48,532 nt of DNA, taken from Saprospiraceae bacterium. Its GTDB lineage: Bacteria; Bacteroidota; Bacteroidia; Chitinophagales; Saprospiraceae. A program made the translations under genes and the position numbers. This document shows, piece after piece, positions 1 through 48,532 of this stretch. Below the pieces are notes generated by a model. That model made no database searches. It was given only the letters and a program-made list of their open reading frames with translations, and was not told the DNA's origin. Position 1 is the first letter of the stretch. Each line of letters opens with the position of its first letter. The stretch is taken from contig JAEUUU010000068.1 in assembly GCA_016787345.1 (NCBI GenBank), positions 1-48,532 on the forward strand, read 5' to 3'.

Positions 1-1
1 C

Positions 2-481
2 GGGGTGCAAAAAGTCATCCGGGCCATGCCCAATCTGCCTGCCCAGATCGGCGCCGGCGTTACGGCCTTCACCTCCACCGACGCCGTGACGCGTATCGAA
101 CTGGTCACCGTGCAAAACCTGTTGAACACCACGGGCAAAACCTTGTACGTGGAGCAGGAAGACATGATCGATGCCGCCACGGCGATTTCCGGCTCCGGCC
201 CGGCCTATGTTTACTTTTTTATGAATGCCATGATCGAAGCCGCCAAAAACATGGGTTTTGCCGCTTCGGAAGCCGAATTGCTCGTCAGCCAGACCTTTAC
301 CGGCGCCGTGGATCTATACAACAAAAGCGATTTTTCCTGCCAGGAATGGATTGCCAAAGTAGCCAGCAAAGGCGGTACGACCGAAGCCGCCCTGCGGATT
401 TTTAACGATACGGAATTGCATCAGAGCGTGATGGCCGGTGCGGAGGCTGCGCTCCGCCGCGCCCGCGAACTCGGGCAGTAA
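2..481 (+). CDS. proC: Pyrroline-5-carboxylate reductase, C-terminal part (cut by window edge)
   Basis: This enzyme reduces 1-pyrroline-5-carboxylate to proline with NAD(P)H in the cytosol, the last step of proline synthesis. The visible 159 or so residues hold the RAMPNLPAQIGAG segment and the family signature AISGSGPAYVYFF, followed by the helical dimerisation domain with the GGTTEAALR stretch near the end. The family is usually about 265-270 residues, so the N-terminal Rossmann domain lies upstream of base 1. The reading frame is open to the edge, so the GTG at base 5 is not the true start. The identification is secure. A weak terminator-like hairpin follows the stop codon. Confidence 0.95.
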   Translation, partial: GVQKVIRAMPNLPAQIGAGVTAFTSTDAVTRIELVTVQNLLNTTGKTLYVEQEDMIDAATAISGSGPAYVYFFMNAMIEAAKNMGFAASEAELLVSQTFTGAVDLYNKSDFSCQEWIAKVASKGGTTEAALRIFNDTELHQSVMAGAEAALRRARELGQ

Positions 482-483
482 TT

Positions 484-520
484 GTCAGATTTTTAGTCCG
501 AATCTGGCCGGTTTTGTTTT
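484..520 (+). terminator. Probable intrinsic terminator after proC
   Basis: The arms 484-491 and 501-508 pair over 8 bp, including one G-T wobble, around a 9-nt loop. The tract GGTTTTGTTTT follows. It lies 3 bases after the proC stop codon. The stem is AT-rich, so strength is uncertain. Confidence 0.5.
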
Positions 521-632
521 AATTAATGTCAAATAAATTGAATCCCTTGCCGGATTCAGGGGAAGGCCCTACTTTGGACGGTCAAAGTGCAACCCTGTCT
601 TTTTTTTCACTAAATCTTATGCTTCACAGCCT

Positions 633-1058
633 ATGATGAACGAATATGTACGCGCGGTGATGACCACGAACGTGATCACCCTGACGCCGGAAAATACCCT
701 TGGCGATGCGCGTCGGATTATGCTGGAAAAACACATTCACCACCTGCCCATTGTCGAAGGAAAAAAATTGGTGGGTATCATTTCTTCCTGGGATATTTTC
801 AAATCCGGCAAATCCGCCGCAGAATGCGAAAACATCCCCGTCACCGAAATCATGGTGAACAAAGTAGCGGCGCTCGATCCCGACCAACACCTCGGCGCTG
901 TGGCAGAAGTCTTGAAAGAACACCTTTTCCACGCTGTTCCGATTGTCAACGACGACCGTGAACTGATCGGAATCGTCACCTCCACCGACCTTATTCGCTA
1001 CGAATACAACAAGGAATATCCGGAGGATTTGAGCAAATTCGTGTCGGAGAATATGTAA
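633..1058 (+). CDS. CBS domain-pair protein
   Basis: This is a 141-residue protein made only of two CBS motifs, roughly residues 8-60 and 74-130. Repeated features are 'HHLPIVEGKKLVGIISSWD' in the first and 'HAVPIVNDDRELIGIVTSTD' in the second. Such pairs (Bateman modules) bind adenosine nucleotides or similar ligands and act as sensors. With no fused enzyme or channel, the target is unknown. A second ATG three bases downstream is an equally possible start. No Shine-Dalgarno is evident, as is usual in this phylum. The neighbours (proC, an SRPBCC protein) give no functional clue. Confidence 0.85.
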   Translation: MMNEYVRAVMTTNVITLTPENTLGDARRIMLEKHIHHLPIVEGKKLVGIISSWDIFKSGKSAAECENIPVTEIMVNKVAALDPDQHLGAVAEVLKEHLFHAVPIVNDDRELIGIVTSTDLIRYEYNKEYPEDLSKFVSENM

Positions 1059-1085
1059 TTCCTCTTCGGTATTGAACCGTAGCCC

Positions 1086-1126
1086 GTGGCCATTGTTTGG
1101 CGTGTCAAAACGCAGACAATGGCCAC
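1086..1126 (+). promoter_or_regulatory. Perfect inverted repeat over the SRPBCC gene start codon
   Basis: GTGGCCATTGT (1086-1096) and ACAATGGCCAC (1116-1126) are perfect 11-bp inverted repeats with a 19-nt spacer. The likely ATG (1119-1121) lies inside the right arm, so an mRNA hairpin would bury the start codon. The pairing is seen directly; a regulatory role is inferred. Confidence 0.5.
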
Positions 1127-1589
1127 ATTTACTTTAAAGCGGGTGCAACGCCTGCCCATAACGCTCGAACATGCCTGGGACTTTTTCTCCGCCCCCGGCA
1201 ACCTCAAGGAAATCACGCCACCCTACATGGGCTTTCACGTGCTCTCCGATCCCGATTTCCTTTCTCACATGTATGCCGGTCAGATCATCGACTATACCGT
1301 AACACCCGTCCTGGGCATTCCGCTGTATTGGATGACGGAGATTACCCACGTGGAGCATCAGAAGTTTTTTGTCGACGAACAACGCGTAGGCCCTTACGCG
1401 ATGTGGCACCATCAGCACCATTTCAAAGCCGTCCCGGGCGGCGTGGAAATGACCGACCTGGTGCATTACCGCCTGCCTTTGGGTATACTCGGCCGTCTTG
1501 CGCACGTGTTGTTCGTGCGCCGGCAACTGGAAACCATCTTCGCGTATCGCTGGAAAAAACTGGAGGATTTATTCGGCAAGATGCCCTGA
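1119..1589 (+). CDS. SRPBCC (START-like) superfamily protein
   Basis: The 156-residue product starts 'MATFTLKRVQRLPITLEHAW', then 'FFSAPGNLKEITPPYMGF', the opening typical of the SRPBCC ligand-binding fold found in polyketide cyclase-like and 'cell division inhibitor'-annotated proteins. These are helix-grip proteins with a hydrophobic pocket, and the ligand here is unknown. A GTG at 1086 would add 11 residues. The ATG at 1119 was chosen because the conserved part starts there. The start lies within a perfect inverted repeat. The gene abuts the convergent rluE with no intergenic base. Confidence 0.8.
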   Translation: MATFTLKRVQRLPITLEHAWDFFSAPGNLKEITPPYMGFHVLSDPDFLSHMYAGQIIDYTVTPVLGIPLYWMTEITHVEHQKFFVDEQRVGPYAMWHHQHHFKAVPGGVEMTDLVHYRLPLGILGRLAHVLFVRRQLETIFAYRWKKLEDLFGKMP

Positions 1590-2177
1590 TCAACGGCTTT
1601 TCCACGGCGCAGGCAAATCGATTTCCCGCACTTCACCGGGTTGCATATCGCCCCGCAAAATATCGCCGATGGCCACCCGCACCAACCGCAAAACCGGCAA
1701 CCCGACGGCCGCGCACATGCGGCGCACCTGCCGGTTTTTGCCCTCCACCAGCGTCAGTTCGAGCCAGGCGTCGGGCACCGTTTTGCGAAAACGGACCGGC
1801 GGATGCCGTTCGGGCAATTCAGGTTGAACCGCTAATACTTCCACCTTTGCAGGCCGGGTTTGAAAGGGTTTCCCGTCGATCCGGATCGTGACGCCCGCCC
1901 TCAGTTTTTCAAGAGCGGCCTCATCCGGTACACCTTCCACCTGCGCCCAATAGGTCCTCGGGTGCTCGAAACGCGGGTTGAGCAGGCGGGCGTTCAGCGA
2001 TTTGTCGTTGGTGAGCAGGAGCAACCCCTCGCTGTCGGCATCGAGGCGGCCGACCGGATATACGTCTTTGGGAAAGACAACATCCAGGTCGGCCAGGGTG
2101 CGCTGCTCCGGGGTTTCGCGGGAAAATTGCGACAACATGCCGAAGGGTTTGTACAGGAGGAAATACCGCGGTTTCAT
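1590..2177 (-). CDS. rluE: 23S rRNA pseudouridine synthase, RluE type
   Basis: This cytosolic enzyme isomerises a uridine in ribosomal RNA to pseudouridine. The RluE subfamily modifies U2457 of 23S rRNA in E. coli. The start 'MKPRYFLLYKPFGMLSQFS' and the motif GRLDADSEGLLLLT (residues 43-56, catalytic Asp46) are diagnostic of the RsuA/RluB/RluE group. 'EGKNRQVRRMCAAVG' near the C-terminus is also conserved. At 195 residues it has no N-terminal S4 domain, which fits RluE rather than RluB/RsuA. Its start lies 9 bases downstream of the DAHP synthase stop, so it may be the last cistron of the aromatic operon. Confidence 0.9.
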   Translation of the reverse strand: MKPRYFLLYKPFGMLSQFSRETPEQRTLADLDVVFPKDVYPVGRLDADSEGLLLLTNDKSLNARLLNPRFEHPRTYWAQVEGVPDEAALEKLRAGVTIRIDGKPFQTRPAKVEVLAVQPELPERHPPVRFRKTVPDAWLELTLVEGKNRQVRRMCAAVGLPVLRLVRVAIGDILRGDMQPGEVREIDLPAPWKSR

Positions 2178-2186
2178 GCCGCAAAG

Positions 2187-3242
2187 TTAGGCGCAATGAA
2201 CGACGGCAGTTTGTTGTGCAATGCTCTCCTGGTGTACGGCGGAGAGAAATTTTTCGACAAATTCGTCGCTCAGGCCACGCTTGCGGCCCTCGGCAAATGA
2301 TTTTTCGAGAATCTGGCTCCAGCGTCCTGTTTGCAGAATGGCGATGTTGTTGCGCTGTTTGTAGCGCCCGATTTCCTGGGCGCAGCGCATGCGGCGGGCC
2401 AGCAAATTGAGCATTTCCAGGTCTATCTCGTCGATTTTGTGCCGCAGGTGTTCGAGGTTTTCCAGAAACTCCGGATTGTCGGTGCTGGCTTGCGGCACTA
2501 CCAGCTGGCGCAGCAATTCGCCGTAGGCAAACGGCGTGATTTGCTGTTTGGCATCGCTCCATGCCTCATCGGGGCGGTTGTGCACTTCCGTCATCAGGCC
2601 GTCGTAATTGAGATCGAGGGCCTGCTGCGCTACTTCCAGGAGGTCGTCGCGGTTGCCACAGATGTGGCTGTTGTCGCAAAGCAGGGGCAGTTCGGGCATG
2701 CGGCGGCGCAGTTCGATGGGGATTTCCCACCAGGGGGCGTTGCGGAATTTGGTTTTGGCATACGCCGAAAAGCCGCGGTGAATGGCGCCGATGGGCCCCA
2801 CGCCGGCATTTTGCAGCCGTTCAATGGCGCCGATCCAGAGTTCGAGATCGGGGTTGACCGGGTTTTTTACCAAAACCGGCACCTCGACGCCGCGCAGCGC
2901 ATCGGCAATCTCCTGCACAGAGAAAGGGTTGACGGTGGTGCGCGCGCCGATCCAGAGCACGTCGACCCCGAATTTGAGGGCTTCGTAGGCTTGCTGGCCA
3001 GTGGCGACTTCGATGGTGGTGCGCAGGCCGGTTTCGGCTTTTACCCGCCGCAACCAGGGCAGGGCCGCGGCGCCGTTGCCTTCGAAGGCGCCCGGGCGGG
3101 TGCGGGGTTTCCAGATGCCGGCCCGGAACAGGTCGATGCCCTGACTGGCCAGGCTGTGCGCGATGTCGAGCACCTGTTCTTCAGTTTCGGCCGAGCAGGG
3201 GCCGGCGATGAGGTAGGGGCGGGAAGCGGATTTGGTAAACAT
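2187..3242 (-). CDS. aroG: Bifunctional DAHP synthase / chorismate mutase type II
   Basis: The N-terminal 250 or so residues are a DAHP synthase of the KDO8P-synthase-like type, which condenses PEP with erythrose 4-phosphate to open the shikimate pathway. Visible motifs are 'YLIAGPCSAETEEQ', 'WKPRTRPGAFEGNG' and 'LLCDNSHICGNRDDL'. The C-terminal part, from about residue 260 ('LEHLRHKIDEIDLEMLNLLARR'), is an AroQ-type chorismate mutase, converting chorismate to prephenate. Placing pathway entry and branch point in one protein is common in Bacteroidota. It is the last clearly biosynthetic gene of the minus-strand Phe/Tyr operon, about 107 nt downstream of tyrA. The symbol is by function. Confidence 0.93.
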   Translation of the reverse strand: MFTKSASRPYLIAGPCSAETEEQVLDIAHSLASQGIDLFRAGIWKPRTRPGAFEGNGAAALPWLRRVKAETGLRTTIEVATGQQAYEALKFGVDVLWIGARTTVNPFSVQEIADALRGVEVPVLVKNPVNPDLELWIGAIERLQNAGVGPIGAIHRGFSAYAKTKFRNAPWWEIPIELRRRMPELPLLCDNSHICGNRDDLLEVAQQALDLNYDGLMTEVHNRPDEAWSDAKQQITPFAYGELLRQLVVPQASTDNPEFLENLEHLRHKIDEIDLEMLNLLARRMRCAQEIGRYKQRNNIAILQTGRWSQILEKSFAEGRKRGLSDEFVEKFLSAVHQESIAQQTAVVHCA

Positions 3243-3317
3243 GTCTTTTTATTCAGGTTTGTTATTAGTAATGAATGTTATAGTGTGTGCCGCCAGGATT
3301 TCAGCGAGTGCATGAAT

Positions 3318-3344
3318 AAACCTTATCAAACTCATCAACCTTTT
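3318..3344 (-). repeat. Short word array just after the tyrA stop codon
   Basis: Read on the minus strand, the sequence 6 or so bases after the tyrA stop is a run of related words (GGTTGATGA, GTTTGATAA, GGTTTAT). The same words occur after nspC (37070-37118) and, antisense, after the GNAT gene near 46461. It belongs to the 3'-end array family described in the findings. Confidence 0.5.
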
Positions 3345-3349
3345 CACCG

Positions 3350-4198
3350 TCAGGAATGAAGGATGCGCCGGATGTCGTTGGCCTTGCGAATCAGTCGGTC
3401 GAACTCCGCGAAGTCCTTCTTGATCAGCAGCGTACGAAACCGGCTGACGGTATTGATGAATTCGTCGAGCACGTCGAGCACGTTTTCGCGATTTTGCCGG
3501 AAAATGGGTATCCAGGTATCGGCGTTGCTTTTGGCCAGCCTGACGGTGCTGCTGAAACCGCCGCTGGCGAGTTCGAAAATTTGTTCTTCCTCGCGCTCTT
3601 TTTCCAGTACGGTGAGCGCCAGGGCAAAGGAGGCGATGTGTGAAATATGGCTGACGTAGGCGACGTGCAGGTCGTGGTCGGCGCCTTCGAGTTCGACGAG
3701 GCGCATGCCGAGGGCGGCGTACAGGTTTTGTACTTTTTCCAGGGCGTCGGGTGCGCTGTGGCCGGTGTCGCAGAGCACGCAGCATTTGCCTTCGAACAAA
3801 CCGCTGACCGCCGCCCGCGGTCCCGAAAACTCCGTACCTGCCATCGGGTGGGTTGCCACGAAGCGGTCGCGGCGCGGGTGGCCGGCCACGGCTTCGAGCA
3901 CGGCCTGTTTGGTGGAGCCCACGTCGATCACTACCTGGGCGGGGCCGATTCGGTCGAGCAGATCCGGAACCAGGCGACTCAGATGGTCGACAGGAGTGGC
4001 GCAAATAATCAGTTCGCTTTGCGCAACCGCCTGATCGAGTGGCAAAAACGCGTCGATCAGGCCCAGCGACAGGGCTTGCTGGCCGTGCTCGGGTCGGCTG
4101 TCGACCCCGATCAGGCGCCGGGCCAGCCGGCGTTCGCGAAGATCGGTTGCCAGCGAACCGCCGATCAATCCAAGTCCGACAATACTGACAGTTATCAT
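3350..4198 (-). CDS. tyrA: Prephenate dehydrogenase
   Basis: It oxidatively decarboxylates prephenate to 4-hydroxyphenylpyruvate, the tyrosine branch. The N-terminal Rossmann motif is GLGLIGGS (residues 8-15). 'THPMAGTEFSGP' carries the conserved His used in catalysis, and the helical C-terminal dimer domain contains 'HDLHVAYVSHISHIASFALA'. There is no ACT domain, so feedback regulation by tyrosine, if any, does not use one. The 282-residue length is normal. The ATG overlaps the upstream aminotransferase stop by 4 bases (ATGA type), indicating translational coupling in the operon. Confidence 0.94.
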   Translation of the reverse strand: MITVSIVGLGLIGGSLATDLRERRLARRLIGVDSRPEHGQQALSLGLIDAFLPLDQAVAQSELIICATPVDHLSRLVPDLLDRIGPAQVVIDVGSTKQAVLEAVAGHPRRDRFVATHPMAGTEFSGPRAAVSGLFEGKCCVLCDTGHSAPDALEKVQNLYAALGMRLVELEGADHDLHVAYVSHISHIASFALALTVLEKEREEEQIFELASGGFSSTVRLAKSNADTWIPIFRQNRENVLDVLDEFINTVSRFRTLLIKKDFAEFDRLIRKANDIRRILHS

Positions 4199-5385
4199 GC
4201 GGTTTGTAAAGGTTGAGTGTGGCTGGAGATGCTCATTTGTCGCACCCGTTCGAGCGCTTCTTCAAAAACCGCAACCGGCTGGCACAGCGAAATGCGGAGA
4301 TACTGCTCTCCCGCACTACCAAATATGCCCCCCGGTGTAAGGAATACCCTGGCATCGTACAAAAGCCTGTCGCTCAGGGAATACGCATCGGGGTATTGCG
4401 CGGGTATGCGCCCCCAAACGAACATGCCCTGCTGGCCTTCCGGCACCTGACAACCCGCCATTCGCATCACGGCCACCGCTTTTTGCTGCCGGAGCCGGTA
4501 CTGGTCGTTTAGTTCGCGGTACCAGGATTCATCCGCGGCCAGGGCTTTTGCGGCAGCCAGTTGTACGGCCTGGAATTGACCGGAGTCGAGATTGCTTTTG
4601 AAACGCAGCACCTCACTCAGGTAGCGCCCCTTGCCCAACAGAGCGCCCAGGCGCCAGCCGGCCAGGTTGTGCGATTTGCTGAGCGAGTTCAGTTCGAGGG
4701 CGATGTCGAAGGCATCTCTGGCCGCGAGGATGCTCAGGGGGCGGTCGTTGAGGATAAAACTGTAAGGATTGTCGTTGACGATCAGGATTTTATGGGCTTT
4801 TCCAAATGCCACCACCTCCTCGAAAAATCCTGCATCGGCCGCTGCGCCGGTTGGCATGTGCGGATAATTGATCCACATGACTTTGACCTTCGAGAGGTCG
4901 GCGCCGGCCAGGGCGTCGAGATCGGGGAGCCACTTGTGCCGTTCGTCGAGCGTGTATTCCCGCACTTCTGCGCCGGTCAGGCGGGTGGCGGCCCGGTACG
5001 TGGGGTAGCCCGGATTGGGCACCAGGGCCTCGTCGCCGCTTTCCAGAAAAGTAAAGGCAATATGCGCGATGCCTTCTTTTGAGCCGATCAGGGGCAACAC
5101 CTCCTGATCGGGCGCGATGGAAACGCCGTAGTGTCGGGCATACCAGTCGGCCCAGGCGCGGCGCAAAACCGGGAGGCCGGTGTATGATTGGTAACCGTGC
5201 GCGGCGGGGTCGGCGGCGCTGGTGTGCAGGGCTTCCACGACATCGGGGTGGGGCGGCAGGTCGGGCGAGCCGATGCCCAGGTTGATGACCGGATGGCCTT
5301 CGGCGCGCATTTGAGCGATCTCGCGCAGTTTTGTGGCGAAGTAGTATTCCTGAATGCCGTCGAGGCGGCTGGCGGGTGCGATCAT
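4195..5385 (-). CDS. PLP-dependent class I/II aminotransferase, probably aromatic
   Basis: This is a fold-type I aminotransferase of 396 residues related to LL-diaminopimelate and aspartate/aromatic aminotransferases. The PLP lysine is K237 in SLSKSHNLAGWRLG. D205 in 'NDNPY' should hold the pyridine nitrogen, and 'GSKEGIAHIA' (101-110) forms the phosphate cup. The usual NYPNNPT loop reads NYPHMPT here (173-179), a small deviation. Its place between prephenate dehydratase and dehydrogenase suggests it transaminates phenylpyruvate and 4-hydroxyphenylpyruvate to Phe and Tyr. That role is inferred from context; aspartate or another acceptor cannot be excluded. Confidence 0.88.
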   Translation of the reverse strand: MIAPASRLDGIQEYYFATKLREIAQMRAEGHPVINLGIGSPDLPPHPDVVEALHTSAADPAAHGYQSYTGLPVLRRAWADWYARHYGVSIAPDQEVLPLIGSKEGIAHIAFTFLESGDEALVPNPGYPTYRAATRLTGAEVREYTLDERHKWLPDLDALAGADLSKVKVMWINYPHMPTGAAADAGFFEEVVAFGKAHKILIVNDNPYSFILNDRPLSILAARDAFDIALELNSLSKSHNLAGWRLGALLGKGRYLSEVLRFKSNLDSGQFQAVQLAAAKALAADESWYRELNDQYRLRQQKAVAVMRMAGCQVPEGQQGMFVWGRIPAQYPDAYSLSDRLLYDARVFLTPGGIFGSAGEQYLRISLCQPVAVFEEALERVRQMSISSHTQPLQTA

Positions 5386-5400
5386 GGCGAGCGGGATGTT

Positions 5401-6291
5401 TCAGGCGAGATCGCCGGGTTTGTAAATGCCCAGTACCTGACAGGACTGCGTTAGGGCGTCGAGCAGGCGCAGGGTTTCGGGGATGATCTCGGGGTTTTCC
5501 AGAATGAAATCGACGAAAAACAGGTATTCGCCCACTTTGCCCACCAGCGGGACCGATTGTATTTTGGTCAGGTTGGCGCTTTGGGCAGCCAGTATGCCCA
5601 GGATGCGGCTCAGGCTTCCGCTGGTGTGGGGTACGGTGAAACTGACCGATATTTTCCGGCGGCTTCGGCCCCAACCGGCGGGCCGGAGCGCAGTGTCGCC
5701 GCGTTCGAGCACGAGAAAACGGGTGACATTGGCTTCATGCGTTTCGATGCCGGGCGCCAGTACCGACAAGCCGTAGAGTTCGGCGGCCAGGGCGCTGCCC
5801 ACGGCCGCCACATCCCGCCGCTGATGGCTGGCGATACGCGCGGCAGCGGCGGCGGTATCGTCGGTTTCGATGAGGCGCAGGTGGGGGTATTGTTCGAAAA
5901 ATTCGGCGCATTGTGCCAGCGCCATCGGGTGGGAGTGCACTTCCGTCAGGGCTTCGATGGGTACGCCGGGCAGTGCCAGAAGGTTTTGCCGAATGGGCAG
6001 AAAGATCTCGCCGGTGATCACCAAATGGCTGTTTTTCAACAAATTGTAATTGCCCAGTATACTGCCGGCAATGCTGTTTTCGATGGCCATCAGGGCGGCG
6101 TCGGTTTCCGAAGGGTTTTCAGCGCGCCGCACGAGTTCGGCAAACGTAGCGGCCGGCACCACTTCCACGGCATCGTGGAAAAACTGCCGGGCGGCGATCT
6201 CGTGAAATGCGCCGCGCACGCCCTGAATCGCCACGCGGCGAACGGGCAGGGCAGGGGTGGGGGAGGGTGGTGTAAATGGTAATGTGCTCAT
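5401..6291 (-). CDS. pheA: Prephenate dehydratase with ACT domain
   Basis: It converts prephenate to phenylpyruvate, the phenylalanine branch. The catalytic domain (about 20-200) carries 'GVRGAFHEIAARQF', 'AIENSIAGSI' and the TRF motif (T190-R191-F192) in 'NVTRFLVL'. An ACT domain follows (about 213-285). The Phe-binding ESRP motif is replaced by KIQSVP (243-248), so feedback behaviour may differ from E. coli PheA. There is no chorismate mutase domain, matching the mutase fused to the DAHP synthase downstream. It is the first structural gene of the operon. A leader peptide and attenuator hairpin lie directly upstream, and the ATG is about 19 nt after the terminator U-tract. Confidence 0.94.
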   Translation of the reverse strand: MSTLPFTPPSPTPALPVRRVAIQGVRGAFHEIAARQFFHDAVEVVPAATFAELVRRAENPSETDAALMAIENSIAGSILGNYNLLKNSHLVITGEIFLPIRQNLLALPGVPIEALTEVHSHPMALAQCAEFFEQYPHLRLIETDDTAAAAARIASHQRRDVAAVGSALAAELYGLSVLAPGIETHEANVTRFLVLERGDTALRPAGWGRSRRKISVSFTVPHTSGSLSRILGILAAQSANLTKIQSVPLVGKVGEYLFFVDFILENPEIIPETLRLLDALTQSCQVLGIYKPGDLA

Positions 6292-6309
6292 GTTCGGGTG
6301 AAAGCGGGT

Positions 6310-6351
6310 GAAAAAGAAAACGGGAGTTCCCGCGTTGCAGGAACTCCCGTT
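6310..6351 (-). terminator. Attenuator (intrinsic terminator) upstream of pheA
   Basis: Read on the minus strand, AACGGGAGTTCC (6351-6340) and GGAACTCCCGTT (6330-6319) form a perfect 12-bp stem around a 9-nt loop. It is followed by TTCTTTTTC. It lies between the leader peptide stop (6379) and the pheA start (6291), the place expected for a transcription attenuator. CAGGAAC inside the leader coding region (6406-6400) is complementary to GTTCCTG at 6344-6338, which includes part of the 5' arm. That gives a possible 7-bp antiterminator. Confidence 0.85.
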
Positions 6352-6378
6352 CTGGTGGTGATTTTTGTTTTTTAACCG

Positions 6379-6471
6379 TTACACCATCGCGCATAGGCTG
6401 TTCCTGTCGCTCTTTCCGTAAAAGAAAAAGTAACCAAAATAGCCAAAGAAAAATGCGCTGTGCTGGTGCAT
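6379..6471 (-). CDS. pheL: Phe/Tyr-rich leader peptide of the aromatic operon
   Basis: This 30-codon ORF starts with ATG and ends with TAA. Residues 1-18 read MHQHSAFFFGYFGYFFFY, and the tail is GKSDRNSLCAMV. Seven Phe and three Tyr codons fall within twelve consecutive codons, with no Trp. It precedes a terminator hairpin and then prephenate dehydratase, the textbook arrangement of a classical attenuation leader. Ribosome stalling when charged Phe- or Tyr-tRNA is scarce should free the segment at 6406-6400 to block the terminator. The peptide itself probably has no other function. The symbol is by analogy with the enterobacterial pheA leader; no sequence homology is claimed. Confidence 0.85.
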   Translation of the reverse strand: MHQHSAFFFGYFGYFFFYGKSDRNSLCAMV

Positions 6472-6493
6472 ACGTATTACTGTACTGATGCGG

Positions 6494-6524
6494 CAAAGAT
6501 GGGCGCTATTCCCGAACCAAACAA
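6494..6524 (-). promoter_or_regulatory. Probable promoter of the pheL-pheA operon
   Basis: On the minus strand CATCTTTG (6501-6494) matches the Bacteroidota -7 consensus TAnnTTTG at all but one base, with TTG 20 nt upstream (6524-6522). Transcription would begin shortly before the leader ATG at 6471. Confidence 0.5.
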
Positions 6525-6542
6525 CCCGGCGCCGTAAATTTT

Positions 6543-6573
6543 TTTTCAGCAATGCCGCAGTGACCTACATTTG
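6543..6573 (+). promoter_or_regulatory. Probable promoter of the GH29 gene
   Basis: TACATTTG (6566-6573) is a perfect TAnnTTTG box, with TTTT 19 nt upstream in the -33 position. It overlaps a possible TTG start at 6571, which argues for the downstream ATG at 6622. It is arranged divergently to the aromatic operon promoter. Confidence 0.6.
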
Positions 6574-6621
6574 TCAACGTCAAACCCTTTTCCTTCACCC
6601 TCCAAATTCCTCGTTTCCGCC

Positions 6622-8787
6622 ATGCGTATTTTGTTTGTTTTGACTTTTTGCCTCGCCTTTTCCGCGATTTCGGCGCAAAAAGTGTATCAACCCAACTGGG
6701 CCTCGCTCGATCAGCGCCCGACTCCCGAGTGGTGGCAGGATGCCAAATTCGGAATCTTTATTCACTGGGGTGTTTATTCCGTGCCCGCATTTACGCCCAA
6801 AGGCCGCTATGCCGAGTGGTATCAAAACTCCCTGACGCAGAACGACCCGGACGGCATTATCAATACCTACCACCAGATCAATTTCGGCTCCCGTACCTAC
6901 TACGACCTGGCCGACGATTTTCACGCAGAACTCTTTAATGCCGACGACTGGGCCAATCTTTTCCAGTATTCCGGCGCCAAATACGTCGTTCTGACCTCCA
7001 AGCACCACGACGGCTTTTGTCTCTGGCCCAATGAAGATGCCAACCGCAACTGGGGCATCCCCTGGAATGCCGCTTCCCGGGGCCCGCGCCGCGACCTGGT
7101 GGGCGAACTGTTTACCGCCCTGCGCAAAACCTCCGTCAAACCCGGACTGTACTACTCACTTTACGAGTGGTACAACCCCCTCTGGCGCTACGATCAGCGC
7201 CGCTACGCCGAAGACCATATGTTGCCCCAACTCTACGAACTGGTGCAAAACTACCAGCCCTGGGTGCTCTGGGCCGACGGCGACTGGGATGCCTCTCCGG
7301 AAACCTGGCAAACGCCCCAGTTCCTCTCCTGGCTCTACAACCAAAGCCCTGTGCGCGACTACGTGGCCGTCAACGACCGCTGGGGCGCCGGCGTCCGGTT
7401 CAGCCACGGCGGCTTCTATACGCCTGAATACCAACCTGATCTGGATTTTCCCAACCACCCCTGGGAAGAAAGCCGGGGCATCGGATATTCTTACGGCTAC
7501 AACCGTGCCGAGGATGCCTGGGACTACAACTCCGCCCAGTCGCTGGTACTCCAGCTGGTCGACAAAGTGTCGCGCGGCGGCAATTTCCTGCTCGATATCG
7601 GCCCCGACGCGCACGGCCAGATTCCGCCCATCATGCAAGACCGCCTCATCGAAATGGGCAAGTGGATGCAAGTCAACGGCGAAGCCATTTACAATACCCG
7701 CCGCTGGCGCAACGATTGCCAGTGGAGCGCCGGCAACCGCAATTTTACCCCCGAGCTCATCGACAAATGGAAAACCGGCGGCGACCTGATCCTCAAACAA
7801 ACCGTCAACCCCGATCCGGGCTTTGCCGTAAAAGAAGTCTTTTTTACCTGGAATCCCAAGCAAAACGCCCTGTACGCCATTTTACCCAAATACCCCGCCG
7901 ACCGGAAAGTCATTTTGCGCGGTATCCAGTTGCCTGCCAACACCGAGGTGACGCTTTTGGCTACAAAGGAAAAACTGCGCATCGAGGCCCAGCAAGGCGG
8001 CAACACGGTGATTTATCTGCCGGAATACAATCCGTCCAAATTCACGACCGATTACGCCTATGCCTTGAAAATCAACAACTACGGCAGTTTTATCGCTACC
8101 CCCGACATCGATTTGCACTACAATCCGCTGTCGATGCAGGCGACCATGGACATCAAGTGCGCTACGCCCGGCGCCAACATCCGGTATACCACCGACGGCA
8201 CCGAACCACGGGAAAATTCCAACGCCTACACCACCACGGTACCAGTGAGCGGCTCGGGTCTTATCCGCGCCCGGGCATTCAAATCCGGCCTTTTGCCCAG
8301 CGGCGAAGACTCCGTACGGGTCAAATCGTACCGGATGCAGCCCAGTTTGTCGATGCTGCGCGAGCCCGCGCCCGGTTTGCGCGCACAGGTGCTGACGGCT
8401 TCGAAGTACAATTCCAATACGATCCAGCGCGACGGCCGGGTGGAGCGGGAAAACGAAGTGTACGATTTCGTACTCGATCCGCTGTGCAACACCGACCGTT
8501 GCGGCATGATCTGGACCGGTTTTGTCAAAATAGCCCGTACGGGCGGCTACGAGTTTTCACTCGAAAGCGACGACGGTAGTTTGTTGTACCTCGACAACGA
8601 ACTGGTTGTCAACAACGACGGCGATCACAGCAACCAGACCCGCACGGGCATGGCGCTTTTGCAACAAGGCTGGCACAGCATCAAAGTGGTATATTTCAAC
8701 AGCGGCGGCGCGGCCAACCTGAAAGTACAATTCGGTACGGTAGGTGGCGCCAAACAGGATTTTGTTCCGGCGCAATTGGCGCATTGA
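6622..8787 (+). CDS. Secreted GH29 alpha-L-fucosidase-type glycosidase with PA14 domain
   Basis: The 721-residue product opens with a signal peptide (MRILFVLTFCLAFSAISA, then Q). The GH29 catalytic domain spans about residues 20-390. It shows 'WWQDAKFGIFIHWGVYS', 'KHHDGFCLW' and 'VLWADGDWD', where D219 is the candidate nucleophile. A chitobiase/hexosaminidase C-terminal-like beta domain follows ('IRYTTDGTEPREN'), then a PA14 carbohydrate-binding module ('YEFSLESDDGSLLYLDNELVVNN'). GH29 enzymes remove terminal alpha-L-fucose with retention, likely in the periplasm or at the surface. No T9SS sorting domain is seen. No SusC/D pair or sulfatase is nearby, so it is not in a typical PUL. The exact substrate is unknown. 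Confidence 0.9.
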   Translation: MRILFVLTFCLAFSAISAQKVYQPNWASLDQRPTPEWWQDAKFGIFIHWGVYSVPAFTPKGRYAEWYQNSLTQNDPDGIINTYHQINFGSRTYYDLADDFHAELFNADDWANLFQYSGAKYVVLTSKHHDGFCLWPNEDANRNWGIPWNAASRGPRRDLVGELFTALRKTSVKPGLYYSLYEWYNPLWRYDQRRYAEDHMLPQLYELVQNYQPWVLWADGDWDASPETWQTPQFLSWLYNQSPVRDYVAVNDRWGAGVRFSHGGFYTPEYQPDLDFPNHPWEESRGIGYSYGYNRAEDAWDYNSAQSLVLQLVDKVSRGGNFLLDIGPDAHGQIPPIMQDRLIEMGKWMQVNGEAIYNTRRWRNDCQWSAGNRNFTPELIDKWKTGGDLILKQTVNPDPGFAVKEVFFTWNPKQNALYAILPKYPADRKVILRGIQLPANTEVTLLATKEKLRIEAQQGGNTVIYLPEYNPSKFTTDYAYALKINNYGSFIATPDIDLHYNPLSMQATMDIKCATPGANIRYTTDGTEPRENSNAYTTTVPVSGSGLIRARAFKSGLLPSGEDSVRVKSYRMQPSLSMLREPAPGLRAQVLTASKYNSNTIQRDGRVERENEVYDFVLDPLCNTDRCGMIWTGFVKIARTGGYEFSLESDDGSLLYLDNELVVNNDGDHSNQTRTGMALLQQGWHSIKVVYFNSGGAANLKVQFGTVGGAKQDFVPAQLAH

Positions 8788-8831
8788 GGTTGTGTGGAAC
8801 GTAAAATCACCGTAACCCACGCCGAATAAAG

Positions 8832-8898
8832 TTTCACGCAAAGCCACAAAGACGGCCAGGAGGCAAATTCTTCGCACGCTTTGCGGCTTTGCGTGAAA
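8832..8898. repeat. Long inverted repeat after the GH29 gene
   Basis: Two 20-nt arms (8832-8851 and 8879-8898) pair with one G-U-compatible mismatch. They contain the words CGCAAAGCCACAAAG and CTTTGCGGCTTTGCG. The 27-nt loop is unremarkable. It lies 44 nt after the stop codon and could end or protect the transcript, but no U-tract follows. Words of this type recur in intergenic DNA of many bacteria; that is general knowledge, not shown here. Confidence 0.7.
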
Positions 8899-8961
8899 TA
8901 GAAACCGGCTTTCATTTTCGCAATTCTGACGCAATAACCATTTAGTGCAGGGCCGGTAGCT

Positions 8962-8969
8962 TACTTTTG
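8962..8969 (+). promoter_or_regulatory. Probable -7 box for the GH3-type gene
   Basis: TACTTTTG is a perfect TAnnTTTG box about 60 nt before the ATG at 9032. A TTTA lies at 8940-8943 as a weak -33 element. Confidence 0.5.
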
Positions 8970-9031
8970 TCGGTCAATCCGACATAGACACCACTCCCCG
9001 TCCGTCTTATTTAACAATCAGTTGCTGCCTT

Positions 9032-10573
9032 ATGTATCTGCTGGGTAAGATCATCAAAACCGGAATCCGTCTCGGCGCCACCCGCGAAGAGACCCTTTTG
9101 TCTCCCCTCAATCAACAACGGCATCAACTCCGTAGACTGCTGCTCGAATCCCGCGATACGGCGATTGGAAAAGCATACGGCTTTCACGACATACTGACGA
9201 CGCGCGACCTGATCGGTGCGTTTCAGCAGAACGTCCCGATTCACGATTACGACAAAATCTACAACGATTGGTGGTCGAAGGCACGCAACGACGAAATGGA
9301 CGTTTCCTGGCCCGGCCAGATTCCGTGGTTTGCGGTCAGCAGTGGCACTTCGGGCGCCAGTTCGAAGTATATTCCGGTGACGGCGGAGATGATCCGGGCG
9401 ATGAAAAAGGTATCGCGGCGGATGTTTTGCGACCTTTCCAAGTTCGACCTTACGCCCGATCAATTTACCCGCCAGATGCTGATGGTGGGCAGTTGTACCC
9501 GGCTTGTACGGGAAGGCGAGCATTTCGTCGGCGACATGTCGGGCATCATCGGGATGAACAGACCGTTCTGGCTCGAACGTTATTACCGGCCCGGCAAACA
9601 CATCACCGACCTGCCCGAATGGGATTTGCGCATTGAAAAAATAGCCGAAGAAGCGCCGGGCTGGGATATCGGTTTTATCGTCGGCAACGTGGCCTGGGTG
9701 CAACTCATCTTCGAGCGTATCATAGAACGGCATAAATTGAAGAACATTCATGATATCTGGCCCAACTTCCGCTTCCTGACCCACGGCGGTATTTTCTTCG
9801 AGCCCTATCGCGTTACGTTCGAACAATTGATCGGTCGCCCGGTCATGTACATGGATAGTTACATGGCCTCGGAAGGCTTTATCGGCTATCAGACCCGGCC
9901 CGATTCGCGCGACATGAAGCTGCTCACGGACTGTCGACTTTTTTATGAATTTGTACCTTTTGACGATCATAACTTTGATGAAAACGGCGATTTGAAGCCC
10001 GGCGCCCAGGCGTTTGCTATCGATCATATCGAGGCGGATCGGGAATATGCCATTTTGCTGACCACACCATCCGGTGCATGGCGGTATTTGCTGGGCGATA
10101 CGGTAAAATTTACCGACCTGGCGCGATTGGAATTCAAGGTAATCGGCCGGGTGAAACACTATCTAAGCGTTGTTGGCGAACATTTGTCGGTCGACAACAT
10201 GAATGAAGCGATCCGGCAGACCGACCTTGAACTGGGCGTAGGTATCAAGGAGTTTACCGTAATGGCAGTACCCAACGGCTCCCACTGGGCGCACCAATGG
10301 TTTATCAGCGCCGATCATCCGGAGATGTTGAACTCCGTACAGCTGGCGGGTGTACTCGACCGGCATTTGCAAAAAATCAACGACGACTACGCCGTCGAGC
10401 GGCGCTATGCTCTGCAGGAAGTACGGGTGGAAGTGCTGCCGCATGAGTTCTTCTACCGCTGGCTCGACAGTCAGGGCAAGTTGAACGGGCAGGCCAAGGT
10501 GCCGCGTGTATTGAAAGGAACCGTGCAAGCCAATTTTGAGCAGTTTTTGCGCAATGAATTGAAGACGCTTTAA
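9032..10573 (+). CDS. GH3 auxin-responsive promoter family protein (acyl-adenylating enzyme)
   Basis: The 513-residue protein belongs to the GH3 branch of the ANL (firefly luciferase-like) superfamily. Plant members adenylate carboxylic acids such as IAA or jasmonate and join them to amino acids. Bacterial members are mostly uncharacterised. The ATP-binding P-loop SSGTSG is at 103-108. Also visible are 'YMDSYMASEGFIG', 'WRYLLGDTVKFTD', 'KHYLSVVGEHLSVDNM', and a C-terminal 'GKLNGQAKVPRVLKG' with a likely catalytic lysine. No membrane segment is present, so it is probably cytosolic. Its substrate is unknown and no biosynthetic cluster surrounds it. Confidence 0.9.
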   Translation: MYLLGKIIKTGIRLGATREETLLSPLNQQRHQLRRLLLESRDTAIGKAYGFHDILTTRDLIGAFQQNVPIHDYDKIYNDWWSKARNDEMDVSWPGQIPWFAVSSGTSGASSKYIPVTAEMIRAMKKVSRRMFCDLSKFDLTPDQFTRQMLMVGSCTRLVREGEHFVGDMSGIIGMNRPFWLERYYRPGKHITDLPEWDLRIEKIAEEAPGWDIGFIVGNVAWVQLIFERIIERHKLKNIHDIWPNFRFLTHGGIFFEPYRVTFEQLIGRPVMYMDSYMASEGFIGYQTRPDSRDMKLLTDCRLFYEFVPFDDHNFDENGDLKPGAQAFAIDHIEADREYAILLTTPSGAWRYLLGDTVKFTDLARLEFKVIGRVKHYLSVVGEHLSVDNMNEAIRQTDLELGVGIKEFTVMAVPNGSHWAHQWFISADHPEMLNSVQLAGVLDRHLQKINDDYAVERRYALQEVRVEVLPHEFFYRWLDSQGKLNGQAKVPRVLKGTVQANFEQFLRNELKTL

Positions 10574-10736
10574 CGCGATTACTGTGTACGAGGCAACGAA
10601 TACGCCGCCTTCATAGATGCTCATCGCCATTTTATCGAATCAATCCGGTCGCCCCGGGCTGTCTGAATTATCTTCGCTGTTACAAAAGCGCGGCACGTCT
10701 TTGGAATGCTAAAACCGCTGCGCTTACGCTCACGCC

Positions 10737-12002
10737 ATGCGTCAAATTCTTCGTATCCTTTTCGAAGGCGCCTCCCAGGCCTGGCAGCAGTTGATGGCCA
10801 ACAAGCTGCGCTCCTTCCTGTCGTTGCTCGGTATTTCGATCGGTATCTTTTGTATCATCGGGGTGAAAAGCGCCGTCAACTCGCTGGAAGACAATATCCG
10901 CAACAGTTTTTCCAAACTGGGCAATGATGTCATTTACCTGGATAAATTTTCCTGGTCGGAAGACCCCGGCGCCAATTACTGGAAATGGATGCGCCGTCCC
11001 AATTTCACTTTTTCCGAGTATGAAGCCCTGGTGGAACGACTGGACAACGCCTCCGAAATTGCCTACTGGCAATACATGGGCTCCAAAACGGTCAAATGGC
11101 AGTCGTCGAGCGCCGAAAACGTGGCATTTCTCAGTTGCACGCAAAACTGCGCCAGTATTTTCCGGCTTGAATTCGAAGGCGATGGCCGCTATTTTTCTAC
11201 CTCCGAATCTCAAAGCGGCGCGCCCGTTTGTGTGATCGGTTACAACATCGCCGAGGGCCTCTTTCCGGAAGGGATCGACCCGCTCGACAAGGAAATTAAC
11301 ATCGGTGGGCGCAAACTGCGCATCATCGGGGTCACCAAACAATCCGGCGACGACCTGATCAAGGTCATGAACTTCGACAACGTGGTGCTCATTAGTCACA
11401 CCCTCGCGCGTCGCGGATTCAACATCCGCGACGGGAATCCCTGGGTAGGTAAAGCCACTATCGGCGTGCGCGCCAAACCGGATGTCAATCTCGATCAGCT
11501 GAAAGACGAAATCACCGGCGTGTTGCGCGGCGAGCGGCATTTGAAACCCCGCGAAGAGTCCAGTTTTGCCCTCAATACGCTGACGATCCTCAGCGGCCTG
11601 ATGGAGAGTGTGTTCGGTACCCTGAATATCGCGGGCTTTGTGATCGGTATTTTCGCACTTATCGTGGGCATGTTCTCCGTGGCCAATATCATGTTCGTCT
11701 CCGTCCGCGAACGCACCAATATCATCGGCATCAAAATGGCGCTGGGCGCCAAACGCTGGTTCATCCTGCTCGAAATCCTGTTCGAAGCCGTGGTGCTCTG
11801 CGTGGTAGGCGGCCTCATGGGCCTGCTCCTGGTTTGGCCGGTTACCCTTATCGTTTCTTCGTTCTGGGATTTCGATATTCACCTTTCCCTTGCCAATATC
11901 GCCATCGGCGTGGTCACCTCAATCATCGTCGGCGTGCTCTCCGGCCTCATCCCTGCCTTTCAGGCCAGCGGCCTCGACCCGGTAGAAGCCATCAGGAAGT
12001 AG
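10737..12002 (+). CDS. ABC transporter permease, MacB/FtsX type
   Basis: This 421-residue integral membrane protein has one N-terminal helix ('MANKLRSFLSLLGISIGIFCIIG'), a periplasmic MacB-like core domain (about 60-280), then three helices of an FtsX domain ('LNIAGFVIGIFALIVGMFSVANIMFVSVRERTNIIGIKMALGA'). The last motif is the typical coupling region. Such permeases use ATP hydrolysis for mechanotransmission, exporting lipoproteins, peptides or antibiotics. The partner ATPase is not adjacent, so the substrate cannot be inferred. A G-rich heptamer array starts directly after its stop codon. Confidence 0.9.
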   Translation: MRQILRILFEGASQAWQQLMANKLRSFLSLLGISIGIFCIIGVKSAVNSLEDNIRNSFSKLGNDVIYLDKFSWSEDPGANYWKWMRRPNFTFSEYEALVERLDNASEIAYWQYMGSKTVKWQSSSAENVAFLSCTQNCASIFRLEFEGDGRYFSTSESQSGAPVCVIGYNIAEGLFPEGIDPLDKEINIGGRKLRIIGVTKQSGDDLIKVMNFDNVVLISHTLARRGFNIRDGNPWVGKATIGVRAKPDVNLDQLKDEITGVLRGERHLKPREESSFALNTLTILSGLMESVFGTLNIAGFVIGIFALIVGMFSVANIMFVSVRERTNIIGIKMALGAKRWFILLEILFEAVVLCVVGGLMGLLLVWPVTLIVSSFWDFDIHLSLANIAIGVVTSIIVGVLSGLIPAFQASGLDPVEAIRK

Positions 12003-12317
12003 GGGGGTGGGTTTTGGGAGTTGGGTATTGGGTTTTGGGTTTTGGCAAAAGGGCTGTTCCTGCTCTCGGGAAATGTTTCGGATTCAGGAAAAAATGACCG
12101 ACTGCTCGCGCGGGGCTTTGCCCCGTGGGTGGGGGAGTTGGGTATTGGGTTTTAGGTATTGGGTTTTGGCAAAAGGGTTGTTGCTGCTCTTGGGAGATGA
12201 TTCTGATTCAGGAAAAAATGACCCACTGCTCGCGCGGGGCTTTGCCCCGTGCAGGGGGGGTAAAATGAGAGCATCCACCCTCCTTTTACCCAAAACCCAA
12301 CTCCCAAAACCCAACTC
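12003..12317. repeat. Composite repeat region: heptamer G-tract arrays, tandem core units and hairpins
   Basis: This region fills the space between two convergent stop codons. On the left, GGG tracts begin at 12009, 12016, 12023, 12030 and 12037, exactly 7 nt apart (words GGGTTTT, GGGAGTT, GGGTATT). On the right, CCC tracts at 12289, 12296, 12303 and 12310 mirror this on the other strand. Between them a unit of about 125 nt occurs twice (about 12010-12127 and 12136-12251). Each copy has the core CTGCTCTCGGGA or CTGCTCTTGGGA, then GATTCAGGAAAAAATGACC (CTGATTCAGG in copy 2) and a GGGGC-TTT-GCCCC hairpin (12101-12127, 12225-12251). Related units occur at 43528-44038. No coding is supported. Confidence 0.85.
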
Positions 12318-12992
12318 CTACATACGCAGGTCTTCCACGCGCACGCCGGGGTACTTTTTGGTATCGAAGCTGAAATGATCGGCAGGCAAGGTTTTGTTGG
12401 GAGAGAGGCGCGTGATTTTAAAGGTGTAACGCGAGCCGTCTTTGGCAAAAGCCTTGATGCTTTCGATGGTCAGCGCTTTTTCGTCGACGCTGACGCGGAT
12501 TTTAGAGTACTCCGAATTGCGGCTGACCGGCTTGAACTCGATGTGGGTCAGCAATTTTCCGCCGACGGTGGATTTTTCCGTGATGGCGTACAAAAAATCG
12601 CCTTTTTGGTAGCGCCGCAGCAGTTCTTTGGGCGTCAGAAACTCGCTCTGGTCGCCGGGTGCGGCGTCGTTGATCTGTACTTCGTTGTTCTTTTTGACGT
12701 ACACCCAGGTCGTTTTGCCGTCGCTGACGATCACCTGGTCGTCCATATCGAGGCGAAACTGGTTGCCAGCCTGCGCGGTCGTGCCTTTTTGCACTTCCTG
12801 CGCCTGGCCGGGCACTTCGAGGGTGAGGGTAAAGGCCAGTTCGAAACTTTTGTAGCCTTCGTATTTTTTGCGAATGTTGTCGAGAATTTTCTTGGCTTCC
12901 GGGTCCGATTTTTCCTTCGCCGCCGGCTGTTGAGCCAGGGCCAGGCTGCTGAAAAACAGGGCAATCAGGGGCAAAAACAAGTGCTTAGTCAT
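12318..12992 (-). CDS. lolA: LolA-like outer-membrane lipoprotein carrier protein
   Basis: This periplasmic chaperone carries lipoproteins from the inner to the outer membrane. The 224-residue product starts with a signal peptide (MTKHLFLPLIALFFSSLALA, then QQ). The LolA half-barrel is recognisable from 'ILDNIRKKYEGYKSFELAFTLTLE' through 'GKTTWVYVKKNNEVQIND' to 'FDTKKYPGVRVEDLRM'. In-frame codons reach upstream to 13070, but the ATG at 12992 directly precedes the signal peptide and was chosen. In Bacteroidota lolA commonly lies beside ftsK; here it does not, which could mean a paralogue. The stop codon abuts a C-tract array (G-rich in its own transcript). Confidence 0.85.
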   Translation of the reverse strand: MTKHLFLPLIALFFSSLALAQQPAAKEKSDPEAKKILDNIRKKYEGYKSFELAFTLTLEVPGQAQEVQKGTTAQAGNQFRLDMDDQVIVSDGKTTWVYVKKNNEVQINDAAPGDQSEFLTPKELLRRYQKGDFLYAITEKSTVGGKLLTHIEFKPVSRNSEYSKIRVSVDEKALTIESIKAFAKDGSRYTFKITRLSPNKTLPADHFSFDTKKYPGVRVEDLRM

Positions 12993-13314
12993 ACTTGGGT
13001 TGTGATATTTTGCGCAAAAAACGGGATTTCTGCCCTCCAAGTTGTTTATCCGCTGGTTAAAGATTCGCAAATGCCGAGGATATGAGGATTTGATAATGCG
13101 GGGATTCGACCTGGAAAACCCGCTGTTTGCTGAATAAAAAAGCCCGATTGCAACTTTTACTGATTCAAAACCGTTCTATTAAAGAAAAACCGAGACTTTT
13201 AACGACGCTCCGCGTCCAATCCATTATTTAATCGGGTAGCGCCCCATTCATCATTTATCATTCATCATCAACAACCTGCTACCCTGTTTTCCCCAATCCT
13301 TTTTTAATTTTAGC
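12993..13314. other. Intergenic region with word runs, no gene seen
   Basis: Between the divergent lolA and rnr genes there is no convincing ORF or RNA. Near 13076-13110 there are words GAGGATAT, GAGGATTT and GGGGATTC. At 13247-13273 there is a run of TCAT-based words flanked by GGGTAGC (13228-13234) and GCTACCC (13278-13284), a 7-bp inverted repeat. TAATTTTA at 13304-13311, close to the rnr ATG, is a poor -7 match. Confidence 0.5.
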
Positions 13315-15642
13315 ATGACCAAAAAAAAGAAAAAAGGCGGTAAAAAGTTGACCGCCAGTGAATTGCAAATTTTCCTGCTCCGTTTTCTGCTCGCCCATCC
13401 CAAAAAACGCCTGACTGCCCGCCAGATCATCGATCACCTTTCCTTCGAAAATAACAAGGATTCCGTTGAATATGCCCTGCGTCAGCTCGCCCAGGCGGGT
13501 TCGGTGCGCGAATACGAAGACAACAAATTCGGCGTCGCGCTCGAACGCCTGACCCGCGAAGAAGCGCCCGAACCCGAAGCGGAAAAAAGCCCGGCGCCCG
13601 TCAAGGCCAAAAGGTTGAAAGAAACCCCTGCCGATCCGCCGCCTGCCGCGCCGATACGCACTTTTGAGAAAAAAATACCACGCGGCGATCACCGTAAGCT
13701 CGTCGAAGGACGCGTCGACATGACCCGCAGCGGCGCTGCCTACATCGTCAGCGAATTGCAGGACACCGACGTGTACGTTGCCCCCAAATACCTCAACGGC
13801 GCCCTGCATGGCGATACCGTGCGCGTTGCACTCTTTCCGTCCGCGCCCCGTCGGCGCGGCCTGGCGCCCCGCAAACCCGAGGGCGAAGTGCTCGAAGTAC
13901 TGCGCCGCGCCAATGAATTTTTCATCGGCACCCTCCGCAAAAGCCGCAAATACGCTCTGCTTTTGCCCGACAACCCCAACATGCCCGTCGACATCTACGT
14001 GCCGCTCGAAGCCGTGGGGCAGGCCCGCGACGGCGATAAAGTGGTGGTCAGGGTGACCGACTGGCAGGAAGGCAAAGGCCGCGCGCCCATCGGCAAAGTG
14101 ACCCAAACCCTGGGCGAAGTGGGCGGCAATGAGTTCGAAATGAAAAAAATCCTGATCAATGCAGGTTTCGAACTCGACCACTCCGAAGAAGCTCTGGCCG
14201 AAGCGGCGCGCATCCCCGAACGCATTCCGGAACAGGAAATCGCCATGCGTCGCGACTTCCGCGAGGTGCTCACCTTCACCATCGACCCCGAAGACGCCAA
14301 AGACTTCGACGACGCCCTCAGCATCCGGAAACTCGACAACGGCAACCTGGAAGTCGGCGTACACATCGCCGACGTCACGCACTACCTCAAGCCCGATTCC
14401 CCCATGGATCAGGAGGCTTTCCGGCGCAGCACCTCGGTGTACCTTGTCGACCGGGTCAACCCCATGCTGCCGGAAAAACTGTCCAACAACCTTTGCTCGC
14501 TGGTGCCATATCAGGACCGTTTGACCTTTTCCGCCGTGTTCGAATTCGACGGAAAAGACAAACTGGTGAAGCGCTGGTTTGGCAAAACGGTGATCCATTC
14601 GGCCCACCGCTTTGCCTACGAAGAAGCCCAGACCATACTCGACAAAAAACCGGCCGAGGCCCTGACCCAACTGGCGATTTATCCGCAACTGGAATGGGCG
14701 ATCGGAACCCTCGACCGACTGGCCAAAAAGATGCGCAAGGAACGCGAAAAGAACGGCGCGATCGGTTTTGAGAGCGAGGAAATCCGTTTTCGCCTGGGCC
14801 CCGACGGAACGCCCATCGAAGCCTACGTCAAAGAACGCAAAGACGCGCACTTGCTGATCGAGGATTTTATGCTGCTGGCCAACAAGGAGGTTGCCTGGTT
14901 TATCGATCAGAAAGGCGCGGCCCAACAGGAGGTGCCTTTCGTGTACCGCATCCACGACCTGCCCGATATGGAAAAAGTAGCCGAATTCGCGCGTTTTGCC
15001 GCCGAACTGGGCTACCCGATCAAGGTAGACACCCCCAAGCAGATCGCACAGGCGTACAACGGCCTCATGGTTGCCTCCCGCAAAAACGAACGCCTCAAAC
15101 TGCTCGAACCGCTGGCCATCCGCACCATGGCAAAAGCCGTGTATTCACCCGACAACATCGGGCACTACGGACTGGGTTTTACCCACTACGCGCATTTCAC
15201 CTCGCCTATCCGCCGCTACGCCGACGTGCTGGCCCACCGCATCCTCGAACGCAACCTCGAAGGCCGTACCTGGCGCGTCGACAAGACTAAACTCGCGGAA
15301 CAGTGCAAACACATCAGCAATCAGGAGAAAAAAGCCGCCGATGCCGAACGGGAAAGCGTCAAATACAAACAAGCCGAACTGGTGCGCCGCCATATCGGCG
15401 AGGAATTCGAGGGTATCGTCAGCGGATTTCTCGACCGTGGCTTTTTTGTAACCCTGCCCGATTCGCACGCCGAAGGCCTCGTGGAATTCAAATACCTGGC
15501 CGACCAGTGGGTGGTCGACGAGGGCAACCTGCGGGCCCGCACCCGCCGCGGCCGGCAGATCAAAATGGGCGACCGCGTCCGCGTCCGGATCGTGGCCGTC
15601 GACCTGGCCAAGCGGCAGATCGAAATGGAATGGGCGGAGTGA
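13315..15642 (+). CDS. rnr: Ribonuclease R
   Basis: This processive 3'-to-5' exoribonuclease degrades structured RNA, mRNA and defective rRNA in the cytosol. The 775-residue protein has a Lys-rich N-terminus and a winged-helix segment (about 12-80). Cold-shock domains follow, then the RNB catalytic domain with DPEDAKDFDDALSIRKL near residues 323-339 (metal-binding aspartates). 'HYAHFTSPIRRYADVLAHR' lies near 625, and a C-terminal S1 domain covers about 690-775. Length and order match RNase R rather than RNase II. Its 3' end runs directly into an octamer repeat array. Confidence 0.95.
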   Translation: MTKKKKKGGKKLTASELQIFLLRFLLAHPKKRLTARQIIDHLSFENNKDSVEYALRQLAQAGSVREYEDNKFGVALERLTREEAPEPEAEKSPAPVKAKRLKETPADPPPAAPIRTFEKKIPRGDHRKLVEGRVDMTRSGAAYIVSELQDTDVYVAPKYLNGALHGDTVRVALFPSAPRRRGLAPRKPEGEVLEVLRRANEFFIGTLRKSRKYALLLPDNPNMPVDIYVPLEAVGQARDGDKVVVRVTDWQEGKGRAPIGKVTQTLGEVGGNEFEMKKILINAGFELDHSEEALAEAARIPERIPEQEIAMRRDFREVLTFTIDPEDAKDFDDALSIRKLDNGNLEVGVHIADVTHYLKPDSPMDQEAFRRSTSVYLVDRVNPMLPEKLSNNLCSLVPYQDRLTFSAVFEFDGKDKLVKRWFGKTVIHSAHRFAYEEAQTILDKKPAEALTQLAIYPQLEWAIGTLDRLAKKMRKEREKNGAIGFESEEIRFRLGPDGTPIEAYVKERKDAHLLIEDFMLLANKEVAWFIDQKGAAQQEVPFVYRIHDLPDMEKVAEFARFAAELGYPIKVDTPKQIAQAYNGLMVASRKNERLKLLEPLAIRTMAKAVYSPDNIGHYGLGFTHYAHFTSPIRRYADVLAHRILERNLEGRTWRVDKTKLAEQCKHISNQEKKAADAERESVKYKQAELVRRHIGEEFEGIVSGFLDRGFFVTLPDSHAEGLVEFKYLADQWVVDEGNLRARTRRGRQIKMGDRVRVRIVAVDLAKRQIEMEWAE

Positions 15643-15835
15643 GAGATTGGTGAAAAAAATGGTGAATTGGTGAGGTGGTGAAAAATTGGTGAATTGGTGA
15701 GGTGGTGAATTGGTTATAAAAAAGAGTTGTTGCTGCGCTCGGGGTCGGTTTAAAGTCACCGTATAAATCCCTGAAATGAGCGCTGCAACAACCCTTTTAT
15801 AACCAATTCACCGTCTCACCAAATCACCAGTCACA
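15643..15835. repeat. Octamer array pair with inverted core between convergent genes
   Basis: Immediately after the rnr stop, words such as GGTGAATT and GGTGAGGT repeat with roughly 8-nt spacing (15652-15713). The right side has the complementary words (CCAATTCACC, CACCAAATCACC) up to the next stop. The inner arms 15704-15740 and 15778-15812 form an inverted repeat of about 35 nt with small indels. Each arm contains GGTTATAAAA and a GTTGTTGC-type core ending in GCGCTC. The layout resembles 12003-12317 but uses different words. No U-tract terminator is seen. Confidence 0.8.
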
Positions 15836-16300
15836 TCATTTTCCGCCGCTTTTCTTCACGGGTTCCGTCTTCGGCTTGGCGTCGGTGGGCGATTCTTTGG
15901 TCGGCTTCGAAGGCTTCACCGGTTCGGCCGGCGGAGCGGGTTGCGTCGGTTTCGGCGCCGGCTCGGTAGTCGGTTTCGGGCGACCCTGCGGCTGGGGGGC
16001 TTCGCCGGCTTTTTTCAGGTCTTTGCCTTTTTCCTTATCTTCTTTCTGGCCTTTGTTCGGGTGGCCTTTTTTGCCTTTTTTGCCGTGTTTGCCTTTGTGC
16101 TGGCCTTTTTGTTTTTCTACCTGGTCTTTTTCTCCGCCTTTGCCCTGACCGCTGAACGCGGCGCCGTCGGATTTTTCTTCCGCCTTGGCAGCCTGTTCGG
16201 TTTTCGATTTGGGCGCTTTGGCTTTCTGGTCGGATTGCGACCAGGCGGTTGCAGTGGCGAAGAGTGCGAGAAGGAGGGTGATCAGAAGATGCTTTTTCAT
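15836..16300 (-). CDS. Secreted Lys/Pro/Gly-rich low-complexity protein
   Basis: The 154-residue product has a signal peptide (MKKHLLITLLLALFATATAWS, then Q). After it the mature part is almost entirely K, G, E, P, Q and T. A basic, glycine-rich middle ('KGQHKGKHGKKGKKGHPNKG') is followed by a proline-rich tail ('PKPTTEPAPKPTQPAPPAEP'). No folded domain or catalytic motif is visible. It may be an intrinsically disordered periplasmic or cell-wall-associated linker, but no function can be assigned. Codon use looks like its neighbours. Confidence is for it being a real gene. Confidence 0.7.
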   Translation of the reverse strand: MKKHLLITLLLALFATATAWSQSDQKAKAPKSKTEQAAKAEEKSDGAAFSGQGKGGEKDQVEKQKGQHKGKHGKKGKKGHPNKGQKEDKEKGKDLKKAGEAPQPQGRPKPTTEPAPKPTQPAPPAEPVKPSKPTKESPTDAKPKTEPVKKSGGK

Positions 16301-16400
16301 GATTTATTGATTTAAATTGTTGTGCAATTACCACCTTTATACGTCGAAAGCCCTGGGGGGCTACCGACGAAAAAGTATTTTAACGCAAATTTCACTAAAC

Positions 16401-16429
16401 TATACCCGATGCACAGTGGTCCGGGTATA
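16401..16429. promoter_or_regulatory. Inverted repeat upstream of the class V aminotransferase homologue
   Basis: TATACCCG (16401-16408) and CGGGTATA (16422-16429) form a perfect 8-bp inverted repeat with a 13-nt spacer, ending 17 nt before the ATG at 16447. This could be an operator or an mRNA hairpin; neither is shown. Confidence 0.4.
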
Positions 16430-16446
16430 ACTATTCAGGAAGCGCC

Positions 16447-17727
<1,281 letters not shown>

Positions 17728-17735
17728 TACCTTTG
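17728..17735 (+). promoter_or_regulatory. Probable -7 box for the enoyl-CoA hydratase gene
   Basis: TACCTTTG is a perfect TAnnTTTG box starting one base after the preceding stop codon (17727) and 33 nt before the ATG at 17769. No good -33 element is visible. Confidence 0.45.
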
Positions 17736-17768
17736 CCCGCGCATCCATACTTCAATACAAAACTACCC

Positions 17769-18545
17769 ATGCAGTATATTCTTTTCAACGTCGAAAACCA
17801 GGTCGCCCAAATCCGGCTCAACCGCCCGGCGGTGTTCAATTCCATGCACCAGGCCATGCGTCAGGAATTGATCGACGCACTCGACCGCTGTGCCGCAGAC
17901 GCGGGCATCCGGGCCGTATACCTGACCGGCGAGGGCCGTGCTTTTTGTGCCGGCGAGGATTTGCAGGAAGTCGTCGATCCGCAAGGGCCTTCCCTGACCG
18001 AGATCATTTCGACGGGTTACAACCCGATCGTGCAAAAAATCCGCGACCTGGAAAAACCGGTCGTCTGCGCCGTCAACGGCGTAGCGGCCGGCGCCGGCGC
18101 CAACATCGCCCTGGCCTGCGACATCACCGTGGCGGCCGCCTCGGCTTCGTTTACCCAGGCTTTTTCCAAAATCGGCCTGATCCCCGACAGCGGCGGCACC
18201 TGGACGCTGCCCCGTCTCGTGGGCCTGCAACGTGCAACGGCGCTGATGATGCTGTCGGACAAAATATCGGCCGGCGAAGCGGCCGAAATGGGCCTTATCT
18301 GGAAAGTTTACCACGACGAAACCTTTATGGCGGAAAGTCTGGCCCTGGCCGAAACCCTGGCGCAAATGCCGACCAAAGGCCTGGGGCTGACCAAACGCGC
18401 GCTCAACCGGGCGTTTTCCAACGATTTTACCGCCCAACTGGCGCTGGAAGACAAACTGCAAACGGCAGCCAGCCAAACGCACGACTATCGCGAAGGCGTT
18501 GCCGCTTTTCTCGAAAAACGCAAGCCTGTTTTCAAAGGGGAATAA
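17769..18545 (+). CDS. Enoyl-CoA hydratase/isomerase, PaaG-like
   Basis: This is a crotonase-fold enzyme of 258 residues. The oxyanion-hole segments are 'GRAFCAGEDLQE' and 'NGVAAGAGANIALACD'. 'IGLIPDSGGTWTLPRLVG' resembles PaaG (2-(1,2-epoxy-1,2-dihydrophenyl)acetyl-CoA isomerase), where an Asp stands in the catalytic region. The C-terminus ends 'EGVAAFLEKRKPVFKGE', typical of the family. It is cytosolic and acts on CoA thioesters in fatty-acid or phenylacetate breakdown. No other paa genes are seen, so a role in phenylacetate metabolism is only suggested by similarity. An in-frame extension to 17625 lies inside the preceding gene and was discarded. Confidence 0.88.
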   Translation: MQYILFNVENQVAQIRLNRPAVFNSMHQAMRQELIDALDRCAADAGIRAVYLTGEGRAFCAGEDLQEVVDPQGPSLTEIISTGYNPIVQKIRDLEKPVVCAVNGVAAGAGANIALACDITVAAASASFTQAFSKIGLIPDSGGTWTLPRLVGLQRATALMMLSDKISAGEAAEMGLIWKVYHDETFMAESLALAETLAQMPTKGLGLTKRALNRAFSNDFTAQLALEDKLQTAASQTHDYREGVAAFLEKRKPVFKGE

Positions 18546-18551
18546 TCCCAC

Positions 18552-19376
18552 ATGGCCAAACTATTCCGAAAACTGCTGCCCTTCGGCTCGCCCCGCGGAC
18601 AACGCCCGCCCGCGCCCTGGTGGGTGGGTTTCCTGCTGATCTTTGGGCTCGGCATGATTTTTAGCCCCTGGCTGCGCTATCAGGTGCTGAGCCTGATAGA
18701 ATACCCGCTTCATTACAAGGAATACAAGCATTTCGGCATACGCATCCCGAATGGCTACGCGGTGCACGGCATCGACGTCAGTCGGTACCAGCGGCGGGTC
18801 GACTGGGAGCGGGTGAGCAAAATGAAGGTGGAAGACGTGCGCATTTCTTTTGCTTTTATCAAAGCCACCGAGGGCTCCTGGATGAAAGACCCCGAGTTTG
18901 AACGAAACTGGGAAAATGCCCGCGACAACAAGATTGTCCGGGGGGCTTACCATTTCTTTTTGCCCGACGTGAGCCCGCGCGACCAGGCGGTCAATTTTAT
19001 CAAAAACGTGCGCCTGCAATCGGGCGATTTGCCGCCGGTGGTAGACGTGGAAGAACGGCGGGGTATGAGCCGCGATCAGGTTCGGCGCGCTACCCTGGCA
19101 TTTATCGCTATTTTGGAAAAAAAATACGGCGTAAAACCCATCGTTTATACCAATCGCGATTTTTACAAAAACCACTTTGCCAACCAGCCCGAGTTCAAAC
19201 CCTATTGTTTCTGGATCGCCCATTACCACGTCTCCGACCTCGACATGCCCGACGATTCCAAATGGCATTTCTGGCAGCACAGCGACCGGGGAAGGGTCAA
19301 CGGGATCAACGAACCGGTCGATTTCAACGTATTTTACGGCGATTTAGCCACCTTGCAGCGCATGTGTGTGCCCTGA
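18552..19376 (+). CDS. GH25 lysozyme (muramidase) with N-terminal membrane anchor
   Basis: This 274-residue protein would cleave the MurNAc-GlcNAc bond of peptidoglycan. An N-terminal helix ('WWVGFLLIFGLGMIF') probably anchors it in the inner membrane facing the periplasm. The GH25 barrel follows with 'HGIDVSRYQRRVDW', 'AFIKATEGSWMKDPEF', 'GAYHFFLP' and 'LPPVVDVEER', which carry the conserved acidic residues, and it ends 'PVDFNVFYGD'. It starts 6 nt after the hydratase stop, so the two are probably co-transcribed although functionally unrelated. It lacks phage features such as a neighbouring holin, so a housekeeping role is more likely. Confidence 0.92.
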   Translation: MAKLFRKLLPFGSPRGQRPPAPWWVGFLLIFGLGMIFSPWLRYQVLSLIEYPLHYKEYKHFGIRIPNGYAVHGIDVSRYQRRVDWERVSKMKVEDVRISFAFIKATEGSWMKDPEFERNWENARDNKIVRGAYHFFLPDVSPRDQAVNFIKNVRLQSGDLPPVVDVEERRGMSRDQVRRATLAFIAILEKKYGVKPIVYTNRDFYKNHFANQPEFKPYCFWIAHYHVSDLDMPDDSKWHFWQHSDRGRVNGINEPVDFNVFYGDLATLQRMCVP

Positions 19377-19495
19377 TGTTTTTGTCGCACTCAGACCGAT
19401 TTCGTTAATCCCAGGTTAAGCCCCGCGCGGGTTCCGGATTTCTCCCCTAATTTTAGCCCTGCTAACTGATCACTGCAACCAAGTTGTATTCAAAC

Positions 19496-19987
19496 ATGAA
19501 AAAAACACTCCTTGCTCTCGTCGTTTGTTTCGTCGCACTCGGCGCTTTTGCTCAAAACAAAACCCTGCCCTCGGTCAACGTCAAAACCCTCGAAGGCCAA
19601 ACTCTGAACGTGCAGGAACTGGGCAAATCCGGTAAAATCACCATCATCAGCTTCTGGGCGACCTGGTGCTCCCCGTGCAAAAAAGAACTCGACGCCATCA
19701 AGGACTACTACGAAGACTGGCAAAAAGACTACGACGTGGTGCTGGTTGCCGTGAGTGTCGACGATGCTCGTACCGCTGCCAAAATTCCCGCCATGGTCGA
19801 GGAAAAAGGCTGGGAATACCGCGTGCTGATCGACAGCAACAAGGAGTTCCAGCAGGCCGCCAACGTGGCTTCCGTGCCCTACACCATCCTGCTCGACCAG
19901 TCGGGCAATATCGTGTTCGAACACACGGGCTATGCCCCGGGCGACGAACTCGAACTGGAAGAAAAAATCAAGTCGCTGAAAAAATAG
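19496..19987 (+). CDS. TlpA-family periplasmic thioredoxin
   Basis: This thiol-disulfide oxidoreductase of 163 residues has a signal peptide (MKKTLLALVVCFVALGAFA, then QN). Its AhpC/TSA-type thioredoxin fold carries the active site WCSPC (C58 and C61). The cis-Pro loop is 'VASVPYTILLDQSGNIV'. TlpA/ResA proteins keep periplasmic cysteines reduced, for example during cytochrome c maturation, but no cytochrome gene is adjacent. A TTG at 19484 would add four residues; the ATG at 19496 fits the signal peptide. A good terminator follows. Confidence 0.92.
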   Translation: MKKTLLALVVCFVALGAFAQNKTLPSVNVKTLEGQTLNVQELGKSGKITIISFWATWCSPCKKELDAIKDYYEDWQKDYDVVLVAVSVDDARTAAKIPAMVEEKGWEYRVLIDSNKEFQQAANVASVPYTILLDQSGNIVFEHTGYAPGDELELEEKIKSLKK

Positions 19988-20015
19988 GCTTTAAGAAAAA
20001 TTGCCGACTGCTCTT

Positions 20016-20050
20016 CGCCCCGGTTACTTTGGTCGCCGGGGCGTTTTATT
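20016..20050 (+). terminator. Intrinsic terminator after the tlpA-like gene
   Basis: CGCCCCGG (20016-20023) and CCGGGGCG (20036-20043) form an 8-bp GC-rich stem with a 12-nt loop, followed by TTTTATTTTT. It lies 28 nt after the stop codon. Confidence 0.85.
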
Positions 20051-20075
20051 TTTGGGGATGAAAGGAGTTTAACGC

Positions 20076-20954
20076 TTAAAATTCTACAGGAATATCTTTA
20101 ATAATCAACCCTTCACGCGTTTGCCAGCGCACAATGTATTTGCCGGTGGGCAGGTTGTACACTTCCAGGTGAAGGCTGCCCCGGTGTTCGCCGGCCGTCA
20201 TGTCCTCTTCTTTCGACAGTTTTTTGATCAGCCGCCCGTCGTCGTGCAGCAGGAGCATGGTGACTTTGGTGTTTTTTTCCAAAATATACTGGTAGCTGCC
20301 TTCCACGACCAGCGCTTTACCGGGCTGGGCGCGTTCGCCGGGCCGGATGACCCGGGTTTCGTAGCGGATACGGTAGCCGGGCGGGGTTTTGCCCAGCAAC
20401 TCGGCGGTGAATTTGGTCAACTCCGGATCGCCGATGCTACCCAGTGCGTGGCCGTTGGTGACGCACCAAACGGCGCTCTGGGCGGATGATTCGGCCGATT
20501 TACCGGTTTCGGCAATGAATTTCAGGAGTTTGCACAGCCGCTCGGGGGCCATGGCGCCCGCGACGAAACCAGCGCCGGCCCGCGGGGAAAGATCGCCGGC
20601 CTGGGCGCAAAAAGTTTTGAGCGTGGTTTTGACCGGCGATTTTCCGTTGAGTGCCAGGCTGCGGGCTTCGGAGACGACGAGGGTTTGCTGGGCGCTGTCG
20701 GCAGGTTCGAAATACTGCCCGAGGGGAATACGGACGCGCAGACTTTTACCGCTCAAATTGCGGGCGGTCACCGTGAGACATTCGCCCAGATGACCGCCCG
20801 TGCCGGAAACCTCCACGGCGACCAGCTTTTGCCGGAGCGCCTCGCTAAGGTCGAGGGTGGTTGTTTTGGAGGCAGGTTTTGCTTTTTGCGCGAGTGCGCT
20901 GAACGAAAACAAGAGCATGGACAGCAACAGGGTAGCTTTGGACAACATGGTCAA
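20076..20954 (-). CDS. Secreted protein of unknown function
   Basis: The 292-residue product has a signal peptide (MTMLSKATLLLSMLLFSFSALA, then Q). I do not recognise the family. The middle has a Cys-containing segment ('LGECLTVTARNLSGKSLRVRI'; also 'TFCAQAGDL', 'ERLCKLL', 'AVWCVTNGHAL'). The C-terminus ('LHLEVYNLPTGKYIVRWQTREGLIIKDIPVEF') resembles the last strands of a FlgD-like or sorting-domain beta sandwich, without the full T9SS motif set. Four mature cysteines could form two disulfides. A second ATG at 20948 is an alternative start. It is downstream of, and co-directional with, the large repeat protein. Confidence 0.7.
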   Translation of the reverse strand: MTMLSKATLLLSMLLFSFSALAQKAKPASKTTTLDLSEALRQKLVAVEVSGTGGHLGECLTVTARNLSGKSLRVRIPLGQYFEPADSAQQTLVVSEARSLALNGKSPVKTTLKTFCAQAGDLSPRAGAGFVAGAMAPERLCKLLKFIAETGKSAESSAQSAVWCVTNGHALGSIGDPELTKFTAELLGKTPPGYRIRYETRVIRPGERAQPGKALVVEGSYQYILEKNTKVTMLLLHDDGRLIKKLSKEEDMTAGEHRGSLHLEVYNLPTGKYIVRWQTREGLIIKDIPVEF

Positions 20955-21008
20955 CAGTGTTTTTGACCAAACGCGAAAGTGCCTGTCGCCGGGGTGATCG
21001 CGCGTTTT

Positions 21009-24000
21009 TTAACGACTGACCACCACTTTTGCCCAAAATTGTCGCCCTTCGCTGCGCAACAACAACAGGTACAAACCGGATGGCTGTGCGGACACATTCA
21101 GTTGAGCGCTATCCGTCGCAGTGTGTTGCACGATCAGCCGACCCCTCGCATCGTACAGGTAAATGTCGGCCGGATCGGAACCTGGCGTTGTGCGGCGCAA
21201 CTGCAAAAGGTCGCTGACGGGATTGGGGAACAGCAACCAGCCCGCTTCCGACAAGGGTTCGGCAGTAGCGCTGACGTTGCTCACCGTCACGGTAAGCGAT
21301 GCCGTGCAGCCGTTGGCGCCGGTCACCACCGCGGTGTAATCGCCTGCCGTGAGCCCCGAGAGGTCTTCGGTATTGCCGACGACCACGCCGTTGGAACTCC
21401 ACACGACAAGGTAAGGCCCGCTGTTTCCGCTGATGTCGAGATCGATGGCGCCAGTGCCCTGATTGTTCATATCCGGCGTCACCGATACCGTGGAAAGCGC
21501 AGGACTGTCGGGGTCGGCCAGGAGCAAATATTCCGCAGCGCTGCTGCAGCCGTTGGACTGGTCGGTAATCGTCAGACTGTACAGGCCGGGAAGGTTAACG
21601 GTAATGACCGGCTGGTCGGAACTGAACCCGCCGGGGCCCGACCAGGCATACACCGGGTTGCCGGCGGTGCTTGTGGCGGAAATGTCGGTGCTCGGACTCA
21701 GGCAATTCAAGGTGTCGCCTTCAAGGGTGATAACCGGGGGCCAGGTGTTGAAATTCACCTCGACGGAGGCCTCGCTGGTGCAACCGTTGTTGGGATTGGT
21801 CACCACCACCGTGTAGGCGCCGGGTATCATAACCCAGGGCCACTGCTCGCCTGATGTGAAATTATCGGGGCCCGTCCATTCATACAAGGCTTGCGGGGTT
21901 TTGGATAAAGCAGTCAATTGGATTAAAGGGTTTGAACAGGTAAGGGTGCCGCCGGAAGCTGTGAGGTCGGGAGCAATTGTGTCGGAATAAATTTCCAGAT
22001 CGACTGCCGTGCTGCAACCGTTGTCGGTGTCGGTCACAACGACGGAATAGGCGCCGGGTAAATTGATAATGGGCTGCGCCGAAGTGGAGGAGAAATTCTG
22101 CGGACCGGTCCATGCATAAGCCAGGTTGCCGGCAGAAGTGTTGACATAAAGCTGAATGCTTTGCACCGAACAGGTCAGCAGGCCGCCCTCGGCAATTACC
22201 GACGGAACGTTCGTATTGGCCAAAACTTCCGCGCTGGCACTGGCAGCGCAACCATTGTCCGTATCGGTCACGATGACGAAATAAGTGCCAGGCTGATCGA
22301 CGAGAGGTTCGGCTTCGTTTGAGGTGAAACCCTGTGGCCCCGACCAACTGAAGGCGGGATTATCGGCCGAGGTAGCGATTGTCAGTTGAATGTTCTGAAT
22401 AAGGCAGGTCAGGGTTCCTCCGGTAGCGGATACCTGCGGCGGGGTCGCATCTGCGCTGACCGTTAGTGTAGCGCTTGCGGTACAATTGTTGGCCGGATCG
22501 GTTGCCACCACGGTGTAGACGCCCGGTGTGTTCGTCTCCGGGTTGGGCGTGTTTGATGTGAATCCGTTGGGCCCCGACCACTGGAGCAGAACATCGGACG
22601 GAGTGGACGTGACAGAAAGACTGGCTGCCGGCTGGCTGCAGGTCAGCGTAAGATCATTGGTTTGCAGAAGCGGCTCGTCCTGATCGTCTTCGACAACAGC
22701 CGTGGTATAAGCCGTGCAGCCGTTGGTCGGATGCGTAACAACCAGTGTGTACACGCCGGGAATCGTCACCGTGGGATCTTCAACCGTGGAAGTAAATCCA
22801 CCCGGGCCCGTCCAGGAAAAACTGGCGCCGGAGGGCAATGCCTGTCCGTCGAGGGTCACGCTGGTCGTTGTGCACGTCAGCGCGCCGCCGGTAGCGGTGG
22901 CAAGGGGAAAAACGGCGGAAGAAGTGATCGATACGGTGTCGGTTGCGGTGCAGGTAGAGCCGCCGCCGTTGGCAGTCGTTTTGAGGATGTAGGTGCCCGG
23001 CATATTTACCGTGAGCGTGTTGCCGACACCTATAAGCACACCGAATTCGTTGAACCACTGTTTGAGGCCGCTGGAGGGCGCGGAATTGAGTACAAGGCTT
23101 TGGGCATTGCAATCCAGTTGCGTCGAATTGGTCTGTATGTCCGCGACTGCGTTGAGGTACACCAGCGAAAAATTATTGGTACTGTCGCAGCCCAGGTACG
23201 ATTCACAGACGGCAGAGTAGGAACCCGCCTGGTTGAATTCTTCACCGCAAACGGTCAGCGATTCGCCGGGGCACAAATACTTCACGCCGAGGAATTTGAC
23301 GATCGGCGGAAGGAGCACCACGGTTTGCTGAACGACGCTGTCACAACCCAGGTACGATGGCAGAGGGTCCGAGGTAAACGTTATGGTCCCCGGCCCTGAA
23401 TATTGCGGGTAAGGAGGATTGTCCCAAACAAAAGGGGCGTCTTCAAAGCAGACGTACAAGGTGGGTAATTGCACGATAGGGATTTCCTGCACGGTCACCG
23501 GCAGGCAGCGCGTGTCGCCCACCTTGCAAAAGTTGTGCGGCGTGACGCATACTTCTCCGCTTTCATTGCCAAACGTAATGGTCACCATGGCGCCATCGGC
23601 AAGTTCTATGTTTTGCGGGGTGGGCAGGCCGTTGATGAGGCTGCCCGGCGGCGCCGACCAGAAGTAGCTGCCGGCATTGGCAACAGGTGGTATGGTGTAA
23701 GTTACCGTGGCGCCGACGCAAACGGTATCCAGCCCTTGGATAGCGGGCGTTGGGTCCAGATCGGGGGCTACGGTGGAGCCCGGCGGGTCGATGGTGACGG
23801 AAAAATTGCACTGGTCGCCCTCCCAGCCGTCGATCATGAGCAAATACTTGGCGCCGGGAATCAGCATGTCGGAGACCAAAACCAGGGGGATATCCGCTCC
23901 ACCGGCTAGTCCGGGGTGACAAATGATCGGATCATTTCCGCAGTTTTGATACAACGCCATCTGAATGCCGTTGCCGTTGGTGCAGTTGGTCGCCAGGGCG

Positions 24001-24542
24001 GTGATCGCCACACTCGAGTCGCCGGCGACAAAGCCGATCCACTGATCATTGTGCAAAACGCCGCAAAAGCCGTTGATGCCGACATCGGGCGTGTAACCCA
24101 CCGTGGTGCCGTCGTACCCGTCGAAGGGACAAAAGAGACATGCGTCTTTGCAGTCGTCGGCAGCCGGCTGGTTGGGGTTTTCACAAACAGGAATATCGCC
24201 GAATACCATCTGGACGTTGAGGCAGGCCGGGGCGCCGTTGCCGTTGCTGTTGCCGGGTGTGACGCACACGGAGCCGGCGGTGTAGTCGAACGCGATTTGT
24301 ACGACGTTGCCGAACGGCGCGGCGATTTGCACCGGCGACGACTGGCCGTTCAGGGTGGCGCCGACCGGGAAGGTCCAGGTGTACCACTCGGCGCCGGCGA
24401 CGGCTTGCACGGAATAGGTGATGGTTGTGGTGGGCGCTACCAGCCCGGGGCCTTGCAGGGGGCCGGTGGGGCCGGGCAGTTGAGCGAATGCGCAAAGCGC
24501 GAAGAGCAAAAAGGATGCGGTGGTGAATAGACGTTTTAGCAT
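21009..24542 (-). CDS. Giant secreted repeat protein with T9SS type A sorting domain
   Basis: The 1177-residue product has a signal peptide (MLKRLFTTASFLLFALCAFA, then Q). After PKD-like domains and a Cys-rich segment come six tandem Ig/PKD-like repeats of about 85 residues. They share the pattern LTC...W-[ST]-GP-x-[GN]-F-[TS]-S...PG-x-Y-x-[VL]-x-[VI]-T...N-[NG]-C. One diverged copy precedes them and one SprB-like repeat follows. The C-terminus ('LLFPNPVSDLLQL', 'YDARGRLIV', 'PSGLYLLLL') is a Por secretion/T9SS type A domain, so the protein should be exported through the type IX system and attached at the surface. Adhesion or gliding roles are inferred. The ATG at 24542 was chosen because upstream codons run into tRNA-Leu. 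Confidence 0.92.
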   Translation of the reverse strand: MLKRLFTTASFLLFALCAFAQLPGPTGPLQGPGLVAPTTTITYSVQAVAGAEWYTWTFPVGATLNGQSSPVQIAAPFGNVVQIAFDYTAGSVCVTPGNSNGNGAPACLNVQMVFGDIPVCENPNQPAADDCKDACLFCPFDGYDGTTVGYTPDVGINGFCGVLHNDQWIGFVAGDSSVAITALATNCTNGNGIQMALYQNCGNDPIICHPGLAGGADIPLVLVSDMLIPGAKYLLMIDGWEGDQCNFSVTIDPPGSTVAPDLDPTPAIQGLDTVCVGATVTYTIPPVANAGSYFWSAPPGSLINGLPTPQNIELADGAMVTITFGNESGEVCVTPHNFCKVGDTRCLPVTVQEIPIVQLPTLYVCFEDAPFVWDNPPYPQYSGPGTITFTSDPLPSYLGCDSVVQQTVVLLPPIVKFLGVKYLCPGESLTVCGEEFNQAGSYSAVCESYLGCDSTNNFSLVYLNAVADIQTNSTQLDCNAQSLVLNSAPSSGLKQWFNEFGVLIGVGNTLTVNMPGTYILKTTANGGGSTCTATDTVSITSSAVFPLATATGGALTCTTTSVTLDGQALPSGASFSWTGPGGFTSTVEDPTVTIPGVYTLVVTHPTNGCTAYTTAVVEDDQDEPLLQTNDLTLTCSQPAASLSVTSTPSDVLLQWSGPNGFTSNTPNPETNTPGVYTVVATDPANNCTASATLTVSADATPPQVSATGGTLTCLIQNIQLTIATSADNPAFSWSGPQGFTSNEAEPLVDQPGTYFVIVTDTDNGCAASASAEVLANTNVPSVIAEGGLLTCSVQSIQLYVNTSAGNLAYAWTGPQNFSSTSAQPIINLPGAYSVVVTDTDNGCSTAVDLEIYSDTIAPDLTASGGTLTCSNPLIQLTALSKTPQALYEWTGPDNFTSGEQWPWVMIPGAYTVVVTNPNNGCTSEASVEVNFNTWPPVITLEGDTLNCLSPSTDISATSTAGNPVYAWSGPGGFSSDQPVITVNLPGLYSLTITDQSNGCSSAAEYLLLADPDSPALSTVSVTPDMNNQGTGAIDLDISGNSGPYLVVWSSNGVVVGNTEDLSGLTAGDYTAVVTGANGCTASLTVTVSNVSATAEPLSEAGWLLFPNPVSDLLQLRRTTPGSDPADIYLYDARGRLIVQHTATDSAQLNVSAQPSGLYLLLLRSEGRQFWAKVVVSR

Positions 24543-24623
24543 GGGAAGTAATTTTGTTGTTAGGCGGGAGATTCCAGCCTTCCTGCAACTGCTGCCCCAT
24601 GCGGCCTGATTTTTTTTGCGGAT

Positions 24624-24670
24624 AAAAAAAGAGCGGGTTTTTACCGCTTGCACACGGTAAAAACCCGCTC
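24624..24670 (-). terminator. Terminator of the tRNA-Leu gene
   Basis: GAGCGGGTTTTTACCG (24631-24646) and its exact reverse complement (24655-24670) form a perfect 16-bp stem with an 8-nt loop. On the minus strand it is followed by TTTTTTT. It lies 9 nt after the tRNA-Leu 3' end. Confidence 0.9.
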
Positions 24671-24679
24671 GAAAAAAGG

Positions 24680-25028
24680 TGCCCGGAACAGGACTCGAAC
24701 CTGCACGACCTTTGGGGTCAAGGGATTTTCTTACCAACTACCATTTTCATGGCAAAACAAAACAATCTGTTTTGTTTATTTGTGGTCTGGACTGTGTCTT
24801 TACCCTATTTTTTGTTAAAAAACTTAGGTATCTGCCGTACAGTCTCTACACCTTACTAACAACAAACGCCTTCTTTTAGGCGTCGCAAAAGTTAGTCTTG
24901 GCTCGGCGTTGCCATCGGAAATACACTCCGGAAGGATTCACCGAATTTGACAGAATCCCATTACGGTTTTCACGCATAATGGCTCAAATAACATAAGTCC
25001 CTCGTGTCTACCTTTTCACCACCCGGGC
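24680..25028 (-). tRNA. tRNA-Leu(UAA), interrupted by a group I intron
   Basis: The 5' exon is 25028-24995 (34 nt) and the 3' exon 24729-24680 (50 nt). Joined, they give an 84-nt class II tRNA with a complete cloverleaf. The acceptor GCCCGGG pairs with TCCGGGC, and a D stem GTG/CAC is present. The anticodon stem AGGGA/TCCCT carries loop CTTAAAA (anticodon UAA), followed by a long variable arm GACC/GGTC and a T arm with TTCGAGT. The discriminator is A, and CCA is not encoded (CCT follows). The break lies between U34 and A35 of the anticodon. tRNA finders that do not model introns would miss this gene. It decodes UUA, and wobble should allow UUG. Confidence 0.93.
24730..24994 (-). ncRNA. Group I intron (IC3-like) in tRNA-Leu(UAA)
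   Basis: This 265-nt intron has no ORF. It starts AUGUUAUUUGAGCC and ends in the terminal G (24730). P1 pairs exon GGACUU with the guide UUGAGCC, putting a U-G wobble at the 5' splice site. P2 is CCAUUAUG with CGUAAUGG (24982-24975 with 24965-24958). P4 uses UUCGG (24945-24941 region) with CCGAG. A P6 extension pairs ACUAAC with GUUAGU. The P7 strands are GACUGU (24844-24839) and ACAGUC (24795-24790), inside the classic UAGAGACU and AGACACAGUCC elements. P8 and a 10-bp P9-type hairpin follow, then a CCAU-GAAA-AUGG tetraloop stem. Self-splicing is expected from structure but untested. Confidence 0.92.
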
Positions 25029-25045
25029 CCTTGGACTTCCGGCTA

Positions 25046-25053
25046 CAAAAATA
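25046..25053 (-). promoter_or_regulatory. Probable -7 box of tRNA-Leu
   Basis: On the minus strand TATTTTTG (25053-25046) is a perfect TAnnTTTG box 18 nt before the tRNA 5' end. With the terminator just upstream, it suggests tRNA-Leu has its own promoter. Confidence 0.6.
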
Positions 25054-25065
25054 GGCCGTAAAAAC

Positions 25066-25095
25066 AAAAAAGCCCGCTGATCCAGCGAGCTTTTT
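25066..25095 (-). terminator. Terminator of tRNA-Gly
   Basis: On the minus strand AAAAAGCTCGCTG pairs with CAGCGGGCTTTTT around a GAT loop with one wobble, continuing into a T-run. It starts at the tRNA-Gly CCA end. Confidence 0.8.
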
Positions 25096-25170
25096 GGAGC
25101 GGAAAACGAGATTCGAACTCGCGACCTCAACCTTGGCAAGGTTGCGCTCTACCAGCTGAGCTACTTCCGC
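25095..25170 (-). tRNA. tRNA-Gly(GCC)
   Basis: This is a 76-nt tRNA including an encoded CCA (25097-25095). The acceptor is GCGGAAG with TTTCCGC, the D arm is GCTC...GAGC, and the anticodon stem is CAACC/GGTTG with loop TTGCCAA (anticodon GCC). The T arm is GCGAG-TTCGAAT-CTCGT. It reads GGC and GGU codons. Confidence 0.95.
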
Positions 25171-25208
25171 ATTTATTTTTTGTAAAGAACCTTTGTTCTT
25201 AGCGGGTG

Positions 25209-25216
25209 CAAAGATA
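25209..25216 (-). promoter_or_regulatory. Probable -7 box of tRNA-Gly
   Basis: On the minus strand TATCTTTG (25216-25209) is a perfect TAnnTTTG box about 39 nt before the tRNA 5' end, with a TTG about 21 nt further upstream. Confidence 0.55.
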
Positions 25217-25273
25217 AGCGACCTTGTTTTGAAGCAGCAAGTCTTTGCTCAAAAAATTTACAAAAAAAATTGA

Positions 25274-25936
25274 TCAGGCGGTCGACGCGGCCAACTGACG
25301 GAACGAACGGCGTTTGACGGCCAGCAACAGAGCTTCGAAATTGGTCGACACCGGCTCACCTTCCACCAGTACGGCGTCGGCACGCCCGTCGATCTTTTGC
25401 CAAAGCCAGCTGACGATGGCTTCCACGGGGTCGCTCTCGTCGAAGGTGAGGTAAAAACGGATCGTTTCCTGAAAACCGATTTTTACGCCCCGGTACTCCT
25501 CGTCGGAAACCAGCCAGGCATTACCGGCGTCGGGGATTTTGAACTTTTCCCCGAGTTGCAGCCAGCGGTAAAAACTGCCGAACAGGTGGTATTTCAGATC
25601 TTTATCGCCCGTGCGGATTTCGATCTTCATGGCTTTGTACGCAAATTGCGCTCGCGGGTCGAACACAGGATCTTGTGTGTTGGGCGTCGGAGCAGGTAAT
25701 GTTCCGCTCAGTTGTTGTTCGAGTTTTTCCGCCAGGTGTTCGATGCGCTGGAAGCGCTCGGTGGCCAATTGGCGCACGGTGGCGTCGCCGAATTTTTCAA
25801 AATTATCCGGGTGGTATTTGGCGCGCAGTTCGCGCAGTATTTTTTTCAAATTGTCCGCGTCGATCTGTTCGGGAGGCAGACCGAAGAATTCGAGGATTTC
25901 CTCTTGTTCGCGCGGGGTGAAGGGTGTGCTGGACAT
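25274..25936 (-). CDS. J-domain-like protein
   Basis: The 220-residue product has an N-terminal J-like segment: 'ILEFFGLPPEQIDADNLKKILRELRAKYHPDNFEKFGDA', with the HPD motif that stimulates DnaK-type ATPases. No Gly/Phe-rich linker or zinc-finger follows. The C-terminal 110 or so residues ('AYKAMKIEIRTGDKDLKYHLFGSFYRWLQLGEKFKIP') are not recognised. The ATG at 25936 starts 4 nt after the ppk stop, so the two genes are probably one transcript. It could be a specialised DnaK co-chaperone, though the J-domain call rests mainly on the HPD helix pair. Confidence 0.72.
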   Translation of the reverse strand: MSSTPFTPREQEEILEFFGLPPEQIDADNLKKILRELRAKYHPDNFEKFGDATVRQLATERFQRIEHLAEKLEQQLSGTLPAPTPNTQDPVFDPRAQFAYKAMKIEIRTGDKDLKYHLFGSFYRWLQLGEKFKIPDAGNAWLVSDEEYRGVKIGFQETIRFYLTFDESDPVEAIVSWLWQKIDGRADAVLVEGEPVSTNFEALLLAVKRRSFRQLAASTA

Positions 25937-25940
25937 AGAT

Positions 25941-28070
25941 TCAATTGGTGGATACAACGTTTTCAGTCTGTTTTAGTTCGGGTAGAACCGCGGCCGCCGC
26001 TTTTTGGGTTTGCAGCAATTCAAGTTTGCGTTTGTAGTAAAAATAAGTTTCTAACTGCGCCCGCACCGGAATATCCGTAGCGCTGCGCCGGTATTCGTTG
26101 GTATTGTAGCGGTCGATGATGCGCGCTTTTACGTTGTCGTTGAGTTGGAGATCGAGCAGGTCTTTGATTTCTTTTTGCAGAGCCGGGTCGTACACCGGAA
26201 AGGTCGTTTCGATCCGGTGCGTCAGGTTGCGCTCCATCCAGTCGGCGCTCGACATGTAGTACAGTTCCTTGCCGCCGTTGTGGAATACCAGGATGCGCGC
26301 GTGTTCGAGAAAGCGGTCGACGATACTGATCACCTCGATATTGTCGCTGATGCCTTTTATACCCGGTACAAGGCAGCAGATGCCCCGTACAATCAGTTTG
26401 ATCTTGACGCCGGCGCGGGAGGCTTCGTAGAGTTTTTCCACGATTTCGCGGTCTTCCAGGCTGTTGAGTTTCAGGATCATTCCGGCGGGTTTTTTCTTTT
26501 TTGCCGCGGCGATTTCCTGATCGATCAGGTGATAGAAAGAGGGGCGAAGGTTGAATTTCCCCACGAGCAGGTGTTCGAATTTCACCGGACCGTGCTGGAT
26601 ATTTTCCAGGTGGCTGAAAAGCAGGGTGGCTTCGGAGGTCAGCCGTTGGTCGCAGGTGAACAAGCCGAAATCGGAATATATCTTGGCGGTATCTTCATGA
26701 AAATTGCCGGTGCTGAAATAGGTGTACAGCCGCGCTTCGCCTTCTTCTATCCGCCGAACCAGCGCCACTTTGGCGTGCACCTTGACGCCCGGCATGGAAT
26801 AATACACCCTTACACCGGCGCGCTCCATGCGTTCGCCCCATTCGAGGTTGGCAGCTTCGTCGAAACGGGCTTTAATCTCCACAAATGCGGATACCTGCTT
26901 GCCATGCTTCACGGCCTCCATCAGAGCGTGCATGATTCGACTGTTTCGCGCGACCCGGTACTGAATCACCTTGATGTGCGTAACAGAGGGGTCGACGGCC
27001 GCCTTTTCAAAAAAATTGACCACGGCGTCGTACGACTGATAAGGCATGTGCAGCAACTGGTCTTTGGCCCGGATGATGCTGAACGGGTCGTCGGTATCGT
27101 GCAAGAGGGGGTGATGTAATGGCGGCAATGGTTTGTTTTTCAGGTGGGTAAGGCCAAAATCGGGGAATTTGAAAAAGTCGAAGTTGTTGTGGTAGCGGCC
27201 CTCGGGCAACATGTCGTATTTGCCCAGATCGAAGGTGTCCTGCAGGTATTCGAGCAGGTGGCCGGGCATTTCCTGGTCGTACACGAAGCGGCTGGCGGGC
27301 CCGACTTGCCGTTTTTGCAGGCTGGATTTGATTTTTTGCACCAAATCGCCCGAGTACTCATCCTCGATGTACAGCTCGGCGTCGCGGGTGAGTTTGATGG
27401 AATAGGTGTCCTGTACCTCATAGCCGGGGAACAGCCAGGACACCGAGTGCCGCACGATGTCGTCGAGCAGGATCACGTCGTGGGTGCCGGGCGCCGAAGG
27501 AAGCGGTACGAAGCGGGGCAACTGATCGCTGGGTATTTTTACAATGGCATATTCGCTTTGCGCCACAGGCTTTTTGCGCTGACGCAGGTGTACGGCCAGG
27601 TACAGGTGTGCGTTGGCCAGGAACGGCCGGATGCGGCGTTTGACCAGCAATACCGGCATAACGAAAGGCAAAAGGTTGTCGCGGAAATAAGCCTCTACGA
27701 AAGCGCGCTGTTCGGCGTTCAGGTCGAGCCGGCGCAGCATCCGGATGCGGTGGCGCGATAATTCGGGTACGATCTGGTGGAGAAAAACATCGGAAAGTTC
27801 GCTTTGCTGCCGGTTGACGATCCGGTGAATCTCTTTCAATACTTCCGTCGGGTCGAAATCAAGCTGGGCTTTTGTTTTTTTGCCCACCTTTTTCAAATTG
27901 CGGATGTTGGCGACCCGGATGCGAAAAAACTCATCGAGGTTGGAAGAATAGATGGCCAGGAACTTGAGTCTTTCCAACAGGGGGACAGCAGGGTCTTTGG
28001 CTTCCTGAAGGACGCGGTAATTGAAAGAAAGCCAGGAAATATCGCGGTGAACGAAAGGGAGTAGCGCCAT
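25941..28070 (-). CDS. ppk1: Polyphosphate kinase 1
   Basis: It reversibly moves the gamma-phosphate of ATP onto polyphosphate chains. The 709-residue length and all four domains fit PPK1. The N-terminal domain is 'FVHRDISWLSFNYRVLQEAKD', and the head domain follows. The two phospholipase D-like catalytic domains carry 'PGVKVHAKVALV' (autophosphorylated His near residue 431) and 'FLEHARILVFHNGGKE' (second conserved His). 'KARFDEAANLEWGERMERAGV' is also typical. It is cytosolic or membrane-associated. It has a J-domain gene directly downstream and DUF72 upstream; no ppx is nearby. Confidence 0.96.
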   Translation of the reverse strand: MALLPFVHRDISWLSFNYRVLQEAKDPAVPLLERLKFLAIYSSNLDEFFRIRVANIRNLKKVGKKTKAQLDFDPTEVLKEIHRIVNRQQSELSDVFLHQIVPELSRHRIRMLRRLDLNAEQRAFVEAYFRDNLLPFVMPVLLVKRRIRPFLANAHLYLAVHLRQRKKPVAQSEYAIVKIPSDQLPRFVPLPSAPGTHDVILLDDIVRHSVSWLFPGYEVQDTYSIKLTRDAELYIEDEYSGDLVQKIKSSLQKRQVGPASRFVYDQEMPGHLLEYLQDTFDLGKYDMLPEGRYHNNFDFFKFPDFGLTHLKNKPLPPLHHPLLHDTDDPFSIIRAKDQLLHMPYQSYDAVVNFFEKAAVDPSVTHIKVIQYRVARNSRIMHALMEAVKHGKQVSAFVEIKARFDEAANLEWGERMERAGVRVYYSMPGVKVHAKVALVRRIEEGEARLYTYFSTGNFHEDTAKIYSDFGLFTCDQRLTSEATLLFSHLENIQHGPVKFEHLLVGKFNLRPSFYHLIDQEIAAAKKKKPAGMILKLNSLEDREIVEKLYEASRAGVKIKLIVRGICCLVPGIKGISDNIEVISIVDRFLEHARILVFHNGGKELYYMSSADWMERNLTHRIETTFPVYDPALQKEIKDLLDLQLNDNVKARIIDRYNTNEYRRSATDIPVRAQLETYFYYKRKLELLQTQKAAAAVLPELKQTENVVSTN

Positions 28071-28158
28071 TTTTATCGGATCAAATTATGGTCGGGGGGC
28101 TGGGCGAAAGGTAACAACGACGGTATTTCTCCCGGCATTATACCGGGTAAAACATTCC

Positions 28159-29079
28159 TTAAATATCGAATAACGAAGTTTGTTGCGCGGGCGGGACCGG
28201 GGGCTTCGGGCCGCGGGTTTCCAGCCCCGGAATGGCCTCCCGGAAGCGCCCGGCGGCATAAGCGGCCAGTTCGGGCGCCAGCAGGTTGTCGGGTTCGTGG
28301 GTGAAGAAATAAGCCGCCTGCAACCCTTTTTCAAACCAGGCGGACAGCCGCTGCGCCCACTCGTCGATGCGGGCATAATCGCTGGGATGCAGGCCGTTTC
28401 CGACGAAGCGCACCATCGTGAGGGCATTGGTCAGGTGCATGTGGCATACGTCGCGGCGACCGGCCACGTCGGTGATGACGGCTGCTGCGCCGGCCGCAGA
28501 GAGCAGGGCAAAATAGCGCCCTGCCGCCGCTGTCGGACGGAAGAAATCCTCATGCCGAACCTCTACGGCAAGGGGAATTTCCCGCGGCCATTTGTCGAGA
28601 AAACGTTCGAGTACCGGCAGGTTTTGCGGAGAAAAATAGGGCGATACCTGCAAAAAACAACAACCCAGGCGGTCTTCCAGGCCGGCGATCATGTCGCAAA
28701 AAAGCGGTAGTTCGGGACTGTGCACGCCCAAATCGCGGGCATGACTCAGGCTTTGCGGCACTTTCGGGCAATACCGGAAGTCGGCGGGCACTTCTTCGCG
28801 CCAGCGCCCGACGGTGGCCGTATCGGGGATGCGGTAATGCGTGGTGTTGTGCTCGATGGTATTGAACTGTTGCCCGTAGAAACGCACAAAATCGCGCTCT
28901 TTGGCCCCGGCCGGGTACCAATGGCCCACCCAGGGCTTCATGTTGTAGCCGGTGGCGCCGAGGTAGATGCGCGGCGGAGTCGCCGGTGTGCGGCCATTCA
29001 GGACCAGCTCGTTTTCGGGCGGATCGGGCGGCAGCGTGAAATCGACGCCGTCGAGCGAGGGGAGTTTGCCGAATTCCAT
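28159..29079 (-). CDS. DUF72 (YecE-like) family protein
   Basis: This 306-residue TIM-barrel-like protein contains 'RIYLGATGYNMKPWVGHWYP', 'FYGQQFNTIEHNTTHYRIP', 'FRYCPKVPQSLSHA', 'LGCCFLQVSPYFSPQNLPVLERFL' and 'IPLAVEVRHEDFF', all typical of DUF72. Its biochemical role is unknown. About 45 N-terminal residues precede the conserved domain, longer than usual for the family. It starts 17 nt after the response-regulator stop codon and is probably co-transcribed with it. Confidence 0.88.
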   Translation of the reverse strand: MEFGKLPSLDGVDFTLPPDPPENELVLNGRTPATPPRIYLGATGYNMKPWVGHWYPAGAKERDFVRFYGQQFNTIEHNTTHYRIPDTATVGRWREEVPADFRYCPKVPQSLSHARDLGVHSPELPLFCDMIAGLEDRLGCCFLQVSPYFSPQNLPVLERFLDKWPREIPLAVEVRHEDFFRPTAAAGRYFALLSAAGAAAVITDVAGRRDVCHMHLTNALTMVRFVGNGLHPSDYARIDEWAQRLSAWFEKGLQAAYFFTHEPDNLLAPELAAYAAGRFREAIPGLETRGPKPPVPPAQQTSLFDI

Positions 29080-29096
29080 GGGCCGAAATGGGTCGC

Positions 29097-29780
29097 CTAA
29101 TCCGTGAATTTGTACCCGACGCCCCGGATAGAATGGAAATACCGGGGTTGTTTGGGATCTTCTTCAAAGTACTTGCGGAAAGCCAGGATAAAATTGTCGA
29201 TCGTACGGGTGCTGGGGAACACGTCGTAGCCCCAAACGGCCTGCAGGATCTGGTTGCGGCTCACCACTTCGTTGCGGCGCTCGATGAGCAGTTTGAGCAG
29301 CATGGCTTCTTTTTTGGTAAGTACCTGCATTTCGCCGCGCCAGGTATGCGCTTCGAAAGTGCTGAACGACACCTTGTTGCGACCGAATTCGTACACGTCG
29401 GTCGCTTCGCCTTTGATGCGCTGGCTGCGGCGCAACAGGTTGTTGACGCGCAGGAGCAGTTCTTCCAGGTTGAATGGTTTGGTGATGTAGTCGTCTGCGC
29501 CTTTTTTGAGCCCGGTGATGCGGTCCTGGGCCATATCCTTGGCGGTCAGCATCAGGATAGGCACTTCGGTGTTGCTCAGGCGGACTTGTTCGGTGATGGT
29601 AAAGCCGTCGACTTCGGGCAGCATGACGTCGAGCAGGAGCAGGTCGAAATGCTGACCCGCGATCATTTCGAGGGCTTTTTTGCCGTTGGCAGTGGTGACG
29701 ACTTCGTAGCCTTCCAGTTCGAGGTTGAGGCGTACGGCGTCGCGGATGGATTCTTCGTCTTCAACGAGGAGGATGCGCAT
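29097..29780 (-). CDS. OmpR/PhoB-type response regulator
   Basis: This is a 227-residue cytosolic transcription factor. The receiver domain (1-115) has the acidic pocket 'LVEDEE', the phospho-acceptor D51 in 'LLLLDVMLPEVDGF' and 'MLTAKD'. The winged-helix DNA-binding domain (130-227) has 'LTKKEAMLLKLLIERRNEVVSR' and 'TRTIDNFILAFRKYFEEDPKQPRYFHSIRGVGYKF'. The latter resembles RprY-type regulators of Bacteroidota. No histidine kinase is adjacent, so it is an orphan here and its stimulus is unknown. The 220 nt upstream contain no clear operator. Confidence 0.93.
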   Translation of the reverse strand: MRILLVEDEESIRDAVRLNLELEGYEVVTTANGKKALEMIAGQHFDLLLLDVMLPEVDGFTITEQVRLSNTEVPILMLTAKDMAQDRITGLKKGADDYITKPFNLEELLLRVNNLLRRSQRIKGEATDVYEFGRNKVSFSTFEAHTWRGEMQVLTKKEAMLLKLLIERRNEVVSRNQILQAVWGYDVFPSTRTIDNFILAFRKYFEEDPKQPRYFHSIRGVGYKFTD

Positions 29781-29890
29781 GTTACAGGGTGTCAGACACT
29801 TAGGGAATGTTCAGTTTCTTCAGGAATTCATCAACAGTCCAGAGATGAAATCGTTCGTTTTGGGCGAAATGGGTACGGAATTTTAGCGTA

Positions 29891-29930
29891 AAAATAAGAA
29901 AAAGCGCGCCCAAACTTACGTCCGGCGCGC
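29891..29930 (-). terminator. Terminator of the carboxynorspermidine dehydrogenase gene
   Basis: On the minus strand GCGCGCC (29930-29924) and GGCGCGC (29910-29904) pair over 7 bp around a 13-nt loop, followed by TTTTTCTTATTTT. A second small hairpin (CCCGC-TTCG-GCGGG, 29971-29958) lies between it and the stop codon. Confidence 0.75.
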
Positions 29931-30003
29931 CCAACATACGGTCTTGTTATGAATAAGCCCGCCGAAGCGGGAAAAAGGTCTTGGTGAATTCGCCGGTACG
30001 GCA

Positions 30004-31215
<1,212 letters not shown>

Positions 31216-31255
31216 GGAATGGTTGGGTAAATGAAAAGATGCGATTTCGGGCCGG

Positions 31256-31282
31256 CAAAAGTAGACAGATTGGCTATTTTTG
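31256..31282. promoter_or_regulatory. Back-to-back promoters for the carboxynorspermidine dehydrogenase and transferase genes
   Basis: TACTTTTG on the minus strand (31263-31256) and TATTTTTG on the plus strand (31275-31282) are both perfect TAnnTTTG boxes, only 11 nt apart. The minus box is followed by CCGGC, as at 39029-39078. Because the plus-strand promoter lies downstream of the ATG at 31231, the transferase should start later, at 31375. Confidence 0.55.
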
Positions 31283-31374
31283 GGGGAAGATTCCCCGATA
31301 ATTCACGGCTTCGGTCCGCATATTTAATCCTGACGAAACAAAATACAGGCTATTTTCGCCCTTTACCGATCGGC

Positions 31375-32229
31375 ATGCACCCGAAAACACTCCCGGTTTT
31401 CCGGAATATATCCTTCAATCCGGCCCATATCGAGACCTATATCCCGATGGAGCCGATGCACCCGCTGGTGTTCGACCGGCTGTGCGAAGACGGCTGGTGC
31501 TACTGGGCCGATCTGATTTTTCGCCGCAATTACTGGGAATGGAGGGGCCAGCCCTGCCGGGTGGTGCTGCTTCGCATCGATTTGCAAAAATTTACCCCGA
31601 GTAAAAGTCAACGCAAGTGCCTGCGCCGCAACAGCGACCTGAAAGTACGCCGCTCGCCGCTCACGATCAGCCCCGAACACGAAGCGCTGTTCCACCAGCA
31701 CGCCCAAAGGCTTCCGCACCACCGCCCACAGTCGATCTACGGCTTTTTCAGCAACTGGAGCGATATTATGCCTTGCCGGGGCGAACGGCTCGACGTGTAC
31801 GAAGGCAAGCGCCTGATTGCAACCAGCTTCTATCACCTGGGCTGGGAAAGCATGGCCGGCAACTATTGCATATTCGCACCCGAAGAAACCACCCGCAGCC
31901 TGGGCACATTCACTATGCTGCTCGAAATCCAGCTGGCCAAACTATTCGGCCGACGGTATTATTACCCGGGCTTCGTGTACGACCTGCCCAGCGAATTCGA
32001 CTACAAACTCAATTTCAACGCCCTGGAATATTTCGACTGGTGGGGCAACTGGTACCCGCTCGAACGCCTGCCCGTGCGCTCCTGGCGCGACGAATGGGCC
32101 GTGGCGCCACCGCTGACCGATGCGGAAATGGCGGAAATTCAACAACAAAAAAGAGAAGCCTCCGAACTGACGCCGGACGATTGGCAAAGCTATGTCCCCT
32201 ATGACCCGAATGATTTGATCACTGAATGA
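31375..32229 (+). CDS. Arginyl-/leucyl-tRNA-protein transferase-like protein (N-degron pathway)
   Basis: The 284-residue product matches the C-terminal catalytic part of ATE1/Bpt aminoacyl-tRNA-protein transferases, which add Arg or Leu to N-termini to mark proteins for degradation. Seen are 'FTPSKSQRKCLRRNSDLKVRR', 'LYEGKRL'-like 'VYEGKRLIATSFYHLG', 'GTFTMLLEIQLAKLFGRRYYYPGFV' and 'DYKLNFNALEYFDWWGNWYPL'. The CxxC-type N-terminal cluster of eukaryotic ATE1 is not evident. An in-frame ATG at 31231 adds 48 unconserved residues and lies upstream of the likely promoter. Which amino acid it transfers is unknown. Confidence 0.82.
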   Translation: MHPKTLPVFRNISFNPAHIETYIPMEPMHPLVFDRLCEDGWCYWADLIFRRNYWEWRGQPCRVVLLRIDLQKFTPSKSQRKCLRRNSDLKVRRSPLTISPEHEALFHQHAQRLPHHRPQSIYGFFSNWSDIMPCRGERLDVYEGKRLIATSFYHLGWESMAGNYCIFAPEETTRSLGTFTMLLEIQLAKLFGRRYYYPGFVYDLPSEFDYKLNFNALEYFDWWGNWYPLERLPVRSWRDEWAVAPPLTDAEMAEIQQQKREASELTPDDWQSYVPYDPNDLITE

Positions 32230-32290
32230 GGAGGATTTGAGGATGCGAGGATGCGGGGATTTGAGAAAAGGGGTGTTTCTGCTCGTTGGA
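32230..32290 (+). repeat. Octamer array and repeat core after the transferase gene
   Basis: Directly after the stop codon, words GAGGATTT, GAGGATGC, GAGGATGC and GGGGATTT repeat every 8 nt (from 32231). GAGAAAAGGGGTGTTTCTGC follows, which resembles the core GCGAAAAGGTGCATTTCTGC at 43574-43593 and 43657-43676. This links the 3'-end arrays to the composite repeats. Confidence 0.7.
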
Positions 32291-32325
32291 TAAGTATCTG
32301 CCCGGAAAGGATTGCCCGGAAACCC

Positions 32326-33354
32326 TCAACCCTGTTTGAACTTTCGCAGCACCTCGATGACCTGCGCAATCATAGCGGGCGTAACGTCGAGGTGCGTGAC
32401 GAAACGTATTGTCTGCGGTCCGAAAGCGGAAGCGACCACGCCGTTGTGCACCAGGTATTCCAAAAAAGCGGCGGGCGTATGCGGCGCTTTGAGGTCGAAA
32501 ATCAGGATATTGGTTTCTATGGGCCGTACGTTGGTCACGTAGTCCAGTTCGCCCAAAGCCGCGGCCATGGTGCGGGCGTTTTCGTGGTCCTCTTTCAGGC
32601 GAGCGACATGGTTGTCGAGTGCGTACGAGCCGGCAGCGGCCAGATATCCCGCCTGACGCATGCCACCGCCCATCACCTTGCGTACCCGGCGGGCTTCGGC
32701 GATAAAATCTTTTTTCCCGATGAGCACCGAGCCGACCGGAGCGCCGAGACCTTTCGACAGGCATACGCTGATGCTGTCGAATTGTGCGCCCACCTGCTCG
32801 GGTTTGTCGCCGGTTTCGACCAGAGCGTTGAAAATGCGGGCGCCGTCGAGGTGCAGCGCAAGCCCGCGCTTTTGACATACTTCGCGGATGCTCCGGATCG
32901 TATCGAGCAGGTAAATACTGCCGCCGCCCTTGTTGCAGGTATTTTCCAGCACCACCAGCCGGGTGCGCGGCAGCCAGTCGAACAAAGGCTTGACCGCCGA
33001 ATCGACCAGATCGGCATTCAGGATGCCGTTGGGCGTACGCAGGAGATTGACGGCTATGCCGCTGTTGAAGGCATAGCCGCCGACCTCGTACTGGTAAATA
33101 TGGCTCATTTCGTCGCACACCACTTCATCGAGCGGGCGGGTGTGTACTTTTAGCGCGATCTGGTTGGTCATGGTGCCCGAAGGACAAAACAGTGCGGCTT
33201 CGTGGCCAAACAGGGCGGCGCACTTTTCTTCCAGGGCATTGACCGATGGGTCGTCGCGGAAAACATCATCGCCCACTTCCGCGGCAAACATGGCTTTGAG
33301 CATGCCCGCCGTCGGTTTGGTCACCGTATCGGAGATGAGGTTGATAATGTCCAT
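32326..33354 (-). CDS. ltaE: Low-specificity threonine aldolase
   Basis: This PLP-dependent enzyme cleaves threonine or allo-threonine to glycine and acetaldehyde. It has 342 residues, with the PLP lysine K201 in 'SVCLSKGLGAPVGS', D170 in 'LHLDGAR', and the start 'NLISDTVTKPTAGMLKAM' with 'GDDVFRDDPSVNALEEKCAALFGHEAALF'. All are family hallmarks. It is cytosolic. It begins 12 nt after the yidC stop and is probably co-transcribed with it, an apparently unrelated pairing. Confidence 0.93.
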   Translation of the reverse strand: MDIINLISDTVTKPTAGMLKAMFAAEVGDDVFRDDPSVNALEEKCAALFGHEAALFCPSGTMTNQIALKVHTRPLDEVVCDEMSHIYQYEVGGYAFNSGIAVNLLRTPNGILNADLVDSAVKPLFDWLPRTRLVVLENTCNKGGGSIYLLDTIRSIREVCQKRGLALHLDGARIFNALVETGDKPEQVGAQFDSISVCLSKGLGAPVGSVLIGKKDFIAEARRVRKVMGGGMRQAGYLAAAGSYALDNHVARLKEDHENARTMAAALGELDYVTNVRPIETNILIFDLKAPHTPAAFLEYLVHNGVVASAFGPQTIRFVTHLDVTPAMIAQVIEVLRKFKQG

Positions 33355-33366
33355 GATTCGCCCTGT

Positions 33367-35265
33367 TTATTTCTTTTTGCCCTGTTGTTTGTTGCGTTCT
33401 TCCTGGATACGCTGTTGTTCTTTTACGGCCTGTTCGAGGCGCGCGCGGAAGCCGCTTTCCTTTTTAGGCTTTTGGCGGTTGCGTTCGAGTTGGGCGTTTA
33501 TTTTTTCGTGGTCGATGAGGTAACGTTTGGTGACCACCGTCTGTCCGATGTTCAGGATGTTGCTGAAACACAGGTAGAGCGTAAGACCCGAAGCGAAGCT
33601 GTTGAAGAAGAACATGAACATGACCGGCATGAAATACTGCATGTATTTCATGATCTTCATCTGATCGTTTTGCATAGCGCCGGTGTCCATTTGTTTCATC
33701 GAATACCAGGTGTACCACAGCGTGGTAGCGACCCAGATCAGGGTGAAGGCGCTGATATGGTTGCCGAAGCCGGGTAGCATAAAGGGCAGTTTGAACGCCA
33801 CGTCGTAGCTCGACAAGTCGGGCGCCCACAGGAAGCCTTCCTGCCGGAATTCGATGGCGGCCGGGAAGAAGCGGTACAGGGCAAACCAGATCGGCATTTG
33901 CAGCAGGATGGGGAAACAGCCCCCCAGCGGATTGACGCCGAATTCATTGTACATTTTCATGGTTTCGACCGACATGGCCTGCTGGTCGTCGCCGTGTTTG
34001 CGCTTCAGTTCTTCCATGCGGGGTTTGAGGGCCGACATTTTGGCCTGGCTCAACACCATGCGATAGGTAAGCGGGTACACCAGCAATTTGACCAAAAGCG
34101 TCAGCATCAGAATAACGATACCCTGGTTGCCGATGAAGCCGGCCAGAAAAACGAACATCGGCCGGATGACCCAGCGGTTGATGGCGCCGAAAATGCTGGA
34201 CCCGAAAGGAATGATGTCTTCCAGCGTGACACCGTAGCTGCGCAGTTTTTTAAAATCATTGGGGCCGGTGTAGATGGCCATGTTCAAGGCGCCCCCGGCG
34301 GGGTTCTGCACCGGCAGTACGGCCGAGGTTTTCAGGATTTTCAGGTCGGGATCGGCATCGGTCTGCATCAGGGTTTCACCGGCGAAGTTGCGGAACGAAA
34401 AATCCTGTGCAATGATCGAGGTATTGAAAAACTGGTTGTTGTGCGCAAACCATTTAATCGGTTTGTCGCCCATCTGTTCGGTATCGTTTTCGCGGCAATT
34501 GCAATAGTCCGGATCACCGTCGGCGGCTTTGAAATACACCGTCGACATAGTGCGCTCGTATTGCTGGTTTTTTTCCAGTTTGTCGAGGTGATTCACCCAG
34601 GTCAGTTGCAGATTGGCCTGTCCGGCGGGGAACACCTGGTCCATGCCCACGGTAGCGACCCGGTAATCGATGTGATAGTCGTTGTCGCGCAGGGTATAGG
34701 TTTGTTCGAAATATCCGCCGCCATTGACGGGGGCTTTGAACGTGATCGAGTTGCCGTCCTGAGTAGCGGCGAAATACAGGTCGCTGGTATTCACCGATCC
34801 CGCGGCGCTGCCTTGCACCGGGATGCTGTAATCGAAGCGGTTTTTGCTGTCTTCGAGCAGGTAGACCGGGCTTTTGGCGTCGTTCCCAGCCGAGTCGCTG
34901 TTGATCTTGTCGTATTTTTTCAAAAACACTTCGCGGATACGGCCGCCTTTGCTGGTGAATACGATGCGCACCACCTCGTTTTCCAGTTTGAACAATTGCT
35001 CCTGGCCGCTGGCCGCCGGGGTAAACGCGGCGAATTTGGCGGCGAGCAGGGCGTTTTGCGCCGAATCGGCGGCAGGCGTAGGCGCGGCAACCGGTGCAGC
35101 TGCTTGCGCAGGCGCCGGTGCGGTTTGTACGGCCGTGCTATCTGGAGTGGCTGAAGCAGCCTGTTCGTCTTTCTTGGGTGCGGAATACTGCATCCAGAAG
35201 AACAGGAGCAGGAAAATCAGACCCATGCCTACATAGGTACTGAGGTTGTTTTGTTTCTCTTCCAT
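33367..35265 (-). CDS. yidC: Membrane protein insertase YidC
   Basis: It inserts and folds proteins in the inner membrane, alone or with SecYEG. The 632-residue length is typical of Gram-negative YidC. There is an N-terminal anchor ('YVGMGLIFLLLFFWMQY'), a linker rich in Ala/Pro, a periplasmic beta-domain (about 80-350), and the conserved Oxa1 core. That core has 'MVLSQAKMSALKPRMEELKRKHGDD' and 'NPLGGCFPILLQMPIWFALYRFFPAAIEF', then 'MQYFMPVMFMFFFNSFASGLTLYLCFSNI'. The tail is basic (KKKESGFRARLEQ and KQQGKKK-like), as in many YidC proteins that contact ribosomes. Confidence 0.96.
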   Translation of the reverse strand: MEEKQNNLSTYVGMGLIFLLLFFWMQYSAPKKDEQAASATPDSTAVQTAPAPAQAAAPVAAPTPAADSAQNALLAAKFAAFTPAASGQEQLFKLENEVVRIVFTSKGGRIREVFLKKYDKINSDSAGNDAKSPVYLLEDSKNRFDYSIPVQGSAAGSVNTSDLYFAATQDGNSITFKAPVNGGGYFEQTYTLRDNDYHIDYRVATVGMDQVFPAGQANLQLTWVNHLDKLEKNQQYERTMSTVYFKAADGDPDYCNCRENDTEQMGDKPIKWFAHNNQFFNTSIIAQDFSFRNFAGETLMQTDADPDLKILKTSAVLPVQNPAGGALNMAIYTGPNDFKKLRSYGVTLEDIIPFGSSIFGAINRWVIRPMFVFLAGFIGNQGIVILMLTLLVKLLVYPLTYRMVLSQAKMSALKPRMEELKRKHGDDQQAMSVETMKMYNEFGVNPLGGCFPILLQMPIWFALYRFFPAAIEFRQEGFLWAPDLSSYDVAFKLPFMLPGFGNHISAFTLIWVATTLWYTWYSMKQMDTGAMQNDQMKIMKYMQYFMPVMFMFFFNSFASGLTLYLCFSNILNIGQTVVTKRYLIDHEKINAQLERNRQKPKKESGFRARLEQAVKEQQRIQEERNKQQGKKK

Positions 35266-35313
35266 GTAATCTGTTTGCCGGTGCGGGCGTTTGGGTGGAA
35301 ATTTTTTTAAACG

Positions 35314-35790
35314 ATGCCCGCTTTAAAGCGCCGCAAAAGTAGGATAAAACACGTCGTACCCATACGAACGCTCGAAGATTCTCCGTCAACACTCGACCGA
35401 AGGCTGATTACAGCCTACTTAAACACGGCGTACCGGCTTCCATCACTTGGGCTGAGTGTTCGCGTCAACCAGCCCTGTCCGGCGCTTTGGTCCCTGTTGC
35501 CCGGCCATTCGCTGGCCATCGTTACGGCCTGGAATCCCGGCTCCCGAGTGCTCCCCGATGCTGAAAACCGGCTGCGCAATCAGGCTTTGAAAAATGCCTT
35601 GCCGCCGCATATCGCGCAAGTGCTGCCCGCTTTGGGCGAAGGCGACGCGGGCGACTGGCCCCCGGAGGAGAGTTGGGGTATAATGGATATTTCGCTGGAA
35701 GAAGCTGCCCGCCTGGCGGCGCTTTTTGAGCAAAATGCCTTTGTGTTTGTTGAAAAAGACCAGGCAGCCGTGCTTGTCTGGGTAAGATGA
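35314..35790 (+). CDS. DUF3293 domain protein
   Basis: This 158-residue cytosolic protein contains 'LITAYLNTAYRL', 'HSLAIVTAWNPGSRVLPDAENRLRNQALKNAL' and 'EESWGIMDISLEEAARLAALFEQNAFVFVE', which match DUF3293, a family of unknown function. The first 30 or so residues are basic, are not conserved, and overlap the divergent yidC promoter. A later start is possible, but no good downstream ATG exists before the domain. The gene is followed by a strong palindrome and then nspC. Confidence 0.78.
   Translation: MPALKRRKSRIKHVVPIRTLEDSPSTLDRRLITAYLNTAYRLPSLGLSVRVNQPCPALWSLLPGHSLAIVTAWNPGSRVLPDAENRLRNQALKNALPPHIAQVLPALGEGDAGDWPPEESWGIMDISLEEAARLAALFEQNAFVFVEKDQAAVLVWVR
35334..35341 (-). promoter_or_regulatory. 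Probable -7 box of yidC
   Basis: On the minus strand TACTTTTG (35341-35334) is a perfect TAnnTTTG box followed by CGGC, about 69 nt before the yidC ATG. It lies inside the 5' coding region of the divergent DUF3293 gene. Confidence 0.5.
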
Positions 35791-35803
35791 CGATCATCAA
35801 GAA

Positions 35804-35846
35804 CATGGTTGGGATTTTCTGCCGGCGTGAGAAAATCCCAACCATG
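35804..35846. repeat. Perfect 17-bp palindrome between DUF3293 gene and nspC
   Basis: CATGGTTGGGATTTTCT (35804-35820) and its exact reverse complement (35830-35846) flank a 9-nt loop. It lies 13 nt after the DUF3293 stop and 77 nt before the nspC ATG. There is only a weak downstream pyrimidine run (CTCTTT), so it may be a terminator, an mRNA-stabilising hairpin or a leader structure of nspC. Confidence 0.75.
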
Positions 35847-35923
35847 CTCTTTACAAAAAAAATTACGCCCAAACCGGAATTCCCCCGGAACTTCGCCCTC
35901 CTAAAATTTGACCATATCGACCA

Positions 35924-37063
35924 ATGGATATTTCCAAGATCCCTTCCCCCTGTTTTGTACTCGACGAGGCGGCCCTCCGCCGCAATCTGGAACTGATCGG
36001 CCGCGTACAGCGCGAAGCTGGCGTGCAAATTATTCTCGCGTTTAAAGGCTTTGCCATGTGGAGCGCTTTCCCGCTGGTGCGCCAGTATGTGAGCGGCGCC
36101 ACGGCTTCCTCACTGAGTGAGGCGCGTTTGTGCTACGAGGAAATGAAAACCGAGGCGCACACCTATTCTGTGGCGTATTTGCCGCGCGAATTCAACCAGA
36201 TCCTCAAAATTTCGAGCCATATCACCTTCAACTCCCTGTCGCAATACCGGCGTTTTAAAAAACGACTGGAGCGTTTCCCGGAGCACGTCAGCCCCGGCTT
36301 GCGCGTCAATCCGGAATGGTCGCCCGTCGAAACCGCCCTGTACAACCCGGCCTCGGCGGGGTCGCGACTGGGCGAGGTGGTCGAAAACCTCAAAGGGAAA
36401 TTGCCGGAGGGCATCGAAGGGCTTCATTTTCACGTGCTCTGCGAATCGACGAGTTACGACCTCGAAAAGGTGCTGGAAAACTTTGAGCTACGCTTCGGCC
36501 GCTTTTTCCCGCAACTGAAATGGGTCAATTTCGGCGGCGGCCACCTCATGACCCGCGAAGGCTACGACGTGGAGCACCTCATCCGCGTGCTGCGGGCGTT
36601 CCGCGAGCGGCACCCCCACCTGCATGTGATCCTCGAACCCGGTAGCGCCTTTGCCTGGGATACCGGCGTTTTGGTGGCAACCGTACTCGATATCGTCGAA
36701 AACAAAGGCATCAAAACCGCCATTCTCGACGTGTCGTTTACCGCCCACATGCCCGATACCCTCGAAATGCCCTATCGCCCCCGCATCCGCAACGCGCACC
36801 TCGATCCTTCCGAAGGGCGATACCGCTACCGCCTCGGCGGCGTGAGTTGCCTGAGCGGCGACTTTATGACAGAATATGGCTTCGACAAGCCGCTCAAAAC
36901 GGGTCAAAAACTCGTCTTCGAAGACATGATCCACTACACTATGGTCAAAACCACCACCTTTAATGGCGTGACGCACCCGTCTATCGCCATCTGGCACGAA
37001 GATGACCGGCTTGAAATCGTAAAAAGATTCGGATACCGGGATTATAAAACCCGCTTATCATGA
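35924..37063 (+). CDS. nspC: Carboxynorspermidine decarboxylase
   Basis: This PLP-dependent, alanine-racemase-fold decarboxylase of 379 residues converts carboxynorspermidine or carboxyspermidine to norspermidine or spermidine. The PLP lysine is K41 in 'IILAFKGFAMWSAFP'. 'GLHFHVLCEST', 'NFGGGHLMTREGYDVEHL' and the C-terminal active-site Cys in 'RLGGVSCLSGDFMTEY' are characteristic. Together with the dehydrogenase at 30004-31215 it makes the alternative spermidine pathway that replaces SpeE/SpeD. It begins with ATG after the sequence 'GACCATATCGACCA' without a Shine-Dalgarno. A word-array hairpin follows the stop codon. Confidence 0.93.
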   Translation: MDISKIPSPCFVLDEAALRRNLELIGRVQREAGVQIILAFKGFAMWSAFPLVRQYVSGATASSLSEARLCYEEMKTEAHTYSVAYLPREFNQILKISSHITFNSLSQYRRFKKRLERFPEHVSPGLRVNPEWSPVETALYNPASAGSRLGEVVENLKGKLPEGIEGLHFHVLCESTSYDLEKVLENFELRFGRFFPQLKWVNFGGGHLMTREGYDVEHLIRVLRAFRERHPHLHVILEPGSAFAWDTGVLVATVLDIVENKGIKTAILDVSFTAHMPDTLEMPYRPRIRNAHLDPSEGRYRYRLGGVSCLSGDFMTEYGFDKPLKTGQKLVFEDMIHYTMVKTTTFNGVTHPSIAIWHEDDRLEIVKRFGYRDYKTRLS

Positions 37064-37118
37064 AGGAGGGTTGATGAGGTTGATAAACCTTATAAACCTC
37101 ATCAACTTCATCAACCCT
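37064..37118 (+). repeat. Word-array hairpin directly after nspC
   Basis: From 4 nt after the stop, AGGGTTGATGAGGTTGAT (37067-37084) pairs with ATCAACTTCATCAACCCT (37101-37118), one wobble in 18 bp. The words GTTGATGAG and GTTGATAA recur. No U-tract follows. Confidence 0.75.
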
Positions 37119-37135
37119 AACTCCCCCTGTTATCC

Positions 37136-37270
37136 TTATGCAAAAATAAAATAAAGCATAAGCATGAGAGCGATGGTAGCTACTGCCACGATGATCATGA
37201 ATTTTTTGTTGTCTTCACGATCCTGTTTGGCAAAAACATTCTTTTTAGTGGATTTGATTTTCGATGCCAT
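37136..37270 (-). CDS. Small single-pass membrane protein (44 residues)
   Basis: The ORF encodes a basic, polar N-terminus (MASKIKSTKKNVFAKQDRED, then NKK) and one hydrophobic helix (FMIIVAVATIALMLMLYFIF) ending in A. The charge pattern predicts an N-in, C-out topology under the positive-inside rule. It lies alone between nspC and the peptide transporter gene and is read from the transporter's strand. I do not recognise a family. Size, composition and a clean start and stop favour a genuine small membrane protein over chance, but no homology evidence is available here. Confidence 0.65.
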   Translation of the reverse strand: MASKIKSTKKNVFAKQDREDNKKFMIIVAVATIALMLMLYFIFA

Positions 37271-37291
37271 GAGAACTGAATTTTAAATTAT

Positions 37292-37348
37292 TTGAGGATT
37301 CGAAGATTTGAAGATTCGAGGATTCGACTCATCACTCATCACTCATCA
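37292..37348 (-). repeat. Two word arrays after the POT transporter gene
   Basis: In transporter-sense orientation, GTGATGA repeats three times at 7-nt spacing starting at the stop codon. Then GAATCCTC-type words follow (TCGAATCC, TCGAATCT, TCAAATCT, TCGAATCC) at 8-nt spacing. Confidence 0.75.
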
Positions 37349-38989
37349 CTAACTAAGTCCTTGTTCGCGGAATAGGCGGTTGAGCCAGCGCAGCATGGCG
37401 AATAGGGCCAGGGAGGCGATGGCGAGCAGGACGAAATTTACCCAGAAGAAATTGGCCTTGTCGTCGTAGCGGTCCCACATGGTGGCCAGTACGCCGCTGA
37501 GTTTGTTGCCCAGCGAGGTGGCCAGTTGCCAGCCGCCCATCATCAGGCCGGTGATGTGGCGGGGCGCCATTTTCGATACCATCGAGAGACCCATGGGGCT
37601 GAGGCACAGTTCGCCCACGGTAATGACGGCGTAGGTGGCAATGAGCCACCAGGCCGAGGCCTTGACGGCGCCATTGTGGCAGGCGTATACGGCGGCAATG
37701 GTGACGAGTGTCGACAGGGCAGAGATCACCAGACCCCAGCCGATTTTGGCCGGTGTGGTGGGTTCTTTGCCCCTTTTGCGCAACCAGGCGAAGAAAAGAA
37801 TCAGCAAAGGGGTAAATGCGATGACAAAAAAAGGATTGACCGATTGGTACAATTCGGTCGACACCAGCGACAGGCTTTCGCCCTTGGGCGGGCGCTCAGC
37901 CGCCGGAATATTGATGAAATAGGGATCGACATTGGGCTCCTTGATAATTTTCCCTTCCGCATCGCGGCTGGTGCGAAACTGGTGGTCGTATTTGGGCACC
38001 AGGGCCGTGTCGTTTTTGACCTCCTGCACGAGCCGCAACGCTGAAGCCATGGGTTCCACGACGGCCGGCATGCTGCGATCGGTGTAAAACTCCGCCCAGG
38101 TCGTGAGCGCGGTGCCGTTCTGCTTAAAAACCGCCCAGAACACGATCACCACGCCGTAGATCGCCAGCAGCGATTTGATACGCGGCTTGTCTTCGGGCTG
38201 TGCCTTCCGGAGCGTCCAGAGGTAAAAAGCGATCACCGGGAGGCTACCGAAAATAAAGGCGTCGGTGGAGTTGGAACCGAAAATATTGTCGGGAATCATC
38301 CAGCCGGCAAAACCCGTCACGATAGCCGGCAGCAGTACCGACGACAACAGAACGCCCACGCCGGCCTCGCCTGCCACGGCGGGTTTGCGCACGTCGGCAT
38401 GGCGGTAGTGCCGCATACCAATCAGGAAAACGCCCACGCCGAGGAACATACCGATACCCGCGGCGGCAAAAGCGGCGCCCCAACCCACGTTCCAGCGCAG
38501 CCAGGCGGCGAAGAAATTGCAAATGAAAGCCCCGATATTGATCCCCATGTAGAAGATGTTGTACCCGGTGTCTTTCATCGTTTTGTACTGCTCCTCGTTG
38601 TAGAGGTTGCCGAGCAAAACGGAGATATTGGGTTTGAAAAAACCGTTGCCCAGGATCATAATACCCAGGGAGAGGTAGAAAGTGGTGAGGTTGTTCGGGA
38701 TGGCGAGCATCAGATAACCGATGCCCATCAGTATGCCGCCGAGAATGATGGAGCGGCGATAACCCAGCACTTTATCGGCCAGAAGACCCCCGATGAACGG
38801 CGTCAGGTACACCAGTGCGATGAAGGTGCCGAATATGTCGGAAGCATCGCCGCGGTCGAAGGCCAGGCCCCCTCTTTGCGCGTCGGTCATGTACAGCATA
38901 AAAATGCCGATCATGAGGTAATAACCGAAGCGTTCCCACATTTCGGTGAAAAAAAGGAAGGGCAAACCCGAGGGATGTTTTGAAAACAT
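37349..38989 (-). CDS. POT/PTR2 family peptide transporter
   Basis: This 546-residue major-facilitator protein takes up di- and tripeptides with protons across the inner membrane. The N-terminal 'LPFLFFTEMWERFGYYLMIGIFMLYM' has the ExxER motif that couples protons. 'GYRRSIILGGILMGIGYLMLA', 'GNGFFKPNISVLLGNLY' (the PTR2 signature region) and 'TGYNIFYMGINIGAF' follow. It has about 12-14 helices with a longer loop around residues 310-390. The promoter-like box is inside an inverted repeat at 39029-39078. Confidence 0.94.
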   Translation of the reverse strand: MFSKHPSGLPFLFFTEMWERFGYYLMIGIFMLYMTDAQRGGLAFDRGDASDIFGTFIALVYLTPFIGGLLADKVLGYRRSIILGGILMGIGYLMLAIPNNLTTFYLSLGIMILGNGFFKPNISVLLGNLYNEEQYKTMKDTGYNIFYMGINIGAFICNFFAAWLRWNVGWGAAFAAAGIGMFLGVGVFLIGMRHYRHADVRKPAVAGEAGVGVLLSSVLLPAIVTGFAGWMIPDNIFGSNSTDAFIFGSLPVIAFYLWTLRKAQPEDKPRIKSLLAIYGVVIVFWAVFKQNGTALTTWAEFYTDRSMPAVVEPMASALRLVQEVKNDTALVPKYDHQFRTSRDAEGKIIKEPNVDPYFINIPAAERPPKGESLSLVSTELYQSVNPFFVIAFTPLLILFFAWLRKRGKEPTTPAKIGWGLVISALSTLVTIAAVYACHNGAVKASAWWLIATYAVITVGELCLSPMGLSMVSKMAPRHITGLMMGGWQLATSLGNKLSGVLATMWDRYDDKANFFWVNFVLLAIASLALFAMLRWLNRLFREQGLS

Positions 38990-39028
38990 GAGCGTTGGTC
39001 AGACGTTTGATGAAAAAGCAATGGTGCT

Positions 39029-39078
39029 GCCGGCAAAAATAGAAGCCAAAAGCAGATCAGCGCACTATTTTTGCCGGC
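39029..39078. promoter_or_regulatory. Inverted repeat holding two divergent promoter boxes
   Basis: GCCGGCAAAAATAG (39029-39042) and its perfect reverse complement (39065-39078) are separated by 22 nt. Each arm contains TATTTTTG, a perfect -7 box pointing outward: leftward to the peptide transporter, rightward to the gene at 39120. A symmetric divergent promoter is the simplest reading. Confidence 0.6.
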
Positions 39079-39119
39079 CCTTTCCAGCTTTCATATTTTC
39101 GCCACCCGAATTCTGAAAA

Positions 39120-39602
39120 ATGTCGACAAAATCGTTGTTCTCCACCCTCGTTTTCCTGTGCCTCGGTCTCGTTCTGCAGGCGCAGCAGCCCAAAGAAAAA
39201 AATCCCGCCGGCCAACCCATCCAAAATTCCTCCGGTCCGTCGATGGCCGCGCCGGCGCCCAAAGAGACTGACAGCGTGATGGTCACCATCATTCTGAAAC
39301 ACCAGCAAGACAAAAACCTGATGGAAATTCGCCGTATCCTCGAGGCGCAGGGCTTCTGGGACCAGTTTCCGCCCAAAGACGCCCGCGTCGTTTCCTGGAC
39401 GCTGGCCGTGGGCCTCGGCCATATCATCGTACTGCAGATTCCGGCCGGCTCCATCCGACGGCTCAACCTGGCCATCGAAAACGGCGCATGGGGCGCTTTC
39501 GATACGGAAATTTACATCTCCTACGACTACCAGTCGATCTGGCAATCGTACATCGAGGCGCGGGAAGAAGCGCGCGAGGAGCGGGAAGAGGATAAAGACT
39601 AA
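39120..39602 (+). CDS. Secreted protein of unknown function
   Basis: The 160-residue product has a signal peptide (MSTKSLFSTLVFLCLGLVLQA, then QQ) and a Pro/Ala-rich linker (about 24-50). A compact domain (about 50-140) follows, containing 'VMVTIILKHQQDKNLMEIRRILEAQGFWDQFPP' and 'ALGLGHIIVLQIPAGSIRRLN'-like 'VGLGHIIVLQIPAGSIRRLN'. The tail is highly charged (EAREEAREEREEDKD). The central domain has a ferredoxin-like alternation of strands and helices by eye, but I cannot name it. It is expressed away from the peptide transporter. Confidence 0.75.
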   Translation: MSTKSLFSTLVFLCLGLVLQAQQPKEKNPAGQPIQNSSGPSMAAPAPKETDSVMVTIILKHQQDKNLMEIRRILEAQGFWDQFPPKDARVVSWTLAVGLGHIIVLQIPAGSIRRLNLAIENGAWGAFDTEIYISYDYQSIWQSYIEAREEAREEREEDKD

Positions 39603-39605
39603 ACC

Positions 39606-41078
39606 TCAGAAATCCTCAAAATAGGTCCGGGCATTGCGGCCCACATTGCGCTGCATTTCCGTCGCATCGTGGTAGTTGTCGCCCTGAAACTGCTCGCCGG
39701 CATTGCGCTTGTACAATTCGCGTTCCCAGCGCGGGTTGTTGATCTCGCCCCTTGCGGTCGAGTGCAGCAAGATAAAATCTTCGCCGGCCAGCGTCGGGTT
39801 GTAGAACAGAAACTTGACGTTTTTCTGATTGGTTTTCGGGAAATTGTAATACACCCAGATCTCGTAAGGCGGCGCGCTGGGGTCGTCTTCGACGTGTATC
39901 AAATCGTCGGGCCGGCCGTAGCGCAGGTAAATCACCCCCCGGGCCGTTTCAAAGCCGCGCCCGAAACCCGTGTTGAACTTTTGGTCGACCTGCCCTGCCA
40001 CTTCCATGTATTCGCGGAACGACTGCTCCGGATTATTCGGGTCGCGGCGCATAAAATGACGGAACAGGAAGTAGCGCATACTTTTCATATCGCCACCCAG
40101 AAGCAGGTTTTTGACCGTCTCGTTGTCGTCGCCTTCCAGCGTCGGTGAAATGGCTTTGAGGCTGTAACGCAGATTTTCCTCCGACAAATCCTGCACAAAC
40201 TGCTTCGACACCAGGTCGTCGGTCAGCTCGGTTTCTTCGATCGTCAGAAAAGGGTTGCTGCGCTGGAAACTCACCTTGCGCGACGTCAGCAGTTCGTTGG
40301 TCGCATTGCGCAGCTCGACCGTCAGGGAATAGTTTCCGCTCGGCAGGTTTTTGATGTCCATTTGTACCAGCACGGCATCGATCGGGGAGGGCGCCTTGCG
40401 TTGGTTGCCGATGGAGATCAGGGCCGTCACACCATTGCCTTTTTCTTTTTCGATAAAATAGCGGACGAGGTAGATGCCGCCGGCTGCAATGGTTTTGTCG
40501 GAATGGTAAATTTCGGCGTAAAACGCCAGTTTGGTCGAGCCGCGGTCGTAAAAAGAGAAAGGGAGGGGTTCGAGGAAATAACCGTTTTTATTAAAAGGCC
40601 CCTCCGATTCGTCGGGCCGGAAACTGCGCAGCAGCTGAATGCCGGACAAATGAACGGCGGCATCCGTCACATTTACTTCAAGGGGCGCCGTGAACTGATC
40701 CTGGTTGTTGGGGTCGTAGATGTCCTGAAAACTGATTTCCAGTTGATAGTTGCCATTGGGCACGAACAGGCGCTTGACGTCGAGCAGTTCTTTGGGAAAA
40801 GGCACGGGCGGACTGCTCATGCGGTATTTTTCGTAGGTCACAACCGTTTCGCCCGATTTGATCAGAATCAGCACATCGACGCCGGCCTGCAGCGACAGGC
40901 TGTCGATGGGTTTGAACGTCACAGTGGCGGCGGCAATTTCGATATTGATCTCGATGTAGGGTTTTTCGGGCGTGGCATAAGTGGCAAAGGATACGCCGGC
41001 ATCGAGGGCCAGTGCCGGCCGGGCGCTCAGGAGCATCATTCCCAGCGCCATTGCAAAGAAAAAGGGACGACTTTTCAT
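39606..41078 (-). CDS. GWxTD domain-containing protein
   Basis: The 490-residue product has a signal peptide (MKSRPFFFAMALGMMLLSARPALA, then LDAG). The C-terminal third matches the GWxTD domain of Bacteroidota: 'YFLFRHFMRRDPNNPEQSFREYMEVAGQVDQKFN', then 'GFGRGFETARGVIYLRYGRPDDLIHVEDDPSAPPYEIWVYYNFP'. The rest is beta-rich. Function is unknown; such proteins are exported and often occur in gliding or secretion-linked loci. Upstream in-frame codons reach 41126, but the ATG at 41078 gives a proper signal peptide. It converges with the gene ending at 39602, three bases apart. Confidence 0.85.
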   Translation of the reverse strand: MKSRPFFFAMALGMMLLSARPALALDAGVSFATYATPEKPYIEINIEIAAATVTFKPIDSLSLQAGVDVLILIKSGETVVTYEKYRMSSPPVPFPKELLDVKRLFVPNGNYQLEISFQDIYDPNNQDQFTAPLEVNVTDAAVHLSGIQLLRSFRPDESEGPFNKNGYFLEPLPFSFYDRGSTKLAFYAEIYHSDKTIAAGGIYLVRYFIEKEKGNGVTALISIGNQRKAPSPIDAVLVQMDIKNLPSGNYSLTVELRNATNELLTSRKVSFQRSNPFLTIEETELTDDLVSKQFVQDLSEENLRYSLKAISPTLEGDDNETVKNLLLGGDMKSMRYFLFRHFMRRDPNNPEQSFREYMEVAGQVDQKFNTGFGRGFETARGVIYLRYGRPDDLIHVEDDPSAPPYEIWVYYNFPKTNQKNVKFLFYNPTLAGEDFILLHSTARGEINNPRWERELYKRNAGEQFQGDNYHDATEMQRNVGRNARTYFEDF

Positions 41079-41123
41079 AGCCAGTATGGTTTTATTCGTT
41101 GATGTAATAGCGGCTTTACGCTT

Positions 41124-41217
41124 CAAAAGTCAGGTTTCCGGGGCGGAATTCCCGGACAAGTTTTGGCAAAAGTCAGGTTTCCGGCCTGCTTCTTTCACCT
41201 CACCCGATTCAAAGATA
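41124..41217 (-). promoter_or_regulatory. Upstream region of GWxTD gene: promoter box and 18-bp direct repeats
   Basis: On the minus strand TATCTTTG (41217-41210) is a perfect -7 box next to the GH95-like stop codon. Between it and the GWxTD start, an 18-bp sequence (CAAAAGTCAGGTTTCCGG on the plus strand) is repeated exactly at 41124-41141 and 41167-41184, 43 bp apart. This is about four helical turns, so paired regulator sites are possible. Confidence 0.45.
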
Positions 41218-41220
41218 AAT

Positions 41221-43527
41221 CTATTTCAACACGTAACTGATCCGGCCGCCGGCTTTTAGCCGAACGGCCCAGGCGTGGCGTTTGGCGTCGTATTTACCCA
41301 GTTCGGCCTTGCTCAGGCTGAAACGCTGGGTTTCGGTTTTTGAACCTGAAAAATCGCCCGTCACATACACCCAGCCCGTATTTTTTTCCGCTTCGAGTTG
41401 CAATTCGCGCAGGCGCCCGCCGGCCCGTACGGCGCTGACCAAAATCGCCCCGTCGGCCCGCAGGTGCTCGAACGATACGTCCTGCCAGTCGGCGGGTACG
41501 GCCGGGAAAACCTCGATTTGGCCCTTCCGGCTTTGCAGCAACATTTCCTGCACGCCCGCCGCAAAGGCGAAATTGCCTTCCAGCGTGACGGGCCGGTAGT
41601 GAAAATAGGAATATCCTTTTGCGGTCTGGTCGCCGTTGAGGTGAAACGAATTGACCGACACGAAGGCTTCTGCAAATATGCGCAGGGCTTCGCGCGCGCC
41701 CTCGCCGTCGCGGTTTCGGGCGCGCAGGTTGGCCAGCCAGGCAAAGGAATAGCCGGTCCATTGGCTGGTGCCGGCCGAGTCGAGCCGGGCCAGGGTGGCG
41801 TCGATTACTCGCTGCGCGGTGTCGTCTTCCGACCAGTCGATCAAACCCAGGGGATGGATCGCCATCAGGTGCGAAAAATGCCGGTGGCTGTGGCGATAAG
41901 GCAGGTCGGGGGCGATCATCAGGGCGCCGTCGGCTTCCACGGCCAGCGGCGGCAATTCGGCTGCCCGGCGGCGCCAGTGTTTGGCCTCTTTCGGCAACTT
42001 CATTTCGTCGGCCAGCTCGGCTGTTTTTTGAAAAACAAACAGGCAAAGCGCCAGATCGTAATTGGTCAGGGTGTTGGGCCACCAGGCTTGCTGAGTGTTG
42101 TCGTGTATCTCCGGCGACGACGACAGGGGCAAAACCCGATCGCCTTTTTGATCGATAAAAGTCAGTTGTTCGAGGTGGGTGGCAGTGCCTTTCAGCCAGG
42201 GCCAGGCGTGAAAACGCAGAAAGCGGCGATCGGCCGAATAGCGCCATTGCCAGTAAAAATGCTGCGCCAGCCAGGCCGAGGTCGTGGGCGAACAGGCATA
42301 TTGGATCCAGCCGCCCATGGGCTCGCCGGTCAGGGTCTCGACGCCGGGCACGTTCAGCCCCGTGGTGCCGAAATACCGGCGGGTATAGTCGAGGTGCGCC
42401 AGTTCGTTGCTTTCCAGATGCCGCCAGTAAGCGCTGGCCTCATCAAGATGGTTGGCTGTGTAGGCGGGCCAGTAGCTCATCTGGGTGTTGAGGTCGTGGT
42501 GGAGGTCGCCTTTCCAGGGCGGCAGCCGGCCGTTGTCGACGGTCCAGATGGCTTGCAGACTGATCATCGGCGCATCTTCGCGGGCGACACAACCAAACTT
42601 GTACATGTCGCGGTAGTACTGCCTTTCGATCAGCGAATCGGGCAGCCGCAGCGTCGATTTGCCCCAATAACCGGTCCACCATTTGCGGCTTTCTTCGAGG
42701 GAGCGGGCAAACCCGCGCGGCAGGGCGTCTTGCACGATTTCATGAGCGGTCGGAATATTGGGCTTTTGGGCAAAATGGCTGGAAATACTCCACACGCCTT
42801 CGATCCAGCCGTCTTTTTCCTGCCAGGCCAATGCCACTTCGTACGAAAATCCGCCGTAACAGATCTGGCGATAGACCAGCAAGTTTGGGCCCTGAGATTT
42901 CACTTCGCCTTGCCGGTATCCGAGCCGAACCAGGTCGTCGCCCTCCACGGAGCCGCCGGGAGCCGCCTTGGCGTCGCCCGAATAGGCCGGCGGGACCAGT
43001 TGAGGGGCGGCGTTCTCACTGCTTTTTACCCTGAACCAACCCTCGCGCCGGTCGGCATGTACGAAGGTTTCAAAAACCGGGTTGTTTTTCCTGCTCAGGG
43101 TCGTCAGTCCACCCGACAAATCGAGTCGACAGGAAACCGATAAGGGGTAGGGATTGGAAAATTCAAGCGCGGCGCCGGGGAGTTTGGTCGGTCCGGGTTC
43201 GCTTTCATAGGGCGAGTCGAAATAACGCTGCACGAGGCCGTAGTCGTTTTGCTTCACTTTCTCGGCTACCCAGGCATACCGGAATTCGGGCCGGTCGAGC
43301 CCGGCCATGGGCCGAAGGTCCCAGAGATCGGCGCGGTCAAGCGAGAGGCGCAGCCGGCCTTCGCGCTGCCAGACGAGACAGCCCATCAGGCCATTGCCCA
43401 TGGGCAGGCCTTCGTCCCAGCGACCGGGTACATTTTCAAAAACAAGATCGTGCTCCGGACGGGGCTGGGCCGAAACCATCAGGGGCGACAAGCACGCCAG
43501 TGTGAGGAGGAGTAGGAGGTGTTTCAT
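41221..43527 (-). CDS. Secreted GH95-like glycoside hydrolase
   Basis: The 768-residue product has a signal peptide (MKHLLLLLTLACLSPLMVSA, then Q) and the layout of GH95 enzymes: an N-terminal beta domain ('WDEGLPMGNGLMGCLVW'), a linker and an (alpha/alpha)6 barrel. The barrel carries 'GDLHHDLNTQMSYWPAYTANHLDEASAYW'. The C-terminal 'LEGNFAFAAGVQEMLLQSRKGQIEVFPAVPADW' occupies the place of the GH95 DGNFG region. GH95 members are inverting alpha-L-fucosidases or galactosidases. The Asn-x-Asn pair in the QMxYW motif reads D-L-N here, and the DGN Asp is Glu, so specificity or activity may differ. The partner enzymes of a fucan locus are not adjacent. Confidence 0.8.
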   Translation of the reverse strand: MKHLLLLLTLACLSPLMVSAQPRPEHDLVFENVPGRWDEGLPMGNGLMGCLVWQREGRLRLSLDRADLWDLRPMAGLDRPEFRYAWVAEKVKQNDYGLVQRYFDSPYESEPGPTKLPGAALEFSNPYPLSVSCRLDLSGGLTTLSRKNNPVFETFVHADRREGWFRVKSSENAAPQLVPPAYSGDAKAAPGGSVEGDDLVRLGYRQGEVKSQGPNLLVYRQICYGGFSYEVALAWQEKDGWIEGVWSISSHFAQKPNIPTAHEIVQDALPRGFARSLEESRKWWTGYWGKSTLRLPDSLIERQYYRDMYKFGCVAREDAPMISLQAIWTVDNGRLPPWKGDLHHDLNTQMSYWPAYTANHLDEASAYWRHLESNELAHLDYTRRYFGTTGLNVPGVETLTGEPMGGWIQYACSPTTSAWLAQHFYWQWRYSADRRFLRFHAWPWLKGTATHLEQLTFIDQKGDRVLPLSSSPEIHDNTQQAWWPNTLTNYDLALCLFVFQKTAELADEMKLPKEAKHWRRRAAELPPLAVEADGALMIAPDLPYRHSHRHFSHLMAIHPLGLIDWSEDDTAQRVIDATLARLDSAGTSQWTGYSFAWLANLRARNRDGEGAREALRIFAEAFVSVNSFHLNGDQTAKGYSYFHYRPVTLEGNFAFAAGVQEMLLQSRKGQIEVFPAVPADWQDVSFEHLRADGAILVSAVRAGGRLRELQLEAEKNTGWVYVTGDFSGSKTETQRFSLSKAELGKYDAKRHAWAVRLKAGGRISYVLK

Positions 43528-44038
43528 AAGTTGGACGGGTTTTGGGTTTTAGGTGTTGGGTTTTGGGTTTTGGCGAAAAGGTACATTTCTGCTCTCGGGA
43601 GCTGTCACGAGGCAAAGCCTCGCGCGAGCGGTGGTGTTGCGGGTGTTGGGTTTTGGCGAAAAGGTGCATTTCTGCTCTCGGGAGTTGTCACGAGGCAAAG
43701 CCTCGCGCGAGCGGTACATGGTTGACTAAAACGCGCATCATGCATACCCCGAGAGCAGAAATGCACCTTTTACCCAAAACCCAACACCAAATACCCAGCA
43801 CGTCATTTTCCGTGTGTTCAAGGAATAATCCCTGAATATGAAGCATACCCCGAGAGCAGAAATGCACCTTTTACCCAAAACCCAACTCCCAAAACCCAAC
43901 TCCCAAAAACCAGCACGTCATTTTCCGTGTGTTCAAGGAACAATCCCTGAATATGAAGCATGACTCGAGAGCAGAAATGACCCTTTTTGCCAAAACCCAA
44001 CTCCCAAAACCCAACTCCCAAAACCCAACTCCCAACAT
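43528..44038. repeat. Composite repeat region with five core copies and a six-fold G-tract heptamer array
   Basis: Next to the cocE-type stop, CCC tracts start at 43996, 44003, 44010, 44017, 44024 and 44031 (7-nt period; GGG on the coding strand). Two forward cores (near 43574-43600 and 43657-43683) read GGCGAAAAGGTGCATTTCTG, then CTCTCGGGAG, with one base varying. Each is followed by a 27-nt hairpin segment (43606-43632, 43689-43715; stem GAGGC-AAA-GCCTC). Three reverse cores lie near 43746, 43849 and 43963, the last two inside a direct repeat with the words GTCATTTTCCGTGTGTTCAA and AATCCCTGAATATGAAGCAT. No coding is supported. Confidence 0.85.
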
Positions 44039-45892
44039 CTATTTCATCATTAAAATGACCGACGAAGGGTGTTCCGGCGTGCAATAGATTCGGTGCATGG
44101 CTTTGATAAAATCCTCGTCGCGGGCCTGGTAAATGTCGATAAACTGTTGCGGGTTGCGGTCGGCCAGCGGGAACCAGCTGCTCTGCACCTGGATCATAAT
44201 CCGGTGGCCGGGCAGGAAGGTATGGGCGACGTCGGGCAGTTCGAATTTGACCTGGGTCGGCGTGTTGGGCGTGAATGCTTCGGGTTTTTCAAAACTGTTG
44301 CGGTAGCGCCCCCGGAAGATTTCGCCGCGCACCAGCATCTGATAGCCGCCCAGGGGCACGCCGTTTTCCCGGCCGCGCATCGTATCGGGATATACATCGA
44401 TCAGTTTGACTACAAAATCGGCGTCGGTGCCCGTGGTGCTCACCCAGAGGTCGGCGATGACGGGGCCGGTCACGGTCGTCGCCTCGCTGAGCGGCGCGGT
44501 GCTGAACGTTACGACGTCGGGGCGGCGGGCGGCGAAGCGCTGATCGTCGCACATGTACTCGCGGGTGCGGCTCAGGTGCACGTCTTCGGTATACGGCACG
44601 GGGTGCGCCGGATCGCTGACGTATTCGTGATAGTTGTTGCCCGCTTGTGGCGGACGGTTGCCGAGGCCGCGATCCGGCTGGAAAAAATACCGGGTCGGCC
44701 GGGCATTTTGAGGGGGCCACTGGGTGTATTGTTCCCAGCGGTTGGCGCCGGTGAGGAAAATGCTGGCTTCGGGCAGGGCGAGGGAGCCTTTGTCTTTGAG
44801 GTAGTATTCAAAAAAGGGCAGTTCGATGTTTTCCTGGTAATATGGCGAGGTTTTTTGTCCGAATACCACGTTACCCAGGCGTTCGCCGCCCGTGCGCGCC
44901 CAGCCGCCATGTACCCAGGGACCCATTACGATGCGGTTGCTGGCCGCCGCCGGGTTTTGCCCTTCGATGGCTTTGTACAGGTTCCAGGCGCCCCAGCAGT
45001 CTTCGGCGTCGAACAAGCCACCCACGGTGAGCACGGCCGGCCGGATGTTTTTCAGGTGCGGCCGAGGGTTGCGCGCCTGCCACCAGGCGTCGTAGTCGGG
45101 GTGCGCCATCAGGTCGTTCCAGAACGGAATGTTTTTCATGCCCAGTTTTTCGCTGAAATTGCGCAAAGCGCCGGTCCGCAGATAAAAATCGTAGTTGTCG
45201 GGTGTTTTCCAATCGGAAAAACCCGGCGAACCCTGCATCGTGGGTTCGGGGCGGGGTTTGCCGAAGCCGGAATAAAACGAAAAGGCATCCATCAGCATGA
45301 ACGCCCCGTTGTGGTGAAAATCGTCGCCGACAAACCAGTCGGTCACCGGCGCCTGGGGCGATACGGCCTTGATGGCCGGGTGGTTGGCCAGGATGGCCAT
45401 AGTGGCGTAAAAACCCGGATAAGAAATGCCCCACACACCCACGCGGCCGTTGTTGTTGGGCAGGTTTTTAACCAGCCAGTCGACCGTATCGTACGTGTCG
45501 CTGGCCTCGTCGACGTCTTTGGCGGTCTTTTTTTGCGGATTGTGTGGCCGGACGTCTTCAAAAACGCCCTCGCTCATGTAGCGTCCGCGCACGTCCTGAA
45601 ACACAAAAATGTACCCCGCGCGCACCATCGCCATGTTCTGGATGCGGTCGGAGAAAGCCCCGACCCCGTACGGCGCGCAGGAATACGGTGTGCGGCGTAA
45701 CATGATGGGGTATTGGCGCGTCTGGTCTTTGGGCAGGTAAATGGAAGTAAACAACTGCACGCCGTCGCGCATCGGGATCATGACTTCCCTTTTGTAATAA
45801 TTCTGGTGGAGAAAAAGCGAATCGGCGTTTTGCGCCCCGGCAAAAGCGGCCAGGGTACAAAAAATCAGGAGCAGCAGGCGAGTTTTTGACAT
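44039..45892 (-). CDS. CocE/NonD-family secreted hydrolase (X-Pro dipeptidyl-peptidase-like)
   Basis: This 617-residue serine hydrolase has a signal peptide (MSKTRLLLLIFCTLAAFAGA, then Q). The alpha/beta-hydrolase domain starts 'VMIPMRDGVQLFTSIYLPK', with the nucleophile S157 in 'GVWGISYPGFYATMA' and 'QDVRGRYMSEGVF'. The C-terminal jelly-roll domain ('VTFSTAPLSEATTVTGPVIADLWVSTTGTDADFVVKLID') is typical of glutaryl-7-ACA acylase and cocaine esterase families. In Bacteroidota these are periplasmic or secreted peptidases/esterases; the substrate is unknown. The G-tract array begins 5-6 nt after its stop codon. Confidence 0.92.
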   Translation of the reverse strand: MSKTRLLLLIFCTLAAFAGAQNADSLFLHQNYYKREVMIPMRDGVQLFTSIYLPKDQTRQYPIMLRRTPYSCAPYGVGAFSDRIQNMAMVRAGYIFVFQDVRGRYMSEGVFEDVRPHNPQKKTAKDVDEASDTYDTVDWLVKNLPNNNGRVGVWGISYPGFYATMAILANHPAIKAVSPQAPVTDWFVGDDFHHNGAFMLMDAFSFYSGFGKPRPEPTMQGSPGFSDWKTPDNYDFYLRTGALRNFSEKLGMKNIPFWNDLMAHPDYDAWWQARNPRPHLKNIRPAVLTVGGLFDAEDCWGAWNLYKAIEGQNPAAASNRIVMGPWVHGGWARTGGERLGNVVFGQKTSPYYQENIELPFFEYYLKDKGSLALPEASIFLTGANRWEQYTQWPPQNARPTRYFFQPDRGLGNRPPQAGNNYHEYVSDPAHPVPYTEDVHLSRTREYMCDDQRFAARRPDVVTFSTAPLSEATTVTGPVIADLWVSTTGTDADFVVKLIDVYPDTMRGRENGVPLGGYQMLVRGEIFRGRYRNSFEKPEAFTPNTPTQVKFELPDVAHTFLPGHRIMIQVQSSWFPLADRNPQQFIDIYQARDEDFIKAMHRIYCTPEHPSSVILMMK

Positions 45893-46041
45893 GGCAGTAA
45901 ATGTTGTTGGTCGGGAAATTTGCGCCCAAAATCGGGAATAAACTGCAATTCAAACTTTTCCGGAATTTTCCTGCAACCTCCGGCGTTCGATGTCTGTCTA
46001 TTGGTTCATCATTTTTTACTGACAATTCTTTTTTCAACGAT

Positions 46042-46380
46042 ATGAAAACGATCTTCTCTCTTTTGCTTTCCCTGACGCTCTCCGCAGCAGCGTTTGCCCA
46101 TACCGCCGCCTTCTTCCCGCAAACCGAAGTGGAAGTGGTCATCACCCAAAAACGCGTCCTGCTCATCACCGACGAACTGCCGGTCAAAAGCCTGGCCGTG
46201 CAGGTGATCGATGCCGCCAACCGCGTCGTCAAGGAAAAAAACTTTACCTCTAAAACCGCCGACTGGGCGCTCGATGTAAGCGACTTGCCCAACGGTACCT
46301 ATACCCTCCAGGTAGGCGATCAGGCCCCCGTCGCTTTTGTCAAAACCGACGCAGCCGGCGCCTTCCGCGCGACCCTCTGA
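46042..46380 (+). CDS. Small secreted protein, sorting-domain-like
   Basis: The 112-residue product has a signal peptide (MKTIFSLLLSLTLSAAAFA, then H) and a short beta-rich domain. 'AVQVIDAANRVVKEKNFTSKTADWALDVSDLPNGTYTLQVGDQAPVAFVK' resembles the strand pattern of Por/T9SS C-terminal domains (LPNGTYTLQV). Unlike those it stands alone and continues with 'TDAAGAFRATL', so it is probably a free periplasmic beta-sandwich protein. Function is unknown. An in-frame extension upstream to 45901 lacks a plausible start and was rejected. Confidence 0.75.
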   Translation: MKTIFSLLLSLTLSAAAFAHTAAFFPQTEVEVVITQKRVLLITDELPVKSLAVQVIDAANRVVKEKNFTSKTADWALDVSDLPNGTYTLQVGDQAPVAFVKTDAAGAFRATL

Positions 46381-46419
46381 CCCGACCAGATCGAATAACA
46401 CACATCTATGAAAACAAAT

Positions 46420-46456
46420 CAGGAGTCTTTCCGCGTGCGGAAAGGCTCCTGTTGTT
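46420..46456. terminator. Bidirectional terminator between convergent genes
   Basis: Arms 46420-46434 and 46437-46451 pair over 15 bp with one wobble (CAGGAGTCTTTCCGC with GCGGAAAGGCTCCTG). TTGTTT follows on the plus strand and ATTTGTTTT on the minus strand. Confidence 0.85.
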
Positions 46457-46473
46457 TGAAGGGTTGATAAGGT

Positions 46474-46911
46474 TTATTGGTGGGGCCAGTTTTCGCGGTG
46501 CATTTCAAATTTTACCTCCCCTTTGTTGACCATGCCGGCGCGCTGCCATCCCTGCCGCGTGTAAAATTCCTCGGCGCGGGTACCGGGCGCAGTTCCGAGC
46601 CAAACCGGCTTGTCTGTTTGGGAAAAATACCAGTCGAGCATCATCCGGTGCAGCTGTTTGCCGATGCCGGTGGATTCGTAGTCGGGGTGTACGAACAGGG
46701 CCCAAATGTTGTGCTCCTGCATATCTGCAATAGCAAAACCTGCCACCACATCTTCCACGACGCAAACCCAGCCCCTGCCGCGGCGGGTGATAAATTCGGC
46801 GCAATCGGCATCGGTCACCAGGCCGGGATCCGACAGGCGGTTTTCCCGAACGGCATTGCGCACGACCTGTATTCCGGGGATATCGTCGATAGTGGCTACA
46901 CGAAAGATCAC
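46474..46911 (-). CDS. GNAT-family N-acetyltransferase
   Basis: This 145-residue acetyl-CoA-dependent acetyltransferase begins 'MIFRVATIDDIPGIQVVRNAVREN'. The acetyl-CoA-binding motif A is 'WALFVHPDYESTGIGKQLHRMML'. 'EEFYTRQGWQRAGMVNKGEVKFEM' is the typical C-terminal motif B region. The substrate is unknown. It follows the lipoprotein gene by only 3 nt and is probably in the same transcript. Confidence 0.92.
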   Translation of the reverse strand: MIFRVATIDDIPGIQVVRNAVRENRLSDPGLVTDADCAEFITRRGRGWVCVVEDVVAGFAIADMQEHNIWALFVHPDYESTGIGKQLHRMMLDWYFSQTDKPVWLGTAPGTRAEEFYTRQGWQRAGMVNKGEVKFEMHRENWPHQ

Positions 46912-46914
46912 GTT

Positions 46915-47997
46915 CTAACGCCGTTTAAATGCCAGTGTATTGCCGCGCCCGCCGATCATCGACAGTTCGAGGGTTTGCGCGTTGGCCTTGACCACGGTGT
47001 AACAAACGATGTCCTGACCGATCACCGAGAGGCAAGGCGTCGGCGCCACGGGATTGCAGTCGGCCGGGCATTTGGGAAAAAACTGGTAAGACGCCTGCGT
47101 GGCCACTTTGCCGTCGTACGATTCCGTGTACATTCCGTTTTCGATGCGCAGGCTGGTTTTCGGGTCGTCGGTCGATACCCATTGGCCCGTGATAGCCTTT
47201 GCCATGCGGGCGTCGGCGCCGCTCAGGAAAGGATCGTCGTGCGATTCCTGGGTATAGGTACCGTCGGCACGCACGTTGTGGCCGAACCCGCAGCTGGCGT
47301 CGTCGCCTTCCAGGGTTTTGATGTCAAGGGTTTCGCGGCCGAATACGAATTGCAGGCGACAGACGCCGCCGTATTCGCTGGTCTGATACTCGTAGGTATT
47401 GACGCCCGTCAGTTTGGCCACGCCCTCCATCGAGCCCTGGTTGTGCGCCGGCGGACCCGCCACCACCGACAAACTGAAACGGATACTTTCAGCGCCGGCC
47501 ATGCTGACCCGGAGCTCGCCCGAACCGCCCTCGCCGGGCAATTCGTAGGCATACGTGCCGGTCAGGGCCAGGTAGGCCTCTTCTTCTTCCGGGGCGTCTT
47601 CGGCTTCGGCGGCAATGGCCAGGTGTTCGATCTCCTGGATCACCGATTTGGCCATTTCACCCAGTTTCGGGTCGTTTTCATAGGGTTTGGCAGCCGCTAC
47701 AATCGCCTGCTGCATGGCCATGCGCGTTTCAATGCTGCCGTATTTGTCCTGCAACAACACACTGTCGCGCAGCAAATACAACCAGCCGATCACGTGGTCC
47801 TCGCCCTTTTCATAGGTGGCGTTGAATTGCCCCAGCACGGCCTTGGGATTTGTTAAAAAGGCGTCTTTCACGGCCACGGCCTCGCCGACGCAGGCCGCGC
47901 TGCCGCATTGGGTGAACTTCGCCCAGGCGTCGGGCTCCTGCCGGCAGGCAATAAAAGTGAACAAGGAAAGGAAGAAGATGGAAAAGATGGTTTTCAT
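46915..47997 (-). CDS. Predicted lipoprotein of unknown function
   Basis: The 360-residue product has a lipoprotein signal (MKTIFSIFFLSLFTFIAC, lipobox Cys18). An N-terminal helical region ('AWAKFTQCGSAACVGEAVAVKDAFLTNPKAVLGQF', ending in an Asp/Glu/Ala-rich stretch near 'EDAPEEEEAY') leads into two lipocalin- or copper-sensor-like beta regions. These are 'LTGTYAYELPGEGGSGELRVSMAG' and 'ITGQWVSTDDPKTSLRIENGMYTESYDGK'. I do not recognise a specific family. It probably sits in the outer membrane facing the periplasm. The ATG at 47997 was preferred over an upstream extension to 48024 because it fits the signal. Confidence 0.8.
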   Translation of the reverse strand: MKTIFSIFFLSLFTFIACRQEPDAWAKFTQCGSAACVGEAVAVKDAFLTNPKAVLGQFNATYEKGEDHVIGWLYLLRDSVLLQDKYGSIETRMAMQQAIVAAAKPYENDPKLGEMAKSVIQEIEHLAIAAEAEDAPEEEEAYLALTGTYAYELPGEGGSGELRVSMAGAESIRFSLSVVAGPPAHNQGSMEGVAKLTGVNTYEYQTSEYGGVCRLQFVFGRETLDIKTLEGDDASCGFGHNVRADGTYTQESHDDPFLSGADARMAKAITGQWVSTDDPKTSLRIENGMYTESYDGKVATQASYQFFPKCPADCNPVAPTPCLSVIGQDIVCYTVVKANAQTLELSMIGGRGNTLAFKRR

Positions 47998-48107
47998 AAA
48001 TGATGATAGTAGATTTAAAATCAATTTGTTAAAAGGTTTTATTTCTTCAGATAGTCATGCAATTTTCCCGTTAAACGGCGCAATATCGCTTGAATTCAAT
48101 TGAGTAT

Positions 48108-48518
48108 CCCCCCGCCCCCCCCTGGGCAAACGCATTAAAATAAGAACAGACCGCCGTAGGTATGCAGGTGACTACCCCAAACATTTTTTGGGAAATCAGG
48201 CGGGCCGTTACAAGGGAGCAAAATCAGGTGTGCAAAGCAAAAAATCCGCGCCAATCCGTGTTGTCCGTGTCATCCGCGTGACTATCCACACTTCCGAAAC
48301 CTTCGAAAAAGAAACGAGGAAATACGAGGTATAAACAAGGATCACGGGGAATGGATAGCCACGCGGATGACACGGATGACCCGGATTGGCGCGGATTTTC
48401 AAAAGGGTTTTTCCTTTCCACAACATAAATGGTCAATAGGGTCTTTCCGAGCTCTTCCCGTATTTTCCTTTCCTAAGCCGATGAAGATTTTAATGCGTTT
48501 GCCCTGGGGGCGGGGGGC
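48108..48518. mobile_element. MITE-like element with terminal inverted repeats
   Basis: TGGGCAAACGCATTAAAAT-type sequence on the left (48123-48141, preceded by a run CCCCCCGCCCCCCC) is matched in inverse by ATTTTAATGCGTTTGCCC (48487-48504), followed by GGGGGCGGGGGG. The termini of about 32 bp enclose about 410 bp with no credible ORF. A non-autonomous transposable element is the likeliest reading, but no target duplication was established and the family is not recognised. Confidence 0.55.
48241..48399. repeat. 47-bp inner inverted repeat of the terminal element
   Basis: Arms 48241-48287 and 48353-48399 are inverted copies with about 4 mismatches in 47. They are built of 9-nt words (TCCGTGTTG, TCCGTGTCA, TCCGCGTGA). 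They lie within the element bounded by 48108 and 48518 and could form a long cruciform or RNA hairpin. Confidence 0.8.
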
Positions 48519-48532
48519 CGGTGGATCGTTTT

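Follow-up and report, generated by a model that had tools for sequence, protein, structure and literature searches.

A group I intron splits the one tRNA-Leu(UAA) gene detected in a Saprospiraceae bacterium, and related tRNA introns occur in its family

The intron of tRNA-Leu(UAA) is the textbook example of an old intron common to cyanobacteria and chloroplasts. In the window analysed here, a stretch of 48,532 nucleotides from a Saprospiraceae bacterium, a group I intron interrupts the same tRNA at the same site, after U34, and its size and guide are like those of the classic intron; it differs in its host, a member of the Bacteroidota, and in its core, to which a provisional Anabaena sequence is not the closest. 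Some same-site relatives of the window intron encode an HNH-like protein, which the classic cyanobacterial intron is not known to do. The fMet intron of Synechocystis, which contains the gene of the endonuclease I-SspI, has a counterpart elsewhere in the genome studied, where an fMet intron after U33 encodes a PF11645/2ost relative; this system, however, concerns another tRNA and another intron than that of the window. The window intron presumably belongs to subgroup IC3, the subgroup of tRNA introns.

Interrupted tRNA genes are also described for BOGUAY, a Beggiatoa, and for Thiomargarita, both Gammaproteobacteria. There, tRNA-Leu-TAA and tRNA-Arg-TCT, the same two tRNAs as are interrupted here, are reported to contain introns described as putative group I introns, and the two tRNAs were missing from the annotation (PMC4853749). 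tRNA-Leu(UAA) introns outside the cyanobacteria are already in print. For the Saprospiraceae and the Bacteroidia, group I introns in the T-loop of tmRNA are reported in PMC11915505; family and class invaded are the same as here, whereas host gene and site differ. Introns of fMet and Ile2 tRNAs escape tRNAscan-SE, as stated in PMC8450103. The literature searched, mainly open-access text, yielded no account of such introns in a member of the Bacteroidota.

The tRNA-Leu(UAA) gene occupies positions 24680-25028 of the window on the minus strand and is interrupted after U34 by a group I intron of 265 nt. The features of the locus are:

25941..28070, minus strand: polyphosphate kinase gene, neighbour on the upstream side (Pfam PF13090, E 1.2e-70, plus three more PP_kinase domains)
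25095..25170, minus strand: tRNA-Gly(GCC), upstream member of a Gly-Leu tandem found in congeners too (cmscan, ARAGORN)
24995..25028, minus strand: 5' exon of tRNA-Leu(UAA), 34 nt, last base U34 (ARAGORN intron mode, spliced fold)
24730..24994, minus strand: group I intron, 265 nt, terminal G (RF00028, R1, ARAGORN intron mode, spliced fold)
24983..24985, minus strand: internal guide GAG, 3' side of P1, opposite exon C32-U33-U34 (read from the sequence)
24949..24954, minus strand: 5' strand of P3 (nine-sequence covariation alignment)
24839..24844, minus strand: 5' strand of P7, GACUGU (covariation alignment, columns 146-151)
24831..24836, minus strand: 3' strand of P3 (nine-sequence covariation alignment)
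24790..24795, minus strand: 3' strand of P7, ACAGUC (covariation alignment, columns 202-207)
24680..24729, minus strand: 3' exon of tRNA-Leu(UAA), 50 nt, starting AAAAUCCC (A35) (ARAGORN intron mode, spliced fold)

Run over all of the window with gathering thresholds, cmscan returned two matches, one tRNA and one Intron_gpI (RF00028; 25004-24772, minus strand; E 1.6e-10), the latter with 52.2 bits and thus a small margin over the gathering cut-off of 50 bits. R1, an intron model built in this work, gave the intron a score of 139.6 bits, the window itself being among the sequences from which the model was built. With introns allowed, ARAGORN reported tRNA-Leu(taa) at c[24678,25028] with a 265-nt intron after position 34, whereas plain ARAGORN found the tRNA-Gly only and missed the split Leu gene. 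The joined exons (34 + 50 nt) fold as a class II tRNA-Leu with anticodon UAA and all stems intact. An earlier interpretation of the letters by themselves (the sequence-only reading) had placed a gene at 24680..25028 in a Bacteroidota genome, divided it into 34, 265 and 50 nt about an insertion after U34, recognized a class II leucine tRNA with UAA anticodon and a group I intron, and predicted that gene finders lacking an intron model would overlook it. Coordinates, division and site were reproduced by ARAGORN in intron mode and by the spliced fold, which also agrees with the tRNA class; the RF00028 match upholds the group I assignment, plain ARAGORN indeed overlooks the gene, and the host is a member of the Bacteroidota.

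Just downstream of the tRNA-Leu gene, at 24623-24672, an inverted repeat followed by a T run on the minus strand appears terminator-like by eye. A mechanically derived ORF of 1242 aa (21009-24737) has its TTG start, at 24737, within the intron; the true start of this ORF is likely a later ATG near 24542, which is followed by a signal-like sequence.

The upstream exon terminates in ...CUU, and the final base of the intron is the G at 24730. In P1, U34 forms a U.G wobble at the 5' splice site with a guide G belonging to UUUGAG. This wobble, the P7 strands GACUGU/ACAGUC and the terminal G can be read from the sequence just as the sequence-only reading had listed them, and the guide it gave, UUGAGCC, agrees with that of the Anabaena intron. 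On its own strand, the intron contains no ATG-started frame longer than 33 aa. In an alignment of nine introns, 91.7% of the cells are paired and 30 of 47 pairs show changes on both sides. P3 is paired in 100% of the cells, with four of its six pairs altered on both sides; in P7, the guanosine-binding helix, four pairs are invariant, one is altered on both sides, and the sixth is formed in the window only. The structure evaluated comprises the RNAalifold helices, minus one false helix, plus the P7 pseudoknot. Its covariation score was 0.509, as compared to a mean of 0.208 for shuffled alignments, none of which reached the observed value (0/500), and to at most 0.144 for slid controls, over which it is favoured because the structure was mostly predicted on the same nine sequences; as the window is one of these, the covariation is stronger evidence for the nine together than for the window by itself.

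The bacterium's own genome (G000) contains 31 tRNA matches, including Leu CAA, UAG, CAG and GAG, among which UAA is absent. An anticodon-arm pattern for uninterrupted Leu(UAA), allowing one mismatch, likewise had no match in this assembly, which consists of 191 contigs and is only 94% complete, so that a second UAA gene could have been missed. UUA codons are used in the neighbourhood, amounting to five of the 1766 codons of five ORFs near the split gene. The sequence-only reading had made its case depend on an Rfam match, on exons scoring as a tRNA and on the lack of an intact UAA gene; the match is present, the exons do score as a tRNA, and the assembly, 94% complete, yielded no intact gene for UAA. 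The group I intron is real and very probably functional, and it sits in the sole tRNA-Leu(UAA) gene detected.

A search of G000 with RF00028 revealed three introns. The fMet(CAU) gene (L002, C177:37491-37692 plus upstream sequence) contains a 651-nt intron after U33, encoding a 149-aa PD-(D/E)XK protein (PF11645 PDDEXK_5, E 2.3e-48; PDB 2ost, I-SspI of Synechocystis, E 1.6e-59). The intron of the Ile2(CAU) gene (L001, C4:32779-33073 plus upstream sequence) carries a 151-aa ORF that is HNH-like by eye; a Pfam scan of this ORF yielded nothing above cut-off.

The distribution of such introns was surveyed with R1. In the genus, 11 of 42 genomes gave any R1 match, and the Leu-U34 intron, which the sequence-only reading had proposed to look for in related genomes, occurs in seven of the 42 (G000, G010, G020, G022, G023, G030 and G064). 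An uninterrupted Leu(UAA) gene was recognized in 30 of the 42 by the anticodon-arm pattern with one mismatch. Both forms together were observed in none (0/42; Fisher p 3e-5, relatedness ignored), and five genomes, 76-94% complete, showed neither (G017, G025, G027, G029 and G062). A tRNA-Gly gene lies ahead of the split Leu gene in each of the six congeners inspected that bear the intron; for the intact Leu gene the same holds at seven of the ten loci inspected (of 30), the other three being without a Gly call. The intron model matched in 80 of 398 genomes of the family, own genome counted, corresponding to 36 of 112 genera, as opposed to 14 of the 389 class-sample genomes outside the family (p 1e-13; 16/395 before removal of six same-family genomes, two of them matching); the phylum sample gave 25/395. 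Each of the family, class and phylum samples is an even draw from a larger group. Since searches over more than 40 genomes use stricter filters, by which weak matches are lost, the distribution counts are lower bounds; the rows of the family are not independent, as L320, L321 and L322 are alike and stem from one genus.

Of 112 intron places in the family, 100 were typed by exon sequence, with a pattern that required a G before the 3' exon in relatives; six others (G000 C4, G424 twice, G032, G030 C395 and G061) were viewed separately, and six weak places were left out. The typed places comprise 39 in Leu(UAA) after U34, 31 in fMet after U33, 14 in Ile2 after U36, seven in Leu(UAA) after U33, five in the tmRNA T-loop, three in tRNA-Arg and one unresolved (L342, without 3' end). 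ARAGORN labels such as Leu(caa), Tyr(ata) and Gln(ctg) resulted from misplaced splice sites and were dropped in favour of typing by exons. Group I introns break the T-loop of tmRNA genes of the family at L337, L339, L341, L343 and L346. Introns between U33 and U34 of tRNA-Leu(UAA) were noted at L077, L281, L285, L286, L296, L299, L318 and L319, some with HNH-like ORFs; in a tree of 97 cores, six introns of this kind group with L068 (SH-aLRT 99), while L233 is placed elsewhere.

A 29-base pattern of the Leu-type core, drawn from Bacteroidota and not matched by the window itself, identified 19 records among 84,980 genomes, 18 of them titled as Bacteroidota (Saprospiraceae or other) and one as an Anaerolineae MAG, whose intron, judged by the exons, is in fMet. 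In three named strains among the 18, Larkinella punicea, Spirosoma spitsbergense and Fibrella rubiginis, the intron with the core pattern is located in tRNA-Leu(UAA). The Leu intron is best read as one more example of an established kind, in a host group that is rich in introns but scarcely documented, and such introns are unusually frequent in the family. The data suggest that tRNA introns come and go often in the Saprospiraceae. The sequence-only reading had offered transfer from a cyanobacterial lineage or a wider ancient distribution as explanations; the patchiness within one genus, with empty, ORF-bearing and ORF-free sites, fits repeated gain and loss in Bacteroidota, perhaps also in their phages.

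An ORF of 151-159 aa is present in six of the 39 Leu-U34 introns of the family (L051, L253, L254, L258, L279 and L280; boundaries were not set for one of the 39). An HNH-like motif is kept across nine aligned ORFs, namely those of L051, L253, L254, L258, L280, L213 (Flavipsychrobacter), L101 (viral contig) and two U33-site introns; L279 was missed by the motif search and hence is outside the alignment. The one ORF scanned against Pfam, that of L051, remained below the gathering scores (HNH_3, 22.4 vs 24.8 bits; HNH_2, 18.6 vs 21 bits). The genus comprises the stages of a full ORF (L051), ORF-free introns (the window, L008, L009, L011 and L012) and the empty site (30 genomes). Another congener, L010, contains a sequence that by eye resembles the tail of a Leu-site ORF, with no open frame listed. 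Judged by distribution and ORFs, it is probably the HNH-like form at the Leu site and the PD-(D/E)XK form at the fMet site that represent the mobile stage.

In viral contigs, at least 120 stretches matched a general core pattern, and among 80 loci taken, ARAGORN with introns detected a split tRNA-Leu(taa) in 14, including some near-duplicates and the doubtful L093. Viral tRNA-Leu(UAA) genes split by introns of about 200 nt were seen at L096, L102, L106, L115, L124, L126, L130, L140, L151 and L158; L102 and L106 by eye lack the long variable arm despite the UAA anticodon. Further viral group I introns reside in genes called tRNA-Thr, Lys, Asn and Arg by ARAGORN (L116, L134, L146 and L242). Proteins were scanned on five viral contigs bearing a split tRNA: L106 and L158 encode RIIA/RIIB, and L124 and L102 a phage-family DNA ligase, which is a weaker phage sign; on L242 (tRNA-Arg), the scan showed nothing beyond ATPases or families without known function. 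In L124, the split gene is located inside a tRNA cluster. A 2014 review places the phage introns observed until then in protein genes (PMC3984707). In the 642-kb phage record LR756502.1 (L356, 400460-405891), a dense tRNA array encloses the gene of a protein that shares 45% identity with the HNH-like ORF of the Leu site; there was no R1 match in this stretch. BLAST of the entire split gene against phages and plasmids returned exon pieces only. Neither a core pattern of the window plus Arg type nor a cyanobacterium-like one had a match in the viral contigs, and none of 11 viral matches to a shorter P7 pattern is close to the window.

As to the origin of the window intron, tree placement and sequence identities have to be weighed against AU tests and the 3' half of the core, which leaves, as the leading but unproven reading, that this lineage acquired the intron independently; reverse splicing or recombination would have brought it in from a different tRNA intron, of the Arg or phage kind. 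This reading is tentatively held and short of an even chance. In a tree of 87 cores, the closest partner of the window is a tRNA-Arg intron from a different family (ultrafast bootstrap 95), followed by a viral tRNA-Arg intron (88), and a tRNA-Arg intron is also the best match of its core (73%). The congeners G061 and G030 have introns of 574 and 597 nt in apparent tRNA-Arg genes (L057 and L060, respectively), which share the GACTGTA start of P7 with the window; however, ARAGORN calls these genes Phe and Ser, so that their Arg identity is a reading from exon similarity. After rebuilding of the tree with 88 of 97 rows, nine long or weak rows having been removed before the AU tests, the window-Arg pair, which has long branches, received an SH-aLRT of only 57. 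When the 3' half of the window core alone was compared (L233 and L268 absent), an fMet intron came first (79.7%) and the best of the congener Arg introns eighth. An origin from tRNA-Arg specifically, attractive at first, was weakened by these last two results. Vertical inheritance from an intron of the genus ancestor, accompanied by many losses, is a rather doubtful alternative: the Gly-Leu tandem flanks the site with and without the intron, and trees holding the window together with six congener introns were not rejected (p-AU 0.296), nor were those including eight further Leu introns (p-AU 0.454) or all Bacteroidota Leu-U34 introns (p-AU 0.0625), but the window core is only 54-60% identical to those of the six congeners, which share 69-84% among themselves, and the window branches away from them in two trees, falling into an open group without strong support in that of 97 cores.

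Direct horizontal transfer of the classic cyanobacterial/plastid intron into this bacterium would account for the identical site and guide, and the match of the fMet-intron protein to 2ost (I-SspI) indicates that fMet introns or their genes were probably exchanged between both phyla in some direction. Nevertheless, we consider such a transfer of the Leu intron quite unlikely, because 18 of the 19 core-pattern records carry Bacteroidota titles, albeit with a pattern of Bacteroidota origin that misses the window itself, and because the provisional Anabaena intron sequence shares 62% identity with the window core, which ranks 49th of 97 in this comparison; the same Anabaena sequence had no plasmid match. 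That the intron is dead and resides in a pseudogene, UUA being read by a gene absent from the draft, seems very improbable: the 94% completeness, the 191 contigs and the mere 31 tRNA matches leave room for such a gene, but the exons are intact with all stems, and core helices and splice-site marks are retained.

A functional intron would act as follows. The precursor would be transcribed, and P1 would set U34 opposite the guide G; bound guanosine would then cut after U34, and the freed exon would attack after the terminal G and join A35, which would yield a normal tRNA able to decode UUA. Guanosine-initiated two-step splicing is established chemistry for group I introns. The window intron has intact exons, core helices and splice-site marks and sits in the sole copy found in the assembly; its transcription and splicing are predicted. 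We are highly confident in the combined reading that it would splice to a normal UUA-reading tRNA and belongs, as a form without an ORF, to a tRNA-intron pool whose members are gained, decay and are lost within the family. A broader scenario is speculative and, in our estimate, improbable as a whole: Saprospiraceae and their phages might maintain an active pool of anticodon-loop introns, in which U34 is re-seeded by ORF-bearing or phage Leu introns and introns jump between tRNA genes, that of the window perhaps from Arg, the old, immobile intron of cyanobacteria and plastids being one frozen branch.

In these genomes, a probably essential gene escapes tRNA annotation that lacks an intron model. 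The wider distribution of the introns is of more interest than the single case of the window. Among close relatives, the U34 site is empty, filled, or filled with an ORF-bearing intron, and with such variation the gain, spread and decay of tRNA introns could be studied within one genus.
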